In this document: one piece after another, positions 1 through 64,000 of the stretch | Layout of the letters: every line of letters begins with the position of its first letter | Numbering within the stretch: the first letter of the stretch is position 1 | Origin: Maribacter arenosus | GTDB taxonomy: Bacteria > Bacteroidota > Bacteroidia > Flavobacteriales > Flavobacteriaceae | Assembly (NCBI RefSeq): GCF_014610845.1 | Contig: NZ_JABTCG010000001.1 | Span: forward strand, 496,001 to 560,000 | DNA: 64,000 nucleotides | Direction of reading: 5' to 3' | The notes under the pieces: model-generated | What the model was told of the DNA's origin: nothing | The model's database searches: none | The model's input: only the letters and a program-made list of their open reading frames with translations | Translations under genes and position numbers: made by a program

Positions 1-218
1 TCAAGGACAAGTACGAGTAGATAGCCGACAACAGCAAAACCGAAGCGTCTTCCAATAGCTTCAATATCTCTGACCAAAGCTTCCGTATCCCCCGGTACGA
101 CAAAATTGGCCAATAGAATATCATCAACGATGGTTACGATGAAAATCGAGGTAATAAACGCAATTCCAACAACCATTGCTGCTTTGCTTGTTGATAAACT
201 AAGACTGCTATTTTTCAT
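1..218 (-). CDS. DUF4386-like membrane protein, N-terminal part (cut by window edge)
   Basis: The gene runs off the left edge of the window, so only about 72 N-terminal residues are visible. They contain a hydrophobic helix (AAMVVGIAFITSIFIVTIV), then a VVPGD motif and the start of a second helix (FAVVGYLLVLVL). The arrangement of helix, short loop with VPGD/xA, and next helix matches the start of DUF4386 multi-helix inner-membrane proteins, whose function is unknown. The start is the ATG at 218. It is followed downstream by nothing visible here. Confidence 0.55.
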   Translation of the reverse strand, partial: MKNSSLSLSTSKAAMVVGIAFITSIFIVTIVDDILLANFVVPGDTEALVRDIEAIGRRFGFAVVGYLLVLVL

Positions 219-689
219 GGCATATCTTTTCTACTTATAACTTTTATTTATTCCGCTTGTCTTTTTGATATGCAATGCCATCAATAAACATTTCATCAGT
301 GACAATTAAATTGCTACCACCCCGCCAAGGATCAAATCTAATTGAATACTGCCCTCGACGATGACTTTACCAGCTTATGCCACTCCATTCCTGTTTGCCT
401 TGGCATTGATGTATTCGGCATCCCCTGCTTCGGAAATAGCGTCATTTTGAGTTTCCGAAACAGTAACCAATTCCCCAGTTTTTGCTATGTCATGGAAAAT
501 ACAGACAGCATTAATCCTAAAAATGAAGTAGTGTTTCCTTGCTAAAGTAATTTTTGATTTACTAGAGTAAAGTAATTCAATATCAATAGGTTATGAAATG
601 ATATAGGTCAGGTTGAAGCATATTTATCCGTCGCTGAAAATTACTATGCGTTTTGTACAGTGCGCTAGAGACTTTTGACTTAATGCACT
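219..689. other. Intergenic region with possible gene remnant
   Basis: No intact gene is convincing here. On the minus strand, between about 240 and 480, successive frames give protein-like pieces (for example ETQNDAISEAGDAEYINAK, then after a stop and a frame change IRFDPWRGGSNLIVTDEMF) ending near 240. This is what a decayed gene would look like, but I cannot name the family. The rest (about 545-689) is AT-rich and non-coding in appearance, and no strong hairpin terminator is visible downstream of the transglutaminase operon. Confidence 0.25.
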
Positions 690-1580
690 TTAAACCGCCG
701 CTTTAATATCGACAGAGACATCCAATTTGCTTTTTCCGCTGCCATAAACTACGCCCTTTAAAGGTGGTACATCATAATAATCCCTGCCCCAGCCCACGAC
801 AATGTGCTGGTTTTTGGGTATCATATTGTTGGTAGGATCAAAATCTACCCACCCGAAACCAGGAATAAAAATGGCGAGCCAGGCATGGGAGGCATCCGCT
901 CCTACGAGCTTTTCCTTACCGGGCGGAGGAATGGTTTCGATATACCCGCTTATGTACCTTGCGGGCAAGCCTATAGAACGGATACACGCTATGGCAATCT
1001 GTGCAAAGTCCTGGCAAACCCCTTTTTTTTCGCGCATCACTTCTTCAATAGGTGTCGAGGTGGTGGAAAATTCCGGATCAAAATCAAAATCGGTGTAAAT
1101 ACGCTGCATCAATTCATAGGCGGCTTCAAAAACCGAGCGGCCTCCCATAAACGATATTTCCGCGTATTCCTTAATCGCCTTATCGGTTTGTCGAATAAAA
1201 ATCGATTCAAGCAAAAATTGCTTTGCCTCCATTATTTCAGGATCTGTTCCCTGTAAAGCCAATAGGGCATCGTTTATGGTTATCGATTGACAAGCTGGAC
1301 TATAGAACGATTCATGGAATTGGGTATAATCGCGCATTATGGTACTTCGTGTGGTCACCTTTAAGACCGTATGTTCGGTCTGGATCGAAAATCGCGTAAT
1401 GTAGTTTCCGAAAAAATCCTTTCGCTCCGATATTTCCGAAGGCTCCGGGGACACTTCGATGTTATAATCCAATAATTGCTGCCCCTTGGATTCTCGTGGG
1501 CGTAGGGTTGCTATATTATGGCAATAACTGACGGGGGCATTATAATTATAGGTGGTAATATGGGTTAGGTTGAATATCAT
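690..1580 (-). CDS. Transglutaminase-like cysteine protease/transferase
   Basis: The protein has an N-terminal bacterial transglutaminase beta domain (about residues 1-85) and a C-terminal transglutaminase core. The catalytic triad is complete: Cys189 in GVCQDFA, His232 in SHAWLA and Asp248 in DFDPTNN (numbered from the ATG at 1580). There is no signal peptide, so it should act in the cytoplasm. A TTG two codons upstream (1586) would overlap the previous stop; the ATG at 1580 is preferred and leaves 2 bp to the ATP-grasp gene. It is the last gene of the three-gene peptide-ligase operon, and such transglutaminases are inferred to cut or transfer the peptide products of the neighbouring ligases. 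The true substrate is unknown. Confidence 0.85.
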   Translation of the reverse strand: MIFNLTHITTYNYNAPVSYCHNIATLRPRESKGQQLLDYNIEVSPEPSEISERKDFFGNYITRFSIQTEHTVLKVTTRSTIMRDYTQFHESFYSPACQSITINDALLALQGTDPEIMEAKQFLLESIFIRQTDKAIKEYAEISFMGGRSVFEAAYELMQRIYTDFDFDPEFSTTSTPIEEVMREKKGVCQDFAQIAIACIRSIGLPARYISGYIETIPPPGKEKLVGADASHAWLAIFIPGFGWVDFDPTNNMIPKNQHIVVGWGRDYYDVPPLKGVVYGSGKSKLDVSVDIKAAV

Positions 1581-1582
1581 AC

Positions 1583-4144
1583 TCAAATAGGAAATGACTG
1601 GTTGACCATTTGTTTTTGCTTATCGGTATGGTTGAAATAGGTATTGGATATCGCTTGGGAAGTCTTATGAAGCAGTTCTGATAATTCCTCTAAAAGCACC
1701 ACCAACGTTTCCCTTTTAAAATCATCAGGTGATTTTGTCTTGGCAAGTTCGGTCGATTCTGCAGACCTTAGTTTTGAAAAGGCCTCCATTACATATTGCT
1801 GATAGTTGATCAACTGATGGTCCTCTACAGAATGTGGTAAGTGTGCCAAATCTTTCAGTAACCGATTCATCATATAGGTCAGTGAGCGCGAATAATCCAT
1901 ATCCAGCAATACCAAGTCCAGCATATGCTCCAATTGTATATGCGAACGATAGCTATATCTGTAAATATTCAAACTTTCGTGACTGGTCAGTAAGTACTCC
2001 AACAAATAATATTCTACCTGTTCGTTATATTTAATAGCAAGTAGTGCCCGCGATTTGATAATGGTCAACATGCTCTGCTCCATTTGTAAGCCGATAAAAT
2101 ACAACAATAAGCCCTGCTGCACCATGATACTTTCCTCGATCAAGCCCATAAAGGCGATCAAGCGCGTTATCAATTGGTTCAATACCTTTAGAATGTGGTT
2201 GACCGAATGGTCTTTCCCCTCTAACAAAGCGTTCCAGATTTTTTGGATGTTCTTAAAAACGCGCCACATATCCGAAGACCATAAATTACGGATCGAGTAG
2301 TACGAATTGCCGAACATATTTATCGTATGTGCTAAACTCCCTACTTTTTCCTTATCGAGTATGACCGTAAGCATTTCCTGCATCGGATCATCCATGGCAT
2401 TGGTACCATCTTTGTCTTTTGCAGTAAAACCTGGGTAGGTACCTGTTAAATGGGTCACTGCTTTAAGAAGCACCTTTAGTTTTTCAGAATCCGGTTGTTC
2501 CCTTGTATTCTGGACCAAGGCCATTTGGCGCATTACCACCCGAATAAATCTAGCGGTAACAAGCGTACGGCCTACATAGCGGCCGGCCCAGTATAAATTT
2601 TCCGCCGTTAGACTGGGCAGGTCGTTCAGACCCGAGATGGCGATCGGGGTTTTCTTTTGAGACCGCATAGTCACTTCCTGTACTATGGGTGTATCCTGTA
2701 AGACCCAAAAATCCTTACTGGTACCTCCGCGTTGGTTAGAGACCCTAATCGTATCAGTATTGGGGGAAACACGTACCAAACCGCCCTGCATGACCGAATA
2801 GTCATTCTTTGCAGCGATACAGAAAGCACGAGCCACGATATTTCTAGGTTCCATGGCGCCCTTGGAAAAATTTGGGGATGTTGAAAAATTGATGCGTTCC
2901 TGGGCTACAAAGCGATACGGCCTTTGCTGTATCACCTTCTTTAGGGCATCCAATTCCTCTGGGTTCAAAAATTCCCCGAAATAGATACTTTCCCTATTGG
3001 TGCGGTCGATTCTCTTGATCACCAATTTTGAAAGGTTCTCCAAAACATAATTTTTTTCTATTTCCTGTCCACACCACCATGAGGCAATTTGCGGAAGGAT
3101 CAAGTCCTCATTTAAAAAATACCTGGCAATGGAATGCATAAAAGGAATCAGACCTGTGTTCTCAATAACCCCGCTTCCCACAGGGTTTATGACCGATACA
3201 TTTTTCCTTCGTACCACATCTAACAAACCGGCGACCCCTAAATGAGAATCTTCCCGTAACTCTAGAGGGTCTGTAAAAGCATCATCCACCCTTCTGAGAA
3301 TAACATCTATCCGTTTAAGGCCCTGTAGCGATTTCATCCAAACAAAACCATCACGTACCACCAAATCATTACCTTGAACCAAGGGATAGCCTAAAAAGGA
3401 GGCCATATAGGCGTGTTCAAAATAGGTTTCGTTATGTGACCCTGGAGTGAGTATAACGATATTGGGATGTTCCATTTTTCCAGGAGCGGCATCTACCAGC
3501 ATTTGATCAAGTTCTTGAAAAAATCCAGCATGACTTTTTATGTTCATTTCGGTGAACATTTCGGGTAGGATCCGGTTTAGGGTAGACCTATTTTCCAAGG
3601 CGTAACCCATACCAGACGGGGCCTCGGTACGGTCGTGCACCACCCATAGCCTACCATCGGTACCACGGCAAAGGTCTACGGCGTAAATAGAAAGGTATTT
3701 TTCGGTATTCAGCTGCATGCCCGCACACTGTCTTAAGAATCCCCTGTGGCCATAGATGACCTCATAGGGAATAATACCCTCCTTAATCAATTTGTTTTCG
3801 CCATACACATCCTTTAGCACCAAATTCAGTATTTCCGCCCGTTGTTTAATGCCTTGGGTTACCAGATCCCACTCTTGTTGGTGCAGTACAAAGGGGACCA
3901 CATTAAGGCTCCATGGCCGGTGCATACCCAGAGGGTCATTATAGACATTGTAGGTCACCCCGTTTTCGGCCAACAACCAATCAATATCCTTTTGGCGGGC
4001 TTCCAAACCTGAAACGCCCAACCTATCGATTATTGTGAACAGTTGGTTCCAATAAGGTTTCAACCCATTGTTCAAGTAGAAAAGTTCGTCATTTACTTGA
4101 CGGGTACTATAGCTTTCGAGCCAGTTGGACTTTGTCGTCTGCAT
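1583..4144 (-). CDS. Circularly permuted ATP-grasp ligase fused to alpha-E domain
   Basis: This 853-residue protein combines two families normally found as separate neighbours: a circularly permuted ATP-grasp (formerly DUF404/DUF407; about residues 15-480) and an all-helical alpha-E domain (formerly DUF403; about 505-840). Diagnostic ATP-grasp segments include DRTEAPSGMGYALENR (171-186), RRVDDAFTD (284-292) and the NPVGSGVIEN turn near 320. The alpha-E domain opens with LTAENLYWAGRY. ATP-grasp enzymes form amide or peptide bonds through an acyl phosphate, so this one is predicted to ligate an amino acid or short peptide. It lies 11 bp after the DUF2126 gene and 2 bp before the small transglutaminase gene, indicating one transcript. 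The acceptor and product are not known for the family. Confidence 0.9.
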   Translation of the reverse strand: MQTTKSNWLESYSTRQVNDELFYLNNGLKPYWNQLFTIIDRLGVSGLEARQKDIDWLLAENGVTYNVYNDPLGMHRPWSLNVVPFVLHQQEWDLVTQGIKQRAEILNLVLKDVYGENKLIKEGIIPYEVIYGHRGFLRQCAGMQLNTEKYLSIYAVDLCRGTDGRLWVVHDRTEAPSGMGYALENRSTLNRILPEMFTEMNIKSHAGFFQELDQMLVDAAPGKMEHPNIVILTPGSHNETYFEHAYMASFLGYPLVQGNDLVVRDGFVWMKSLQGLKRIDVILRRVDDAFTDPLELREDSHLGVAGLLDVVRRKNVSVINPVGSGVIENTGLIPFMHSIARYFLNEDLILPQIASWWCGQEIEKNYVLENLSKLVIKRIDRTNRESIYFGEFLNPEELDALKKVIQQRPYRFVAQERINFSTSPNFSKGAMEPRNIVARAFCIAAKNDYSVMQGGLVRVSPNTDTIRVSNQRGGTSKDFWVLQDTPIVQEVTMRSQKKTPIAISGLNDLPSLTAENLYWAGRYVGRTLVTARFIRVVMRQMALVQNTREQPDSEKLKVLLKAVTHLTGTYPGFTAKDKDGTNAMDDPMQEMLTVILDKEKVGSLAHTINMFGNSYYSIRNLWSSDMWRVFKNIQKIWNALLEGKDHSVNHILKVLNQLITRLIAFMGLIEESIMVQQGLLLYFIGLQMEQSMLTIIKSRALLAIKYNEQVEYYLLEYLLTSHESLNIYRYSYRSHIQLEHMLDLVLLDMDYSRSLTYMMNRLLKDLAHLPHSVEDHQLINYQQYVMEAFSKLRSAESTELAKTKSPDDFKRETLVVLLEELSELLHKTSQAISNTYFNHTDKQKQMVNQSFPI

Positions 4145-4155
4145 TTTTTCTGCAA

Positions 4156-7100
4156 TTACTTTTTCCGAAGATCCGTAACGTGTGGGTATTCGGGATTCAC
4201 GGGCATCTCTTTGAACACAAAGGTATCTGAACCAGGCTTAGGTTCAACCATTCTGCCAACAAAATTAGTCGTAGTGCCCATTTCAGTCGGTATGACTTCC
4301 TCCTGGGCCTGTCCGATATCCCAAAAACGGTTGATACGACGCGACTCGGCCTCCAAGCTATTCACGGGGTAGGTCTCGTACGAGCGCCCACCGGGGTGCG
4401 CTACAAAATAAGTGCATCCTCCAATGGATTTTTGGTTCCAATTGTCCACTACATCGAAAACCAAAGGGGTATCTACCCCAATGGTCGGGTGTAGGGCCGA
4501 CCAAGGATCCCAGGCCTTAAAACGTACCCCTGCCACGTATTCCCCTTTGGTTCCCGTTGGACTCAGCTCCACTTTGATACCGTTACAGGTCAAGGTGTAT
4601 CTTTCTTCCGTAAAATTATTGACTTTGACCTGTACACGCTCCATTGACGAATCTACGTACCGGGCGGTTCCTCTACCGGAAATTTCTTCCCCCAACACAT
4701 TCCATGGCTCAATGGCCATTCGCAATTCCATTTGCATGGAGTTGATATCTACCATACCGTACAACGGAAAGCGGAATTCGAAGAAGGGGTCGAACCAATC
4801 CAGTTTAAAGGGGTAGCCAGCATCGTTCAATTGGTGCACCACATCCTTTATGTCTTCCTTTACATAATGTTCCAAGAGGAATTTATCGTGTAATTCGGTG
4901 CCCCATCGTACCAGATCATGCTTGTAGGGTTTCTTCCAAAACCAGGAAACCAAGGTACGTACCAGCAACATCTGCATTAGGCTCATTTGTGCATGTGGCG
5001 GCATATCAAAAGCACGTAACTCCAAAATTCCCAAACGACCCGAAGAAGAATCCGGAGAGTACAATTTATCGATACAAAATTCGGCCCTGTGGGTGTTTCC
5101 GGTAATATCGGTAAGTAAATGACGGAACAAACGGTCGGTCAACCAAAAAGGCACTTCTTTATCTTCCGGGATCTGTGAAAAAGCGATTTCCAATTCATAC
5201 AGGTTTTCTAAACGGGCCTCGTCAACCCTCGGTGCCTGGCTCGTAGGCCCGATAAAGGCCCCTGAAAAAAGATAGGAAAGTCCAGGATGGTGTTGCCAAA
5301 ATGTCAATAGGCTTCTCAACAATTGTGGGTTGCGCAATAGCGGGCTATCCGCTGGGGTAATGCCCCCCAAGGTTACGTGGTTGCCACCTCCGGTACCGGT
5401 ATGCTTGCCATCGAGCATGAATTTTTCCGTTCCCAAGCGAGCCTGTTTGGCCTCGGAGTAAAGGGTCAGGGTATTATCGGTGAGTTCTTTCCAGTTTTTT
5501 GCGGGATGCACATTTACTTCGATCACGCCGGGATCGGGCGTAATTTTCAATACCTCCAATCGATTATCCCGGGGCGGCTCATATCCTTCCAAAATAACGG
5601 GAACCTTCAATTTTTTGGCTGTCTCCTCTATGCATGTCACCATGTCGAGAAAGTCCTCCGCGCTGTCCAAGGGGGGTAGGTATAGGAATAGTTTTTCCTC
5701 CCTGATCTCTGCACACAAGGCCGTACGTACAAAAGGTTGTTTTTTGGTCTCGGATGTGGCCGATTTTGAGTGCAACCGTTTATTCATGGCCTCGCCATAA
5801 GGTGGTAATGGTGGTCTTTTCTCAAAAAGTTCGGGTTCAGCCGTTGGTTCCGAGGGCACCTCGGGGTTCTTGGGCAGGGATTCCAGGGGTAATCGTAAGC
5901 CTATTGGGGAATTCCCGGGGGTCAATAACAAATGTTCTCCCCTAAACTTCCATCTATTCGTCAACCATCGCCCGTTTTTCTTGACCAGTGGATACACATG
6001 GCCCACGGTTTTTCCGATACCTTGCTCCAAAATGTCGCCCAACTTACGGCGTAGATGGCTGTCGTCCTTATTATATTTTTTAGGGTCTATATCTACCGGT
6101 AGTTTATTTTCTTCCCATAAAAAATAAAAAGCATCCTCATAAGCGGGGATGATACTGTCGCTGGGGCAATTTAAATAGTGCGACAAGGTCGTTAAAAAGG
6201 TCTCAGTGATATTTTCGGGCAAAGGATAGGTTTTTGAAAAGGAAGCTAAAAGTTTAGGGTCTTGCCAAATGGGCTCCCCATCCTTACGCCAATGTATGCC
6301 GATCAACCAACGCGGCAAGGGTTCTCCAGGATACCATTTTCCCTGGGCGTGGTGCAATACGCCGCCTTTTGCGAAAACATCCATCAATCGGGACGAAAGA
6401 TTACTGGCCAGTTCGCGTTTATGCTCCCCGTCAGCGGTCGTATTCCACTCTTCGGATTCCATATCATCTATCGAAACAAAAGTGGGTTCCCCGCCCATAG
6501 TCAATCTAACGTCATTGGCCTGCAATTCGTCCTCTACTACAAAACCTAGATTGTAGATGGCCTTCCACTGTTCTTCGGTATAGGGTTTTGTTACCCGGGG
6601 CGATTCGAATATCCTGGTGACCGAATTATCGAATTCAAAAGTAGTTTCGGCGGGGTCGGTAAAACCGCTTATCGGTGCCGCACTTTCATATGAAGGCGTA
6701 CAGGCCAGGGGAATATGCCCTTCCCCCGCCAACAGGCCGGAAGTGGCATCAAGGCCAATCCATCCGGCACCGGGCAAATATACTTCGGCCCAGGCATGTA
6801 AGTCGGTAAAATCGGCTTCGGGACCAGAGGGGCCGTCCAACGACTTTTCGTCGGACTTCAATTGTACCAAATAGCCGGAAACAAAGCGGGCCGCCAAGCC
6901 TAAATGCCTTAGGATCTGTACCAATAACCAGGCAAAATCACGACAAGAACCCAATTGCTTGCCCAAGGTCTCCTCACAGGTCTGCACCCCAGGTTCCATA
7001 CGTAGGGTATAATTCAAATGATTATAAAGGTCCCCGTTAAGATCAATAAGAAAATCAATGGTGCCTTTGGGGGTCCGATCTATTTTAGATAACCATGCTT

Positions 7101-7482
7101 TTAAGAGCGGGCCACTTTCTACCTTTTCCAAATAGGGCAATAATTCTTTCTTTAGGTCTTCCGAATAGGTGAACGGAAAATTTTTTACGGATTCCTCCAC
7201 AAAAAAATCGAAGGGGTTAATAGTTTTTAGATCGGCAATGATTTCGACATCTACAGAGAGTTCTTTGGTCTTTTCGGGAAAAACGATACGTGCCAAATAA
7301 TTACCAAAGGGATCCTGCTGCCAGTTAAAAAAATGATTTTCCGGTTTAATCTTGATGGAGTAGGACTCTATAGGCGTTCTACTATGCGGGGCCGGGCGCA
7401 GTCTAAAAATGTGTGGGGATAGGCTGATGGCCTTATCATAGTGGTATTTTGTCTTATGTCGTATTGCAACTTTTAGCGCCAT
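4156..7482 (-). CDS. Transglutaminase fused to DUF2126 (putative amidoligase)
   Basis: The 1108-residue protein starts with a transglutaminase N domain (about 1-90) and a transglutaminase core with Cys180 (GSCRDFAW), His229 (LHAWAEVY) and Asp245 (IGLDATSG). The remaining 780 residues are a full-length DUF2126, with GGEPTFVSID at about 330 and the glycine-rich GTGGGNHVTLGG that marks the putative amidoligase core. It is the first gene of the operon; the ATG at 7482 is preceded by an AT-rich leader. The combination of this fusion, a permuted ATP-grasp, an alpha-E domain and another transglutaminase is a recurrent bacterial neighbourhood that comparative genomics links to peptide synthesis or protein tagging. 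No proteasome-like or Ntn-hydrolase partner is seen here. Confidence 0.9.
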   Translation of the reverse strand: MALKVAIRHKTKYHYDKAISLSPHIFRLRPAPHSRTPIESYSIKIKPENHFFNWQQDPFGNYLARIVFPEKTKELSVDVEIIADLKTINPFDFFVEESVKNFPFTYSEDLKKELLPYLEKVESGPLLKAWLSKIDRTPKGTIDFLIDLNGDLYNHLNYTLRMEPGVQTCEETLGKQLGSCRDFAWLLVQILRHLGLAARFVSGYLVQLKSDEKSLDGPSGPEADFTDLHAWAEVYLPGAGWIGLDATSGLLAGEGHIPLACTPSYESAAPISGFTDPAETTFEFDNSVTRIFESPRVTKPYTEEQWKAIYNLGFVVEDELQANDVRLTMGGEPTFVSIDDMESEEWNTTADGEHKRELASNLSSRLMDVFAKGGVLHHAQGKWYPGEPLPRWLIGIHWRKDGEPIWQDPKLLASFSKTYPLPENITETFLTTLSHYLNCPSDSIIPAYEDAFYFLWEENKLPVDIDPKKYNKDDSHLRRKLGDILEQGIGKTVGHVYPLVKKNGRWLTNRWKFRGEHLLLTPGNSPIGLRLPLESLPKNPEVPSEPTAEPELFEKRPPLPPYGEAMNKRLHSKSATSETKKQPFVRTALCAEIREEKLFLYLPPLDSAEDFLDMVTCIEETAKKLKVPVILEGYEPPRDNRLEVLKITPDPGVIEVNVHPAKNWKELTDNTLTLYSEAKQARLGTEKFMLDGKHTGTGGGNHVTLGGITPADSPLLRNPQLLRSLLTFWQHHPGLSYLFSGAFIGPTSQAPRVDEARLENLYELEIAFSQIPEDKEVPFWLTDRLFRHLLTDITGNTHRAEFCIDKLYSPDSSSGRLGILELRAFDMPPHAQMSLMQMLLVRTLVSWFWKKPYKHDLVRWGTELHDKFLLEHYVKEDIKDVVHQLNDAGYPFKLDWFDPFFEFRFPLYGMVDINSMQMELRMAIEPWNVLGEEISGRGTARYVDSSMERVQVKVNNFTEERYTLTCNGIKVELSPTGTKGEYVAGVRFKAWDPWSALHPTIGVDTPLVFDVVDNWNQKSIGGCTYFVAHPGGRSYETYPVNSLEAESRRINRFWDIGQAQEEVIPTEMGTTTNFVGRMVEPKPGSDTFVFKEMPVNPEYPHVTDLRKK

Positions 7483-7630
7483 GTGATTTTCGAATTAAGG
7501 TATGCTATAAAATAAATGCAATATTGCCAATATCCATGTATTAGGAAAGCATACTTCAAATATTTATTCAATAAAAAGTTAACAGGGGTGAGTATGAAGC
7601 TGCGGTTTACGCTAGATTAGAAATCCGTAT

Positions 7631-7840
7631 TCAGTGAACAAGTAACATTGAAACAGACACTTTCTGCCTTCGACTTGTAGAAATGTACTTCGATGGATCG
7701 GTAGGGGTATCCTTGATATCAAACACGGGTAATCCAGTGGCTCCACCGATTTATTGAGCATATTGCTCCGTACTGCCATCCATGCCTGAGAAAAAAATTG
7801 CCCCACTCTTAATACTTTCTTTTAGGTATTGATTTTTCAT
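7631..7840 (-). pseudogene. Flavodoxin-like gene remnant
   Basis: Reading from the ATG at 7840, the frame gives GMDGSTEQYAQ, an in-frame TAA, then IGGATGLPVFDIKDTPTDPS and KY before sense is lost and a stop follows at 7631. GSTEQYA-x-IGxATGLPVFDIKDT is the N-terminal phosphate loop and second strand of flavodoxin/HemG-like flavoproteins, where a Trp is usual at the stop position. Only the first third of the domain survives, its nonsense codon is internal, and the sequence after the KY diverges. It is therefore a decayed gene. The 7483-7630 segment next to it is the leader of the DUF2126 operon and spacer. Confidence 0.6.
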
Positions 7841-7903
7841 ATTTCACTCACCCATTGTCATTTTTGGTGATAGTTTCAAATCCCATTTTGTGATCTAATA
7901 CTT

Positions 7904-8920
7904 TCAAGACATTCTTAATAAAATTTTTCCTCCGGTCATTTGGCTGGTGTAGTCACGGATGGCTTCTTTCACTTCTTGTATAGGATAGATTTTTCTGATC
8001 TTACTTTTGAGAAGGTTTGGCATCTGCTTCTGTACACGTTTCCATAACAGCATTATTTTCACGAAATTTTGTTGGCTCATCCAAGGTCCTAGCCAGAAAT
8101 TGTCAATCCTCTTATTTTCGAATATTAAAAGGTCAGGACTCGCTTGAACAGCTTGTTTGGAAAGTGCGCTAAATACAGTAACCTTGCTATTTGGTGGCAT
8201 AGCTTTTAATAGTTGATTCGTTAATGGCCCTGCCACGGCATCAAATGCTATATGCGTATTCGTTTGATGACATACGTCATGCAGTTGTTGTTCAAACCCT
8301 ACTTCATTGCTATTCAGAACAATGTCAGCACCTTGGGCCTTGAGAAGATCCACTTGGGCATCCCTGCGAACAACATTTACGATTTGGATACCTTCGTTTC
8401 TCCCTAGACGGTTCACCTTATGGCCAAGTGAACTTGCCGCAGCAGTCAATATAATTGCTTGATGTCCACCTTTTTTTGAAATGTCTATAAAGGCACTGGC
8501 TGTAAGGGGGTTTATAAAGGACATTGCTCCTTGTTCCAAACCCAAGGATTTATCCAAAGTCAATACGCCTCCTTTAACACTTTTAACTATATACTCCGAC
8601 CAAACACCTCCGCCTGTTCCCCATCCAGTACAGGCAACTCTTTTACCAAGGAAATAGCTTGCCATAATTCCCGGTCCGGCAGAAACAACTTCTCCAGAAC
8701 CCTCTCCACCTGGAACAATAGGCGTGGGGTCTTTGAAGCCATAATAGCCCGTCAAAGTTGCCAAATCCGAAGGATTTATTGGAGCGAAGGCAACTTTCAC
8801 CAAAACTTCGTTCCTTCTTGGAGTTGGCACTGGTCGTTGTTCGATACATAAAGCATCAACACCGGAATATGAATTCAAAACAACCGATATCATAGTATCT
8901 GGGATTTTTATTTTTCTCAT
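7904..8920 (-). CDS. Zinc-independent quinone oxidoreductase-like MDR protein
   Basis: A 338-residue medium-chain dehydrogenase/reductase. The N-terminal GroES-like half includes VLVKVAFAPINPSDLATLTG and VPGGEGSGEVVSAG, and the Rossmann half includes AAASSLGHKVNRLGR in place of the usual AxxGxxG loop. Structural zinc cysteines are absent, as in the quinone reductase/crotonyl-CoA reductase-like branch, so NAD(P)H-dependent reduction of a quinone or enone is the likely reaction. An open frame continues upstream to 9145 but it only reads antisense-free sequence overlapping the previous gene; the ATG at 8920 (MRKIKIPD) fits the family start. It is the last gene of the four-gene minus-strand operon beginning at 12410. 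Confidence 0.8.
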   Translation of the reverse strand: MRKIKIPDTMISVVLNSYSGVDALCIEQRPVPTPRRNEVLVKVAFAPINPSDLATLTGYYGFKDPTPIVPGGEGSGEVVSAGPGIMASYFLGKRVACTGWGTGGGVWSEYIVKSVKGGVLTLDKSLGLEQGAMSFINPLTASAFIDISKKGGHQAIILTAAASSLGHKVNRLGRNEGIQIVNVVRRDAQVDLLKAQGADIVLNSNEVGFEQQLHDVCHQTNTHIAFDAVAGPLTNQLLKAMPPNSKVTVFSALSKQAVQASPDLLIFENKRIDNFWLGPWMSQQNFVKIMLLWKRVQKQMPNLLKSKIRKIYPIQEVKEAIRDYTSQMTGGKILLRMS

Positions 8921-9020
8921 ATTATTGCTGTTTTCTAAGGCGTAAGATTTCCATTTTTTAAGTAATCTTCCGCTTACGTTTAAGTTTATGCTCAATTGCC
9001 TGCTTTGTATTTGTTCTGAA

Positions 9021-10856
9021 CTAAACCATGGGCCCAAATACCGTAGCCTTATCACCGATATCGATACCTTCACAACTTTTAGAAAAGCTGCTGCCATCCA
9101 ATTCAATATGGAACTGTATGCTGTCTTCCTCTGGAGAAGAAACAACAGGAAGCCAGCGATAGGGCAAATCCAATTGGGTTACTTTTGGTTCCATTAGATT
9201 AAGAATTGCATATTGTCCTTTTATATGCTGAAATCCAAGCGATTTTTCAAAACTCAATTCCAGCGTTTTATCATCTATTTTTTTGCGTTCAATTAGTTTT
9301 ACAATTCTTTCGTCAACATATTTATCAGTATCGGAATCTGACCATTTTTTGTCTCGATTCATTTGCAAAGCAGCCAAAAACCCACCCATGATGCTTCCCT
9401 CAAATCCACCACCTGGGAATGTCCATGCAGATGCAAAATACAGGTTGGGAATCAAGAAATTATTTCTGAGGCGGTTGGTACTCGACTGCTCTTTGGTTTG
9501 CTTAAAACCATAAACTGAGCCAGCAGTATTTGAAGTAAATCGTTTAATGGTTTTCGAAGTGGCGACTTCGTAATACGCAATGCTTTCCCGAATTCCAGGA
9601 AATTGTTCTTCTAGGCGGCCCAATAAAATTTGGGCTACTTCTTCTTTTTTCGCTTTGTAGTCTTCTTTACTCAGTCCATCCCAGTCTTTCAGATAATCCG
9701 CACAACAGATAACGCCTACCGATTTCCCAGGGGGTGCCAGTTGGGAATCTATCTTGTTGTAATCTACAAAGACAAAGCTGCGTTTTGACCAATCGCCTGT
9801 ATTATTAGGATATATGTCCTTCAAAGTCTTCACATCATCTCCCTTAAAAGCATTAGAGTAGTGTTTTACACCATAGGCCTCTAAACTAGAGTTAAAGCCT
9901 AGATAAATATTTAATAAGGAACAAGCATTGGTTTTGTCAGCGATTTTTTGTCTTAGTGAAGTCGCATGAGGCTCATCCAACATATCAGGAACTATAGGCA
10001 TGGCACAATTGGCCACAATAGTATCGCAAGCAATGGTAACGGAATCTAAGCTCTCATTAAAACTATCACGGAAAGTAACGCTGGTTACCCGTCCATTTTT
10101 GGTATTGATTTTTTCCGCCCTTTTACCCAACAAAACACAACCTCCATGTTTCTCTATATATGCTGCCAGATGATTGGAAAGCTGCTGTGAGCCCCCTTTT
10201 ATAAAGTAACCTCCACTCCCAATGAAGCTGGAAAATGGCAAACCATAATAAAACATTGATAATGTATAAGGGTCATCATTCCAATACACAAGATGTGCTA
10301 GCAGGTCGAGTTTCGCGTTTTCGTTGGTAATATACTTATCGAACCAGGATCCAACCGTATGTCGGGATGCTTCTACAAGACTGGGATAGAATAAGGGCAT
10401 AAACGGATACATCAACTTGCGTTTCAATGGTGTACGTGGCAATTTGACTCCTTCACTTCGTATACCGGCAAGTAATTTCATTAAACGTTTGATCCCTTTT
10501 TCATCTTCAGGGTATTTGTCGATTAATGCCTTGCTTGCAGCTTGAAAAGTATGCGGAAATACAAATTTTCCGTTGTCTGAATGTACAGCATATAGTTCAG
10601 GTACTTGTAGAAATTCAACTTCTTGATCGACTTCCAACATGTTGAATATTCGCTTAATTGACCCATCTTTTTCGAAACCACACATTTCATGCAGGCCAAC
10701 TTCAATGATGAAATCACCTCGTTTAAAAGTGGTGGCACAGCCACCAGGTTTGTGATGCTGTTCTAATAATAGGACTTTCTTACCAAATTTTGTGAGGGTA
10801 GCTCCGGCAGTTAATCCGGCTAAGCCTCCTCCGATAATAACTGTATTGTATTTCAT
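9021..10856 (-). CDS. Phytoene-desaturase-like FAD oxidoreductase with FNR-like C-terminal tail
   Basis: Residues 1-505 form a FAD-dependent oxidoreductase of the carotenoid isomerase/retinol saturase type: the dinucleotide loop IIGGGLAGLTAG is at the N-terminus, followed by the GGCATTF substrate-side motif, and the FAD-closing segment FASAWTFPGGGFEGSIMGG lies near 490. About 100 further residues (from IVKLIERKKIDDKTLELSFE) resemble the FAD-binding barrel of ferredoxin/flavodoxin reductases, ending GDKATVFGPMV at a TAG exactly where such barrels lead into a NAD-binding half, which is missing. The fusion may be natural or a truncation. The SnoaL-like gene lies 32 bp upstream and the MDR gene about 100 bp downstream. 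The substrate cannot be read from the sequence. Confidence 0.8.
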   Translation of the reverse strand: MKYNTVIIGGGLAGLTAGATLTKFGKKVLLLEQHHKPGGCATTFKRGDFIIEVGLHEMCGFEKDGSIKRIFNMLEVDQEVEFLQVPELYAVHSDNGKFVFPHTFQAASKALIDKYPEDEKGIKRLMKLLAGIRSEGVKLPRTPLKRKLMYPFMPLFYPSLVEASRHTVGSWFDKYITNENAKLDLLAHLVYWNDDPYTLSMFYYGLPFSSFIGSGGYFIKGGSQQLSNHLAAYIEKHGGCVLLGKRAEKINTKNGRVTSVTFRDSFNESLDSVTIACDTIVANCAMPIVPDMLDEPHATSLRQKIADKTNACSLLNIYLGFNSSLEAYGVKHYSNAFKGDDVKTLKDIYPNNTGDWSKRSFVFVDYNKIDSQLAPPGKSVGVICCADYLKDWDGLSKEDYKAKKEEVAQILLGRLEEQFPGIRESIAYYEVATSKTIKRFTSNTAGSVYGFKQTKEQSSTNRLRNNFLIPNLYFASAWTFPGGGFEGSIMGGFLAALQMNRDKKWSDSDTDKYVDERIVKLIERKKIDDKTLELSFEKSLGFQHIKGQYAILNLMEPKVTQLDLPYRWLPVVSSPEEDSIQFHIELDGSSFSKSCEGIDIGDKATVFGPMV

Positions 10857-10888
10857 TTTTTTATTTTTTCAGGGTAGAATTATTTTTA

Positions 10889-11278
10889 CTAGGTATCTGA
10901 TATTTTTGCTGTGTGAACAATGGGTATATCCCAAGCTTCTTTGATCAGACCATCAATAATGCACCATAACACAATAGCGTCGATCTCCATGGGTTTACCT
11001 TCCAGTACCATTGTGTCTTTAACATGCGTGATGATGAGTTCATCTCCCATAGGGATTATGGATATAGGATTTACCTTAAAGGAACCACTGGTACGACCAG
11101 CTAATTTTTGGAAGAATTCTGTTAAACCGGAGAGTCCTGAATAGTCTCCTTCCAATTCAGGGAGCTTGGGATTAATATAATGCCAAACAAAATCTTCGGC
11201 TAAAACCCGAGCCAAAGTAGTGGGGTCTGCTGGATTGAATCGCTTTAAAATACTGATATTTGGATGTTCTTTATTCAT
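10889..11278 (-). CDS. SnoaL/NTF2-like small protein
   Basis: A 129-residue protein without signal peptide or membrane segment. The order helix, FVWHYINPKLPELEGDYSG, FFQKL, and alternating strands (MGDELIITHVKDTM, EIDAIVLWCIIDGLIKEAWDI) is that of the SnoaL-like/NTF2 cone fold, in which the ending xGxIxExWD is characteristic. Members are cyclases, isomerases or ligand-binding proteins, so the reaction is open. It sits 4 bp after the bactofilin-like gene and 32 bp before the FAD oxidoreductase, which suggests a shared small hydrophobic substrate. Confidence 0.7.
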   Translation of the reverse strand: MNKEHPNISILKRFNPADPTTLARVLAEDFVWHYINPKLPELEGDYSGLSGLTEFFQKLAGRTSGSFKVNPISIIPMGDELIITHVKDTMVLEGKPMEIDAIVLWCIIDGLIKEAWDIPIVHTAKISDT

Positions 11279-11282
11279 GGCA

Positions 11283-12410
11283 TTAATTATAAACTAGCTG
11301 CTTTTTAGATTGAATTACCTTCAAAGTCAATGCACCATAAGTAATGGACAGTATAACAACAGATACAACTATTCCGACATAGGGTATGGTGGTAAGTAGG
11401 CGCATTAAGAGGGCAAATCCTAAGGCTAACAATGTAATACTCCAAAAGCCCCAATTATTATCCTTTTTATACTTGAAATAATAGGCCAGTAGAATTGCAG
11501 CGATAAAATGACCAAAAAATAGACTAAATATGAATATGGCCGTTGCAAAGAGGCCTAGGGGGATACCGATAATCATTAATAAAGCAACAATAATTAATAA
11601 CGGAATACCAATGAGGTAAACCAATCCAAAACCAAAACTTTTAAGCCAATTATGCTCTATGCCTTCAACGGCTTTTGAAAATGCGTGTTTAAAGAGCGCA
11701 TGGAAAACAAGAATTGCCAGAAACGCAGATAATATATATTTCACCCATGATGATATTGATTTCGTGCCAAAGGTTGTTAAAGATAATTGGGTTGCATCTT
11801 CTTTAAGATTTTCATTGAATTGCGCTTGAGTATTAACTAGTGCATCATTGAAACTTATTTCTCCATCGCTATGCCAGTACTCTACTTCCTTGTAGAATTT
11901 AGCATTTGACCCAAGGGTGATATCTTCTCCCACTACTTTTGAGGGCCCCCGAATAGTTCCATTTATGGTCACATCTCCTGCGCGTACATCTAATTTCTCT
12001 ATAACTTCACCATTGACCGTAACATCCCCAGCAAAGCAAACAAGCTTACCGTTTATACGGGCATTTTCTGTAATGACGACTTCACCTCCAAAAACGACCA
12101 AGTCGTCTCCAATTTCTGAATCAATTGTTATTTTACCTCCGGCGATACGAACATCATCTACTATATGACCTTCGATTGATACTTCCCCTCCGGCCCCAGT
12201 AAGGTCTCCATGAATACTGTCTTTAATAATCAGATTTCCTCCTGCGATTACGAGGTCACCTTTCACCGCAGCGTTTACTTCGATTTTTTCACCAGCGAGA
12301 TAGATATCATCAGGTTGTACTTTATCGATTAAAATTTCATTTCTTTCCTCAGACTGACCAAACGTCAGAACAGAAAAGAGGGCAAGAATTAAAGTTGTTA
12401 CGTTTTTCAT
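11283..12410 (-). CDS. Bactofilin-like repeat protein with C-terminal membrane domain
   Basis: A signal peptide (about 1-18, ending LTFGQ) is followed by roughly ten short right-handed beta-helix rungs of the type VxGDLVIAGGxLxI, xGxxxGxVxIxG (about residues 30-165), as in bactofilin/polymer-forming proteins. The C-terminal half has four hydrophobic helices (about 225-365). The family is exported-N, membrane-anchored-C and is often annotated only as polymer-forming cytoskeletal protein. It is first in the operon with the SnoaL-like and redox genes. The role is unknown; envelope scaffolding is the simplest inference. Confidence 0.7.
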   Translation of the reverse strand: MKNVTTLILALFSVLTFGQSEERNEILIDKVQPDDIYLAGEKIEVNAAVKGDLVIAGGNLIIKDSIHGDLTGAGGEVSIEGHIVDDVRIAGGKITIDSEIGDDLVVFGGEVVITENARINGKLVCFAGDVTVNGEVIEKLDVRAGDVTINGTIRGPSKVVGEDITLGSNAKFYKEVEYWHSDGEISFNDALVNTQAQFNENLKEDATQLSLTTFGTKSISSWVKYILSAFLAILVFHALFKHAFSKAVEGIEHNWLKSFGFGLVYLIGIPLLIIVALLMIIGIPLGLFATAIFIFSLFFGHFIAAILLAYYFKYKKDNNWGFWSITLLALGFALLMRLLTTIPYVGIVVSVVILSITYGALTLKVIQSKKQLVYN

Positions 12411-12435
12411 TAGTGCTATATTTTTAATTTTGCAC

Positions 12436-12467
12436 TAAAGCTACTGATAGTCAGATGTTTAAGCAAT
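12436..12467 (-). promoter_or_regulatory. Candidate Bacteroidota promoter for the 12410 operon
   Basis: On the minus strand ATTG (12467-12464) is followed after 20 bases by TAGCTTTA (12443-12436), close to the TTTG-N19-TAnnTTTG consensus of the Bacteroidota primary sigma factor. It ends 25 bases before the start codon at 12410. Two mismatches make this tentative. Confidence 0.35.
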
Positions 12468-12797
12468 GATATTCGTCATTCCACACACATTATGCTTCCC
12501 TCCTAACCTCTATCGCTCTGCGAGCTATGGAGGACATGTTAGTCGGTCGGTTAATAAGTGCCTGGTCCTCGGAAGATTTAGCGAAGGTCGATTTATTCAT
12601 TGCTTGTTTATTTTTTTTAAAAGGAATTCATAACCTCTTTTCTTTAAGGTTTGTCTGAAGCCTAACCTCGATCCTCGGTTTTAAAATCTTAGAAGAGAGA
12701 AATATTTTGAGCATAAATCAAAGAAATCTAAAATACATTAGGAATTATGCAAAGAAAAGTGTATTATATAGAAACAAATTATAAATAAAATAAATAT
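12468..12797. other. Divergent intergenic region, possible 36-codon ORF
   Basis: This is the spacer between the bactofilin-like operon and the sigma factor gene. A minus-strand ORF from 12600 to 12490 encodes MNKSTFAKSSEDQALINRPT and more, 36 residues, resembling nothing I know. It overlaps a GGTCGGTTA/ACCGACTAA-like repeat near 12542-12554. It may be chance. The 12660-12797 stretch is very AT-rich and probably holds the sigma gene promoter, but no consensus box is clear. Confidence 0.25.
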
Positions 12798-13658
12798 ATG
12801 AGGCAACTTAAGATCACTAAACAAATTACAAACAGAGATACCAAATCCTTAGATAAATACTTTCAAGAAATATCGAAAATCGATATGATTACCGCAGAGG
12901 AAGAAGTAGAACTGGCCAGAAGAATACGAGAAGGTGATCAGATTGCCCTACATAAATTAATAAATGCCAATTTACGTTTTGTGGTTTCTGCTGCAAAACA
13001 ATATCAAGGAAGCGGTTTACGACTTTCCGATCTGATCAACGAAGGAAATATCGGATTGGTCAAAGCAGCCAAGCGTTTTGACGAAACCCGAGGGTTTAAA
13101 TTCATCTCCTATGCCGTTTGGTGGATCCGTCAATCTATGTTGCAGGCCATGTCCGAACAATCGCGTATGGTACGACTTCCCCTAAACAAGATTGGTGAAA
13201 TTAGCAAAATAAAGAAGGTATACTCCTCTTTGGAGCAAGCCTATCAAAGGCCCCCAAGTGCCGTCGAAATTGCCCGCGAACTTGATATGAGTGCCGCACA
13301 GGTTAAACTCGCTATTAAAAATTCAGGAAAGCATTTGTCTATGGATGCTCCTTTTCAAGAAGGGGAATCATCTAATTTATACCATGTAATACAATCAAAA
13401 GAAGCAACCAGTCCTGATGCTAAAATGATGAAAGACTCCCTTAGTACCGATATTGATCAGGTGCTAAAAACACTTCCAAATAGGGAAAGTGAAATCATTC
13501 GGCTTTACTATGGCATAGGGGAACGAACCCCAAAGAGCCTGAGTGAAATTGGCGAAATCTTTGATATAACCAGGGAACGTGTTCGGCAAATTAGGGAAAA
13601 AGCAATCAGGCTCCTACGAAATAGATCACGGAACGAAGTTTTAAAAGCATATTTGTAA
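12798..13658 (+). CDS. RpoD-type sigma factor, probable paralogue
   Basis: The 286-residue protein begins MRQLKITKQITNRDTKSLD, the typical start of Bacteroidota RpoD, and contains region 1.2 (about 15-45), the core-binding and -10 region 2 (GNIGLVKAAKRFDETRGFKF, then SYAVWWIRQSM), region 3, and region 4 with the helix-turn-helix DITRERVRQIREKAIR (about 255-270). Region 1.1 is absent, as normal for the phylum. Several positions differ from the usual housekeeping protein of the family (QGSGLRLSDL for QNQGLTLPDL, MSEQSRMVRLP, ERTPKSLSEIGEIFDI), so it is more likely a second, alternative group 2-like sigma factor than the primary one. It is monocistronic and ends in a strong hairpin. Confidence 0.9.
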   Translation: MRQLKITKQITNRDTKSLDKYFQEISKIDMITAEEEVELARRIREGDQIALHKLINANLRFVVSAAKQYQGSGLRLSDLINEGNIGLVKAAKRFDETRGFKFISYAVWWIRQSMLQAMSEQSRMVRLPLNKIGEISKIKKVYSSLEQAYQRPPSAVEIARELDMSAAQVKLAIKNSGKHLSMDAPFQEGESSNLYHVIQSKEATSPDAKMMKDSLSTDIDQVLKTLPNRESEIIRLYYGIGERTPKSLSEIGEIFDITRERVRQIREKAIRLLRNRSRNEVLKAYL

Positions 13659-13671
13659 AATATGTCAAATA

Positions 13672-13701
13672 AAAATGCCGACTTTAATACGTCGGCATTT
13701 T
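13672..13701. terminator. Bidirectional hairpin terminator
   Basis: AAAATGCCGAC (13672-13682), an 8-base loop and GTCGGCATTTT (13691-13701) form an 11-bp perfect stem with A and T flanks. It lies between the convergent sigma factor and hydroxylase genes and can serve both. Confidence 0.85.
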
Positions 13702-13759
13702 CTTTATGCGTCAAACCTAAGAACTTAATCGTTTCGAAATTCAATACGCTTTCTATATT

Positions 13760-14476
13760 TTACGTTTTTGACCAATATGTGCCCATAATCTTATCCCAGA
13801 ATGTAAAATACAATCCGTAGTTCTTTTTAGATGTAAGATGATGATAATCATGAGCCTCAGGGGTATTCGAATATTTTAGTCGGTTTAGCCCCGGAAAAGG
13901 AAAGCCTAAATGAATAATAACATTGTAAACGGTTAGAAACGTGATAAATAACAACAATGCCAAATGATGAAACGGCAGTATAAAAAGGATAATAGGAATT
14001 ATCCCAAGGGAAATAAACGCTTCTAAAGGATGAAATGCAAACGAAGCCCAAGGCGTAGGATTTGTAAAACTATGATGTACCTTATGTATATGCTTAAAAA
14101 CCAGGGAATGGTGTATTAATCGATGTGTCCAGTAAAAATAGGTGTCGTGCATTACAATCATCAAAAAAACACTTAGTATAAAATAGGGCATTCCATAATC
14201 ACTTATAGCGGTATATAATTTGGTGTTTCCGTTTTCGATCCAATATAAAAACAACCAAATACCGCTCCCATATATCACAAAGGTTAGTAGGGAAAAAAAG
14301 ATTTCTTTTTTAATTTGACGCTGCTCCGGAAACTCTTTTTGAATCTTAGCGCTTGAGAATTTTGTCTTTTTCCATACATATAAGACGTAAAAAAACAGTC
14401 CGGCGATCACTATATACCGAAGCATAAACAAGAGGGTACCTAAAATCCAAAGTTCAGTGTTTGACAGGTAATTCAT
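13760..14476 (-). CDS. Sterol desaturase/fatty acid hydroxylase family protein
   Basis: An integral membrane di-iron enzyme of 238 residues. The histidine clusters are all present: HDTYFYWTHRLIHH (110-123), HKVHH (131-135) and HDYHH (209-213). Four to five hydrophobic helices surround them. The family uses a di-iron centre and O2 to hydroxylate or desaturate lipid chains. It is the last gene of an operon with a radical SAM protein (9-bp gap) and an unknown lipoprotein, so it may modify a lipid in a pathway with them. The exact substrate cannot be predicted. Confidence 0.85.
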   Translation of the reverse strand: MNYLSNTELWILGTLLFMLRYIVIAGLFFYVLYVWKKTKFSSAKIQKEFPEQRQIKKEIFFSLLTFVIYGSGIWLFLYWIENGNTKLYTAISDYGMPYFILSVFLMIVMHDTYFYWTHRLIHHSLVFKHIHKVHHSFTNPTPWASFAFHPLEAFISLGIIPIILFILPFHHLALLLFITFLTVYNVIIHLGFPFPGLNRLKYSNTPEAHDYHHLTSKKNYGLYFTFWDKIMGTYWSKT

Positions 14477-14485
14477 TGTTCCTAT

Positions 14486-15706
14486 TTAATTGGGCGTATA
14501 GCTAGGGCAGCCTTCAGACTTCAATACCTCAAGATTTTTGTCAAAAGAACCATCCAATACATTCCCTGTTTTTTTGTGGCAGAATGGACAGGCATTCATA
14601 TCCCCATCGGTGTCGATATACAATCCTTTTATGCCTGCGCTGAAACATCCTTGTCGCCGTTGGTAATACCCATGGTAGGTTACTATCGGATATGTTTTAT
14701 AGTCTGGATGAAAATTCATTTCCAGAAAGAAATCCTCCAGTATTTTTAAGTGGTCCAGGCTTAACAAAACATCTTTATTGGTGTAATGCCCTACTGCCTT
14801 TGGCTCCAGTATCTGCACAAATGAAACCTTAAGTTGTTTTGCCAATTCCATATAGGACATTAGGTTCTCTTTAGAAATAAACGCCCTCGTAGCACAAAGT
14901 GATAAAGCGGTCACCAATTCATTATTATTTCCATTATTCACGGCCTCCTCTACCCAATAATAGGCATCTTTAAATTGTCTGAAAGTATTGTGTTCTTCTG
15001 GAATAAAGTGATCTAAACTTATTACAACACCTGTTAATCCGGCATTTTTTAATCGTCTGGCATTGTTATTCGTTAATTTAAAACCCGATGTCAACACCCA
15101 AAAATCGGTCGATTTGTTTGCTTGCTCCAACACATTGATCAGGGTGTCCATTTTCAGCAGGGGTTCCCCACCGGATAAATGAATCTGACTTACCCCTCTC
15201 GCTTGGATCTTACGCACAATTTCTTTGAGTTCAACATCTGCCAGAACCTCTTTCTTATTTAAACTTTCCCATTCAAAGCAATGTTCACATTGTAAAGCAC
15301 ATTTTTTGGTAATGGCCAAGAACACAGTGTTAAATCTATTTGCCCCTCCACCCCTTACAGGCATATAATCATTCAGTTGGGAAGCAATAAACTGCTTATA
15401 GACCCTACTGTTCCAGCCAGGGGTATACAAGCCCATATAATACTTGCCGCCGGCATAGACCATTTTTTGAAGCTTGTTATTCCCTAAAAACCGCTTTCTT
15501 AATCGCACCAAATAGTGTAACGATTTGATCCATAGCAAGGGATTGGTATAGCAGGTCATCGCAATTCCCAAAAGACTTAATTTTAGCTTGAAATGAATCA
15601 ATTTCATCCTGAATCCGGAGACAATACATTGCTTTTTCCCCCTATCGCCAATTCCGGAAGCCTTAACAGTGTCATGAACGGTTTTCTCTTGTAGTTCAAC
15701 GATCAT
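14486..15706 (-). CDS. Radical SAM protein with SPASM-like C-terminus
   Basis: The radical SAM cluster motif is Cys136-x3-Cys140-x2-Cys143 (KKCALQCEHCFEW), followed by the SAM-binding HLSGGEPLLK. The C-terminus has further cysteines (RQGCFSAGIKG, NACPFCHKKTG, EGCPSY) in the spacing of an auxiliary SPASM or twitch cluster. A hydrophobic/amphipathic N-terminal extension of about 110 residues precedes the barrel, and an internal Met34 (MKLIHFKLKLSLL) is an alternative start. Enzymes of this class modify peptides, lipids or cofactors. It is sandwiched between a lipoprotein gene and a membrane hydroxylase gene with 9-bp gaps on each side, so its substrate may be lipidic; this is inference. Confidence 0.8.
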   Translation of the reverse strand: MIVELQEKTVHDTVKASGIGDRGKKQCIVSGFRMKLIHFKLKLSLLGIAMTCYTNPLLWIKSLHYLVRLRKRFLGNNKLQKMVYAGGKYYMGLYTPGWNSRVYKQFIASQLNDYMPVRGGGANRFNTVFLAITKKCALQCEHCFEWESLNKKEVLADVELKEIVRKIQARGVSQIHLSGGEPLLKMDTLINVLEQANKSTDFWVLTSGFKLTNNNARRLKNAGLTGVVISLDHFIPEEHNTFRQFKDAYYWVEEAVNNGNNNELVTALSLCATRAFISKENLMSYMELAKQLKVSFVQILEPKAVGHYTNKDVLLSLDHLKILEDFFLEMNFHPDYKTYPIVTYHGYYQRRQGCFSAGIKGLYIDTDGDMNACPFCHKKTGNVLDGSFDKNLEVLKSEGCPSYTPN

Positions 15707-15715
15707 GGTGTTATA

Positions 15716-17410
15716 CTATTTAGTGTTCAAGACTACATCAAAATGATTTTCAAAATCCATCAAGGTTTCATATTCATATTTTGAAAAATCGGTAAATGTC
15801 CCAGCCGATCTGAATAGCTTCAGCTCTCGAAAATCCGGGTCACCTTGATAGTCCCTTATATAGTTATAATACCCCCTATTCTTTAAAAAGTAGCTTCTTT
15901 CGATATCTTGATCAGGTTCGCTGGTTTTGAAATTGACCCATACCTTATCTCCAATATTTGGTTGAACAAAATAGCGCTGATCTTCGGATGCCAGTAATTG
16001 GGTAACATTTTCATTATTTTCGTCTAGCGCTTGATAGGGATTGATATACTTCACATCCAAGGTAACATTTTCAGTGAAATCAATGCCCGCATAATCCACT
16101 TCCCAAAACATAAAACCAGTTTCTAATTTTAATACCACTTCCCCCCCTACTGCCTTGCTTAAATCTAACGGAACGGCAATATTTCTGAATGCCATGGGTC
16201 CAACGGTATTTATTCTATCCACTAATTCCCAACCCGTCGACGTTTTTATATATATGGATAAGGGAATGTTTTGTTCATTCATCCATTTTGCACTTTTTTC
16301 TTTAGACACTTTCTGTTGGTCTTTTTGGAATTGTGGATAGTAAGTTCCGAACTTTTCATTGAATCTTCCAAAAGCATAATCCAACCACATTGAATTTTTA
16401 ACGGTTAAAAACAATTTCGCTTTACTTATTTGTTTAGGTGCTTTAAATGTCATTTCAATATTCCGTATACTGCTCGAGTCGTTTGTATCGGTATTGAATA
16501 AATAAGAATCGTTGTCTTGGGTCATGACCGGACCATTTTCCATTTTTAAATTATCTACCATTACCGTCTTGGGAGAAATAATTTCTGAAAATGTATGTGG
16601 ATTCCCATTTTTGTCCAATAGAACATCGACATTTTTTGGATGATCAACCTCTAACAGTTGCACAAAATCGGTGAATTGAATTTCTTTTAATTCATTGGTA
16701 ATCAATATACTATAGTCACTATTATTTTCATTCAAAGAAGGCAATTGCAAATAATCGTCACGTTGTTGATTTGCGGTTAAAACTCCTGGATAGAGCTCAC
16801 CTGTGAAAATAAATTCGTCACCATCTTTGACATAGATAAACGGACAAGAGCTTTTTGTGGCAAGAATGATTATAAAAATGCCGGCAATCACCCCAATAGT
16901 GCCCATCACGACATTTACTACGGAGCGACCCGTATTTTTATCATTTACGGATATTGAACTTATTTCTGAAAAAGGGATTGTAACTTGTGCCCCATAGTCA
17001 GGTGTATTGGTTCGATTTATATAAAAATGAACTTCATTTAAAGGCGATTGCTTACGTGTATACCTGTGAACCCGCTTAGAATCCCTTGGTTTAAGAGGTG
17101 TATGGGTTGATTCGATCTTTTGGGCAGTACCTGATATGGTCTGGTTGTCTTCGTTTAGAACAAGGTTATTCAAGTGCCATGTATTAAGACCGGAATGCAT
17201 TACGGCATATTGTTGCGACTTATTGAATTCCTCGATTTGGCCGTACATAGTTTCAGAACTGGTCGTCACATTTCGTACATTATAATAAGAACAACCTACA
17301 TTAAGGTTTAAAAATGCCAGCGTTAAAAGCATGGATAAAAAAGACGTAAACCTTTTGTTTTTACCGAAAAACGATAACGGATAGTTTTTTTGTTTGGATA
17401 AAGACTTCAT
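15716..17410 (-). CDS. Uncharacterised lipoprotein with internal membrane segment
   Basis: A long N-terminus leads into a lipoprotein signal (LLTLAFLNLNVGC, lipid-bearing Cys40). Near residue 165-185 a second hydrophobic stretch (VMGTIGVIAGIFIIILAT) is followed directly by CPFIYVKDGDEFIFTGELYP, a segment with the pattern Cys-Pro-x-x-Tyr-x-x-Asp-Gly that I have the impression recurs in unnamed Bacteroidota proteins. The remaining 350 residues look like beta-rich extracytoplasmic domains. I do not recognise a named family or function. It is the first gene of the operon with the radical SAM protein and the hydroxylase. Confidence 0.65.
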   Translation of the reverse strand: MKSLSKQKNYPLSFFGKNKRFTSFLSMLLTLAFLNLNVGCSYYNVRNVTTSSETMYGQIEEFNKSQQYAVMHSGLNTWHLNNLVLNEDNQTISGTAQKIESTHTPLKPRDSKRVHRYTRKQSPLNEVHFYINRTNTPDYGAQVTIPFSEISSISVNDKNTGRSVVNVVMGTIGVIAGIFIIILATKSSCPFIYVKDGDEFIFTGELYPGVLTANQQRDDYLQLPSLNENNSDYSILITNELKEIQFTDFVQLLEVDHPKNVDVLLDKNGNPHTFSEIISPKTVMVDNLKMENGPVMTQDNDSYLFNTDTNDSSSIRNIEMTFKAPKQISKAKLFLTVKNSMWLDYAFGRFNEKFGTYYPQFQKDQQKVSKEKSAKWMNEQNIPLSIYIKTSTGWELVDRINTVGPMAFRNIAVPLDLSKAVGGEVVLKLETGFMFWEVDYAGIDFTENVTLDVKYINPYQALDENNENVTQLLASEDQRYFVQPNIGDKVWVNFKTSEPDQDIERSYFLKNRGYYNYIRDYQGDPDFRELKLFRSAGTFTDFSKYEYETLMDFENHFDVVLNTK

Positions 17411-18056
17411 AATAAGGTATTTAGGTTAATAAAGCCTTGTGCTACATCACTAGTGGAGGAGAAAAATGTATGTAATGGTATAAATAAGAAAAGTAACCTA
17501 TTCATTACCAGGCACACTAAAGATAAATAAATATTAAACACCTTTGGATTTTATTTTTGCACCAGATTTACCCCCAAATCAACTTTTTGAACGAGGAAAC
17601 TGTCAAGACACATATTACAAGCCTAGGTGAGTATTTAAGGTATATTCAATACTTTTTTAAATGTGTTCATTTATCTAAGGGTTTGCCTACTCCTATCGCT
17701 TTAGCTTCCAAAGGCAGGCGATTTCAGGGTATGGTCTTTAAACGACAGAATAGGAAATTTAGTACTGTTTTACCGGATGCGTAATTGCCTTTAATTTTTT
17801 TGAATTAAAATATTATCAGAATCAATACTATAATATTAGTTTTCGAGTTACTATAAAAGTGAACTGATATGATTTAGCTTTTAATGCACTTATAGTATGT
17901 CATGCCCTTAATTATTACCTCATCTGACAACTAAATTGCGTTTTATGGTATTTTGTGTAATTGAAAGTGGTTTTTATTGTCTGTTTCAATACGCTATACT
18001 GGTAGGTCAATCAAAAGATTTTTATGATTTAGATAACGTAAAAAAAATATATATAA
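17411..18056. other. Divergent intergenic region, nothing convincing
   Basis: This 646-bp spacer separates the lipoprotein operon from the BKACE gene. Only short frames without a plausible ATG start or composition occur (for example a TTG-started frame at 17557-17784 that resembles no protein I know). It must contain the two divergent promoters, but no clean TTTG/TAnnTTTG pair stands out. Confidence 0.4.
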
Positions 18057-18923
18057 ATGAGCGAAAAAATAGTTGTAAATTTTACCCCTACGGGCATGAT
18101 CCCAACGAAAAAAATGACGCCTTATGTGCCTTTAAGTGTCCAAGAAATCGTAGAAGATGTCCGTCTCGCGACAGAAATTGGCATTACGATGGTCCATTTA
18201 CATGCCATAGATCCTGAAACGCATGAACCATCTTACAAGAAAGAAATTTATGCTGAGATTATTGAGGGGATTCGTAAATATGCTCCGGAATTAGTCATTT
18301 GTACTTCTTTAAGCGGAAGAAATTTCAGTCAATTAGAACAAAGATCGGACCCTTTAAACTTAACGGGGCATTTAAAACCTGACATGGGAAGTTTGACCTT
18401 AAGTTCCTTAAATTTCAATAATGTAGCAAGTATTAATTCACCTAAAATGATTCAAGACTTGGCGGCTATTATGAAAAAGAAGGGTATTGTTCCCGAGTTG
18501 GAAGCATTTGATGTCGGAATGATCAATTATGCCAAATATTTAGAGCGAAAGAATTTAATAGAACCTCCTTATTATTTTAACCTACTATTAGGAAATATCG
18601 CTTGTGCCCAAGCTGACATTTTACACGCAGGAATTATGATAGGCGATGTTCCGGAGAATTCTATTTGGAGTTTAGCGGGTATCGGAACTAACCAATTAAA
18701 AATGAACTCACTCGCAATTGCCTTTGGCGGGGGTGTTCGAGTTGGTATTGAAGATAATATTTGGTATGATAATGAACGGACGCGACTGGCAACCAATTCA
18801 GATTTATTAAAACGTGTGCATAGGATAGCGAAAGCAAATGAAAGGGAGATAATGACCTCTATAGAATTCAGGAAGAAAATGAATTTACAACCGGGACATG
18901 GAAAATATGGTAGAAAAGGTTAA
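18057..18923 (+). CDS. 3-keto-5-aminohexanoate cleavage enzyme-like (BKACE) protein
   Basis: The 288-residue protein has the beta-keto acid cleavage enzyme (DUF849) barrel: N-terminal VVNFTPTGMIPTK, the zinc ligands His47 and His49 in MVHLHAID, the CTSLSGR strand, and the C-terminal AIAFGGGVRVGIEDNIWYD signature. BKACE enzymes condense a beta-keto acid with acetyl-CoA to give a CoA ester and acetoacetate, and substrates vary from 3-keto-5-aminohexanoate to dehydrocarnitine. The specificity here is not predictable, and lysine-fermentation partners are absent. The hexapeptide acyltransferase gene 52 bp downstream is its only obvious operon partner. The ATG at 18057 follows an A-rich leader. Confidence 0.85.
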   Translation: MSEKIVVNFTPTGMIPTKKMTPYVPLSVQEIVEDVRLATEIGITMVHLHAIDPETHEPSYKKEIYAEIIEGIRKYAPELVICTSLSGRNFSQLEQRSDPLNLTGHLKPDMGSLTLSSLNFNNVASINSPKMIQDLAAIMKKKGIVPELEAFDVGMINYAKYLERKNLIEPPYYFNLLLGNIACAQADILHAGIMIGDVPENSIWSLAGIGTNQLKMNSLAIAFGGGVRVGIEDNIWYDNERTRLATNSDLLKRVHRIAKANEREIMTSIEFRKKMNLQPGHGKYGRKG

Positions 18924-18975
18924 TCTTGATAGCGTTATTAAAAATATTCGCTAGTTATATTTAGAGATCAACAGC

Positions 18976-19626
18976 ATGAAAAAAATGCATCTATTGGGCA
19001 CTTCAAAGGAGGCCGTTGCCATTACTTTTGATATCATGAAGGAGATATTTGGTGCAACCCAGTATTTATTATATCCTAATATGGAAGAGCTATCAATTCC
19101 TTTAATGCCGATTAAAACCTTGGATTATAAAATTATGCCGGTGGGAACTGTACCGAAATCTTCACAAAAAGTATTTATTGCTACACCTGGGCCAAAAAAT
19201 AAAGCAGCTATTTTTAATGATTTTTATCAGAAACATAGCATTGACAAAAATAGGTATCTTCAAGTTATTCACCCTTCGGCCTATATTGCTACGTCTTCTC
19301 TTATTGAAAAAGGAGTGTTGGTCGAACCCCATGTAGTAATAAGTTCTCAATCAAGAATTGGGTTTGGCGTCTTCATAAAGAGAGGGAGTCTAATTGGTCA
19401 TCACAATGTTATTGGTGCATTTACCGACATCAACCCTGGAGTTGTACTTTCTGGAAACATTACCATTGGTGAAGAATGTGTAATAGGCTCTGGTGCTGTC
19501 GTCAAAGATAACATTAGTATTGGTGCAAATACCATTATTGGGATAGGAAGCGTGGTTACAAAAGATATTCCTGCCAACTCAGTGGCATTTGGTAATCCAT
19601 GCAAAGTAGCAAGGGAAAACATATAA
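18976..19626 (+). CDS. Hexapeptide acyltransferase, NeuD/PglD-like
   Basis: A 216-residue protein with a Rossmann-like N-terminal half (nucleotide-sugar side) and a C-terminal left-handed beta-helix of hexapeptide repeats (about 110-205: IEKGVLVEPHVVIS, IGHHNVIGAF, GNITIGEECVIGSGAVV), ending IPANSVAFGNPCKVARE as in sugar O- or N-acyltransferases. The catalytic His of the repeats (GHHNVIG) is present. It is predicted to acylate an amino sugar or related small molecule using acetyl-CoA. It follows the BKACE gene closely, a pairing I cannot explain from known pathways. Confidence 0.75.
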   Translation: MKKMHLLGTSKEAVAITFDIMKEIFGATQYLLYPNMEELSIPLMPIKTLDYKIMPVGTVPKSSQKVFIATPGPKNKAAIFNDFYQKHSIDKNRYLQVIHPSAYIATSSLIEKGVLVEPHVVISSQSRIGFGVFIKRGSLIGHHNVIGAFTDINPGVVLSGNITIGEECVIGSGAVVKDNISIGANTIIGIGSVVTKDIPANSVAFGNPCKVARENI

Positions 19627-19781
19627 TATAAACTAGAACCCCACAAAGTCTCAACAGGGTTATTTAAGGTAAACCCTTCCCAGATAAAAAATACGTAGAA
19701 TTAAAGGTCAATCTACGCCAAAAGCTTAAAAGGTGAATATATCGATCAATTCTAAAGTATTGTGCAAAGTATTTTTTCCTT

Positions 19782-20657
19782 TTACGAAATCCCGTTTGTT
19801 TTTACATTTTTATCGATTTGACGGACAAGCCCTCTTAAAAAATGTCCAGGGCCAATTTCCGTAAATTCAGTTGCTCCGTCCTCTATCATGTGCAGAATTG
19901 TATGTCGCCACATTACGGGATGCGTCAATTGATCGATCAAATTTTTCTTGATTAATTCTATATTGTCAGTCGGGCGACCTGCGACATTCTGATAAACAGG
20001 GCAAATCGGCTTTTTGAATTCCGTTTCTCCTATGGCTTCCCTAAATTCTTCAACAATCGGCTCCATAAATGGCGAATGAAAAGCACCGCTTACCTTTAAA
20101 TTTACTATGCCCTTAGCTCCTGGCCTTAGTTTATCACATGCTTCTTTGAGCGCTTTCTTTTCCCCTGAAATAACAACTTGATGCAGCGCATTATAATTCG
20201 CAGGGACCACTATTCCATCTATCTGTTTACAGATATCCTTAACGATTACATCATATAATCCGACCACGACGGCCATCCCTGTATTCTCGCTATCACAAAC
20301 CTTTTGCATGGCTGCAGCCCGCTTTGAGATAAGTATTAGTGCAGATTCAAAATCTAAAGACCCAACGGCAGCTAAAGCGGATATCTCACCCAAAGAGTGG
20401 CCGGCAACCATATCGGGCTTAAAATCAATGCCAAGGGTTTTTGTCAGAATAAATGAATGTAAAAAAATTGCCGGTTGGGCAAACTTGGTTTGTTTTAAGT
20501 CTTCAGTAGATCCTTCGAACATGACGTCAGTAATTGAAAACCCTAAAATAGCATTGGCTTTTTTAAAATACTCTTGAGCCAATTTGGATTTTTCAAACAA
20601 CTCTTTTCCCATACCGGGAAATTGAGTGCCTTGACCAGGAAATACGTATGCATGCAT
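19782..20657 (-). CDS. fabD: Malonyl-CoA:ACP transacylase
   Basis: The protein (291 residues) opens with YVFPGQGTQFPGMG and has the acyltransferase nucleophile Ser88 in GHSLGE, Arg113 in SKRAAAMQ, and His194 in SGAFHSPFM, which together form the malonyl-selective active site. It transfers malonyl from CoA to acyl carrier protein in type II fatty acid synthesis. It is monocistronic here, convergent with the acyltransferase gene, and no other fab genes are near. The start at 20657 fits the family. Confidence 0.92.
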   Translation of the reverse strand: MHAYVFPGQGTQFPGMGKELFEKSKLAQEYFKKANAILGFSITDVMFEGSTEDLKQTKFAQPAIFLHSFILTKTLGIDFKPDMVAGHSLGEISALAAVGSLDFESALILISKRAAAMQKVCDSENTGMAVVVGLYDVIVKDICKQIDGIVVPANYNALHQVVISGEKKALKEACDKLRPGAKGIVNLKVSGAFHSPFMEPIVEEFREAIGETEFKKPICPVYQNVAGRPTDNIELIKKNLIDQLTHPVMWRHTILHMIEDGATEFTEIGPGHFLRGLVRQIDKNVKTNGIS

Positions 20658-21150
20658 AAAAATAACGGATTGTTTGGCTTATTACTAAATCAATTATTAT
20701 TAGAAAACGAAACTTTTACAGGATAAGTGTCTTTTTGCAAACTAAAACCTTCACATTCCTATAAATACTTGATGCAATAATCATAGTACATTCCACTTAA
20801 CAACATAGTATAAATATATACTTTAGTACAGAATTAATATGCAATTCTTTTAAATTTCCAATTAGGCAAGACAATTTATTGCGTGTACCGCCCTTATTTA
20901 CTGTCGTTTAGAATTAATTTTTTTGTCTTAGGGTTGACCTTAAAAAGAGATGGAATTCCCATTCCCCAACCATATAGGGAATTTAAACCAGATACCTGAA
21001 TTCTTCACCCCTTATTGCCCCAAGTGGTGCATTTCCTTCCCAAAAGTTATTGGTTTGGTTGATCAGGTTTGGGCAAATATTGGTATATTTAAATACTAGA
21101 AGCGTCCATTGCCTAATTTTTATTAGTTTGAAACTTTAAACAGCTATATC
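20658..21150. other. Divergent intergenic region
   Basis: The 493-bp spacer holds the promoters of fabD and of the small EHP-repeat lipoprotein. On the fabD side TTTG and TAAAAGTTT occur 19 bases apart near 20715-20750, a partial Bacteroidota promoter match. A 49-codon plus-strand ORF at 20950-21099 begins MEFPFPNHIGN but has no visible signal or relatives known to me and is probably chance. Confidence 0.35.
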
Positions 21151-21390
21151 ATGAACAGATTAAAAGAATTTAAATATTTTACCCTACTAATACTCCTTTT
21201 CTGTTTCGTCTCAGCGGGATCGTTAAGCTCATGTAGGGAACAGAAAAAAGAAGAAAATACCGAACAGCAAGCAGAGCATCCTGAAAGTGAAGAACACCCT
21301 ACAGAAGATGGGGATGCGGGTGAAGAACATCCTGAGGGAGGGGAACATCCTGAAGGTGAAGAACATCCGACTGATTCTATATCAGGGTAG
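21151..21390 (+). CDS. Small lipoprotein with Glu-His-Pro repeats
   Basis: A 79-residue protein with a clear lipoprotein signal (LLILLFCFVSAGSLSSC, Cys about 28). The mature part is almost entirely acidic low-complexity sequence with the unit E-H-P repeated six times (QAEHPESEEHPTED, EEHPEGGEHPEGEEHP). Histidines at regular spacing in an acidic chain could bind metal ions; this is inference. The gene ends inside the last codons of the convergent transglutaminase gene (9-bp overlap). It is likely real because of the signal peptide and the sharply biased but in-frame repeats. Confidence 0.65.
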   Translation: MNRLKEFKYFTLLILLFCFVSAGSLSSCREQKKEENTEQQAEHPESEEHPTEDGDAGEEHPEGGEHPEGEEHPTDSISG

Positions 21391-22764
21391 TGTCGCCAAA
21401 TTTTTAGAGGTATCCGGTTCAGGTTTTCTTCTGAATGAAAAAAATGTTTTTGGAAAAACAGGAGTACCACCTTCTTCCATTACAGGGTATGCGAGAAAAT
21501 TGATCGGCCCGGACTTCGGTCCGGGTTCAATTTGAAGATCTCTTCCTCGACTGAATTCTATTCGATTTGCTGGATGCCTTCCGAAGTAATAAGTTGCGAG
21601 TGCTGTGTATTTATTCGCTTCACTAATATCAACAGGCCACCATTTACCTTCCGCATAAAATTCTGCCCAACAATGATAGCCATCAATGCCCCCTTCGTCC
21701 CGCTCTGATGGGATGGAAGCCCCTACGGCAAATCGTGAAGGGATGCCCTTAGATCTGGCTAGCGATATGAATAAGGAATGGAATTCCGTGCAATTACCCG
21801 TAAGCGCGTCGCAGGCATACACTGCATCACCCGTGCCGTACTTCCCCGCCTTGATATAACGCATATTATCTATTACATAATCATACAAAGCCCTAGCCTG
21901 CATTAGAGTTCCTTCGCTGTGTTTATTCCCAATAATTGAATCTGCGAGCGATTGAAATCGGTCACCGACCGGCATCAACAAACTGGCATCCAAATATTTT
22001 GAAGGGGACGAATTTTCTTCATAGGGTTTCTTCTCCTGTCGCTCCACATCGTAAACGAGTACCACTTTCATCCCACTATGTTCCGGAGTGAGTTCCATAT
22101 ATAAAATGGCATTGCCATTTGTCTTTTCTTCCAACATTCGATGTTCCGCAGGAGCTGTTAATGATGTTAGTACAACTGTTTGAAAGCGATCGCTCTGTGG
22201 AATGGGAATCCATAGTTGCGCCGATTCCTTCATTTTTGGTATGGTAACCTCGTAATGAAATTCGAAACTGTCCTCTCCTTCGATAACGCCGAGCAAATCG
22301 GATGAAGCGTTTTGGATGGGCATTCGATACCAAGTCTTGTCCTTACGTTGCTTCCAGGTATAAAAAGGTTTGCCATTGAGCTTGTGCAAGGTCGTTTCGG
22401 TAACTTTCATACTCCCCGGATCGCCTTCCAAGAAAAAATCCACATCATATACATCCCCACTAATATCGGCGAGATCAACACAGGCAAAATGCCGTTGAGG
22501 CCCTAAATTTGAAAGGTATTCGGTGTGTACGCGTACCAATTGTAGGCGCAGGTCTTTTCCATCTGAAGTCATGTTGAAATACCCACCCCCTTCTTCCACC
22601 TTTTTGGCAATATTGGCTTTAATGCCCTCCTCTATATCGGAGGTAACTACTTTGGGGATGTTCTTATCTAAGAGCGTTTCTTCTTCTTTTTTTTGATTTG
22701 TCCCTGAATTGCATGCCATAAAAAATAGAAGTAAGAATAGATAAATAATCCGTGGGTCCTTCAT
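21382..22764 (-). CDS. Exported transglutaminase-like lipoprotein
   Basis: A 460-residue lipoprotein (LLLFFMAC, Cys18). An N-terminal region of about 270 residues, rich in beta strand and including an immunoglobulin/transglutaminase-N-like part (FHYEVTIPKMKESAQLWIPIP), precedes a transglutaminase core with Cys325 (GNCTEFHS), His364 (GYHCWAEF) and Asp379 (WPVDISE). It is expected to act on peptides or proteins in the periplasm or on the outer membrane. It is the third complete transglutaminase in the window but not related in neighbourhood to the ATP-grasp cluster. It is monocistronic and convergent with the EHP lipoprotein. Confidence 0.85.
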   Translation of the reverse strand: MKDPRIIYLFLLLFFMACNSGTNQKKEEETLLDKNIPKVVTSDIEEGIKANIAKKVEEGGGYFNMTSDGKDLRLQLVRVHTEYLSNLGPQRHFACVDLADISGDVYDVDFFLEGDPGSMKVTETTLHKLNGKPFYTWKQRKDKTWYRMPIQNASSDLLGVIEGEDSFEFHYEVTIPKMKESAQLWIPIPQSDRFQTVVLTSLTAPAEHRMLEEKTNGNAILYMELTPEHSGMKVVLVYDVERQEKKPYEENSSPSKYLDASLLMPVGDRFQSLADSIIGNKHSEGTLMQARALYDYVIDNMRYIKAGKYGTGDAVYACDALTGNCTEFHSLFISLARSKGIPSRFAVGASIPSERDEGGIDGYHCWAEFYAEGKWWPVDISEANKYTALATYYFGRHPANRIEFSRGRDLQIEPGPKSGPINFLAYPVMEEGGTPVFPKTFFSFRRKPEPDTSKNLATLP

Positions 22765-22977
22765 TTTAAAATCAGATTAAGTTTTGTATGAATTTACAAT
22801 ATTTCCTTGGGTTTCGGAATACCCCCCAATTAATCCCTGGGAATCTCGATGTGGATAAGGTGCCTGAATTTTCAGGATTCATTTCCAATAATCATCTGAA
22901 ACACCAAAATATCCAATAATCCGTGCGTGATAATTATAAGCATTGAACCAGCCCTCAGCGATTCCTGGGCTTCCAAT

Positions 22978-23754
22978 CTATTCCTTTACGAACACCATAC
23001 AATGTTGCCAAGGGAGATTGTTGATATTCCCTTGCAATTTCATGCCTGCCGTCTGCATCTCCTTTACGGCTTGGGCTTTGGTCATTTTATGAAGTCTTTT
23101 AATTGGGACGCTATCATCTTCCCCACGGTATTCGATAAGGAAAAGTTTTCCATTTGGCCGAAGGGCCTTTTTTATGGAAGCTATCATTTCAAAGGGATAC
23201 GCAAACTCATGGTATACATCGACCATCAATACCTTGTCAATCGAATTTTCAGGTAGATTCACATTTTTTTCACTTCCTCTGATAAGCGCTATATTTTTAT
23301 GCTTTGCGTTTTGCATTTTATTCCGCAATGCTGCCAACATTTCATCTTGAATATCTACAGCATAAATTAGACCTTCGCCAGCCAAGGGCGCCATCTTGAA
23401 TACATGGTACCCTGATCCAGCACCAATGTCAGCTATGGTCTCACCAGCCTGAATATCCATATTACGGAGTAGTTTAGCAGTGTTTTCCTCGGCTTCGCGT
23501 TCGGTACGTTCGAGCCAGTCTATTCCTTGGAAACCCATTACATGGGCAATTTCACGTCCCATATACCATTTGCCTATGCCATTTAAATCGCCTTTTTCAT
23601 AGGTATACTTCCCGTAGGAGGCTGACTCCTGTCCAGTGCATGGAAAGAGCGGGGTTAGCAATAGAAACAAAAATAGGAGACGCACCACTTTTTTGACACC
23701 TAACAAATGATTAAAACGATTAATAGCTATGAAGGATAAAATGCTTTTGTTCAT
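22978..23754 (-). CDS. Class I SAM-dependent methyltransferase with N-terminal signal
   Basis: A Rossmann methyltransferase: motif I is IADIGAGSGYHVFKMA, the acidic loop is YAVDIQDEML, and motif IV is KVLMVDVYHEF. It resembles the exported UbiE/PCMT-like methyltransferases of Bacteroidota. The N-terminus contains VVRLLFLFLLLTPLFPCTGQES, a signal or anchor sequence, which is odd because SAM is cytoplasmic. The start at 23754 (MNKSIL) is preferred to the frame start at 23784 because it places the hydrophobic stretch closer to the N-terminus. A 22-kDa-class catalytic domain follows from about residue 75. The substrate is unknown. Confidence 0.75.
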   Translation of the reverse strand: MNKSILSFIAINRFNHLLGVKKVVRLLFLFLLLTPLFPCTGQESASYGKYTYEKGDLNGIGKWYMGREIAHVMGFQGIDWLERTEREAEENTAKLLRNMDIQAGETIADIGAGSGYHVFKMAPLAGEGLIYAVDIQDEMLAALRNKMQNAKHKNIALIRGSEKNVNLPENSIDKVLMVDVYHEFAYPFEMIASIKKALRPNGKLFLIEYRGEDDSVPIKRLHKMTKAQAVKEMQTAGMKLQGNINNLPWQHCMVFVKE

Positions 23755-23805
23755 TTTTTTTAATTGATGATAACAACATGACATCTTACTACCTGTTGTT
23801 CGTTT

Positions 23806-26169
23806 TTAAAAATCGATGACAATACCTAAACTAGGTATAATCTGGCCCCCATCATCTTCAATGGCCACAAGGCTTTGGGGTTGTATTACCATGCCCATAT
23901 CATCTCGATTTAGGCCGAAATCGGTCGGACTTGGTGTGTTCTGCCCTAATATATTCTGTGCTTCTATAAACAATTCGAATGCAAACTTTTTAAAATTCCA
24001 TTTTTTATCCAGTCTTACATCCAATTGACTGAAAATAGCTAATTTTTCCTCTCCCAATCTAGCATAATCTAAAACGACTTCAGGATAGTTGGCCAATGTG
24101 GCATCCAAATCCGTTGGGACGAAAGGGGTGCGGCCTGCAAAACGGTATCTTGAACTTAATTCCCAATTGCGCTTCAACTTGTAGCCCCCAACAAATGAAA
24201 TCAAATGCCTACTATCCCAAACTGAAGGTAAATACCCATCAGTATCAAAACCGGTAAACTCGCTATAAAACCAAGTGTACGAGAAAATACCATAGAAATT
24301 GTTCGATAGTTTTTGTTGAAACTGTAGCTCTGTGCCATAACTACGGCCCTTGCCCACCGTCTCAATAGGTTCACTGCCCAATACTTCGAATCCGCCCCCT
24401 TTGTTCGCCAAAGAGACACCATCGCGCACAGAAACTGGATAATCCTCATAACGCTTATAGAACCCTTCAAATGAAATATTGCTCGATGGGGTAAAAAAGT
24501 GTTGAAACCCTAACACTACATGTTCACTTTGGGTGTAATCGACATTCTGGTTGATAAGTTCATTATTTGTATCCCTAAACCCTAAAATGGTATAAGGAGG
24601 CAATTTGAAATAACGCCCAATGGAGCCGTTCAATCGCCAATCAGGGGCGAATTCATAGGAGGCCGAAAAACGTGGTGAAAAAGTATTTAATAGGCTCCTA
24701 TTTTCGGTGAAACTATCATCGTCCATTCTAAATCCCAAGGAAACATCCAGCGTATTATCAAAAAATGACCGCGTTGCATTGGTAAACAATCCATATTTTA
24801 TAAAATCGATAGCCGTATCAAAAGTCAAGTTGTTACGTACATCGATGGTTGTATTGGTATAATCGGAATGTTGCACATTGAAACCTGACGTCAACTTCCA
24901 ATCTTCAAAAAACTGTGTCAACTCGTAACGCAGTTTGGTTTCTGATTCACGGGCGTCGTTATTAAAAATAATGCCTTGTTCGTTCTCAGGGTCCGCATAA
25001 CGGGTAAAATCATTGTTTAGGGTGTTGTTGCTCAAGGTGGTCTGCATAAAACCATTTCCATTTTTAAAACGATTGCGCCAGCTTACGCCCATAGTGTTGG
25101 TTCGTTGTATTATAAATGGTCCCTGTTCTACTTGTGCCTGTTGTTCGGGGTCAAAATCTTCCGGCGGATTTATCGAGAAATCATCGATAGAACCCAAACC
25201 CAAAAGGGTAATACTATTAAATTCGTTGATCTCATGGTTAATTTTATACTGGTAATCCCAATAGTCTGGCCTTATGGGCAGACCAATGGCCTGAAACAGA
25301 AATTGGAGGTAACTGCGGCGTACCGAAGCCAAAAATGTAGTTGTTGACTCCTCTCCCCCATTTTTGAACAAAGGCCCCTCAAGGGTCAAAGCGGCTTCAC
25401 TGGCACTTACTCTAAAGTTTCCGTTAAAGTTTCGGGAGTTTCCATTGCGCTGCTGAAATTGTAATACTCCGGATAGCGGATTGTCATAACGAGCATTGAA
25501 AGCAGAAGTTGATAAAGTTACATTGTCTATAAACGATACATTGATGAGTCCAACGGGACCACCAGCGCTACCTTGGGTACTAAAATGATTGATATTCGGA
25601 ATTTCCATTCCGTCTAAATAGTATACCGTTTCATTCGGCGCCCCACCTCTAATAATTAGGTCATTTCGAAATCCTCCTATAGAGGGTGAAACCCCTGGAA
25701 GAGTCTGTGCCACTTGAACTACATCATTATTACTGCCTGGGTATGTAGCGATTTCCACGGCTGAGAGGGTTTGAGTGGAGAGCGGGGTTTCTTTAGGACG
25801 CGTGATAATAGTAGCGTTTGAAACTACGACTTCATCGAGCTCTTGGGTAGCTTCTTGAAGTTTGAAATTATAAGTCGGCGTGCCCTTTGAACGGACAATA
25901 ATGTTATATTTTGTTTGGGGTTCGTACCCCAAATAATTCACGATAAGATTAAATGAACCCGGGACGACCCCAGAAATCTTATAGTTACCTTCAAAATCGG
26001 ACTGAGCGCCTAGTTGGGTTCCTTCTAAAAAAACGGAAGCCCCAAATAGCGGTTCTCCGAACTCATCCAATACTTTTCCATAGATGGTCGTGGTCACTTG
26101 AGCAGCAAGAATATTTGCGGTCAGGATCAAAATTAGGCAAAATAAAGCCTTTCTTATTTTGAAATTCAT
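23806..26169 (-). CDS. TonB-dependent receptor with carboxypeptidase-like N-terminal domain
   Basis: After a signal peptide (ending ILAAQ) comes a carboxypeptidase-regulatory-like domain (IYGKVLDEFGEPLFGASV to about 110), a plug domain (TLSAVEIATYPGSNNDVVQVAQ, with IIRGGAPNETVYYLDGMEI) and a 22-strand-type outer-membrane barrel. There is no adjacent SusD homologue, so it is not a classical polysaccharide system; siderophore, vitamin or peptide import are all possible. The start is the ATG at 26169 (MNFKIRKALF); a frame extension to 26202 adds no signal-like sequence. It is monocistronic. Confidence 0.88.
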   Translation of the reverse strand: MNFKIRKALFCLILILTANILAAQVTTTIYGKVLDEFGEPLFGASVFLEGTQLGAQSDFEGNYKISGVVPGSFNLIVNYLGYEPQTKYNIIVRSKGTPTYNFKLQEATQELDEVVVSNATIITRPKETPLSTQTLSAVEIATYPGSNNDVVQVAQTLPGVSPSIGGFRNDLIIRGGAPNETVYYLDGMEIPNINHFSTQGSAGGPVGLINVSFIDNVTLSTSAFNARYDNPLSGVLQFQQRNGNSRNFNGNFRVSASEAALTLEGPLFKNGGEESTTTFLASVRRSYLQFLFQAIGLPIRPDYWDYQYKINHEINEFNSITLLGLGSIDDFSINPPEDFDPEQQAQVEQGPFIIQRTNTMGVSWRNRFKNGNGFMQTTLSNNTLNNDFTRYADPENEQGIIFNNDARESETKLRYELTQFFEDWKLTSGFNVQHSDYTNTTIDVRNNLTFDTAIDFIKYGLFTNATRSFFDNTLDVSLGFRMDDDSFTENRSLLNTFSPRFSASYEFAPDWRLNGSIGRYFKLPPYTILGFRDTNNELINQNVDYTQSEHVVLGFQHFFTPSSNISFEGFYKRYEDYPVSVRDGVSLANKGGGFEVLGSEPIETVGKGRSYGTELQFQQKLSNNFYGIFSYTWFYSEFTGFDTDGYLPSVWDSRHLISFVGGYKLKRNWELSSRYRFAGRTPFVPTDLDATLANYPEVVLDYARLGEEKLAIFSQLDVRLDKKWNFKKFAFELFIEAQNILGQNTPSPTDFGLNRDDMGMVIQPQSLVAIEDDGGQIIPSLGIVIDF

Positions 26170-26401
26170 TTTGTTTAAGTATATTACACAAATATGAAAC
26201 AAATATTTAGACTGGTTAGCGCTGAAACCTATAAAAAGGTGTTAAAAATCAAGGAATTTAAAAACGATTTGAAAGTGATCTTTGGATGCCACTGGGAATA
26301 ATAATGTATCCTTAACTTGATGATCCCTTGTTATTATACGAGATTGAATCATTATCCTTTATTTGAACACATTTCCCAAAATTTAAAACCATCGCAAATT
26401 C

Positions 26402-26749
26402 ATGAGTCTACCCACATTATTGACATTTTTCTCTGGATTTTCATTTCTGTTTTTCGGGGCAGCCAGTTTATACACTTCTGAAATGAAATCTGAGTTTATA
26501 AGATATGGCCTTGAAAATTCAAGAATTGCGGTTGGGGCCCTTCAATTTCTGGGAGCAATGGGTTTGTTATTAGGCTATGTATATTCCCCCCTAGTTCAAT
26601 CTTTGGCCGCATTGGGACTTTCCATTTTAATGCTTTTAGGATTTTTAGTCCGATTAAGAATCAGGGATTCCTTCATTCAATCGGCACCTTCGCTGATTTA
26701 TGCGGTTCTTAATGCAATCTTGTTTATTATGCTCTTGGAGAAGTCTTAA
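26402..26749 (+). CDS. DoxX-like four-helix membrane protein
   Basis: A 115-residue protein of four predicted transmembrane helices (about 5-22, 40-60, 64-84, 93-112) with the conserved pattern of the DoxX/DUF4345-like group (IAVGALQFLGAMGLLLGY). No catalytic residues can be named. It is convergent with the DoxX-like gene at 26761-27126 with only 11 bp between the stops, and the two are probably distant paralogues. Confidence 0.65.
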   Translation: MSLPTLLTFFSGFSFLFFGAASLYTSEMKSEFIRYGLENSRIAVGALQFLGAMGLLLGYVYSPLVQSLAALGLSILMLLGFLVRLRIRDSFIQSAPSLIYAVLNAILFIMLLEKS

Positions 26750-26760
26750 CTTCACCTATT

Positions 26761-27126
26761 TTAAACGCCAAAAGCAATGTACAAGCACATGATTAAAAAC
26801 AAGAAGGCCGGAAAGGACTTTTTTAATGGATCTTTAATTTTCAAATGCATTGCAATGGAGCCTAGTAGTAATAAGGCAAGACCCAATGCCGAAGGCTGTT
26901 TAAGGACGGGGTACCAAATAGCAGCCAAAAGACCTAAGGCCAATATTACTTTTAAAGTGCCGATAACGTAGCACATCCAAACAGGAAGGCCATACACTTT
27001 AAACTCCTCGATGATTGTAGTGGCTCCCCCTCCGCGCCATTGCGTGGGCTTTTTATTTTGGATAAGCCATACATTGAGAATGCTTATGGCCACGATACAT
27101 TGCAAAGCAATTGTGAAATAGTTCAT
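26761..27126 (-). CDS. DoxX family membrane protein
   Basis: A 121-residue, four-helix protein matching the DoxX-like family used in membrane redox or lipid-associated roles in Bacteroidota: TIALQCIVAISILNVWLIQ, then LPVWMCYVIGTLKVILALGLLAAIWYP and a final pair of helices. No enzyme activity is known for most members. It faces the plus-strand DoxX-like gene. Confidence 0.7.
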   Translation of the reverse strand: MNYFTIALQCIVAISILNVWLIQNKKPTQWRGGGATTIIEEFKVYGLPVWMCYVIGTLKVILALGLLAAIWYPVLKQPSALGLALLLLGSIAMHLKIKDPLKKSFPAFLFLIMCLYIAFGV

Positions 27127-27181
27127 GTCTTGGTTCTTTTAGGTTAATAATTGTTTATTCTTTAAATTCATTTATCCTGTG

Positions 27182-27718
27182 CTACTCCAAATATATACTT
27201 TCGATTTCCAGTGAAAAGGACTCTTTGGTTTTATTACCAATCAATATCGCAATTTCCTCAATCTTATCACTAGAAAAATTAGGTTTGTTTAATGAATACC
27301 CCCTAAAACTTGGATAAAACGTAGCTAAGGGCAATTTTATCGTCTCCCATCCTCCTGAGGTTTTAAAAGTTGTAATATACGAGTAGCGTTGTGAACGATC
27401 CTCTTTAATCCGAAATTGATACGACTTTCCGTCACCCTTTATCCTTAGTGTAACAAATAGGTATTTGGAAACACCCTTGGTGCTAAACCCATAACGTACG
27501 GATGAAAATCCGCCATTGTTTTCCGTGCGCACTGTTCCGGTATAAAGGGCATTGCCTAAATCGGTGCTAGTGAAGGTTCCTTGGGATAGCCCTCCCATAA
27601 CACCATCGTCCACAACATACCATTCAGAGATGTCTCCTTTATTCTTAAAATCGGCAATAAGTAATGTATTGTCTTGGTCCATAATGAAAATAAACAATAA
27701 AAGGACTACCACTTTCAT
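27182..27718 (-). CDS. CIA30-family protein with signal peptide
   Basis: A 178-residue protein. After a signal peptide (MKVVVLLLFIFIMDQ) the mature part is the beta-sandwich of the complex I intermediate-associated protein 30 family: WYVVDDGVMGGLSQG at the front and GWETIKLPLATFYPSFRG in the middle. The start is the ATG at 27718; a longer frame to 27763 only adds AT-rich codons. In bacteria the family is thought to be carbohydrate-binding-like; no assembly role for complex I is implied. It is divergent from the MORN-like gene. Confidence 0.75.
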   Translation of the reverse strand: MKVVVLLLFIFIMDQDNTLLIADFKNKGDISEWYVVDDGVMGGLSQGTFTSTDLGNALYTGTVRTENNGGFSSVRYGFSTKGVSKYLFVTLRIKGDGKSYQFRIKEDRSQRYSYITTFKTSGGWETIKLPLATFYPSFRGYSLNKPNFSSDKIEEIAILIGNKTKESFSLEIESIYLE

Positions 27719-27830
27719 GTAATTGTTTAAATATATTTTACAAATATTAAACAATAATAACAAATACTTAACAGAACATAAAAAATTTAACGGTATTTTA
27801 GGTCATGTTTTTAATTCTAATCATCTAAAA

Positions 27831-28277
27831 ATGAAAATTCTTCTCACATTTATTCTTACTGTTTTATTGAACTATATCACCACGGCACAAACGATATCAA
27901 AGAGTCAGGAAATGGTTCTGATGAGTGATACCTACCAAAAGGCTTATAAATTAGGATCTGTTTATTATAAAACAGGAACAAACACTCCATTTACAGGCAT
28001 TCTCTACGGTACATATGATAATGGAAATTATCAGACGATGCAAGAGTATGTAGATGGTATTGGTAATGGTAAGTGGGTCGATTTCAATCCTGAAGGCATA
28101 AAAGAATGTGAAGGCACCTACAAGGAAAACCGCGTAGAAGGGCCTGTAACGTTTTATTATGAAAACGGTCTTGTAAAATCCAAAGGTCAATACCTACATT
28201 GGAAAAGACCCATTGGAGAATGGAAGTATTACGATTTGAAAGGAAATCTCGTGCATACAATGACCTACACGCGATAG
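27831..28277 (+). CDS. Exported MORN-like repeat protein (YwqK-type)
   Basis: The 148-residue protein has a signal peptide (ILLTFILTVLLNYITTAQ) followed by MORN-like repeats of the form GKWxxFNPEGIKExEGTYKEN, GPVTFYYENGLVKSKGQY, GEWKYYDLKGNLV (about 85-145), the same type as in YwqK antitoxin annotations, although there is no toxin gene nearby. Probably an envelope protein of unknown ligand. The ATG at 27831 is preferred over the frame start at 27723. A strong terminator lies 150 bp downstream. Confidence 0.75.
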   Translation: MKILLTFILTVLLNYITTAQTISKSQEMVLMSDTYQKAYKLGSVYYKTGTNTPFTGILYGTYDNGNYQTMQEYVDGIGNGKWVDFNPEGIKECEGTYKENRVEGPVTFYYENGLVKSKGQYLHWKRPIGEWKYYDLKGNLVHTMTYTR

Positions 28278-28427
28278 TTATGCATAGAGCTTCGCCAATT
28301 AGCTGTTTTAATTAACGAATATTCCAACTTCAGTCTTTGATAAAATATGTCCTAGTCATGCTTGAGCATTTGTAAATCAAAACCTCAAAGCAACAAAAGA
28401 CATCGGGGGCTAATATTATTGGGCAAA

Positions 28428-28461
28428 AAAAAAGGCGGAAAGTTACATTTCCGCCTTTTTT
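28428..28461. terminator. Bidirectional hairpin terminator
   Basis: AAAAAAGGCGGAAA (28428-28441), a six-base loop and TTTCCGCCTTTTTT (28448-28461) form a 14-bp perfect stem. It lies between the MORN-like gene and the convergent DUF4382 gene and serves both. Confidence 0.9.
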
Positions 28462-28482
28462 ATGTTTAATTTAATTTTTGTT

Positions 28483-29352
28483 CTATGGTTCAACGACCGT
28501 AAGTTCAAAATTCTTCACGGTTTTATTGGCTACCATAATTTCAATATCCTCAATAGCCTGCATTTCATAGCCTTCCTTTTCAACTTCCACGCGATAGTAA
28601 CCTGCATCGAGCCCCATGATCATATATCCTCCGTCAACATCTGTAAACGTCGTGGTACTCAAGATGTCATCGGCATAAATAGCTACCTGCGCACCTTCTA
28701 CGCCAACAACTACATCTTCCACGCTCTCTGTCACTAGGCCCATTAGGGTGCCCGTAGTAGATTTATTACAGGCCTTTATGACCGGTTTAAAGTTGAAGCC
28801 TGAAATCGCGTCCCTATTTCCCTTGGCCACGAAGGATTTGCTTACGTCAAAATCAAGTAATAATTCAGCTGTCAGACCTCCATTTACGATAAGTCCTGGT
28901 TTAATAAATATTTTGATTCCCGTTTGTTCGCCGCTAGGAACTTTTAAGTCGAATGTTGCACCATTTGTAAGAACGATATTGACACCTTTTACATAAACCC
29001 GGATAAGATCATAAGTGCCCACGGGAACTTCCGTGTTCAATAAAGTCTCCGTAACCCCATTTGTAAGTTCTAAAAGGTTTACCTGTATTTCTTCTTCCAT
29101 TAACACTATGAAAGGGCTGGTTTCCCCTTCCTCCATAGCTTCCATGTCGGACTCAAGGGCATCTTTTTTATAACGAGCTTCGATTTTAAAAATAGTCACG
29201 TTGGCCTCGGCCACCAGGTCGTGTGGAAAAGGTGCATCCGTTAATTGAACGACAAGTTTTCCTGTTTGATTACCTAAATCATTTTCATCGGAACAACTAA
29301 AGACAAGTGCCAAGGTGGTAAGTAACAAAACAAATAAGGATCTGGTTTTCAT
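28483..29352 (-). CDS. DUF4382 lipoprotein with carboxypeptidase-like C-terminal domain
   Basis: A 289-residue lipoprotein (TLALVFSC, Cys20). The DUF4382 domain spans about 31-190 (GKLVVQLTDAPFPHDL, then VGTYDLIRVYVKG), and a carboxypeptidase-regulatory-like beta-sandwich occupies 205-289 (VEGAQVAIYAD, GYYRVEVEKEGYE). It is a surface or periplasmic structural protein with no predicted enzymatic activity. It is monocistronic, with an upstream spacer of 308 bp to the metallothionein-like gene. Confidence 0.8.
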   Translation of the reverse strand: MKTRSLFVLLLTTLALVFSCSDENDLGNQTGKLVVQLTDAPFPHDLVAEANVTIFKIEARYKKDALESDMEAMEEGETSPFIVLMEEEIQVNLLELTNGVTETLLNTEVPVGTYDLIRVYVKGVNIVLTNGATFDLKVPSGEQTGIKIFIKPGLIVNGGLTAELLLDFDVSKSFVAKGNRDAISGFNFKPVIKACNKSTTGTLMGLVTESVEDVVVGVEGAQVAIYADDILSTTTFTDVDGGYMIMGLDAGYYRVEVEKEGYEMQAIEDIEIMVANKTVKNFELTVVEP

Positions 29353-29616
29353 TATTTTTAATTTAATTATTAGTATTAACTAGGTTTCTCAACTTTTTAA
29401 AATAAGGTGTAGTTTGTTAACAACCCAAAATGTCCAAACCCTACCTATAAATCTTTTTTTTATTGTTTTTTCGGTGAACTACACCTTTTAAGCAGATTAG
29501 ATAGTTTGATTGACTCGTGTAGGATTTCAGAAATTCAGTTAACAAGGAAGTCCGAAGAAAGGATGCTTTATCAAAGTAATATTTGTCCTAAGTGATTATT
29601 GCATCAAGTTCCGCTT

Positions 29617-29646
29617 TTTGAACTTTCAAAATAAATGATACTTTTG
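29617..29646 (+). promoter_or_regulatory. Bacteroidota promoter for the Cys-rich lipoprotein gene
   Basis: TTTG (29617-29620) and TACTTTTG (29639-29646) are separated by 18 bases, a near-perfect match to TTTG-N19-TAnnTTTG, and the box ends 14 bases before the ATG at 29661. The rest of the 29353-29660 spacer is AT-rich and shows nothing else. Confidence 0.6.
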
Positions 29647-29660
29647 AAAAAACTTTTAAT

Positions 29661-30062
29661 ATGAAAAACAAAGCTGTCTCTTTATCCCTATTTCTTATTT
29701 CTTTTTCATTCCTCTTTTTTGTTTCGTGCAAAGACAATAAAGCTGGGAACAAGTCAGAATCCCATACCGAACTACACGCATCGGCATCATATCAATGTCC
29801 CATGGACTGCGAGGATGGTAAAACCTATAAGGAGGCTGGTACTTGTCCCGTTTGTAAAATGGACTTAAAAGCTGTTGGGGGATTAAAAATGAAGAGCTGC
29901 GCAATGCACGAAGGTGGCGAATGTAGCTGTGAAGGAGATAAATGTAAATGTGAGAATTGCAAGGAACACGCAAAAGCAAAGGTCTGCGCAATGCACGAAG
30001 GTGGCGAGTGTAGCTGCGAGGGTAACGATTGTAAATGCGAAAATTGCCCAGTACATTCGTAG
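29661..30062 (+). CDS. Cys-rich heavy-metal-binding lipoprotein with metallothionein-like repeats
   Basis: A 133-residue lipoprotein (SFLFFVSC, Cys23). Residues 44-69 form the heavy-metal binding domain found in CusB-like proteins and copper ATPases (YQCPMDCEDGKTYKEAG, TCPVCKMDL). Beyond it are two tandem 29-residue units of the form C-A-M-H-E-G-G-E-C-S-C-E-G-x-x-C-K-C-E-N-C, each with six Cys and one or two His (80-100 and 109-129). The dense, regularly spaced CxC and CxxC pairs are metallothionein-like, so binding of Cu(I), Zn or Cd at the periplasmic face is predicted. It is monocistronic with its own promoter and terminator. Confidence 0.85.
   Translation: MKNKAVSLSLFLISFSFLFFVSCKDNKAGNKSESHTELHASASYQCPMDCEDGKTYKEAGTCPVCKMDLKAVGGLKMKSCAMHEGGECSCEGDKCKCENCKEHAKAKVCAMHEGGECSCEGNDCKCENCPVHS
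29898..30056 (+). repeat. Tandem 87-bp coding repeat (metallothionein-like unit)
   Basis: Two adjacent copies start at 29898 (TGC GCA ATG CAC) and 29985 (same codons). They match closely over the first 25 bases and then with mostly third-position changes, so the repeat has been kept at protein level. The exact offset of 87 bases is 29 codons. Confidence 0.8.
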
Positions 30063-30090
30063 CTTATTGCTTATGCTGGAGCACGAATGA

Positions 30091-30121
30091 AAAGAGGCTG
30101 GCCTTTAAAGCCAGCCTCTTT
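30091..30121. terminator. Bidirectional hairpin terminator
   Basis: AAAGAGGCTGGC (30091-30102) pairs with GCCAGCCTCTTT (30110-30121), a 12-bp perfect stem with a seven-base loop, between the Cys-rich lipoprotein gene and the convergent BNR-repeat gene. Confidence 0.88.
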
Positions 30122-30157
30122 CTTTATTACGTATAAACTTTAAATTCCGTAACTGTC

Positions 30158-33100
30158 TTACTCTTTATTTTCGTAACCCCGTCCCGGTGTATAGGGAGCT
30201 CCCGATTTTATTAATCGATCCTCCAACTGCTTAACGTCAACATTGAAAATAGTTTCCACCTCTTTTTTAATGTTATCGATCTCGGCCCTGGCAATGACAT
30301 AATTGTCTTTATGGGTTTTAGTCGGTGCCGAAGTGGAATATTTTTGCTCATAGCCCATAATTCCAATTCTATTTGAAGTGGTTTGCGGTTGAGGTATATC
30401 CAACTCAAATTTAACAGGATCCCCATATAGCGTAGTATTTATTTCCTTCATTTTATTTTCAATATCCAAAACCGATTTGGCAAGGGTTCCATAAGGCTGT
30501 TCGGAACGTTTTATGGCCGCTTTAATATATTTGAGTTTATCCTTGCTTTCTTTTATAATTCTTTCACATACCTGTAAATCGGCTTGTAATCGGGCAACAT
30601 CACGTTGAAAAGCGACTTTGGCATTCCTGTCCTCTGCGGGCAAGGTGGTATTCTCCAAGGCTTTAACCTCAAATTCCACTGGTTTGGCCAAATCGGTCAG
30701 GATTCCGTTCTCAACCAATTGCATGGTTATGGCATAGGTTCCCGGGGCAACCAAGGTGCCTTCATCTTTACCCCTAAACGGGTTATAGAAGCTAGGCGTG
30801 CTCAAATCTATGGGGTCTTGGGGGGTAAATCGTAAATCCCAATGGAATCGATGTACCCCTTTGGCCGGTTTTTTGAATTCCTTTTTAACAACCATACCTT
30901 CTGCATTCGTTATGGTAAAAAGAAGCTGGGCCTCCTCCTCCTCTTTTTCAGCCTTGAGGGCCTCATAATTGGGATAATAGGTATCTTTTTTGTCCTTGAT
31001 CAAATCTTCTTCCCGCTTGGTTCTTTTTTCCTTTAAGGTCTTATAATCTTCACCATAGTAATAGGTAATCATCGCTTCGGGCCCAAGATTAGGGGCACTA
31101 TAGAAATTATCGCCTTGAAATGCCTTACCGGGCAATCCTAACGGACTGCTTTCTTCCCATAATAAGGCATCCCGCACAGGATAGATTGCTGCATTTTCCG
31201 TTGGAGCTACATTCTTAATGGTCCGTAGGGCCGAATAATCATCCAAAATATAAAAGCCTCTACCAAAGGTCCCTAGGACCAAATCATTCTCCCGCTCTTG
31301 GATGGCCATATCGCGGACGGCGATAGTAGGCAATCCGGCTCCAAGTTTTTTCCATCTTTGTCCCTTGTTTGGGGAAAAGAATGCCGCGAATTCCGTGCCG
31401 CAGAAAATCAAATTCCCATCAACGTGATCTTCCTCGATAGTATAGACACTTCCCCGTTCCGGTAGGTTGGAAGAAATACTTTTCCACGTATTACCCTTAT
31501 CTGCGGAACTAAAGATATAAGGTTTGAAATCCCCATATTTATGATGGTTAAAAGCGACATATAACACATTGGCATTATGCCTTGAGAAATACACGCTATT
31601 GACATAGGATTGTTTAGGGGCGCCGGGAATCGCACTTACTTTTCTCCAGGTATTCCCACCATCCTCGGTAATTTGGACCAATCCGTCATCGGTGCCTACA
31701 GCGATTAGATTTTCATCGATAGGCGACTCCGATAAGGCTACGATACTTCCATAAAGAGAGGTGGAGCCATTTTTCGCCACGGCATCGATACTCACTACTC
31801 GATCATATACTTTCAATTTATTTCGGTCGATCTGTTGCGTAAGATCATCGCTGATTACCTTCCAACTATTGCCATAATCATCGGAACGGAAAAGTTTGTT
31901 CGCGGCAAAGTACAATCGGCCTGGGGCATGCCTGCTTACTGCCAAAGGGGCATCCCAATTAAAGCGATAGGCATCTTCACCTTTTCGTTCTTTGGGTTGG
32001 ATACCTATTTTTTCACCGCTCTTTTTATCATATCGAACTAGAAAGCCATATTGCGATTGGGCATAAACGATATCTGGATTATTGGGGTCGACCTGGGATT
32101 CGAAGCCATCACCGCCATTGGTAATAAACCAATCGCTATTGGTAATACCATGGTTGGTAAGTACTCTTGAAGGTCCTCCAAGGCTGAAATTATCCTGGGT
32201 TCCCCCATATACATTGTAAAAGGGCGCATCATTATCCAAGGCTACCTTATAAAATTGTGTAACGGGAAGGTTCTTTTTGAAATCCCATGTCTTGGCGGCA
32301 TCGAACGTTTCATAAATACCCCCATCACATCCAACCAACCAATGTTCGTTGTTGTTCGGATTGATCCACATGGAATGATTGTCAACATGTTTATAATCTT
32401 CCCCAACGTTTTTAAAGGTCTTACCCCCATCATGGCTAACCGACATCCAGGTATCCATTGAATATAAGGTGTTTTCATCAATGGGATCTGCAATGATTTC
32501 CTGATAGTAATTTCCACTGGTTGTATGGTCACCCCGCTTTTCCCAGCTCGCCCCCCTGTCTGTAGAAGCATATACTCCCCCTTTATTATCGGCAGCTTCG
32601 ACAATGGCATAAAGGATCTCAGGGTTGGCCGGGGAAATGGTCAATCCTATTCTACCCAATTCTACGGTTGGTAGGCCGTTATTGATTTCTATCCATGTGG
32701 TTCCCCCATCGGTACTTTTATGCATTCCAGAACCTGGACCACCCCCTACGTAGGTATAAACGTGTCTTCTACGCTGAAAGGTCGATGCATAAAGGACATC
32801 CGGGTTTCTAGGATCCATGACAATGTCGTTTACCCCCGTATGCTCGTCTATAGCGAGTACCACTTCCCATGTTTTGCCGCCATCTAAAGTCCGGTACAAA
32901 CCCCGTTCTCCACCTTTGCTCCATAGTGGTCCAATTGCCGCTACATAAACGGTATCCGAATTTTCAGGATGTACAATAATCTTTCCAATATGCTCCGATG
33001 TTTTCAAACCCATATTTTCCCAGCTTTTACCGCCATCCATCGATTTGTAGACGCCGTCTCCGTAGGCTACGGAGCGCTGGTTATTATTTTCACCGGTTCC

Positions 33101-33439
33101 TATCCAAATAATATTGGTATTCATAGGATCCATGGTGACACAACCTATCGAATAGGACCCTTCCTTATCGAACAAAGGAGAATAGGATACCCCGGAATTA
33201 TCGGTTTTCCAAACACCACCTGAAGAAGTTGCCACATAATATTCGAACGGATTGTTGGGATTGACCGCTATATCGGAAATTCTACCAGACGTAATAGCCG
33301 GACCAATATTTCGCCATGCAAGTCCACTGATGGAAAGTTCGTCTAGCGGTTCTTTGGTTTCTTTTTTTGATTTTTGGGAATGACCTAGTTGAAGGCCTAA
33401 ACACAGAATGAATAGGGTAATTAAAGTTGATTTTGACAT
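30158..33439 (-). CDS. Large exported BNR/VPS10-like beta-propeller protein
   Basis: A 1093-residue protein with a signal peptide (ITLFILCLGLQLGHSQ). The body is a sortilin/VPS10-type propeller with at least nine Asp-box motifs (SMDGGKSWEN, TLDGGKTWEV, STDGGTTWIE, STDRGASWEK, EDGGNTWRKV, ADKGNTWKSI and others) over about 40-760. A C-terminal part (about 860-1093) is beta-sandwich then helical. Such proteins are common in Bacteroidota and sometimes annotated as glycosyl hydrolases, but the catalytic residues of sialidases are not evident. It is monocistronic and probably cell-surface or periplasmic. Confidence 0.85.
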   Translation of the reverse strand: MSKSTLITLFILCLGLQLGHSQKSKKETKEPLDELSISGLAWRNIGPAITSGRISDIAVNPNNPFEYYVATSSGGVWKTDNSGVSYSPLFDKEGSYSIGCVTMDPMNTNIIWIGTGENNNQRSVAYGDGVYKSMDGGKSWENMGLKTSEHIGKIIVHPENSDTVYVAAIGPLWSKGGERGLYRTLDGGKTWEVVLAIDEHTGVNDIVMDPRNPDVLYASTFQRRRHVYTYVGGGPGSGMHKSTDGGTTWIEINNGLPTVELGRIGLTISPANPEILYAIVEAADNKGGVYASTDRGASWEKRGDHTTSGNYYQEIIADPIDENTLYSMDTWMSVSHDGGKTFKNVGEDYKHVDNHSMWINPNNNEHWLVGCDGGIYETFDAAKTWDFKKNLPVTQFYKVALDNDAPFYNVYGGTQDNFSLGGPSRVLTNHGITNSDWFITNGGDGFESQVDPNNPDIVYAQSQYGFLVRYDKKSGEKIGIQPKERKGEDAYRFNWDAPLAVSRHAPGRLYFAANKLFRSDDYGNSWKVISDDLTQQIDRNKLKVYDRVVSIDAVAKNGSTSLYGSIVALSESPIDENLIAVGTDDGLVQITEDGGNTWRKVSAIPGAPKQSYVNSVYFSRHNANVLYVAFNHHKYGDFKPYIFSSADKGNTWKSISSNLPERGSVYTIEEDHVDGNLIFCGTEFAAFFSPNKGQRWKKLGAGLPTIAVRDMAIQERENDLVLGTFGRGFYILDDYSALRTIKNVAPTENAAIYPVRDALLWEESSPLGLPGKAFQGDNFYSAPNLGPEAMITYYYGEDYKTLKEKRTKREEDLIKDKKDTYYPNYEALKAEKEEEEAQLLFTITNAEGMVVKKEFKKPAKGVHRFHWDLRFTPQDPIDLSTPSFYNPFRGKDEGTLVAPGTYAITMQLVENGILTDLAKPVEFEVKALENTTLPAEDRNAKVAFQRDVARLQADLQVCERIIKESKDKLKYIKAAIKRSEQPYGTLAKSVLDIENKMKEINTTLYGDPVKFELDIPQPQTTSNRIGIMGYEQKYSTSAPTKTHKDNYVIARAEIDNIKKEVETIFNVDVKQLEDRLIKSGAPYTPGRGYENKE

Positions 33440-33487
33440 TTTGGAATGTATTTATTATAGGAATTTGCCCATCGAAATAAGGCTATT

Positions 33488-33521
33488 CAAAGATAAGAAA
33501 GTAAATCTTTTTAAAAACGAA
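33488..33521 (-). promoter_or_regulatory. Candidate promoter for the BNR-repeat gene
   Basis: TATCTTTG (33495-33488 on the minus strand) is an exact TAnnTTTG -7 box; TTCG lies 22 bases upstream in the place of TTTG. The box is 49 bases from the start codon at 33439. The -33 element is weak. Confidence 0.45.
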
Positions 33522-33678
33522 TTTTTGACCTTAATGTCGTTTTTAAATACTAGTACTCTATTAGCAGCTACTCGTGGAATTGAATCATTGTGAAGCTAAA
33601 TTGCACCTGGTATATGTTCCTTTTGTCAAAAATATCACCTTCCTTTAGCTCTAAAAAACCGGCCTTACCAATGTACTT

Positions 33679-34299
33679 TTAAAAGACGTTGAATATGACC
33701 ACCGCATACAAATAGAAACGTACAAATCGTAACAATCCGAACAAGAGATAATTTCTGAATCTATATTGTATCAATCCTGCCGCAATACTGGTCATCGAAA
33801 ATGGAATTGGTAATAAGGCACCAACCACTATTAGAAACCCTCCCCATTTACGGATCATCTTTATATGTTTTTGCATTTTTACCTCAAGATATGCATATAC
33901 CGATGGCATTCTTGAAATTGCCTTACCAGCAAAAAAGGAAAAAACACCTCCTAAATAGGATAACATGGCAAGTATGGATAAATAGAAAATGGGCGTTTCC
34001 GTTTTATCGGCCCATGCGATAAAAATTTCAGGGGGAACCAACCCCAATAAGGATTCAGAGGCAAAAAAAATGGTTAATATGATTATGGGATCATAGGTAG
34101 TTGTAATCGATGTGAATAAATCATTAAAATCAATAACCAGAATATGAACAAGCCATAATACAATCATGAACAACGAAATCGGTATGATCAATTTTCCTAA
34201 ACTGGATTTCACAAAAGCGTAAAAACCGGTATAGGAGTAATATTGGTGTAGTAATCGTATCCTAGACTTTTTAATCCTGATTTTAGAGCTTGAATCCAT
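33679..34299 (-). CDS. VTT/DedA-type membrane protein
   Basis: A 206-residue, five-helix protein. The central part (PPEIFIAWADK, then GGVFSFFAGKAISRMPSVY and RKWGGFLIVVGALLPIPFSM) matches the VTT (SNARE-associated, DedA) domain, with its re-entrant G-x-x-x-x-P-x-P loop. DedA proteins are implicated in lipid scrambling or undecaprenyl phosphate recycling in other bacteria. It is monocistronic. Confidence 0.75.
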   Translation of the reverse strand: MDSSSKIRIKKSRIRLLHQYYSYTGFYAFVKSSLGKLIIPISLFMIVLWLVHILVIDFNDLFTSITTTYDPIIILTIFFASESLLGLVPPEIFIAWADKTETPIFYLSILAMLSYLGGVFSFFAGKAISRMPSVYAYLEVKMQKHIKMIRKWGGFLIVVGALLPIPFSMTSIAAGLIQYRFRNYLLFGLLRFVRFYLYAVVIFNVF

Positions 34300-34686
34300 A
34301 GCAGTTATGTTCTACATTACAATGAAAAAGCGCAAAGATAACACTAATCGCAAGATGGCAATTGTTTATCATATTTCCCACAGTAATATATACGCAAGAC
34401 CCTATTATCCCCCACACCTTTTCCTTTCTATATCAAAAGCACAACCTTCATAGTCATTAGACAATTGAAATTTCATCGACATTGAAATCATGTGATAGGT
34501 CAGAAAATTGACGGGCAAAGCAGGAGCAAATTAGTAATAGAAAATGTAAAATATTGAAGAAAAAATATTCGGTTTATTCCAATAGTATGGTAAATGTATA
34601 AGAATCGTTATCTATATTGACATTACCCGATTACCTTGCATACCAAAATTAAAATACGGAAATAAAAACATGCCAAAAAAACACAA
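34300..34686. other. Intergenic region, no gene seen
   Basis: The spacer contains upstream sequence of the VTT gene and downstream sequence of the cytochrome gene. A 43-codon frame from about 34322 has no supporting features. No hairpin or promoter box is convincing. Confidence 0.4.
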
Positions 34687-35097
34687 TTAGGGATTTAATT
34701 CATCGACATGCAACATATACGTCGCTATGGTTTTCAGTTCCTCATCGGATATTCCTTTTAAAAAGCCATCGATATTGGCTTGCATTATAGCCACTTGGCT
34801 AGCTGTGGTGTCCACAATGGGTTTGGCATTACCTTTTAAAAACGCCACAATATCCCCATTTTTTTCTTTATAAATGGCCATAATCTCTTTAACTGAAGGG
34901 CCTATTTTTTTATTGTTTACATCATGACAGGTAATACAGGTCTTTTCAGAAAATAGCCTATTGCCAAGAAAAATCTGGGAATCCCTACTTAATTCCCCAC
35001 GAACAGGCACAACGTTATCATTACCACTTGTTGATTTTTTTTCTGTTTTGCAGTTGCACAACAGGAGGAATCCAATAAAAAACAAAACCAAACGCAT
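34687..35097 (-). CDS. Lipoprotein cytochrome c (single haem)
   Basis: A 136-residue lipoprotein signal (LFFIGFLLLCNC) precedes a small class I cytochrome c domain: one CITCH haem motif (TCITCHDVNNKKIGPSV) and a C-terminal helix carrying a candidate axial Met (TYMLHVDELNP). It resembles the c-type cytochromes fused or attached to oxidases and dehydrogenases in Bacteroidota, and would carry electrons in the periplasm. No oxidase gene is adjacent. Confidence 0.85.
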   Translation of the reverse strand: MRLVLFFIGFLLLCNCKTEKKSTSGNDNVVPVRGELSRDSQIFLGNRLFSEKTCITCHDVNNKKIGPSVKEIMAIYKEKNGDIVAFLKGNAKPIVDTTASQVAIMQANIDGFLKGISDEELKTIATYMLHVDELNP

Positions 35098-35291
35098 ACT
35101 TTTTGAGGTATTAAATATTTTCGTTTTAAATATAGTGAAAAGGTATATTTATAGTTTCCTTAAACCAATTATTTTGTTTTATCTAGACACATTAAAAAAG
35201 GATTAGGTCATTGTTTTAGATCTATATAAAACATAAACCACAACCAATCTGGGAAGTCATAAGATCAAGGCAATTATCGGCTACCTTTATT

Positions 35292-35864
35292 TTAAGGGGC
35301 ATTCGTATTTTCAGTCGCCCTTACTACCCCATCATACCGTATAGAGTTGCGATAGGGGCTATTAATGAATATTGCGGCCCTTTTATTGGGAAATAATTGA
35401 ATGATTACCATAAAAGGCTCTGTTCTGCCCCTAATATCAAATTCGATGTCTACGGTTTGTTTTTTTTCATTTTCAGAAACTTCATAGGATAAGGGCTCCC
35501 CATTAAAATTAACACCCGCATCATCGGGATTTAGCGAATTGGCAATCCGTACTTCACCAAAATACGACAATCCAGCTTTTACAGTATCCCCCTTAACCGT
35601 TATGTAATCCCCCGATACGTCTATTCGCCCGGCGTTATTTCCTGTATTGCGCATCAGAGCATTGGTTATTCGGGTAACCGCTTGGGTTTGCATAGGATGC
35701 GCAGTTTTTACATCTATGGTAAACGACTTGGTGGCCACCAAGTCTTTCAAAGATTCGAGCTGTTGGGTTTTTAATGCCCTTTCCGCTGTACTTTGGGTTC
35801 CGCCACAACCCCAAAGTAGCACAGCTAACATCGCCAATACGGCAAAAACATTTCGTAGTTTCAT
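35292..35864 (-). CDS. DUF4251 lipoprotein
   Basis: A 190-residue lipoprotein (AVLLWGCGG, Cys20 with the ATG at 35864; a frame extension to 35885 adds MNFKTNR). The mature domain (ATKSFTIDVKTAHPMQTQAV, SYFGEVRIANSLNPDDAGVN, EFDIRGRTEPFMVIIQLFPN) is DUF4251, a Bacteroidota beta-rich domain of unknown function. Monocistronic. Confidence 0.8.
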   Translation of the reverse strand: MKLRNVFAVLAMLAVLLWGCGGTQSTAERALKTQQLESLKDLVATKSFTIDVKTAHPMQTQAVTRITNALMRNTGNNAGRIDVSGDYITVKGDTVKAGLSYFGEVRIANSLNPDDAGVNFNGEPLSYEVSENEKKQTVDIEFDIRGRTEPFMVIIQLFPNKRAAIFINSPYRNSIRYDGVVRATENTNAP

Positions 35865-36037
35865 CCTATTTGTTTTGAAGTTCACTTATTAAAATATGGC
35901 CCAAATTCAAGTGGGTATTTTCACGGACAAGTCCTTTTTACTTGCCACCCCGAGAACTATTACATACCCTTAATTTACAGCATTTTCAACATTTTTACTC
36001 TGAAAAATCTGTTAATTCTTTTTCTTGGGTAATACCC

Positions 36038-36181
36038 CTAAAAATAAGAACATAGATAAAAAAGGATAGAACCTAATTCAAGGGCGAAACCGGTATCCTT
36101 TTCTGGAATGTTCGTTTGTGAAAAATTAAGTGATTGGGTAGCCAACAAGGCTACGATAAGTGTAGGCCTGAAAAAAATCAT
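36038..36181 (-). pseudogene. Small signal-peptide ORF, possible porin or small-protein remnant
   Basis: The 35865-36319 spacer (about 455 bp) holds no full gene, but the minus-strand ORF 36181-36038 encodes a clear signal peptide (MIFFRPTLIVALLATQSLN, then FSQ) and the start of a mature domain (TNIPEKDTGFALELG). A different frame after a run of T residues gives PFLSMFLFLGVLPKKKN and a stop near 36010. This could be a frameshifted remnant of an exported protein or a real small protein with a slippery tract. The rest of the spacer shows nothing. Confidence 0.35.
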
Positions 36182-36319
36182 ACTAAAGATCTAAGGTGAA
36201 AATTGGGGTTTGGGGCCTATTCGTTTTTGGTTAAACAAATCGGTAATAATATACGCATTGACGCTTTTTATTGGATTATGAAAAGTGTTTTTTAACCCCA
36301 ATCAAAGGAGGTAACACCT

Positions 36320-37615
36320 TTAAGTAACTTTTTTCGCATAGTAGGTATCTAATTTATAAATCAGAAAACCCAATACAAGGTTAAGAAGACCAAGACCTGT
36401 TTCCAAAGGTTGTGCAATTACCAAATAAATCAATATCCATACACTTAGAAGTAAAAAAATGAGTTGTGGAATGGGGAAAAATGGACTCCTAAATCCTCTT
36501 TTGGACTTATTTCTTCGCCTGACTACGAAAACTGCGGCTACCGCCAAAGCGGCAAATAATTGTAGTATAAAGCCACTATAGACCATCACCTGTTCAAATG
36601 TTCCGGTGAACAAAAGACCCAGGGTTATTGCAGTTTGGAACCAGATGGCCCTTAATGGAACCTTACCTTTCGTTTTTAGGGCAAACCACCTCCAAAGGGT
36701 ATGGTCCTCTGCCATCACTTGTGTCACCCTAGGCCCGGCCCATACCATGGCACTAATACTTGATATGAGCATGAAGGCAATTCCAAAACTGATCAGTTCG
36801 CCTCCATTTTGACCAAAAATGGAAATAGCGGTTATTTGTCCGATTTCCAATTGACCCCTGATGTCTTCCAATTGATTATGTCTTAGAAATACATAATTCA
36901 AAAGCAAATAAAGTAAACTCACGATTACCGTACCCAATAATAACGCCCTTGGTAGATTCTTACGTACGTCCCTTATTTCACCAACGATATAGGTAGCGGC
37001 ATTCCAGCCCGAATAGGAGAAGGTAACATATACAAAAGATACCGCAAAGGCGGGCAAAAGCAATTCATCTTTCCAACTTTTGTCAAAAAGAAATGTCGAT
37101 GCCCCCGGAATACGGGTCAATCCAAAATAGAGAAAAATTAAAATCAGGATAACCTTCAGGAAAGTCGTCGAGTTTTGCAGGATGCTGCTTCTCTTGATGC
37201 TCATTGAATGGAAAAAACTGATAATGATAATGGTGAAAACAGCCAAAGTCATCTCTGAAATACCGAGATAGGGGGCAATATAGGCACCTAAAGCCATGCC
37301 CGAAAGTGCTATCGGGGCAGAAAACCCAATGGTGAGGGAAACCCAGCCCGATAGATAGCCCAATAATGGATGAAAGGCCTTTGATAGAAAATGGTATTCG
37401 CCTCCTGATCTTGACCAATAGGTAGCGATTTCAGCATAGCTCAAGGCACCGCAGAGGGCCATCAATGCCCCAAGGCACCATAAAATAAGAATGGACCATG
37501 TATTTACCGTATCCACCAGTTGAAAACCAAGGCTTGTAAAGATACCGGCGCCGATCATATTGGCAATCACAATGGCTGTGGCGGTAGGAAATCCGATGGA
37601 ATTGGAATCGGTCAT
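36320..37615 (-). CDS. APC-family amino acid permease
   Basis: A 431-residue, 12-helix transporter. The consensus AIVIANMIGAGIFTSLG in helix 1 and the GGEYHFLSKAF loop after helix 2 are those of the amino acid-polyamine-organocation superfamily. It imports an amino acid or related solute by proton or sodium symport, or exchange. It follows the SAM synthetase gene by 65 bp on the same strand and may share its transcript, so methionine or another sulphur compound is a possible substrate; this is inference. Confidence 0.88.
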   Translation of the reverse strand: MTDSNSIGFPTATAIVIANMIGAGIFTSLGFQLVDTVNTWSILILWCLGALMALCGALSYAEIATYWSRSGGEYHFLSKAFHPLLGYLSGWVSLTIGFSAPIALSGMALGAYIAPYLGISEMTLAVFTIIIISFFHSMSIKRSSILQNSTTFLKVILILIFLYFGLTRIPGASTFLFDKSWKDELLLPAFAVSFVYVTFSYSGWNAATYIVGEIRDVRKNLPRALLLGTVIVSLLYLLLNYVFLRHNQLEDIRGQLEIGQITAISIFGQNGGELISFGIAFMLISSISAMVWAGPRVTQVMAEDHTLWRWFALKTKGKVPLRAIWFQTAITLGLLFTGTFEQVMVYSGFILQLFAALAVAAVFVVRRRNKSKRGFRSPFFPIPQLIFLLLSVWILIYLVIAQPLETGLGLLNLVLGFLIYKLDTYYAKKVT

Positions 37616-37680
37616 GGAAAAAGGTTTTGATCAAGTATGAACGCAACGGCGACTGTAGCTATCAGATTCAAAATGGTACA

Positions 37681-38847
37681 TCATAATTGGAACTGGGTCA
37701 AATGTGTTATCCGTTTCCAATATTCGGGAAGCTGGGCAAGTTTTTCCTTTGCTAAATGTTCTATGATTTTTTTGTCAATACTCCTATTCCTTAACTGTAT
37801 ATGGATGAACTGTGGCTCATTTATCGGTTGCCCGATCTGGGATAGGAGAAATACGCGGGCTTCATCGCAAAATTTATTCTCCACTAGGGCTCGGCTGAGG
37901 TCCATGGCAAAGTAATTGTATATTTTTCCCGTATGGCTGATCGGGTTTTTGCCGGAAGTGGCCTCCAAACTCATGGGGCGATAGGGTGTGATCAATCCGT
38001 TGATACGATTTCCACGCCCCACTTGTCCATCATCACCATGTTCCGCACTTGTGCCGGTTACGGTAAGGTATATACTTTCTTTTGGGTAATCATCCGCAGT
38101 ATTTATATATATGTTAGCCCCTGATAGATTTAAAGTGGCAACCACAAATTTCCTTATCGTTTCAATTTTCGAGATATAATCCTTCAAATCGGATATGTAT
38201 CGGTCGACCACCGCTATGGCAATGGTATAATAATCCTGTTCAGGGCCCATCACGCCCATCACTTTTATGTCTTCACCTATAAAGGGGAATTTAAGTTTTG
38301 TAGTGGGATCGTTCAAAAGTTTCTCAATGTGAACAATCGTCGATTCCAAATTAGTAAGGGGATAGAAACCGGCACCAAAAGAAGTATCATTGGCCAACGG
38401 AACTTCACCTTTGCCAAAACGATTGAACAACTCAACCAAATCATTACTTCCGGGACGTAGCCTTGAGGTAATCTGAATATGGTTTTCAATATTAAGATGC
38501 CGTATATTTTCCTGCAACCATTGTTTTGCAGTATCAATTACGATGGTCTCTAGAGGGATGGTCTTGTTTTTGATTTGGGAGGTGGCCCTACCCGAAATAA
38601 TCAGTGAAATCGGTTGTACAACTTCCCCACCTTTAAAAGCAGGCTTCGACTGCCCACCGATCAACAAGGCCTTGTCCACATTGTGGTGCATTATGGCCCC
38701 GAATTCCTTGATATAATATTTACAAAGTTCAACCGAAATACGTTCTGTGATCTCATCACAAATGGTATCGGGGTGGCCTATACCCTTTCGCTCGGCCATC
38801 GCTATGGTATCATCGGTAAGGTTTCCTATGATGATCTTATTTGCCAT
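37681..38847 (-). CDS. Archaeal-type S-adenosylmethionine synthetase
   Basis: A 388-residue protein of the archaeal-type methionine adenosyltransferase family (AdoMet_Synthase), not the bacterial MetK type. Diagnostic features are [13 protein letters not shown] (19-31), [12 protein letters not shown] and the C-terminal [20 protein letters not shown] and [14 protein letters not shown]. It makes SAM from methionine and ATP. The ATG at 38847 ([10 protein letters not shown]) is chosen over a longer frame to 38892. The enzyme is usual in archaea and rare in bacteria, and it sits next to a SAM-dependent isoaspartyl methyltransferase. Confidence 0.9.
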
Positions 38848-38911
38848 TTTATCATTATTTATTGATTTCGCATTGTACCATATGACGGGCATAGGACAGT
38901 GATCATAATGC

Positions 38912-39625
38912 TCATTCTTTATCGGGGTTTGGCGCTCGGGTAAAGGGTACGAAGCGGACGGGCATTAAATTTCTCTTGATGATCTTGTCTTTCTTTTTAG
39001 TGACTAATACCAATTGGCGTATCCCATGATGTGGTCCTACGGGAATGATCATCCGACCCCCGATTTTTAACTGTTCTATGAGCGGTTGGGGGATTGCATC
39101 TGCTCCAGCGGTGACCATTATAGCGTCAAAAGGAGCTATATCGGGTAAACCATGATAACCATCCCCCCATTTTACGACCAGATTGGTAAAGCCTAAATCG
39201 TTCAATCTTTTCTTTGCTGATTTGGCCAATTCCTCCACAATTTCAATGGTATACACCGAGTCGACAATCTTTGCGAGTACGGCTGCCTGGTAACCGGAGC
39301 CCGTACCGATTTCAAGTACACGATCCCTCGAATTCAAACGGAGCGCTTGGGTCATAAAGGCGACGATATAAGGCTGTGAAATGGTTTGTCCATTTCCGAT
39401 GGGTAAAGGTCCATCATCGTAGGCGTAATCTTTTATCTTCTCAGGGACAAATTTATGCCGAGGTACATCCAACATGGCCGAAAGGGTAGCAGGATCGGAA
39501 ATATCCCTGCCCTTTAATTGCCATTTTACCATTTGCTTCCTTTGTGCGAAGTATTCTGTTTGACCAAATACGGTAGATCCTTGCAATAAAAGAAAGCCAA
39601 TTATAAACGCTAAAATCCGCTTCAT
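38912..39625 (-). CDS. pcm: Protein-L-isoaspartate O-methyltransferase with signal peptide
   Basis: A 237-residue protein: the PCMT fold with DDGPLPIGNGQTISQPYIVAF (the isoaspartate-recognition loop, here about 70-90), motif I VLEIGTGSGYQAAVLA and the post-I YTIEIVEEL. It methylates isoaspartyl residues in damaged proteins using SAM. The N-terminus is a signal peptide (ILAFIIGFLLLQGSTVFGQ), so the protein is predicted to be exported, unusual for an enzyme needing a cytoplasmic cofactor. It is encoded 64 bp upstream of the archaeal-type SAM synthetase on the same strand. Confidence 0.88.
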   Translation of the reverse strand: MKRILAFIIGFLLLQGSTVFGQTEYFAQRKQMVKWQLKGRDISDPATLSAMLDVPRHKFVPEKIKDYAYDDGPLPIGNGQTISQPYIVAFMTQALRLNSRDRVLEIGTGSGYQAAVLAKIVDSVYTIEIVEELAKSAKKRLNDLGFTNLVVKWGDGYHGLPDIAPFDAIMVTAGADAIPQPLIEQLKIGGRMIIPVGPHHGIRQLVLVTKKKDKIIKRNLMPVRFVPFTRAPNPDKE

Positions 39626-39711
39626 AGTTTTATCTTTTCCGATTATATGGTCGGGAGCAATAAAAATATTGTTTTATAAGTAGGATTTAAATGACCTTGG
39701 TCATTAGGGCA

Positions 39712-41160
39712 TTACTTAAAATTCTGTTTAAGAAATTCGGTACCGTTCAAAGACATGATCCTTTCGATGATCTCATCGGCTTTTATGTTGTTCCCTGCAA
39801 CCTTAAAACTGGCATCTTTCATATAGTTGTAAGCATGCCTTTCCAGGAAATCGGCCAGAAAGGGCATTTCCTCCGAGGTCCAGAAGGCATTCAAAGGGTC
39901 AATGATGCCATCAAAATCGGAACCAATGACCATACAATCCCAGGCAAAGAGGCCTTCTTGATCTAATACTTCCAAAATATGTTGTACTTGGTTCCATAAG
40001 AGTTCGGATCTATAATGCATGATTTTTGAACGCTTGGTCGAATGTTTGGTGTCTTTTAGGGTTTGCTTGCTGGCGATGCGGCGTTCATCCAATTGCAAAC
40101 CGAAAATGCCCTTACTTTTGGCAATCCGGATAATCTCGGTATCAAAAAAATTGATATCCACGGGGTTTAACTTGTTGGCTATCTTGGAGCCTGTTTGCTT
40201 TCTTTCAGCAAAAGATTTTAAGCCATTGGCAGCTCCATGGCTTACGATAAGGGGAATATTCCTATAGGCAGGGGTTGCATCGATCAAGGCATAGAAATCC
40301 TTTCGGGACGCCACACTCATATGTTTCAGGTCGATCAAGATTCGTTTGCCATTTTCAGTACTAAATAATTCGTGGACCACTTTAATCCCCAAAGGCGTAA
40401 ATCCGGTATCTAGACCTTCAGATTGGTCTACTTTCTTTTTTACCAGTTTGGTAAAACTTTCGGCATGACCACATAAGTGGTTCCAGAAATGGTGGGCTAT
40501 GGAAACAAAAAATGGAGGCGTATCCCAATTTTTGAGTTTTTGCAGATTTGCCATAAATTCCCGCTCATTTGGTGCCTTGTCGATTTGTTGGTTCAATACA
40601 TGCATCCCCTCAATAGTGAGCACGACCCAAATCGTATGGATTTTATCCTGGTCCCTTACCCTGATATCCTCTATATGGTCATAGTTATGAACGAGTTTAT
40701 AGCGATACTTACCTTCAGGAAATCGCTTGATTACACCATCGAGTTGTTGGTAATACCTATACTCCATTTCAAGATCTTTGAAATAATCGTTCAAGGCCTG
40801 AACGGCATCTACCCTTTTTTTGCCCACCCCGGTAGCGAAATTCGAAGCAATGTCATTGATAAACTCGTTCTTGATCTTATTTACAAAAAACCATTTTTCA
40901 ATGGGATAAAGGGAAACGCATACGATGGAAACCCCACCTTTTGCCAAACTCGTAAAATTGGCCTGGGAAAACTTGGTCAGATGGATGATATAATTGATAA
41001 GCTTATCGAGTAAAGTAGGTGGATTGTAGCGCCAAATACTATTGGTTCGCCTGCGATTAGGATTGTTTTTCCCGATGGGCTTGTAGTTAAAACTTTTACC
41101 ATAAGGTTTTAAGGCAGAATGGCAATGGAAGTCTATATAGTTATTTTTTTCAACGGCCAT
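39712..41160 (-). CDS. M19 (renal dipeptidase-like) amidohydrolase
   Basis: A 482-residue member of the dipeptidase M19 superfamily. Metal-ligand motifs are His12-x-His14 (DFHCHS), a central PLIVSHGAANG and the late IGSDFDGI motif. The protein has no signal peptide and has insertions relative to classical dipeptidases, so it may be a diverged amidohydrolase acting on small dipeptides or another amide. It precedes the isoaspartyl methyltransferase gene, with 86 bp between them, and may belong to the same operon. Confidence 0.75.
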   Translation of the reverse strand: MAVEKNNYIDFHCHSALKPYGKSFNYKPIGKNNPNRRRTNSIWRYNPPTLLDKLINYIIHLTKFSQANFTSLAKGGVSIVCVSLYPIEKWFFVNKIKNEFINDIASNFATGVGKKRVDAVQALNDYFKDLEMEYRYYQQLDGVIKRFPEGKYRYKLVHNYDHIEDIRVRDQDKIHTIWVVLTIEGMHVLNQQIDKAPNEREFMANLQKLKNWDTPPFFVSIAHHFWNHLCGHAESFTKLVKKKVDQSEGLDTGFTPLGIKVVHELFSTENGKRILIDLKHMSVASRKDFYALIDATPAYRNIPLIVSHGAANGLKSFAERKQTGSKIANKLNPVDINFFDTEIIRIAKSKGIFGLQLDERRIASKQTLKDTKHSTKRSKIMHYRSELLWNQVQHILEVLDQEGLFAWDCMVIGSDFDGIIDPLNAFWTSEEMPFLADFLERHAYNYMKDASFKVAGNNIKADEIIERIMSLNGTEFLKQNFK

Positions 41161-41303
41161 AGGAATAAGGTTTTGGTGGTGTTCCTTAAAATTATGGATT
41201 ATTGGGTTAAAGTTGTGCGCGGTCCCCTATAATTTTATATACTGCTTAAAGAACTAGGATCAAAGAATGGCATTAGCATACGACCATCCCCTGAAAAGGG
41301 ATA

Positions 41304-42440
41304 TCATTTTGACCTGTACCTATTGGCTTCATTTCGCACTAGTTCATATATCCTTCCTTTTGGAGCTATGGAACCGTTGACCTTATTTGAAAAAATGAAT
41401 AAACCACTTTTTTTATTGAAGTGCCATTCTGCCCAAGTACTGAATCCGGTACCTCCGCCTAAGTGGCCCACACAGTCGCCTAGGCAATGTGCCCATAGTA
41501 GGGCTGTACCCGTGGACGGATTTTGTACGGCAAGCATCTTATCGATACTTTCAGGAGTCAGAATCCTCTTGCCATTGTAAACCCCTTCATTGAGCATTGC
41601 AATCATGAAATGGGCAAAATCTTCAATAGAGCTACTTAAGAAACCAACAGGATAATGTCGGCAGGTATAGTATCCCATAGGACGATTATCATCGGTATAT
41701 GGTGTTGTTAATTGGCCTTCATCCAATTCTGCAAGCCAAAAACCGGAATCATACATTTCTAGGGGTTCCAATAGGTTTACTGCACAATAATCCCGATAAT
41801 CCATCCCGCTTATTTGTTCGACGATCAAGGCAAGTAAGGAAGTGCCGATATTGGAGTACAACTCCTGCTCCCCTGGTGCATAATTTTTCCATATCGTAGG
41901 TCTGTATCGGGTGCCATTTGGTAAAATATATTCGGGAAGCCAATCGATAAGCAAAGGGGGTTCTTCATTGATATAATAGAAATGATGAAAATCTGGTATT
42001 CCGTCCTTGTCTACAGGCCATGCCAATCCCGATGTATGGGTTAACAGCATATAGGCTGTAATCTTTTTATCCGGGAAATTTGGATTACGGACTTCAAAAG
42101 GTAGATATTGATTAATATCGGTATCCAAATCAATTCGATCTTGTTCCCATAATTGCATGACGGTGGTAGCCAAAAACAACTTGGAAATCGACATGATGGT
42201 GTATAACGACTCACGATTGGTTGGTGTGGATGTTGAGACGTCGGCAAAACCAAGGGCGGATTCCCAAACAATTTGATTATCCTTTACCACACAGGCTACC
42301 ACTGAGGGTATTCCTTTAGCCTCCATCTCTTTCAAAATCTCGGAATTAGTATTGATATTCAAGGCATCCTCAGATTTTTCACAGCGCACAGCTAACAGTA
42401 AGATGAGCCCCAATAACCCTATTGATGTAACCTTTTTCAT
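41304..42440 (-). CDS. Beta-lactamase-family serine hydrolase, lipoprotein
   Basis: A 378-residue lipoprotein (LLLAVRCEKSED, Cys20). The class C beta-lactamase/DD-peptidase fold is shown by the SxxK nucleophile Ser84-Lys87 (TIMSISKLF), a YSN-type motif (EQELYSNIGTS) and a late H-L-G-G box (VGHLGGGTGF). Members hydrolyse peptides, esters or D-amino-acid amides rather than antibiotics. The start overlaps the end of the porin-like gene by 4 bp (ATGA), which implies translational coupling. Confidence 0.82.
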   Translation of the reverse strand: MKKVTSIGLLGLILLLAVRCEKSEDALNINTNSEILKEMEAKGIPSVVACVVKDNQIVWESALGFADVSTSTPTNRESLYTIMSISKLFLATTVMQLWEQDRIDLDTDINQYLPFEVRNPNFPDKKITAYMLLTHTSGLAWPVDKDGIPDFHHFYYINEEPPLLIDWLPEYILPNGTRYRPTIWKNYAPGEQELYSNIGTSLLALIVEQISGMDYRDYCAVNLLEPLEMYDSGFWLAELDEGQLTTPYTDDNRPMGYYTCRHYPVGFLSSSIEDFAHFMIAMLNEGVYNGKRILTPESIDKMLAVQNPSTGTALLWAHCLGDCVGHLGGGTGFSTWAEWHFNKKSGLFIFSNKVNGSIAPKGRIYELVRNEANRYRSK

Positions 42441-43168
42441 TGTTCCATGCTTTTTTTTCTTAATAAATCGGTAAATTGATACTGGGCCGATACGGTTATG
42501 CTGATGTTTCTTGCATACTTATTATTTGGTCCGCCATAGCTTGGTATGTAACCATCGATTCTATCCATTATATTGATAAGGCTATAACCTGTTCGTACTT
42601 CCAACAACATTTTTTTTGAGGCAATTTTGAAATCAAAGGCATATCCTGCAATTATCCCTATATCGGTTTGTTTAAGGTTCGGTACTTTGGTCTCTACACG
42701 TAAACCTTCCGTTTCAGTAATGCGTTTTCCCTTTAGCTTTATTGCAGCATAAGGCCCCACCAAAATCCCGGACTGCTTTTTCTTTTTTACTGCTGTTCTG
42801 TACTTGATCAGAAGGGGAAGTTGTATATAGCTACTTTTGATCTTGTAAGTTACATCGTCGTATAAAAAGTTTGTGCTGTAATCAAGACCTTGGGTTACGA
42901 ATAGTAGTTCTGGTTGAAGCCCGATTTTCCCAGAAACTTCAATCGGGGTAAATATTCCAATTTGATATGTGAAAAGTGGTAGCCTGTGCTCAATGGAGTT
43001 GATTTCATAACCTAAATAGGGTATTTGCCCTTCTTTTTTAAAGCCAATATCAGATACCCCTAAACCTACCTTCACCCCCACCTGGGCAAATGCACATGGC
43101 GCATTGATCATTAGGAACAATGCACTTAGAAAAATGAGGTTTCTTCCCTGCATGGATACTAATTTCAT
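42437..43168 (-). CDS. Outer-membrane beta-barrel porin-like protein
   Basis: A signal peptide (NLIFLSALFLMINAPCAFAQ) precedes an eight-to-ten-strand barrel of the PorT/outer-membrane beta-barrel type (VGVKVGLGVSDIGF, GKIGLQPELLFVTQG, SSYIQLPLLIKYR, and ends in VSAQYQF). The ATG at 43168 or 43153 is preferred to the frame start at 43180. It is encoded upstream of and overlaps by 4 bp the beta-lactamase-like lipoprotein gene, so the two are co-expressed. Confidence 0.78.
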   Translation of the reverse strand: MKLVSMQGRNLIFLSALFLMINAPCAFAQVGVKVGLGVSDIGFKKEGQIPYLGYEINSIEHRLPLFTYQIGIFTPIEVSGKIGLQPELLFVTQGLDYSTNFLYDDVTYKIKSSYIQLPLLIKYRTAVKKKKQSGILVGPYAAIKLKGKRITETEGLRVETKVPNLKQTDIGIIAGYAFDFKIASKKMLLEVRTGYSLINIMDRIDGYIPSYGGPNNKYARNISITVSAQYQFTDLLRKKSMEQ

Positions 43169-43253
43169 TAAAATTAGCATACTTTAAAGCACTAGGGAAT
43201 GATATGGATCATGGGTTGCTAGAACCGAATTCCTCTAAATATGTAGATATTGG

Positions 43254-44090
43254 TCAGTCTTCACTTTGCTTTAAATGAACATCCAATTGTGGGAAGGAAA
43301 TTACGATGTTGTTTTCTGCAAACTTGCGGACGATGTTTCTTCTAATATCGCTTTTGACCGATCCTATTCGGAATGTGTTTTTACTAAAGAACAACAATTG
43401 AAAATCAAGGGATGAACTACCAAAACCCATAAGCCGGCCTTCGGTCAATTCACGATCATATACTTCGGGATGTTCAAAAGCGCTTTCCTCGAGAATTCGT
43501 ATTACATCATCCACATTACTCCCGTAAGCTACCCCAACATCGATCCTAAAACGTGTTTTATCATTTTGGTGACTCCAATTTATGACCTTACTGGTAGTGA
43601 TCAAGGAATTTGGGATGATAATCGAAATATCATCCGTATTAAGCCCTTTGGAAGTTCTAATTCCTATAGTCTGTATTTTAACAACATCACTATCTATTTC
43701 CAGTACATCCCCAATTTTAATAGAGCGTTCTGTAAGCAATATGACGCCAGAAATAACATCATTGAAGGTCTGCTGTAAGCCAAGCCCTATACCAACAAGT
43801 AAAGCCGCCGATCCAGCCAACAATAAGGTGACTTTTATACCAATGGTTTCCAAAGCCAAACCAAAAGCCCCTAACCATAATACATAGCGAATAATTTGGT
43901 ATACTGCTTGCACATTACCCCTTTTATGCTCGTCAATATCTGCCTTTCTAAAAAGCATTTTCTTAACAATCCACAATAGGATCCTGGTACCTACTATGAT
44001 CACTAAGATCATCGCGACCATGTGCACCTTTAGCGTATAGCTGCCTACACTAAAGATTTCTTGATTTAAAAAACTTTGAAATGATAGCAT
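43254..44090 (-). CDS. Small-conductance mechanosensitive channel (MscS family)
   Basis: A 278-residue MscS-type channel: three N-terminal helices, a glycine-rich pore helix (LLAGSAALLVGIGLGLQQTF, about 88-107), the cytoplasmic beta domain (SIKIGDVLEIDSDV to about 150) and an alpha/beta C-domain. Such channels release solutes on osmotic downshift. It lies 86 bp from the porin gene on the same strand. Confidence 0.88.
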   Translation of the reverse strand: MLSFQSFLNQEIFSVGSYTLKVHMVAMILVIIVGTRILLWIVKKMLFRKADIDEHKRGNVQAVYQIIRYVLWLGAFGLALETIGIKVTLLLAGSAALLVGIGLGLQQTFNDVISGVILLTERSIKIGDVLEIDSDVVKIQTIGIRTSKGLNTDDISIIIPNSLITTSKVINWSHQNDKTRFRIDVGVAYGSNVDDVIRILEESAFEHPEVYDRELTEGRLMGFGSSSLDFQLLFFSKNTFRIGSVKSDIRRNIVRKFAENNIVISFPQLDVHLKQSED

Positions 44091-44273
44091 AATTATGTGA
44101 AATCAAAACAATAAATGTACAATTTATTTAGACCTATGGGAAGCGTACAATGGAATATATTGAAATCAACTTTATCTGTGAAAAATCAAATGGAATACCC
44201 TTGTCAAAACCATTAAAAAGGCCCGAAAAAAAATGATGATTATAATATAGGCTGAATAAAAGTTATCTGATTG

Positions 44274-45326
44274 CTATTGGTATAACATAAAAGAGACCAT
44301 AATTACCCCAAATATGGCAATCGGAACTATGAACAGCAAATAAACAAAGGTAATGGTATTGGCCTTGAAAAATGCCCCTACCCAGCTGCTCTTATAGAAA
44401 TTTCGCAAGGCCAACATCAGATAAACCATAAAATAGAGGAACACCAATACCTCTAACCAAGTAGGGATATCGAAGACCGCATTGGCCAAAATAAGCAAAC
44501 AAAAGGTGGTGAACAGAAAGGTGAAAAAATAAAAGCTGAATACGACATGGTGGGCGAATGTCCCTCTCTTCCAATAAAATAGTTTTAGTAAAAACGCAAA
44601 CAAAGGCAGCATAAAAAACATGGCAATAGGAATGGTGTCGTATAAAGTTTTCAAAATGCCGGTCCCTTGCTTTTCATAAAACTTGAGCATTTGTTCATAG
44701 AACTTTCGGGTTAATACCCCAGCATCTTCCTTCAACCCCATAGCCTTCAACTTATCCGTCTTTGAAGCGCCAATGGCTATCAACGAATCTAAAGCATCTC
44801 TTTTGAAGGTGAATGATACATCTGGATTTTCTTGTTCAACGGTTATTAACGAATCGATGGTTTTCAGGTCTTTATCGGACATACCTGTGATTACGGCATT
44901 GTCCTGTAGGGCATTCCGCGCAATTTCTAGACCAACGGAGTCTTTTGCAATTTGCAGGGAATCTAATATGTTCTCCTTTTTAAAACCCTTTTTAAAGGCC
45001 TGGGATATCTCATTGTCAGCTTTGCGAACACTAAAGGAAAAGATAAAAAAGAAAACGACCGAGATAAAAAGGTAGAATTGTGCAGGATGCAAGTAGGCAA
45101 CCCGTTTACCGTCAACAAAACGTCTTGCCAATACCCCTGGTCTGGTAATCAAGGGAAAAAAACTTCTAAAAAAACGAGCGTCTATTGAAAAGTAATTGCT
45201 TATCGTATTGCTAAAAAGCACCCCAAAAGTAAGATTGTCCGCTACTTCCTGACCGCAATACGGGCAGTAACTGAAGGTACTATCGAATTTTTTTTCACAA
45301 TTCTTGCAGTTGTTGGTCGATGCCAT
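44274..45326 (-). CDS. DUF3667 membrane protein with N-terminal zinc ribbon
   Basis: A 350-residue protein with a zinc ribbon made of Cys7, Cys10, Cys21 and Cys24 (CKNCEKKF, YCPYCGQE), followed by a DUF3667 block (FFRSFFPLITRPGVLARRFVDGKR, then YLHPAQFYLFISVVFFFIF) and four helices in the last 120 residues. The family is a common but uncharacterised Bacteroidota inner-membrane protein. It is flanked by the MscS and transaminase genes on the same strand with no clear functional link. Confidence 0.75.
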   Translation of the reverse strand: MASTNNCKNCEKKFDSTFSYCPYCGQEVADNLTFGVLFSNTISNYFSIDARFFRSFFPLITRPGVLARRFVDGKRVAYLHPAQFYLFISVVFFFIFSFSVRKADNEISQAFKKGFKKENILDSLQIAKDSVGLEIARNALQDNAVITGMSDKDLKTIDSLITVEQENPDVSFTFKRDALDSLIAIGASKTDKLKAMGLKEDAGVLTRKFYEQMLKFYEKQGTGILKTLYDTIPIAMFFMLPLFAFLLKLFYWKRGTFAHHVVFSFYFFTFLFTTFCLLILANAVFDIPTWLEVLVFLYFMVYLMLALRNFYKSSWVGAFFKANTITFVYLLFIVPIAIFGVIMVSFMLYQ

Positions 45327-45384
45327 CGCAAAGTATTTGTTTAAAAATATTAAAAGATTCCAAAACTTTCATCCAAAACATCTA

Positions 45385-46236
45385 TCATTCCTTATTTTTA
45401 AGCGCAAGAAAAGCATGTTGTAGCGCTTTCGTTACCTCTCCAATTTCATCCCCTGTATAATAGATATGTTGGTCTATTTGTTTTATCGAGGCAATCTGTG
45501 TGCTCGTACCTGTCAAGAAGGCCTCATCCATTTGGGGTATTCGCTGTTTTGAAATTCCTTCTTCGCGAACTTCAAAATTAAGTTGGGAACATAATTCCAA
45601 AACCACTTGTCTTGTAATACCATCCAAAATAAGTTCATTTGCCGGATGCGTATAAACGGTGCCGTCCTTCACAAAAAACACGTTACAATGCGACGCTTCG
45701 GTCACGATGTCATCGCGCAGGAACAACATTTCATAGCAACCCTGTTGAACTGCAGATTCATTGGCCATAACATTCCCGAGCAAAGAAGTGGTTTTAATAT
45801 CGCAACGGGACCATCTAAAATCATTCATGATCGATACGGATGCATTGACCGAATTAATATCGGGCAAGATTTTCGGTGTAACGTACATCATCACTGTTGG
45901 TGGAATATCATGGGGAAAAGCATGTTTTCTTGGAGCCACACCCCTACTTACTTGAATATACAGCAGGCAGTCGTTTTCAAATAGGTCCGACGCTTGGAGG
46001 AGCTTGGGTATCTCCTTGGTCAAAATTCGAGTGTCAAAATCTATTTTTATCTTTTGAAGACAGGTATCCAAACGTTTTAAATGGGCTTTTTCATAAAAAA
46101 AACGCCCTCCTATCCTGGCCATGACCTCATAGATTCCATCACCGAACAAAAAACCCCTGTCAAACACGGATATCCTTGCCGATCCAGCATCTAAAATTTC
46201 CCCGTTCAACCATACTTTTTTAGGATATTCGGCCAT
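45385..46236 (-). CDS. dat: D-amino-acid transaminase (fold-type IV PLP enzyme)
   Basis: A 283-residue class IV aminotransferase: the PLP lysine is Lys148 (RCDIKTTSLLGN), and the substrate loop RGVAPRKHAFP (98-108) is the D-amino-acid transaminase signature (Arg and His that bind the carboxylate). The early SVFDRGFLFGDGIYE is the family N-terminal motif. It makes D-glutamate or D-alanine for the cell wall, or degrades D-amino acids. Located 58 bp downstream of DUF3667 and divergent from the DUF418 gene. Confidence 0.85.
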   Translation of the reverse strand: MAEYPKKVWLNGEILDAGSARISVFDRGFLFGDGIYEVMARIGGRFFYEKAHLKRLDTCLQKIKIDFDTRILTKEIPKLLQASDLFENDCLLYIQVSRGVAPRKHAFPHDIPPTVMMYVTPKILPDINSVNASVSIMNDFRWSRCDIKTTSLLGNVMANESAVQQGCYEMLFLRDDIVTEASHCNVFFVKDGTVYTHPANELILDGITRQVVLELCSQLNFEVREEGISKQRIPQMDEAFLTGTSTQIASIKQIDQHIYYTGDEIGEVTKALQHAFLALKNKE

Positions 46237-46477
46237 CGTAGTTTTTCTTTCATTATTCTTTGTTCTAATCTACTGATATTATTCGATATAAATTATCGCA
46301 ACCGAATAGGATTAGTCATACCTATTTTATCGAGAACTCCTTCGCGATACTTTTGAATCCTGATAAGGAAAATCGTACTTTTCAAAAAATGAGGCCATCC
46401 ATATAAATAATAGCTCATACTGTAACTTATCTATGGCAATTGTTGTCTATTTAGATATAACCGAACAAACGTAAAGG

Positions 46478-47704
46478 ATGTCAACCAAACCAAGCAAACA
46501 AAGAATTGAAATCATTGACGCATTGAGGGGATTCTCCCTTGCAGGCATAGTCATCGTACATTTTGTAGAAAATTTTGTGGGATCGGCCATACCTGAAAAT
46601 GCGATGACCGCTACCCATATGGGAATTCCGGATACTATGGTCGACGTCTTCATTGGCGTATTTCTAAGGGGAAAATTCTTTGCCTTGTTCTCTTTTCTTT
46701 TTGGATTGAGTTTTTTTATTCAAATGGATAATGCCCAAAAACAAGGAAAGGATTTCGGTCTTCGTTTTTTCTGGCGCTTGATTATCTTATTGGTTATCGG
46801 TATGGTGCACCATATGTTCTATCGTGGTGACATTTTAACCATTTATGCGCTTTTGGGCCTATTTCTTATCCCATTTTATAAATTAAGCAATAAATGGGTA
46901 CTTGCCTGTGTAGGAGTGTTGTTTTTAGGATTAGGCCGTTATGTTGTTTTTGCCATGACACATGGGGAAAATATACTAAGCCCAGGGGGTATAATGCCCG
47001 AAGATCCACAAACGCTATCATATTTCAATATCCTAAAAAACGGATCCCTACTGGAAGTATTTATTTCGAATTCGACCATGGGTCATTTAAATAAGTTGGA
47101 ATATCAATTGGGAATTTTCGGAAGGGGCTATCTCACTTTTGGTTATTTTCTTTTAGGTTTGGTTGTTGGGCGAACGGGCTTCTTTCTAAAATTAAGGGAA
47201 AATAAGAAGTGGATCAAAAAGGCGCTTATTGGTTCGATTGTGCTTTTTGTGGTTTCATTGGTACTTACCGCCCTCATTTTTATACAATTGGGCCAAGATG
47301 TAACTTTTGATACCTGGCCGGCCATGGCAGGATTGACCGCGTTCGACCTCAATAATATAGCCATGACCTTTATCTTGATTATTTTGTTCGTGATGCTATA
47401 CAACAAGGCGAACGGTCAACAATGGTTGGCTAAATTTGCGCCTTATGGCCGCATGGCCCTTACCAATTATTTTCTTCAAAGTGTAATGGGCACTTTTCTC
47501 TTCTTTGGGTGGGGCATGGGTTATCTGGGTGAAGTAAGGAATAGTTATATTTTTCTTTTGGCCATTGCTATTATTGCGGTTCAAATGCAATTGAGCACAT
47601 GGTGGTTGATAAAATTCCAGTACGGACCTTTTGAATGGCTTTGGCGGAGTATCACGTTTTTTAAATGGTATCCCTTACAAAAAAAGGCCAAGGTAGATGC
47701 TTGA
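46478..47704 (+). CDS. DUF418 membrane protein (YeiB-like)
   Basis: A 408-residue, ten-helix protein opening IEIIDALRGFSLAGIVIVHF and containing FFALFSFLFGLSFFIQ and the later FAPYGRMALTNYFLQS, all of which are diagnostic of DUF418. The family is a putative membrane acyltransferase or transporter without characterised activity. It is the first gene of a plus-strand run with the small 45-residue protein and the pseudouridine synthase. Confidence 0.8.
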   Translation: MSTKPSKQRIEIIDALRGFSLAGIVIVHFVENFVGSAIPENAMTATHMGIPDTMVDVFIGVFLRGKFFALFSFLFGLSFFIQMDNAQKQGKDFGLRFFWRLIILLVIGMVHHMFYRGDILTIYALLGLFLIPFYKLSNKWVLACVGVLFLGLGRYVVFAMTHGENILSPGGIMPEDPQTLSYFNILKNGSLLEVFISNSTMGHLNKLEYQLGIFGRGYLTFGYFLLGLVVGRTGFFLKLRENKKWIKKALIGSIVLFVVSLVLTALIFIQLGQDVTFDTWPAMAGLTAFDLNNIAMTFILIILFVMLYNKANGQQWLAKFAPYGRMALTNYFLQSVMGTFLFFGWGMGYLGEVRNSYIFLLAIAIIAVQMQLSTWWLIKFQYGPFEWLWRSITFFKWYPLQKKAKVDA

Positions 47705-47831
47705 TTCTTTCGCTAAGTCGGTCGTGAAATTAGAAAATAGCAACATCTTCAATAGACTCTATTCCTATACCCCTTAATAACTTTTTACAAAGAAATCTTT
47801 ATACTTTAAGTAAGATCTAAAATACGTAAGC

Positions 47832-47969
47832 ATGAAAAATTTAATCAGGGGCGTTCTGGCTTTTATTGGAGCTAAAAAGATTGGTGGTGGCAAATGCGGC
47901 TGTATTGGCTTTTTCGTCGTGTTTATTATTCTTTATTGGCTATTAGGATATGTATTTGAAGTATTCTAA
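47832..47969 (+). CDS. Conserved-looking 45-residue membrane mini-protein
   Basis: A 45-codon gene from the ATG at 47832 to the TAA at 47969 encodes a short charged/helical N-terminus (MKNLIRGVLAFIGAKKIG), a glycine-cysteine motif GGGKCGCIG and a single transmembrane helix (FFVVFIILYWLLGYVFEVF). The composition, start spacing after the AT-rich leader and the regular hydrophobic C-terminus support a real small protein. I know no function; the Cys pair suggests a metal site or thioester. Confidence 0.6.
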   Translation: MKNLIRGVLAFIGAKKIGGGKCGCIGFFVVFIILYWLLGYVFEVF

Positions 47970-48015
47970 ATGTGTTTATGTGCTTACCCTTTTGCCAAGA
48001 ATCTTATATTAGTGC

Positions 48016-48615
48016 ATGATCGAGCCAACACATCAACACTTCAAAATGTATAAACCCTTTGGGATGTTAAGTCAATTGACATCGAATGAGGACCGACAAT
48101 TGCGTAAGAAACGGTTTTTAAGTGAACTTTTTGATTTTCCTGAAGGAAGTATGCCTATTGGCAGACTCGATGAAAAGTCCGAAGGGCTTTTGTTGATGAC
48201 AACCGATGGAAAATTAAGTGATGCCATTAACCGTTCAGGCGTAGAAAAGGAATATTATGCCCAGCTCGATGGAAAAATAACCGATGAGGCAATTGACCAA
48301 TTGCGCTTGGGCATCGAAATTGGCCTCTGGGGGCAACACTATACCACCAAACCCTGCAAAGTCACAAAACTAACCAAAACCCCTACCCTGCCCGACCCGG
48401 ATAAAAAACTTCGTATAGGCACCCATCGCCCCAATTCTTGGATCAGTATGACATTAACCGAAGGTAAATTTCGGCAGGTTCGAAAGATGACGGCGGCTGT
48501 AGGGTTCCCTACTTTAAGATTGGTACGGGTACGGATTGGGAATATGCTATTGGGTGATACAACAGTGGGAAGGGTCGTCCCAATTACCCATTTTGATCTT
48601 TCAACACCTTCATGA
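48016..48615 (+). CDS. rluE: Pseudouridine synthase, RluE/RsuA type
   Basis: A 199-residue pseudouridine synthase of the RsuA/RluE group. The catalytic Asp52 lies in IGRLDEKSEGLLL, and the C-terminal TEGKFRQVRKMTAAVGFPTLRLVRVRIG is the conserved second core segment. There is no S4 domain, as in RluE, so the likely target is U2457 of 23S rRNA. Its 3' end overlaps the convergent adenylate cyclase gene by 32 bp. Confidence 0.82.
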   Translation: MIEPTHQHFKMYKPFGMLSQLTSNEDRQLRKKRFLSELFDFPEGSMPIGRLDEKSEGLLLMTTDGKLSDAINRSGVEKEYYAQLDGKITDEAIDQLRLGIEIGLWGQHYTTKPCKVTKLTKTPTLPDPDKKLRIGTHRPNSWISMTLTEGKFRQVRKMTAAVGFPTLRLVRVRIGNMLLGDTTVGRVVPITHFDLSTPS

Positions 48616-50443
48616 TAGGGGCCTGGCTATTTTCTTTTATGCGATTCACAAAATACATTTTCATCATCCCCCTGTTTTTGACAGGTATTTCACCGCGATA
48701 CTCACACTCGGCATCTTCTTTTATCAAAGCATAGGTGTTTTCCGAGATATTGATCCTGCCAGGCTCTGACATCGATTCCATTCGGGAAGCGACATTAACG
48801 GCATCGCCCCATATATCATAAGCGAATTTCTTGGTGCCCACCACCCCGGCCACTACGGGCCCTGTATTGATACCAATACGGATATCGAAAGTTAATTCGC
48901 TGGTAGCAACATCTTTTTTCGTCGTTTCGACAAATTCAACAATTTCAAAGGCCGCTGAAACCATTCTGTGGGCGTGATCTACGGTATTATCATGCAAACC
49001 CCCAGCGCACATATAAGCATCGCCAATTGTTTTGATCTTCTCTAGGCCATATTTTTCCATTATCGCATCGAATTTTGAAAAGTAAAAGCCTACGGTTTCT
49101 ACCAGGGCCTCTGGCGATAGCTTTTCCGAATAACTGGTAAAGCCTTTAAAATCTGTGAAGAGGACCGTTACCGCATCGTATTTTTTGGCTTTTACGGTAC
49201 CATTTGCCTTTAATTCGGCTGCGGTTTCCTTGGGTAGGATATTCAATAACAAATTATCGGAACGATCCCGTTCTTCCTCAATGATCTGTTTGGTTTTGCG
49301 TATGAATGTATTACGCCGAAACAAACCAAAGGCCAAGAGACCAATTAAGAAGAGGGCAACTGCCGTTGCTATTGCAATGTTGCGTTGATTTTTACGTCTT
49401 TGGTCCAATAGATCTACCTCAATTTGTTTTTGGGAAACCTCATAGTTGGTTCGCTGGTCCGCTAATTGTTGAACTGTTTCAATATTTAATAGACTGTCCC
49501 TATATGCGATATGATCTTTGTAATGTTTAAAAGATTTCACCTGATTTCCCATTATCTCGTACAACTCGGATAATTTCAGGTTGGCATCACCGATTTGTTC
49601 TTTTAGGCCATATTGTTCTGCAAGCGTAAGACTTTTTTTTGCGTAATCTATAGCGGTTTGAAGCTTCTCTTTTTCCAAATAGATATCGGCCATTGCAATA
49701 AGATAAACACTGATAGGGTAATAATCTCCCGATTCTTCCAAAATAAGAATGGCTTCATTAATGTTTTTTTCGGCAAGGTTATTTTTTCCGGTATTGGCGT
49801 ATACCATACCAATATTACCCAGGTTATAAGCCTTTCCAACATCATAATCAGCTTTTTCAAAAAGGGCGCCAGATTCATTGAAATAGGTTAAGGCCGAATC
49901 GTATTTTTTATTGGTAAGCAGCGCATCTCCGGCATTTAAAATAAAAGATGCCAATGGAATTGTATCCCGAGCCTTACGTAAAGCAGAAATAGCCTTATTG
50001 TAATAAAGCATTGCATTATTATGATTGTCAGAGATAGCGTAAACATCAGCAATCGCTCCGTAAGCTCCTCCCTCTAGAGTAATATTGTTTACTTGCCGGG
50101 CTATTTCAGCACTTTTAAAATAAGCTGTAATTGCTTCCTCAATATCGCCCTTAAGATTATGTGCACTTCCTTTTTGAAAATAACCTTGGGATAGATAAGG
50201 ATAATTGCCATTTTCCTTCGACAATTTAATTAGTTCATTTGCATACTGCAAAGACAATTCAAGATTGTTAATTTCATTGAAACTAAGGTTTCGAAGTAAT
50301 TCCAATTTTCTTTCCTCATTTATAGTATCGGCTTTATAAATATGAACTAGGCTATCTGCTACGCGTTGGTCTTGGGCGCTCACGTAATATATTATTAAAT
50401 AAAAAAAGCCGATTATGTAATAGACTTTTCTTTTTAAGCGCAT
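48584..50443 (-). CDS. TPR-transmembrane class III adenylate cyclase (copy B)
   Basis: A 619-residue protein: a signal sequence (YIIGFFYLIIYYVSAQ), about seven TPR units (about 30-310), a coiled coil, one transmembrane helix (about 355-376, IAIATAVALFLIGLLAFGLF) and a class III cyclase domain. All catalytic residues are present: metal-binding Asp431 and Asp475, the adenine-specifying Lys471/Asp543 pair, and transition-state Asn550 and Arg554. It should convert ATP to cAMP in the cytoplasm in response to the TPR region in the periplasm. It lies 1 bp from the beta-trefoil gene and is a paralogue of the copy at 51443-53299. The ATG at 50443 is preferred over the frame start at 50503. Confidence 0.85.
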   Translation of the reverse strand: MRLKRKVYYIIGFFYLIIYYVSAQDQRVADSLVHIYKADTINEERKLELLRNLSFNEINNLELSLQYANELIKLSKENGNYPYLSQGYFQKGSAHNLKGDIEEAITAYFKSAEIARQVNNITLEGGAYGAIADVYAISDNHNNAMLYYNKAISALRKARDTIPLASFILNAGDALLTNKKYDSALTYFNESGALFEKADYDVGKAYNLGNIGMVYANTGKNNLAEKNINEAILILEESGDYYPISVYLIAMADIYLEKEKLQTAIDYAKKSLTLAEQYGLKEQIGDANLKLSELYEIMGNQVKSFKHYKDHIAYRDSLLNIETVQQLADQRTNYEVSQKQIEVDLLDQRRKNQRNIAIATAVALFLIGLLAFGLFRRNTFIRKTKQIIEEERDRSDNLLLNILPKETAAELKANGTVKAKKYDAVTVLFTDFKGFTSYSEKLSPEALVETVGFYFSKFDAIMEKYGLEKIKTIGDAYMCAGGLHDNTVDHAHRMVSAAFEIVEFVETTKKDVATSELTFDIRIGINTGPVVAGVVGTKKFAYDIWGDAVNVASRMESMSEPGRINISENTYALIKEDAECEYRGEIPVKNRGMMKMYFVNRIKENSQAPIMKVLKDQNG

Positions 50444-50444
50444 A

Positions 50445-51326
50445 TTATTGTGTAGGATTAACTTTAATTCTAGGGTCAATTTTAAGTTGTTGACCAGTAC
50501 CATTCACTTTGAAGAATATGGTATATGTTTCATCTTCACCCCCTGTGCCAGCTTGCACTGTACCGGTCACAGTTTCTGGGTTACCACTACCTTGTAAAAT
50601 ACCATTCCCACCAAATACATTAGAACTACCCGGAACATTTTCTTTTTTCACCTGAGTTATATCAATGACAGTTGAAGAAGGAGGAGTCGTTTCTCCTCGC
50701 CAAATAACCTGATCGCCGACATTTACGCTACGTGAAAAGTTTTCATTTGTGGTTTGGGATTTATCCTGTCCAAAACTACAATAAGTATCGACCGTTTGGG
50801 GAGTAAGGGATGTTGCATGCGCTGCGTCAACGTAAAGCGTAATTGTAGGTATCAATTTCCAAAGAAATCCATTGGGATCGCCATCATTAAGAGGATATTG
50901 CCAAACTTTTTTGTCGCTAGGTGCTGCACCCCAACTTCCTGCTAACAAGCCAAATCCGCTAACTTTGTTTATAATGTTTCCCTGGTCGTTAATGCTCCAA
51001 AGAAATCCTTCAAGATCATAATTGCCATTAGTAGTCCCATCGGTTAGGGGATACTGCCACACGTTTCTATCACTAGGTACTTTGCCCCAACTTCCCGCTA
51101 ATAAAAACATTCCGCTAACCTTATTCATGATTCTATAGTATCCAGTATTATCAGGTATAATCTGCCATAAGAATCCATCTAAATCATAGTTGCCATTCGT
51201 ATAGTTATCGGTTAGGGCATACTGCCACACTGCTCTATCGCTAGGCGATTTCCCCCAACTTCCTGCCAATAAGAACATTCCACTAACTTGGTTTTCAATT
51301 CTGTAATAACCTGTTTGATCAATCAT
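50445..51326 (-). CDS. Three-repeat beta-trefoil protein with ID-P-R-IKV C-terminal domain
   Basis: A 293-residue protein without a recognisable signal peptide. Residues 6-157 are three near-identical repeats of about 50 residues (GYYRI-x-N-x-VSGMFLLAGSWG, PSD-x-x-VWQYPLTD, FLW-x-I) in the spacing of a ricin-type beta-trefoil, likely a carbohydrate-binding fold. Residues 162-290 (ITLYVDAAHATSLT, GDQVIWRGE, STVIDITQVKKEN, KIDPRIKVNP) are a beta-rich domain also found in the protein at 53330-53821. It precedes the cyclase copy B gene by 1 bp, so the two are translationally coupled. No known family name is evident for the C-terminal domain. Confidence 0.75.
   Translation of the reverse strand: MIDQTGYYRIENQVSGMFLLAGSWGKSPSDRAVWQYALTDNYTNGNYDLDGFLWQIIPDNTGYYRIMNKVSGMFLLAGSWGKVPSDRNVWQYPLTDGTTNGNYDLEGFLWSINDQGNIINKVSGFGLLAGSWGAAPSDKKVWQYPLNDGDPNGFLWKLIPTITLYVDAAHATSLTPQTVDTYCSFGQDKSQTTNENFSRSVNVGDQVIWRGETTPPSSTVIDITQVKKENVPGSSNVFGGNGILQGSGNPETVTGTVQAGTGGEDETYTIFFKVNGTGQQLKIDPRIKVNPTQ
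50853..51311 (-). repeat. Three tandem protein-coding repeats (beta-trefoil units)
   Basis: Three copies of about 50 codons, beginning at 51311, 51143 and near 50978, share the core VSGMFLLAGSWG or VSGFGLLAGSWG, PSDRxVWQYPL and GFLWxI. The strong identity among copies suggests recent internal duplication. Confidence 0.7.
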
Positions 51327-51442
51327 GGTTCGTTTTTATTTAGGTTAGCTAATAAAAGTTTTTCTAACAATGAATATAGTTTAGCTTAAAAAACAATGGA
51401 AACAGTACTGGACGAAAAGCCCAAATTAATGTCCGAAGGGTC

Positions 51443-53299
51443 TCATTTATTTACCAAATCTTTTTTATGGGAGCCATTTTTAATCGCATTCACATAATAC
51501 ATCTTCATCATCCCCCTGTTTTTTACTTGTATTTCCCCGCGATACTCGACATCAGCGATATCTTTTATAAGCTCGTATGTATTTGCCGAGACGTTAATTC
51601 TTCCGGGTTCGGCCATGGTTTCCATACGGGAGGCTACGTTAACGGTATCGCCCCAAATATCATAGGAGAATTTTTTACTGCCCACCACCCCTGCAACGAC
51701 CATCCCCGTATTGATCCCGATACGGGTATCGAAATGAATTTGACCTTCTTGGGAATTCCTCTTTGCCTCTTTTACAAAATCCATGATTTCGAATGCAGCC
51801 AAAACCATTTTATGGGCATGGTCCTCGGTTGGGTATGGTAAGCCCCCGGCACACATGTAGGAATCGCCAATGGTCTTTATCTTTTCCAGACCATATTTCT
51901 CCATGATGTCATCGAATTTGGTAAAGTAAAATCCTATGGTTTCCACCAATTTTTCAGGGTCTAAATTTTCGGAATAATGGGTGAAGCCCTTAAAATCGGT
52001 AAACAATACGGTTACTGATTCAAATTTCTTGGCTACGACCTTCCCATTTTCCTTTAATTCATCTGCGGTATCCTTAGGCAAAACATTAAGCAAGAGCGTA
52101 ACGGAACGATCCCGTTCTTTCTCAATGATCTGTTTGGTTTTTCTTATAAACCTATTGCGTCTGTATAATCCAAAGGCCAAAAGACCAATCAAGAATAAGG
52201 CAATGGCCGTCGCAATTACCACGATACGTTGGTTTTCTTGTTTTTGATTCAGTAAATCAACTTCAACCTGTTTTCTGGCAACCTCTAGGTTGGCCATATT
52301 CTGAACGTCGGTAATATTCTTAACACTATCCCTAAACGTAATATGACGTTTATAATATTTGAGCGATTCTTGGGCATCACCTTTTTTCTCATACAATTCC
52401 GATAGTTTTAAATTGGCGTCGCTGATTTGATCTTTGAGCCCGAATTGCTGTGCCAGCTCCAGGCTTCTTTCCGCATACCCAAATGCAGCATCCAAATCAT
52501 CCCGCTGCACATACATATCTGCCATATAGGTAAGATAAACACAGATGGGATAATAATCCCCAAGTTCTTCGAGCAACGAAATTGCGCCACTGATGTTTTC
52601 CTCGGCAATGGTATTTTGCCCCAATTGGGCATAGGCCAAGCCCATATTCCCTAGATTATAGGCCATTCCGATTTTGTAGTCGAAGGCTTTGAAAATAGGT
52701 CCAGATTCCTTGAAAAACAGTAAGGCAGAATCTGGCTTGGCTAAATTTAGATTATACTCGTCCCCCAAATTCTCCAAAGAAGTGGCATAAAGCAACGAAT
52801 CCCCTCTTTCTTTAAAGATTTTTATTCCATTTTTATAATACCGGATTGTATTTTGTGCATTACCCATGCCGGAATATACCGCAGCCATGGCAATATAAAA
52901 TAAAGCTAGATCTTTATCGCTTTCTTCTGCTTCGGCCAATTCAACACCTTTGTAAAAGCTTTCCAATGCTTGTGACAGATTACCTTTGAGCCTAAGGGCA
53001 TTCCCTTTTTGTAAATAGGCTCCAATAACCCTTTTTGTAGAATCCATAGCCTTTGCCTTACGAAGGAGCTCTTCACTAAATCGCAATGAATTCTCAGGAT
53101 CAGGATGATTTGCGGCCAGGGCATTTAAAAGTCGTAAACGATCTTTTTCCTCAAAGTTGCCTGAGGTATAAATCTGTTCCAGGCTATCGGCAACTGCCTG
53201 GTTCTGGCCATGCATACGGGAGCATATCACAAAAAAAAGGACCAACAGTAGACCGGCCTTTTTTTTGAATGGCATTCGTATGGAACACGTATTTCCCAT
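51443..53299 (-). CDS. TPR-transmembrane class III adenylate cyclase (copy A)
   Basis: A 618-residue paralogue of the neighbouring cyclase with the same order: signal sequence (AGLLLVLFFVICSRMHGQ), TPR region (about 35-330), transmembrane helix (about 359-378) and class III cyclase. Asp435 and Asp479 (metal), Lys475 and Asp547 (adenine selection), Asn554 and Arg558 (transition state) are intact, so an adenylate cyclase is expected. An internal ATG at 53275 (MPFKKKAG) is an equally good start. It lies 30 bp after the 163-residue IDPKIKV-domain gene, the same arrangement as the other pair. Confidence 0.87.
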   Translation of the reverse strand: MGNTCSIRMPFKKKAGLLLVLFFVICSRMHGQNQAVADSLEQIYTSGNFEEKDRLRLLNALAANHPDPENSLRFSEELLRKAKAMDSTKRVIGAYLQKGNALRLKGNLSQALESFYKGVELAEAEESDKDLALFYIAMAAVYSGMGNAQNTIRYYKNGIKIFKERGDSLLYATSLENLGDEYNLNLAKPDSALLFFKESGPIFKAFDYKIGMAYNLGNMGLAYAQLGQNTIAEENISGAISLLEELGDYYPICVYLTYMADMYVQRDDLDAAFGYAERSLELAQQFGLKDQISDANLKLSELYEKKGDAQESLKYYKRHITFRDSVKNITDVQNMANLEVARKQVEVDLLNQKQENQRIVVIATAIALFLIGLLAFGLYRRNRFIRKTKQIIEKERDRSVTLLLNVLPKDTADELKENGKVVAKKFESVTVLFTDFKGFTHYSENLDPEKLVETIGFYFTKFDDIMEKYGLEKIKTIGDSYMCAGGLPYPTEDHAHKMVLAAFEIMDFVKEAKRNSQEGQIHFDTRIGINTGMVVAGVVGSKKFSYDIWGDTVNVASRMETMAEPGRINVSANTYELIKDIADVEYRGEIQVKNRGMMKMYYVNAIKNGSHKKDLVNK

Positions 53300-53329
53300 C
53301 TGTATTTATGAATAGCTAGGTATAAAGGT

Positions 53330-53821
53330 TTAACTACCTCCACTTACTTTGATTTTAGGATCAATTTCAAAAGAAGTGGTTCCTATGGTAAAGCGGATAA
53401 AATATTTATAAACGTTATTTTTTGTATTGCCCTTTACTTTCTCTTTGATTTTCTTTTTCCCATTCATTTTTTTTCCTTTACTCTTTTTATTTTTGAACAC
53501 CTTCCCCCTATTGGGTTTATTGGGGTCATCCATTATTTCAATTTCTTCTATATCGACAATCGCTCCTGATGATGATACGCCTTCCCACTCTATCTCATCG
53601 TTTTCATTCACAATGATCGTAAATTCTTCAGGTTCGTCACTATTTTCAACTGCAGTGCCCTCGCTTGCTGAAAAAGAAAATGCCTTTTTGTTATTACCGT
53701 TGTTTAATTGTTGGGTGTCGACATGTAAGGTAACGACATGTGTCATTTGCGCGATGGAAATGCCGGTAAACACAAGTAACATATTTACCAATAAAAAAAT
53801 GCGTGGTTTTATGGTTTTCAT
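53330..53821 (-). CDS. Exported protein with ID-P-K-IKV domain
   Basis: A 163-residue protein with a signal peptide (RIFLLVNMLLVFTGISIAQ). The mature part, VTLHVDTQQLNN, IIVNENDEIEWEGVSSSG, VDIEEIEIM and a Lys-rich loop (about 110-130), ends SFEIDPKIKVSGGS. It matches the C-terminal domain of the beta-trefoil protein over its whole length, with the same order of blocks. It is the first gene of the cyclase operon. A binding or regulatory role for the TPR domain of the cyclase is a reasonable inference because the pairing occurs twice. Confidence 0.7.
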   Translation of the reverse strand: MKTIKPRIFLLVNMLLVFTGISIAQMTHVVTLHVDTQQLNNGNNKKAFSFSASEGTAVENSDEPEEFTIIVNENDEIEWEGVSSSGAIVDIEEIEIMDDPNKPNRGKVFKNKKSKGKKMNGKKKIKEKVKGNTKNNVYKYFIRFTIGTTSFEIDPKIKVSGGS

Positions 53822-54131
53822 ATTCGGGTTTTTGATTTAAACATTTGTTGTAAATTATTGCGGGTCTCTAAAACAATGACATAAAAAAGGACGAAACACC
53901 AAATTGATTGTCCGAGCAGGCCGTAATACTTATCCAAACAAATAATGGGTAGAGCAAAGTGCAAACCTTGTATTTCCCCTAACCTTACTTGAATGAATCA
54001 AGATAAAGAAATTAAACTTAAATTAGGTGCGTATTCACTATCTTTCAAGAGCAGAAAGACTACGGTCGTGGGCAATGTAGGAAATTACTGTAGCCAATAT
54101 AGGGAATAAGACGAACTAATCAGCAACACTA
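53822..54131. other. Divergent intergenic region with candidate 38-codon ORF
   Basis: The spacer separates the cyclase operon from the PycTM-like gene. A plus-strand ORF of 38 codons at 53993-54109 (MNQDKEIKLKLGAYSLSFKS and more) ends 22 bases before the PycTM-like start, which suggests a possible short upstream gene, but it has no recognisable motif. No consensus promoter is certain for either direction. Confidence 0.35.
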
Positions 54132-54716
54132 ATGAACCAACCAAAAACTCCGCAGAATATAAAAGATAAGGTAATATCAAAAAAACCTACCACAATTAGT
54201 AGCCACACGGAGGAGCTCGTGGATCATTATTGGGGAAGTATCAATTATATTTCTTCCTTAATCAGGGCTTCAGAAATAAAAGCGGGCCTTATTCTTTCTT
54301 TTTATGGTATCCTTTTTAACATTATCTACCAAAATCTTGGTTTTGTTATCGAACTCGGTTCAAAATACATTTTTCTATATGTGTTGTTAGGGTTGTATTT
54401 TATCTTCACCACGGCCTCGATTTACTTTAGTATTCGATGTTTTATGCCGCATATTGAAGGGAAATATGAAAAGAATATGTTTTTCTTCGGTGATGTGATT
54501 ACGAAGTTTGGCAACATCAAGGAGTTTGCCAAAACATTTTATAAAGTTAGCTTAAGCGAAGTTGAATTGTTCGACCAATTGGGCCAACAGATATATATAA
54601 ATTCAAAAATCGCAGCGCTAAAATTCAAAAATGTAAACCGTTCCATTTTTCTTTTGGCTATCGGATTGATTCTACTTTTTATAATAACCCTTTCTTGTAT
54701 ATTGCTATCTCTTTGA
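54132..54716 (+). CDS. PycTM/DUF5706-like membrane protein (Pycsar effector family)
   Basis: A 194-residue protein with helices at about 45-70, 75-100 and 168-192. Its segments RASEIKAGLILSFYGILF, then FFFGDVITKFGN, and DQLGQQIYINSKIAALKFKNVNRS follow the order of the Pycsar transmembrane effector family (formerly DUF5706). In Pycsar defence such effectors open a membrane in response to a cyclic pyrimidine nucleotide made by a neighbouring cyclase. Here the neighbouring cyclases look adenylate-type, so the connection is uncertain; the same family also occurs outside defence loci. Divergent from the cyclase operon. Confidence 0.72.
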   Translation: MNQPKTPQNIKDKVISKKPTTISSHTEELVDHYWGSINYISSLIRASEIKAGLILSFYGILFNIIYQNLGFVIELGSKYIFLYVLLGLYFIFTTASIYFSIRCFMPHIEGKYEKNMFFFGDVITKFGNIKEFAKTFYKVSLSEVELFDQLGQQIYINSKIAALKFKNVNRSIFLLAIGLILLFIITLSCILLSL

Positions 54717-54768
54717 AAATAAATGACCATTTTACTTTTTAACCAAGGATAATCGGATTAAACCAACG

Positions 54769-56961
54769 ATGGATATACAAAAAAATAATTTTAAAAAGTT
54801 CGGGACTTTCGCCGGGGTCTTTACGCCTACCCTGCTCACGATTCTGGGTGTTATCATGTACCTACGGCTGGGTTGGGTAGTAGGTAATGCGGGTCTATTG
54901 GGAGCATGGCTTATCATTATCATTTCATTTCTCATTACTCTCTGTACCGCTTTATCCATGTCGGCTATTACCACGAATATTCGAATTGGGGCCGGAGGCG
55001 CTTATGCCATAATTTCGCAGGCCCTTGGCCTGGAAGTTGGGGGTAGTTTGGGAATACCCAGGTATATATCCCAAGGGTTGGCGGTTACCATGTATATTTT
55101 CGGTTTTAGGGAGGGATGGCTGAGTATTTTCCCGGGGCATGATCCGTTTTTAGTAGATATCCTTGTCTTTGGGGTCTTGATTACCATCGCCTACATCAGC
55201 GCGGATCTCGCCATAAAAACACAATTTTTCATTATGGTGGTGATCATTCTTTCCTTGTTTTCAATAGTATTTGCAGCTTACTATGGTTCAATGTACATAC
55301 CAACCGAAGATGCCGTGCGATGGGGAACTTTCAAGGGATCTATTGAGAATGGATTTACGGGTAGCGATTTCTGGCTTGTTTTCGCTGTTTTCTTTCCCGC
55401 CGCTACGGGTATTATGGCAGGGGCCAATATGTCAGGCGAACTAAAAAATCCGAAGAAAAGTATTCCCCAAGGCACGCTTTGGGCCATTGGAGTTAGCTTT
55501 TTGATCTATATGGTTTTGGCCTACTGGTTGGCACGAACGGCCACCGAGCAAGAGTTGATTTCGAACTATAATATTATTGTGGAAAAATCCTATGTGGGCC
55601 CTCTGGTCATCGCCGGGATTCTAGGCGCTACTTTTTCCTCAGCACTGGCCTCCTTGGTTGGATCTTCGAGGATTCTATTTGCCATGGGTGAACACCGGGT
55701 ATTGCCTTATGGTGTTTTTCTTGCTGGGCAAAGCGCCAATGGCCAACCGAGAAATGCGATGATCGTGACCGGGATAATCATATTCATCTCTATGCTCTTG
55801 CGTGATCTTAATGCTATTGCGCCTTTGGTTACTTTGTTCTTTCTAATAACCTATGCGATGATCAACGTGGTTGTGATCATTGAGCAACGCTTGGGGCTCA
55901 TAAGTTATAGGCCTGTTTTTAAGGTGTATAAATGGATTCCCTGGTTGGGACTCTCGTCTTCGGTTTTGGCCATGTTCATTATTAATCCTACGATTAGCCT
56001 CCTTTCCATTAGCATTGTTTTCGTGGTGTATTGGTTTTTATCAAGACAGAACTTGGAAACCCCATTTGAAGATGTTCGATCAGGACTATTCGTGTCCTTT
56101 GCGGAATGGGCCGCAAAGCATACCTGGGGCATGAAAAACATGCAACAAAGAGCCTGGAAACCCAATTTAATGGTGCCCATAAGGGATATTCATGGGGCAA
56201 AGGGCAATTTCCAATTTTTACGGAATATCGCCAAACCCAAAGGCTCTATCAAACTTCTAGGTATTGAACCTTTTACCGAGAATCCGAATTTCCGGGACCA
56301 GTTGGCGGCGCTTTCCGAATCTTTTCGAAAGAAAGGGGTGTTTTCTTCTTGGTCGGTTATCCATAGTGATGATTTCGCAAAAGGTGTCAATTATGGAAAC
56401 CAGGCGCTACAAGGTGCTTTTTTTAAACCCAATATTGTATTTCTTAATCTGCAGCAACATGATGACTATGAAACCGAGTTACGTCCCGTTATAAAAGAGT
56501 GTATTCGGCTGGAAATTGGGGTCTTGCTTTATTTATCGCATCCAAAGGCACTATTGGGCCAGCGTAATATGATTAATGTTTGGGTCAGGGATAGAAAAGA
56601 TAACTGGGATTTGGGCTGGAATATTGGAAACCTGGATCTATCTATTTTAGTAGCCTACAAACTAAAGATGAACTGGGATGCCAATATTAGATTGATTATT
56701 GTTATTGATGACGAAAAGGAAAAAGGAAACGCACAAGATTTTCTGATGACGTTGGTAAATCTAGCCCGACTCCCCCAGACCTTGACCGAGGTGTTTGTCG
56801 GCAATTTTAAGGAAGTGGTGGAAGTGGCACCTGCTGCGGACCTTAATATTTTCGGAATGGAAGGGAACCTACAATTTGAGTTTGTAAAGGAAGTAAGTGC
56901 CAAAACCGGTAGTTCCTGTCTTTTCGTAAAAGATTCGGGACATGAAAGTATATTGGCCTAG
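54769..56961 (+). CDS. SLC12-type cation-chloride cotransporter homologue
   Basis: A 730-residue protein: 12 transmembrane helices of the APC fold (FGTFAGVFTPTLLTILGVIMYLRL, then IGAGGAYAIISQALGLEVGG and GATFSSALASLVGSSRIL) and a 250-residue cytoplasmic C-domain similar to the regulatory domain of Na-K-Cl and K-Cl cotransporters (LRNIAKPKGSIKLLGI). It moves Cl- with Na+ and/or K+. It follows the PycTM-like gene by 52 bp on the same strand, so both may be on one transcript. The two products could act together on ion balance; inference only. Confidence 0.85.
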   Translation: MDIQKNNFKKFGTFAGVFTPTLLTILGVIMYLRLGWVVGNAGLLGAWLIIIISFLITLCTALSMSAITTNIRIGAGGAYAIISQALGLEVGGSLGIPRYISQGLAVTMYIFGFREGWLSIFPGHDPFLVDILVFGVLITIAYISADLAIKTQFFIMVVIILSLFSIVFAAYYGSMYIPTEDAVRWGTFKGSIENGFTGSDFWLVFAVFFPAATGIMAGANMSGELKNPKKSIPQGTLWAIGVSFLIYMVLAYWLARTATEQELISNYNIIVEKSYVGPLVIAGILGATFSSALASLVGSSRILFAMGEHRVLPYGVFLAGQSANGQPRNAMIVTGIIIFISMLLRDLNAIAPLVTLFFLITYAMINVVVIIEQRLGLISYRPVFKVYKWIPWLGLSSSVLAMFIINPTISLLSISIVFVVYWFLSRQNLETPFEDVRSGLFVSFAEWAAKHTWGMKNMQQRAWKPNLMVPIRDIHGAKGNFQFLRNIAKPKGSIKLLGIEPFTENPNFRDQLAALSESFRKKGVFSSWSVIHSDDFAKGVNYGNQALQGAFFKPNIVFLNLQQHDDYETELRPVIKECIRLEIGVLLYLSHPKALLGQRNMINVWVRDRKDNWDLGWNIGNLDLSILVAYKLKMNWDANIRLIIVIDDEKEKGNAQDFLMTLVNLARLPQTLTEVFVGNFKEVVEVAPAADLNIFGMEGNLQFEFVKEVSAKTGSSCLFVKDSGHESILA

Positions 56962-56973
56962 TGCAATAGGCTC

Positions 56974-57660
56974 TTAGTTGCTCAATTCGGTGATTGGGGA
57001 TAATTCAATTTTTCGGAACTCCACTTCGGCACCTTCCGCCTGTAAGGCAATTTGTCCGTAATCTACTGTAGCATTATATCCATAGTTGACCATATCCCCG
57101 TTTACCCAAACTTTGATTTTATTTTTAAGGCATTCTATGGTCATGTGATTCCACTCCCCAAGCGGATTCTCGGAATCATCGGTCAAATTCTTGATCCTAC
57201 GTGCCTTACCTTCGGTTATGCCCCAGTCTTCTTTTGGCCCCCGTCGTTCTTCCATGTTTTCGACTTCTATATCCTCTACAATACACCAAAAGTCCCCTGC
57301 ATTGTCATGCATCATTTGCACTTCAATCGATTTTGGGAACATTTTATACAAAGACCTTGGTGTTGAGGCAAATACCAAAACCCCACAATTACCGGGTTCC
57401 CCAGCAAATCGATATTCAACATCCAACCGAAAATCCATGTATTCCTTATCGGTGATAAGATGCCCTTGTGGGGTGCCTAGACTTACTAAGAGGCCATCCC
57501 GTATTATAAAAGGACTGGTGGCTTCTTGAATACTATCCAGAGCCGGGACATCGACATACCAACCTTCTAGGTCTTTACCATTGAATAGACTTACCGTTGT
57601 TTGTGAAGTACATGAGAAGATAATCGATGGGAGAAGGAAGGTCAAAAAGAATTTTTTCAT
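56974..57660 (-). CDS. DUF1080 (3-keto-disaccharide hydrolase) lipoprotein
   Basis: A 228-residue lipoprotein (LLPSIIFSC). DUF1080 is a concanavalin-like jelly roll (VSLFNGKDLEGWYVDVP, DFRLDVEYRFAGEPGNCGVLVF, MIECLKNKIKVWVNGDMVN-like middle), found in sugar-degrading clusters and some 3-keto-glycoside hydrolases. The ATG at 57660 is used; a frame extension reaches 57669. It stands alone, convergent with the SLC12 gene with 12 bp between stops. Confidence 0.78.
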   Translation of the reverse strand: MKKFFLTFLLPSIIFSCTSQTTVSLFNGKDLEGWYVDVPALDSIQEATSPFIIRDGLLVSLGTPQGHLITDKEYMDFRLDVEYRFAGEPGNCGVLVFASTPRSLYKMFPKSIEVQMMHDNAGDFWCIVEDIEVENMEERRGPKEDWGITEGKARRIKNLTDDSENPLGEWNHMTIECLKNKIKVWVNGDMVNYGYNATVDYGQIALQAEGAEVEFRKIELSPITELSN

Positions 57661-57729
57661 GGCATGCATAATTCATTAACAGTATTTTCGGGTACTTTTT
57701 GCATTTCCCAAATGATAATCGATAAACAA

Positions 57730-59148
57730 TTACATAAGCAATCGCCATACCTGTGCTACGAGGAACGTTACCACAAACCCTAAAATTACGGGTAATATAG
57801 AAGCAACCACCGTCCATTTGGCGCTTTTGGTTTCTTTATATATCGTATAAATCGTTGTACTACATGGGTTATGGAGCAAGCTGAACAACATAAGGTTTAC
57901 CGCGGTCAATAAAGTCCATCCCCCTGCCCTAAGCAGATCACCAGTGGCATTTACGGAATCTAACTCGAACATTACTCCGGCCCCTTCACCCCCGGAAACA
58001 CCGGTAACCAATACGGTTAACATCAAAATGGTGGGAATTACAATTTCATTGGCAGGGATGGCCACGATATACGCCACTAAAATGACGCCGTTCAATCCTA
58101 AAAGAAAACCAAACCCATCCAAGGATTGTATCAACCAAGCGGCCACACTTACATCCCCCACATATATATTTGAGATAAGCCATATGACTGCACCTGCTGG
58201 GGCTGCAAAGACAATGGCCCGCCATAAAACGATTAAGGTCCTATCGATAAGCGAGGTGTATAAGGTTTTCCAAAATCGTGGGGGTCTATACGGTGGTAAT
58301 TCGAGGTTAAAAGTGGAAACCTCCCCTTTCAAAACGGTTTTTGACAAGGCCCAGGATACCAAGAACATAAAACAAATACCGAGTACGGCAATACCAATTA
58401 CCGCCCCCAAAGATGCAATCCCAGCAAACGAAGATGGTACTACGGCTCCTATAAATATCGTGGCTATTAATATTTGAGTGGGCCAACGACCATTGCATAG
58501 CGAAAAGTTGTTGGTGATTATGGCAATCAACCGCTCCCTAGGGCTATCGATAATACGGGTGGCAACGACACCTGCCGCATTACAACCAAAACCCATACTC
58601 ATGGTAAGTGCTTGTTTCCCATGGGCACCGGATAATTTGAACAAGTGGTCTAAATTAAAAGCCACCCTTGGCAAATAACCGAAGTCTTCTAAAAGGGTGA
58701 ACAGCGGAAAGAAAATGGCCATAGGGGGTAACATGACCGCTATAACCCAAGCAACGGCTAAATAGACGCCATCGATTAAAAACCCATCTAGCCACCAAGG
58801 TATCCCCAAGGTGGAGGCGTATCCCTTTAAAGCAGGATGTATGGTTTCAAGAAGCAAATCGGCTAGCATGGACGATGGATAGTTCGCTCCCACAATGGTC
58901 AACCAGAGAACTACCGCCAAAATCAGGAACATTAGAGGAAATCCCCAAGTCTTGCTGGTAATGATCTTATCTATTTTGGCATCTAATCGCAGCCTATTAT
59001 TCTCATTAGGTTTATGAACGCTTGCCTTTACGATTTCTGCAGCATCTGCATAGATGCCTTCGGCCAGGTTGTCGTGGAATTCATCCCCAATTTGCCAGCG
59101 AAGGTCATTGGATTGTGCAATGATATTATCTATATTCTTTTGCATCAT
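57730..59148 (-). CDS. feoB: Ferrous iron transporter FeoB, membrane (Gate) half
   Basis: A 472-residue protein carrying the FeoB Gate/nucleoside-recognition domains and the C-terminal membrane region: [39 protein letters not shown], and a tail ([22 protein letters not shown]) as in FeoB. It has no GTPase domain; this half-protein starts [13 protein letters not shown]. Its ATG overlaps the TGA of the upstream GTPase gene by 4 bp (59145-59148), implying translational coupling, so FeoB is split into two polypeptides here. It forms the Fe(II) permease in the inner membrane. Confidence 0.88.
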
Positions 59149-59921
59149 AATGCGTATTCTTCAAATTCACCCGATTTGAGCAATTCTATAATGTGTTGAT
59201 CCCCTTCCAATAAGCGAAAAGCGATCCATCTACTATTAGGCATGTTCGGATACTCCTTTTTTATTTCCGTACTTAAATGTTCTACGGCTTTTTCAATGTT
59301 CTTGGGAATGTTCTTTATCCGATGGGGTTTGCATACGATGGTACCTTTGGCGACCTCGCTTATGGTCTGTATCAATTCCGGTATACCCTCATTGTATCTG
59401 GCACTGGTAGGAACCACGGGAATACCCAAATCCCTCGCTAAGGTTCGTGTGTTTATCTCGATATGGTTACGTTTGGCCTCATCCATCAAATTCAAACAAA
59501 GGACTGCCCTATCGGTTATCTCCAAAATCTGTAACACCAAGTTCAAATTTCTTTCCAATCTGCTCGCATCTACAACGATGACCGTTACGGTGGGTCTTCC
59601 AAAAAGAATGAAGTTCCGTGCCACCTCTTCATCTTCGGATGTTGATAATAAGGAATATGTACCCGGTAAATCGACCAACTTATATTTTTCAGAATTGTAC
59701 TCAAAGGCACCTTCTGCCCTTGTGACGGTTTTGCCTGGCCAATTTCCCGTATGTTGGCGTAAACCGGTAAGGGCATTAAATACCGTGCTTTTACCCGTAT
59801 TCGGATTTCCGGCCAGGGCAATGACATGGTCAAATGCCTTGGTGTTAACGCCTAACTTCTTCAAACCTGCCGCATTAAAATGGGCGCAGGAATCACATGC
59901 ACTTTTAGGTTTCACTTCCAT
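59145..59921 (-). CDS. feoB: FeoB GTPase half
   Basis: A 258-residue protein with the FeoB small GTPase: G1 GNPNTGKST (37-45), G3 DLPGTYSL, G4 NLMDEAKR and G5 TSAR, and a CDSCAHF pair at the N-terminus. The C-terminal part (about 190-258) resembles the helical guanine-dissociation inhibitor domain of FeoB. The membrane half is encoded by the overlapping next gene. The FeoA-fused regulator gene ends 3 bp upstream. Confidence 0.88.
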
Positions 59922-59924
59922 GGC

Positions 59925-60944
59925 CTATTTTTTTATTAAAATTTTAGATGCCTGATTGTTCCGTAAGGCGATACTTGTGCCTTTTATCAAGTAGGCCTTG
60001 GGCTCGCCCAAAGGATTCAACAAGTCAATGCTGACCTCGGCACCTTTAACAAATCCTAAATCCAATAACCGCCTTCTGCTTTCTCCCCTAATCTCCTTAG
60101 AAATACCGATTATTTTGGCTGTTTCATTTTTCTTTAGGATGTTCAGTCTAGAAACATCCTCCTCATACGAGAGATCTTTCTCAAGTATGGAAACCGTTAT
60201 ATTGCCCGCCAATATAGGGGCCAATTTGAATGCCTCCCCTTCGGAATGGAATACGATACGGGTGGCCGATTTTTCAACGACTCGTATAATGGAACCTATA
60301 TGGATATTTTCAGCTAATATTTGTTTGTAAATAATATCGGGTTTATCCTTGATGTTTATTATTCGCCCGATTGTATTCACCTGCAATTCGGATACTGGCA
60401 CGCCTTTAAGCTTTGCCATTTTGCCCGTATTGGTAGGTATTGGGTCCCCATGGGGATCATATTGGGGGTTTCCTAATTTGTAGGCCAACCTATTGGTTTC
60501 ATCCATCGATAGTTCATGTTCTTTCCGTTCGGCCAGTTCATGCCATTCAGACTTGCTAAAGCCTGTTTTTTCGGCAAGATATCGTTCCCATAATCTATGG
60601 GCCCGTATAATTCGCAAGGCATATTCACTTCCCAATTTGGTCAACTTCACAACATCACCCTCCATTCGGATAAGGCCTTGATTCACCATAACATCTATAC
60701 TCTCAATAACCATTTTATCATTTTGCCTCATTGTTCTGACAATGTCATTGACATTTAGATGTTTGCCTGCATTCTCATTGTGGTACAATCTTTTTAAGAT
60801 ATCCTCTACTATGATCTTATCGTTCGAGTGTGAGCCCTTCTTGATCAACCAGATCCAACCCTTATGAGGTCTTAAAAGCAGATAGGCCAAGAGACTTAGA
60901 CCAAAAAATATTACGAGTGCGACTAGTGGATTGTAGGTGTTCAT
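59925..60944 (-). CDS. Membrane-anchored DtxR-like/FeoA fusion protein
   Basis: A 339-residue protein beginning with one transmembrane helix (VALVIFFGLSLLAYLLL, about 8-24), then a winged-helix DtxR-type region (IVEDILKRLYHNENAGKHLN, about 45-100), the dimerisation part with HELAERKEHELSMDE and the DPHGDPIP turn, and a C-terminal FeoA SH3-like domain (about 255-339, KGAEVSIDLLNPLGEPKAYL). It may couple metal sensing to FeoB at the membrane. The ATG overlaps the stop of the upstream regulator gene by 4 bp. A similar DtxR segment is often fused to metal ABC permeases in this phylum, so the helix could be the remains of such a fusion. Confidence 0.75.
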   Translation of the reverse strand: MNTYNPLVALVIFFGLSLLAYLLLRPHKGWIWLIKKGSHSNDKIIVEDILKRLYHNENAGKHLNVNDIVRTMRQNDKMVIESIDVMVNQGLIRMEGDVVKLTKLGSEYALRIIRAHRLWERYLAEKTGFSKSEWHELAERKEHELSMDETNRLAYKLGNPQYDPHGDPIPTNTGKMAKLKGVPVSELQVNTIGRIINIKDKPDIIYKQILAENIHIGSIIRVVEKSATRIVFHSEGEAFKLAPILAGNITVSILEKDLSYEEDVSRLNILKKNETAKIIGISKEIRGESRRRLLDLGFVKGAEVSIDLLNPLGEPKAYLIKGTSIALRNNQASKILIKK

Positions 60945-61597
60945 AGGCGCTTTATATACAGGTTCTTGGCTACATTCCCAGATATCGAAAGCCGTGTGGT
61001 ATTATTTTCAATGGTTACCGAATTGTCGAAGGCTTCAATATCGAGCACTTTGATATGATCTCCTATGGTCATATTGATCTTACTTAGGTATTTTAGGAAA
61101 CCATCCGAGGAATCCTTGACTGCCACCAATATACCTTCTTCATCCACATTTAATTCACTAAGCAGAATACTATCGGAGGCAACGATTTTACCATTAACAT
61201 TTGGTATAGGATGCCCATGGGGATCAAAAGAAGGATACTCCAGAAAAGCATCAAGTTTATCGGTCAAGGATTGCGATTGAATATGTTCCAATTGTTCTGC
61301 TATATCATGTACTTCATCCCAATTGAAACCGAGTTTTTCAACCAAAAAAGTCTCCCATAACCTATGTTTTCTAACGATGGTGATTGCCTTTGATTTTCCT
61401 TTGGAGGAAAGCCTGGCACCTCTATATTTTGTATAGTCTACCAAAGCCTTCTGGGCAAGTTTTTGAAGCATATCGGTAGCGGAGGAAGCTTTGGTCCTCA
61501 TTTTTTCGGCAAGGGCATTTGTGCTTACCAACTGCATCGTTTCTTCTTCGAGAGCATAGATTTCCTTTAAATAATTTTCTTCTGCTTGGGATAACAT
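60941..61597 (-). CDS. DtxR/MntR-family metal-dependent repressor
   Basis: A 218-residue DtxR-type regulator: winged helix (MLSQAEENYLKEIYALEEE, then TDMLQKLAQKALVDYTKYR), dimerisation helix with metal-ligand candidates (HDIAEQLEHIQS, about 96-107), the DPHGHPIP turn and a C-terminal SH3-like domain. It should bind Fe(II) or Mn(II) and repress the iron-uptake operon it heads. A perfect inverted repeat lies 32 bp upstream of its start. Confidence 0.85.
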   Translation of the reverse strand: MLSQAEENYLKEIYALEEETMQLVSTNALAEKMRTKASSATDMLQKLAQKALVDYTKYRGARLSSKGKSKAITIVRKHRLWETFLVEKLGFNWDEVHDIAEQLEHIQSQSLTDKLDAFLEYPSFDPHGHPIPNVNGKIVASDSILLSELNVDEEGILVAVKDSSDGFLKYLSKINMTIGDHIKVLDIEAFDNSVTIENNTTRLSISGNVAKNLYIKRL

Positions 61598-61612
61598 CTC
61601 ATTAATTTTTCA

Positions 61613-61646
61613 CAAATTTACAAAATATATTTAGTCTTATCTAAAT
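61613..61646 (-). promoter_or_regulatory. DtxR-type operator and overlapping promoter of the feo operon
   Basis: ATTTAG (61629-61634), a six-base spacer TCTTAT and CTAAAT (61641-61646) form a perfect inverted repeat like those bound by DtxR/MntR repressors. On the minus strand, TAAATTTG (61620-61613) is an exact -7 box, and TTTA within the palindrome lies in the -33 position. The operator thus overlaps the promoter, as expected for an iron-responsive repressor controlling its own operon. Confidence 0.65.
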
Positions 61647-61755
61647 TTGCTGGTTTTACCTTTTCTTTCCTGGCCAGGGAAATCTTTGAGTGTCCTATAT
61701 AAAAGGATAAACTTGGTATCTGCCTACTCTTGGTAGTGGCGCTTTTTCATATAAA

Positions 61756-63654
61756 TCATGGCGTATCGGGCAGTATACAGCGTGAATCCAAATTGTTGAG
61801 TACCTTCTGGAAATCGATCAAACTTCGTTGCATTATTCCAGAAGTTTCCGAATGACATTGTAGACAGGCCCCTACCAAAAGCATGCGTTTTTGTTCATCG
61901 ATGGTAAAAGGTCTAAAATCGGTTCGGGTCGAATTTACCTTATTTTGATTTTGTTCGTTCATAAAACCAACCCATGCATCTTCTGGTAAATTGTCGTTGG
62001 CATTGAGTTCGTATTCCGGTGTAAATATCCATTCTCCGGAATCCAATGTTATTTTATAGGTCAATTCCCCTGAACCAAAACCTAGGGCTGCAGGGTCGGC
62101 ATGACATGATATGCAATTCCTCACGGCCTTGATAGTCGTATGTGGTGAATTAGGCGCGTACAATCGATGAAAGGAAATATCCTCCCCTGCTCGACCATTT
62201 TCAAAACTACCCTTGTCCAAGGTCATGATCATTCCAGGAATAGCAGGTTCAAATTGTTTGCCTTCTCGTGACTCGCGCACACCGAGCGCTGGATAGGAGG
62301 TTAAAAATTCTGCGACATGCTCTACCCATTGTCCGGTTACGTCTTTCTTATCCAATAGGTCAAATCCTTTAGGATCATCTTGGTCAAATACGTTATGGCA
62401 GCCGATACACTTATTCGTCCAGGCCGAATGGCATGCGGCACAGCTCACATTCTTATGGGCATTGTCCCTTGAGCAGATTTCGGATTGTGGTTTTATTTCA
62501 TGGATCTCACCGTCTTTCTTTCCGATTAAAAAAGCCTTATCTCCCTCCATATAGGTATTTACCAATGGATGTCCGTCTTTTTGGACGACCAGGATTGGTT
62601 TATCGGAATGGGAATATTGTCTATGAAGGAATACCAATAGAGATTCATTGTCCAAGGAATCATAGGGAATTGTTCGTGGCTTTCCCTTATAATGACAATC
62701 GGAACACTGCAATTTTACCGCTTCTTCCTCATGGGCATATAACTTGCCATCGCCCATAACTTCATGGCTCGAATGACAATCTATACACAACATATTGTTT
62801 GTGTGGTGTACATCGGCCTCCATTTTGGCATACACCCTTAAATCTTCCAATACTCGATAATCGGGTTTGTCTTTTACTTCTTCCTTATCCAATAGTGTTT
62901 CCCGCCAACCTTCATAGTTAGTCGATATTCGACTGGACCGACTATGGCAACCAAAACAATGCTGGTCATTCACGAAGATATCCGTTGCTGGGTGTATCTT
63001 AGGCAAGGATTTTTTGCCTGATTTAAGATATTCGGCCAAATCGGTCTTTGCATCATTAGAGTAATTTAAATGACAAGCGATGCAACCCCCGCCACGGCTC
63101 AAACTGTTTATAGCCCCAAATTCGGTTTTTTCGGCACCCAAGTGACAATTGGCGCAGAGATCCCTCAAATGTTTTTCAGAAGCCGTATATTTTATGTTTT
63201 CGATATGAAAATGATCATTAGGGGTTTCAGCTTCCCCAAAAATAAATTTATCAACTGCGACAATACCGCTATTCGTGGTCATGAGTGACATTTCTATTTT
63301 TGACAATTCACTGGGGTGGCATTTACCACAGGTTTCCCCAGCGTTACTAAGGTTGCCTGGAATTAGGACCATACCCCGGTGTGATTTATCCTTGTCAAAT
63401 TCCTTACCATCTCCCAAATGACAACTCACACAACCTATAAATTGTGGATTGTGGTACTCCGAAAATCCTTTGGTGTTTAGATGACATTGTAAACAGCTTT
63501 CTTCGGTTGCTGTAATGTCTATATAATCGGAAGTGCGCTGTATTCCTTTAAAAGGATAATCGAAAAACTTAATCGCTACTACAAAAAGTAATAACGCGAG
63601 TACTACCAATGCAATGCCAATTTTTTTTATATCCCCTATCGATTTTCTCTTCAT
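61756..63654 (-). CDS. Twelve-haem cytochrome c, membrane-anchored
   Basis: A 632-residue protein with an N-terminal membrane helix (IGIALVVLALLLFVVAIKFF) and twelve CxxCH haem motifs (CLQCH, CVSCH, CGKCH, CANCH, CIACH, CFGCH, CIDCH, CSDCH, CAACH, CIGCH, CISCH, CLQCH) spread over the whole length. It is a periplasmic electron-transfer protein, probably carrying electrons to or from the molybdopterin oxidoreductase encoded divergently. The family is not one of the named nitrite or hydroxylamine enzymes I recognise with certainty. The promoter and a CRP/FNR-type site are upstream. Confidence 0.85.
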   Translation of the reverse strand: MKRKSIGDIKKIGIALVVLALLLFVVAIKFFDYPFKGIQRTSDYIDITATEESCLQCHLNTKGFSEYHNPQFIGCVSCHLGDGKEFDKDKSHRGMVLIPGNLSNAGETCGKCHPSELSKIEMSLMTTNSGIVAVDKFIFGEAETPNDHFHIENIKYTASEKHLRDLCANCHLGAEKTEFGAINSLSRGGGCIACHLNYSNDAKTDLAEYLKSGKKSLPKIHPATDIFVNDQHCFGCHSRSSRISTNYEGWRETLLDKEEVKDKPDYRVLEDLRVYAKMEADVHHTNNMLCIDCHSSHEVMGDGKLYAHEEEAVKLQCSDCHYKGKPRTIPYDSLDNESLLVFLHRQYSHSDKPILVVQKDGHPLVNTYMEGDKAFLIGKKDGEIHEIKPQSEICSRDNAHKNVSCAACHSAWTNKCIGCHNVFDQDDPKGFDLLDKKDVTGQWVEHVAEFLTSYPALGVRESREGKQFEPAIPGMIMTLDKGSFENGRAGEDISFHRLYAPNSPHTTIKAVRNCISCHADPAALGFGSGELTYKITLDSGEWIFTPEYELNANDNLPEDAWVGFMNEQNQNKVNSTRTDFRPFTIDEQKRMLLVGACLQCHSETSGIMQRSLIDFQKVLNNLDSRCILPDTP

Positions 63655-63673
63655 AGACCCGTGGTTCCACTCA

Positions 63674-63704
63674 CAAAATTACAACTTAAATCAGTGGTAA
63701 TAAA
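63674..63704 (-). promoter_or_regulatory. Promoter of the twelve-haem cytochrome gene
   Basis: On the minus strand TTTA (63704-63701) and TAATTTTG (63681-63674) are separated by 19 bases; the -7 box is an exact TAnnTTTG. The predicted start site near 63668 is 14 bases from the ATG at 63654. Confidence 0.6.
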
Positions 63705-63713
63705 CTCTTCTTA

Positions 63714-63729
63714 TGTAACAATTGTTACA
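63714..63729. promoter_or_regulatory. CRP/FNR-type palindromic operator
   Basis: TGTAACAATTGTTACA is a perfect 16-bp palindrome. It is centred about 53 bases upstream of the predicted start of the cytochrome transcript and about 75 bases upstream of that of the divergent molybdoenzyme gene. The TGTAAC half-site fits CRP/FNR-superfamily regulators; NO or redox-responsive members (HcpR/DNR-like) use similar half-sites. The two divergent promoters are probably controlled together. Confidence 0.6.
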
Positions 63730-63759
63730 CTTAAGATGCTGAAAACATGACATTTATCA

Positions 63760-63790
63760 TTAATCGGGTTCTACGATACCTATAAATTTG
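63760..63790 (+). promoter_or_regulatory. Promoter of the molybdopterin oxidoreductase gene
   Basis: TAAATTTG (63783-63790) is an exact Bacteroidota -7 box; TTAA at 63760-63763 sits 19 bases upstream in the -33 position and is a poor match, which suits a promoter that needs the activator site at 63714. Confidence 0.5.
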
Positions 63791-63836
63791 CCAACTAGTA
63801 TGAAGATTATATCGACTACTATTGAAATTTGATCAT

Positions 63837-64000
63837 ATGGGTACATCAAGAAGAAAATTCATCAAAATTTCTGCTTTAGGTTTTGGTGGTGCGGCTGTCG
63901 CAGCCACCTCATTGGAAACTATTGGCCTAAATTCTTATTTAGAGGGATTGGCGTTGGAAAATTCCCTTGAAAAATTAAAACAAACCGCTACTTATTGCGA
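63837..64000 (+). CDS. Molybdopterin oxidoreductase, N-terminal part (cut by window edge)
   Basis: Only about 54 residues are visible. The start carries a twin-arginine signal (SRRKFIKISALGFGGAAVAA) followed by a region ending LKQTATYC, which fits the beginning of the first iron-sulphur motif of the DMSO-reductase family large subunits (PsrA/PhsA/TtrA-like, ATYCxxC). The protein is exported folded by Tat, as expected for such enzymes, and would accept electrons from the divergently encoded multihaem cytochrome. Which electron acceptor it reduces cannot be seen. Confidence 0.65.
   Translation, partial: MGTSRRKFIKISALGFGGAAVAATSLETIGLNSYLEGLALENSLEKLKQTATYC

What the first reader, a model, noticed from the sequence alone, without database searches (positions are those of the whole stretch)
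48584..53821. Tandemly duplicated module: ID-P-x-IKV domain protein plus TPR-adenylate cyclase
Two adjacent operon units have the same order: a small protein ending in a shared beta-rich domain (SFEIDPKIKV or KIDPRIKVNP) followed by a TPR-membrane-class III cyclase of about 620 residues with the same domain order and intact adenylate-cyclase residues. One partner has gained a three-repeat beta-trefoil. The repeated linkage suggests that the small protein is a ligand-binding or sensing partner of the cyclase's periplasmic TPR domain, a two-gene cyclic-nucleotide signalling system not described under a family name I know.
Basis: partly seen in the sequence, partly recalled or inferred. Interest (0 to 1): 0.75.

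Follow-up and report, generated by a model that had tools for sequence, protein, structure and literature searches.

The report
Paired sensor module: PixA-fold protein plus cyclase
A small protein with the poorly understood PixA/AidA fold is almost always encoded beside one particular type of membrane-spanning enzyme that makes a cyclic-nucleotide signal, which points to an unnamed bacterial sensing module whose trigger is still unknown.

Summary
Two tandem units each pair a small protein (163, 293 aa) with a TPR-TM-class III cyclase (56% identical to each other). The small proteins share a remote PixA/AidA-type beta-sandwich ("PIXL" here; AF2 pLDDT 95.9; VIA-align Z 11.9 to MakD, 10.3 to PixA). 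In a scan seeded with the cyclase, 22 of 22 loci of this TPR subclass have PIXL adjacent, against 0 of 57 other cyclase loci, 9 of them with too little upstream DNA. In one other genus the same TPR type feeds a histidine kinase, again behind two PIXL genes. Ricin-type trefoils recur on PIXL. Whether the window's PycTM serves these cyclases is open. A purely periplasmic ligand is doubtful: 38 of 67 paired PIXL lack a signal peptide. Best reading: PIXL is the dedicated partner of a TPR receptor-cyclase. Messenger, trigger and PIXL-TPR contact are untested.

The parts
53330..53821 (-). PIXL protein 1 (163 aa): N-terminal hydrophobic leader, PixA/AidA-like beta-sandwich, Lys-rich loop, ends IDPKIKVSGGS
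51443..53299 (-). TPR receptor-cyclase 1 (618 aa): leader, TPR ectodomain, TM at aa 359-377, linker, class III cyclase aa 422-604
50445..51326 (-). PIXL protein 2 (293 aa): ricin-type beta-trefoil N-terminal part plus C-terminal PIXL domain, no signal peptide
50445..50849 (-). PIXL domain of protein 2; AF2 pLDDT 95.9, closest solved folds MakD/MakC/PixA; W50, Y109, D125, P126 invariant in a 51-sequence alignment
48584..50443 (-). TPR receptor-cyclase 2 (about 619 aa), start one base after the stop codon of PIXL protein 2
54132..54716 (+). PycTM (Pycsar-type transmembrane effector), 194 aa, divergent from PIXL protein 1; part of the circuit only if it answers to these cyclases, which is not shown
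   Evidence: PF18967 1.6e-14, 54.6 bits against cut-off 27.2; PADLOC PycTM 2.5e-26; neighbour of such modules elsewhere; caveat

Best explanation
A receptor-cyclase module. The PIXL protein (remote PixA/AidA fold, sometimes fused to a ricin-type lectin trefoil) is the dedicated partner and probable input subunit of a TPR sensor that crosses the inner membrane. When the pair detects its cue, the cytoplasmic class III cyclase makes a cyclic mononucleotide, most likely cAMP by its residues. In about a fifth of the loci a PycTM-type membrane protein beside the module is a candidate local target; elsewhere general cNMP-binding proteins could serve. Shown by sequence: the domains, the near-obligate linkage, the swap of cyclase for histidine kinase behind the same TPR type, and PycTM proximity. 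Inferred: physical PIXL-TPR contact, the cue, the messenger, and any gating of PycTM.
For: 47 of 50 PIXL matches (33 of 299 family genomes) precede TPR+cyclase within 1.5 kb on the same strand (the two window matches were set by hand). Of 12 further places from the phylum scan, 8 precede TPR+cyclase, 2 a TPR kinase, 1 a TPR gene cut by the contig end and 1 is a weak unlinked match. Scan seeded with the cyclase: 22 of 22 loci of the subclass have PIXL adjacent (20 upstream, 2 downstream), 0 of 57 others, of which 48 have 600 nt or more upstream of the cyclase. Other flanking genes are poorly conserved: the commonest flank family spans 10 of 48 loci and is PycTM, the next 6. TPR-HisKA-HATPase behind two PIXL in two genomes of one genus. 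PIXL's signal-peptide state needs 5 changes on the TPR tree, 8-9 on its own tree, 12 on the catalytic-domain tree, about 21.5 when shuffled. Short PycTM of the window's subfamily have a class III cyclase within one intervening gene in 18 of 21 fetched loci (14 directly next; one of the 18 is a 142-aa fragment), against 0 of 13 more remote PycTM. Ten cNMP-binding matches in the genome, nine above cut-off.
Against: 38 of 67 paired PIXL lack a signal peptide, so they should not meet a periplasmic TPR domain by the usual route. Distance-matrix co-evolution does not favour TPR over the catalytic domain: partial correlations PIXL-TPR 0.045 (515 of 2000 permutations as high) against PIXL-catalytic 0.123 (70 of 2000); 0.103 (81 of 1000) against 0.151 (26 of 1000) on tree distances. 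The catalytic domain is more conserved, so its tree may simply be noisier. Three of 50 PIXL have no TPR-cyclase; one intermediate TPR-cyclase (L260) has PycTM but no PIXL. PycTM was not seen beside most modules. The window's PycTM is about 61% identical to those that elsewhere sit beside a receiver-domain cyclase, against 28-40% to the PycTM that lie downstream of TPR-cyclases; the window genome keeps that receiver cyclase elsewhere, without PycTM in the 1.5-kb flanks seen, so it may be the true partner. Of three other genomes with the same divergent layout, one also has the receiver cyclase and two do not. No complex was modelled and no biochemistry exists.
Confidence: 0.47

Rival explanations
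1. PIXL is the output, not the input: a stored or released lectin-like protein, as described for PixA/AidA inclusion-body proteins, whose production or release is controlled by the cyclase encoded beside it.
For: 38 of 67 paired PIXL lack a signal peptide; six proteins carry ricin trefoils; PixA proteins are described as stationary-phase inclusion-body proteins and AidA as required for virulence in C. elegans (PMC9060813 passages); MakC/MakD are mainly cytosolic (PMC11484084 passages).
Against: 29 of 67 have a leader, some lipoprotein-like; strict pairing with one TPR subclass and not with other TPR-cyclases; pairing persists with a histidine kinase.
Confidence: 0.21
2. A Pycsar-like defence circuit: the cyclase responds to phage or envelope damage and its product opens PycTM to stop growth; PIXL is an accessory regulator.
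For: PycTM beside the window module and within 0.8 kb of 12 of 67 others, 8 of them downstream on the same strand, two overlapping the cyclase by 20 nt; PycTM is reported to form membrane pores in Pycsar (PMC11224242 passages); in two of three other genomes with the window's divergent layout the receiver cyclase is absent.
Against: In most modules no PycTM was seen nearby; this PycTM subfamily also pairs with receiver-domain cyclases, and the window's copy resembles those; the cyclase has adenylate-type residues; defence-island context was not examined.
Confidence: 0.17
3. PIXL is a cytoplasmic or membrane-side adaptor or chaperone for folding, dimerising or inhibiting the cyclase, not a sensor.
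For: Leaderless forms; MakC/MakD behave as intracellular accessory proteins; two kinase-linked PIXL have a C-terminal TM tail.
Against: Leader-bearing and lipoprotein-like forms; recurrent lectin fusions; the leader state tracks the TPR tree.
Confidence: 0.1

Closest known systems
PixA/AidA inclusion-body protein family (PF12306) with MakC/MakD
   Same: Same fold: Z 11.9 MakD (6tct), 11.4 MakC (8rqy), 10.3 PixA 4lzk; profile E 3.2e-5 to 8rqy; late Asp-Pro motif shared with 8rqy and, by eye, with three of the true PixA proteins printed
   Different: Window proteins do not reach PF12306; usual neighbour is a TPR sensor; none of the four true PixA loci found in 99 relatives shows a TPR-cyclase within about 1.5 kb
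Pycsar (PycC + PycTM/PycTIR)
   Same: Class III cyclase genes beside a PycTM gene
   Different: Cyclase is a TPR membrane receptor with adenylate-type residues and an extra PIXL gene; no pyrimidine-cyclase or anti-phage evidence; the window's PycTM may belong to another cyclase
Membrane receptor class III adenylate cyclases
   Same: Catalytic domain closest to adenylate cyclases in the PDB; sensor-TM-cyclase layout
   Different: TPR sensor of one subclass with a near-obligate PixA-fold partner gene
SO1698 (DUF1888) self-cleaving endopeptidase
   Same: Fold match Z 8.7, rmsd 4.4; mutant entries at D116/P117 fall within one residue of PIXL D125/P126 when end offsets are compared (my inference from the ranges)
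   Different: The same Asp-Pro is in PixA and MakC, so it may be structural; self-cleavage of PIXL untested; the 2012 paper was not held, and only a citation and a legend calling it self-cleaving were seen

Membership tests
PixA (PF12306) | Match to the PF12306 profile by the window proteins | tested here: not met
   No PixA match at E<=1 for either window protein; 4 of 23 aligned relatives match, best 8.2e-6
PixA (PF12306) | PixA/AidA beta-sandwich fold | tested here: met
   AF2 model pLDDT 95.9; Z 10.3, rmsd 3.0, 117 aligned to 4lzk; Z 11.9, rmsd 2.7, 115 aligned to MakD
Class III adenylate cyclase | Two metal Asp, Lys/Asp specificity pair, Asn/Arg | tested here: met
   Present in both window cyclases; D435, D479, K475, D547, N554 (cyc1 numbering) invariant in 17 aligned; the Arg is His in two of 17. 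Which residues matter is recalled
Class III adenylate cyclase | Makes cAMP | not testable with these tools
   No biochemistry
Pycsar | PycTM or PycTIR effector beside the cyclase | tested here: met
   PF18967 54.6 bits over 27.2; PADLOC PycTM 2.5e-26; proximity only, partnership not shown
Pycsar | Cyclase with pyrimidine-type recognition residues making cUMP/cCMP | tested here: inconclusive
   PADLOC PycC only 1.7e-14 and 3.3e-17 over the shared cyclase domain. By spacing from the catalytic Asp (my alignment), window has F/K/I where EaPycC has F/R/Q; clade D AnPycC also uses F and K (PMC11224242 passages)
Pycsar | Anti-phage activity | not testable with these tools
   Needs phage challenge
Ricin-type beta-trefoil | RicinB_lectin_2 profile over cut-off in the 293-aa protein | tested here: met
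   40.3 bits against 25.6
Ricin-type beta-trefoil | Sugar binding | not testable with these tools
   No assay

The most novel reading that the evidence does not exclude
An envelope-sensing relative of Pycsar: PixA-fold, often lectin-bearing proteins (exported, or leaderless and released on damage or lysis) are the ligands of a dedicated TPR receptor-cyclase, whose messenger opens a PycTM membrane effector. This would give PixA/AidA-fold proteins a role as receptor ligands and Pycsar-type effectors an extracytoplasmic input. A bolder sub-variant is that the invariant late Asp-Pro bond is self-cleaved to release a short C-terminal peptide read by the TPR domain.
Probability: 0.13. Interest if true: 0.88.

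Novelty: new variant of a known kind. Interest (0 to 1): 0.66.

Why it matters
The PixA/AidA/MakCD fold has solved structures but, in the papers seen, no agreed function. A near-obligate pairing with one receptor type, with the output swapped between cyclase and histidine kinase, gives a direct test of what such proteins do. The PycTM link suggests that Pycsar-type effectors may also be driven by membrane receptors or by receiver-domain cyclases.

Tried and rejected
Chance duplication or an ordinary conserved gene neighbourhood: rejected, since flanks vary and the pairing crosses families. Known families for the small proteins by single-sequence Pfam and NCBIfam: beyond the ricin trefoil, no match above a curated cut-off. 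Single-sequence fold of the 293-aa protein: useless, pLDDT 34; the alignment-based domain model worked. Distance-matrix co-evolution of PIXL with TPR: weak, and not better than with the catalytic domain. A firm claim that the window's PycTM answers to these cyclases: withdrawn, and the odds of the best reading, of the Pycsar-like rival and of the novel case were lowered slightly for it. Asp-Pro self-cleavage as main reading: kept only as a bold variant, because the motif is also in PixA and MakC. Literature on a PixA/TPR-cyclase system: none seen in the listings of searches (open papers only); PixA in PMC12282931 proved to be an unrelated PilZ protein cited there. Rows dropped: L087 and the weak match L127 were left out of the later profile; duplicate cyclases were removed; the split-frame L163 and the second cyclase of L105 were left out of the 67 pairs, to which the two window pairs were added; 66 of these 67 entered the trees.
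Full report
Anatomy. On the minus strand lie PIXL-1 (53330-53821), cyclase 1 (51443-53299), PIXL-2 (50445-51326) and cyclase 2 (48584 to about 50443). PIXL is my label. The cyclases are 56% identical, each with TPR repeats, a class III cyclase domain, one strong TM segment near residue 358 and a shorter N-terminal leader (it did not reach the threshold of the 19-residue scan). The closest solved catalytic domains are adenylate cyclases, and the Lys/Asp pair of adenylate cyclases is present (the rule is recalled). The genome has only these two full TPR-cyclases at E<=1e-10 and ten cNMP-binding matches, nine above cut-off.

The shared domain. Two-sequence comparison gave 27% identity and E 5e-5. 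Searches with either domain overlapped: 18 of 249 and 15 of 249 family genomes. A 51-sequence alignment at 18% mean column identity keeps W50, Y109, D125 and P126 invariant. Four of 23 members match PF12306 PixA, best 8.2e-6. A profile of the 51 rows matches MakC (8rqy) in the PDB at 3.2e-5 and MakD at 0.027. The AF2 model has pLDDT 95.9. VIA-align: MakD Z 11.9, rmsd 2.7, 115 aligned; MakC 11.4, 2.9, 119; PixA 4lzk 10.3, 3.0, 117; a Chitinophaga protein 9.2, 3.3, 115; SO1698 8.7, 4.4, 115. So it is a remote PixA-fold family.

Linkage. With a 23-row profile, 33 of 299 family genomes have 50 matches; 47 of 50 precede a TPR+cyclase gene on the same strand within 1.5 kb, in some loci with a second PIXL between (the two window matches were set by hand). 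The three exceptions: L066 has no such gene; L076 and L087 lie beside another membrane TPR type without a cyclase domain. In 395 genomes drawn from the phylum 13 had matches, five outside the family. The test that did not start from PIXL: scanning named genomes with the cyclase alignment gave 79 loci, the best of a capped list. All 22 whose TPR part resembles the window's (E 1e-44 or better) have PIXL adjacent, 20 upstream and 2 downstream (Gillisia); none of the other 57 has a PIXL match anywhere in the stretch held. Of those 57 (best TPR match 4e-30), 9 have under 600 nt upstream of the first cyclase gene and 5 have no TPR match. The seed rows were all PIXL-linked, which defines the subclass but not the neighbours. 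Named bearers include Eudoraea, Xanthomarina, Maribacter, Arenibacter, Christiangramia, Gillisia, Mangrovimonas, Flavobacterium degerlachei, Robiginitalea, Polaribacter and Lacinutrix, with MAGs of Cyclobacteriaceae and Saprospiraceae. After removing duplicates, 66 of 67 such cyclases have PIXL by profile (most of these loci had been fetched because of PIXL, so this is not an independent rate); the 67th has an unscored PIXL-like gene, judged by eye. One intermediate TPR-cyclase, L260, has no PIXL. True PixA proteins occur in 4 of 99 relatives, and their loci show no TPR-cyclase within about 1.5 kb.

Sensor or output. In two genomes of another genus (2 of 201 searched in that family) two PIXL genes precede a TPR-HisKA-HATPase kinase whose TPR part matches the window's at 7e-116 and 1e-122. 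PIXL thus follows the TPR type rather than the cyclase. Its leader state (29 with, 38 without, of 67; own hydropathy rule) needs 5 changes on the TPR tree, 8-9 on its own and 12 on the catalytic tree, against about 21.5 shuffled; with 120-column resamples the means are 6.7, 7.9 and 14.3. The catalytic domain is more conserved, so part of this may be noise. By the same threshold 64 of 67 partner cyclases have a leader. Distance-matrix correlations do not support TPR over catalytic domain. The nearest PIXL neighbour lies among the closest 5% by TPR in 38 of 66 cases, by catalytic domain in 27 of 66.

Architectures. Ricin trefoils precede PIXL in six proteins: window protein 2, L089, L148 (second), L149, L158, L161 (L148 is below the cut-off), none with an evident leader. 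L148 (Maribacter MAG) repeats the first three genes of the window's layout: another PIXL, a cyclase, then a close relative of window protein 2; its contig ends there. Some PIXL look like lipoproteins (L068, L090, L094), and two kinase-linked ones have a C-terminal TM tail. This variety is the main trouble for a simple periplasmic-ligand model.

The gene outside the coordinates. 54132-54716 (+) is PycTM: PF18967 1.6e-14 and PADLOC 2.5e-26. PycTM lies within 0.8 kb of 12 of the 67 other modules: eight downstream on the same strand, one convergent, three divergent as in the window, one of these with a short gene between. It was not seen in the 57 other loci. The domain is common: 116 of 149 family genomes, in the listed matches mostly in proteins of about 400 aa. 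I fetched 34 of the 40 short ones listed there (the other six lie at modules already held). Of 21 in the window's subfamily (own profile E 1e-50 or better), 18 have a class III cyclase within one intervening gene, 14 directly next, one only a 142-aa fragment, and one (L258) repeats the module L154; 12 of the 18 are cyclases of about 346 aa, in L240 with a receiver domain by eye. The 13 more remote ones have none.

A result against the simple reading: the window's PycTM is 61-62% identical to those beside receiver cyclases and 60-69% to the other divergent ones (L074, L100, L134), but only 28-40% to seven PycTM beside the 3' end of TPR-cyclases; and the window genome has the receiver cyclase (346 aa, 75% identical to that of L240) elsewhere, with no PycTM within 1.5 kb. 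So the window's PycTM may serve that enzyme. Of the three other genomes with the divergent layout, G037 also has the receiver cyclase, G189 and G103 do not at E<=1e-60, which leaves the TPR-cyclase as the nearer candidate there. PycTM is a plausible cyclase output; which cyclase drives the window's copy is open, and Pycsar identity is unproven.

Literature. Passages only were read of PMC9060813, PMC11484084, PMC12282931, PMC11655445, PMC11224242 and PMC9117128. The original Pycsar paper and the DUF1888 paper are recalled, not read. The listings of searches showed no description of this module.

Verdict. A real, near-obligate receptor module of known parts in a new combination. The partnership is well supported by sequence; the mechanism is not yet.

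Noticed in passing
window 54132-54716: PycTM effector divergent from the module; a second PycTM protein, open frame 408 aa, lies elsewhere in the genome.
   Followed up: yes
L238-L244, L246-L248, L250, L251 (and L254): Recurrent chromosomal set: a protein of about 124 aa (receiver-like by eye in L238 and L240), a receiver-class III cyclase of about 346 aa (by eye in L240) and a short PycTM; L254 has a 390-aa receiver-cyclase and PycTM. A possible two-component-driven cyclase-PycTM circuit.
   Followed up: partly
L137:1477-2517 (window genome, another place): The window genome has the 346-aa receiver cyclase and its 124-aa neighbour but no PycTM there, while the window's PycTM is of the matching type: the effector gene seems to have changed place.
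   Followed up: partly
L148:112-1248: PIXL protein with several repeats of about 46 aa inserted before the final IDPRI strand; no Pfam family above its cut-off.
   Followed up: partly
L076, L087: PIXL genes beside a different membrane TPR protein type ('ELKRRNVF' or 'ELQRRHVF' N-terminus) without a cyclase domain.
   Followed up: partly
L091, L092, L129: Two PIXL genes before one cyclase; the second has lost the late Asp-Pro that is otherwise kept (L129 by eye).
   Followed up: no
window 53330-53821, residues 101-140: Very Lys-rich loop (16 of 40) in PIXL-1, a possible polyanion-binding patch.
   Followed up: no
L163: Lacinutrix himadriensis cyclase reading frame is split into two ORFs behind an intact PIXL.
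   Followed up: no
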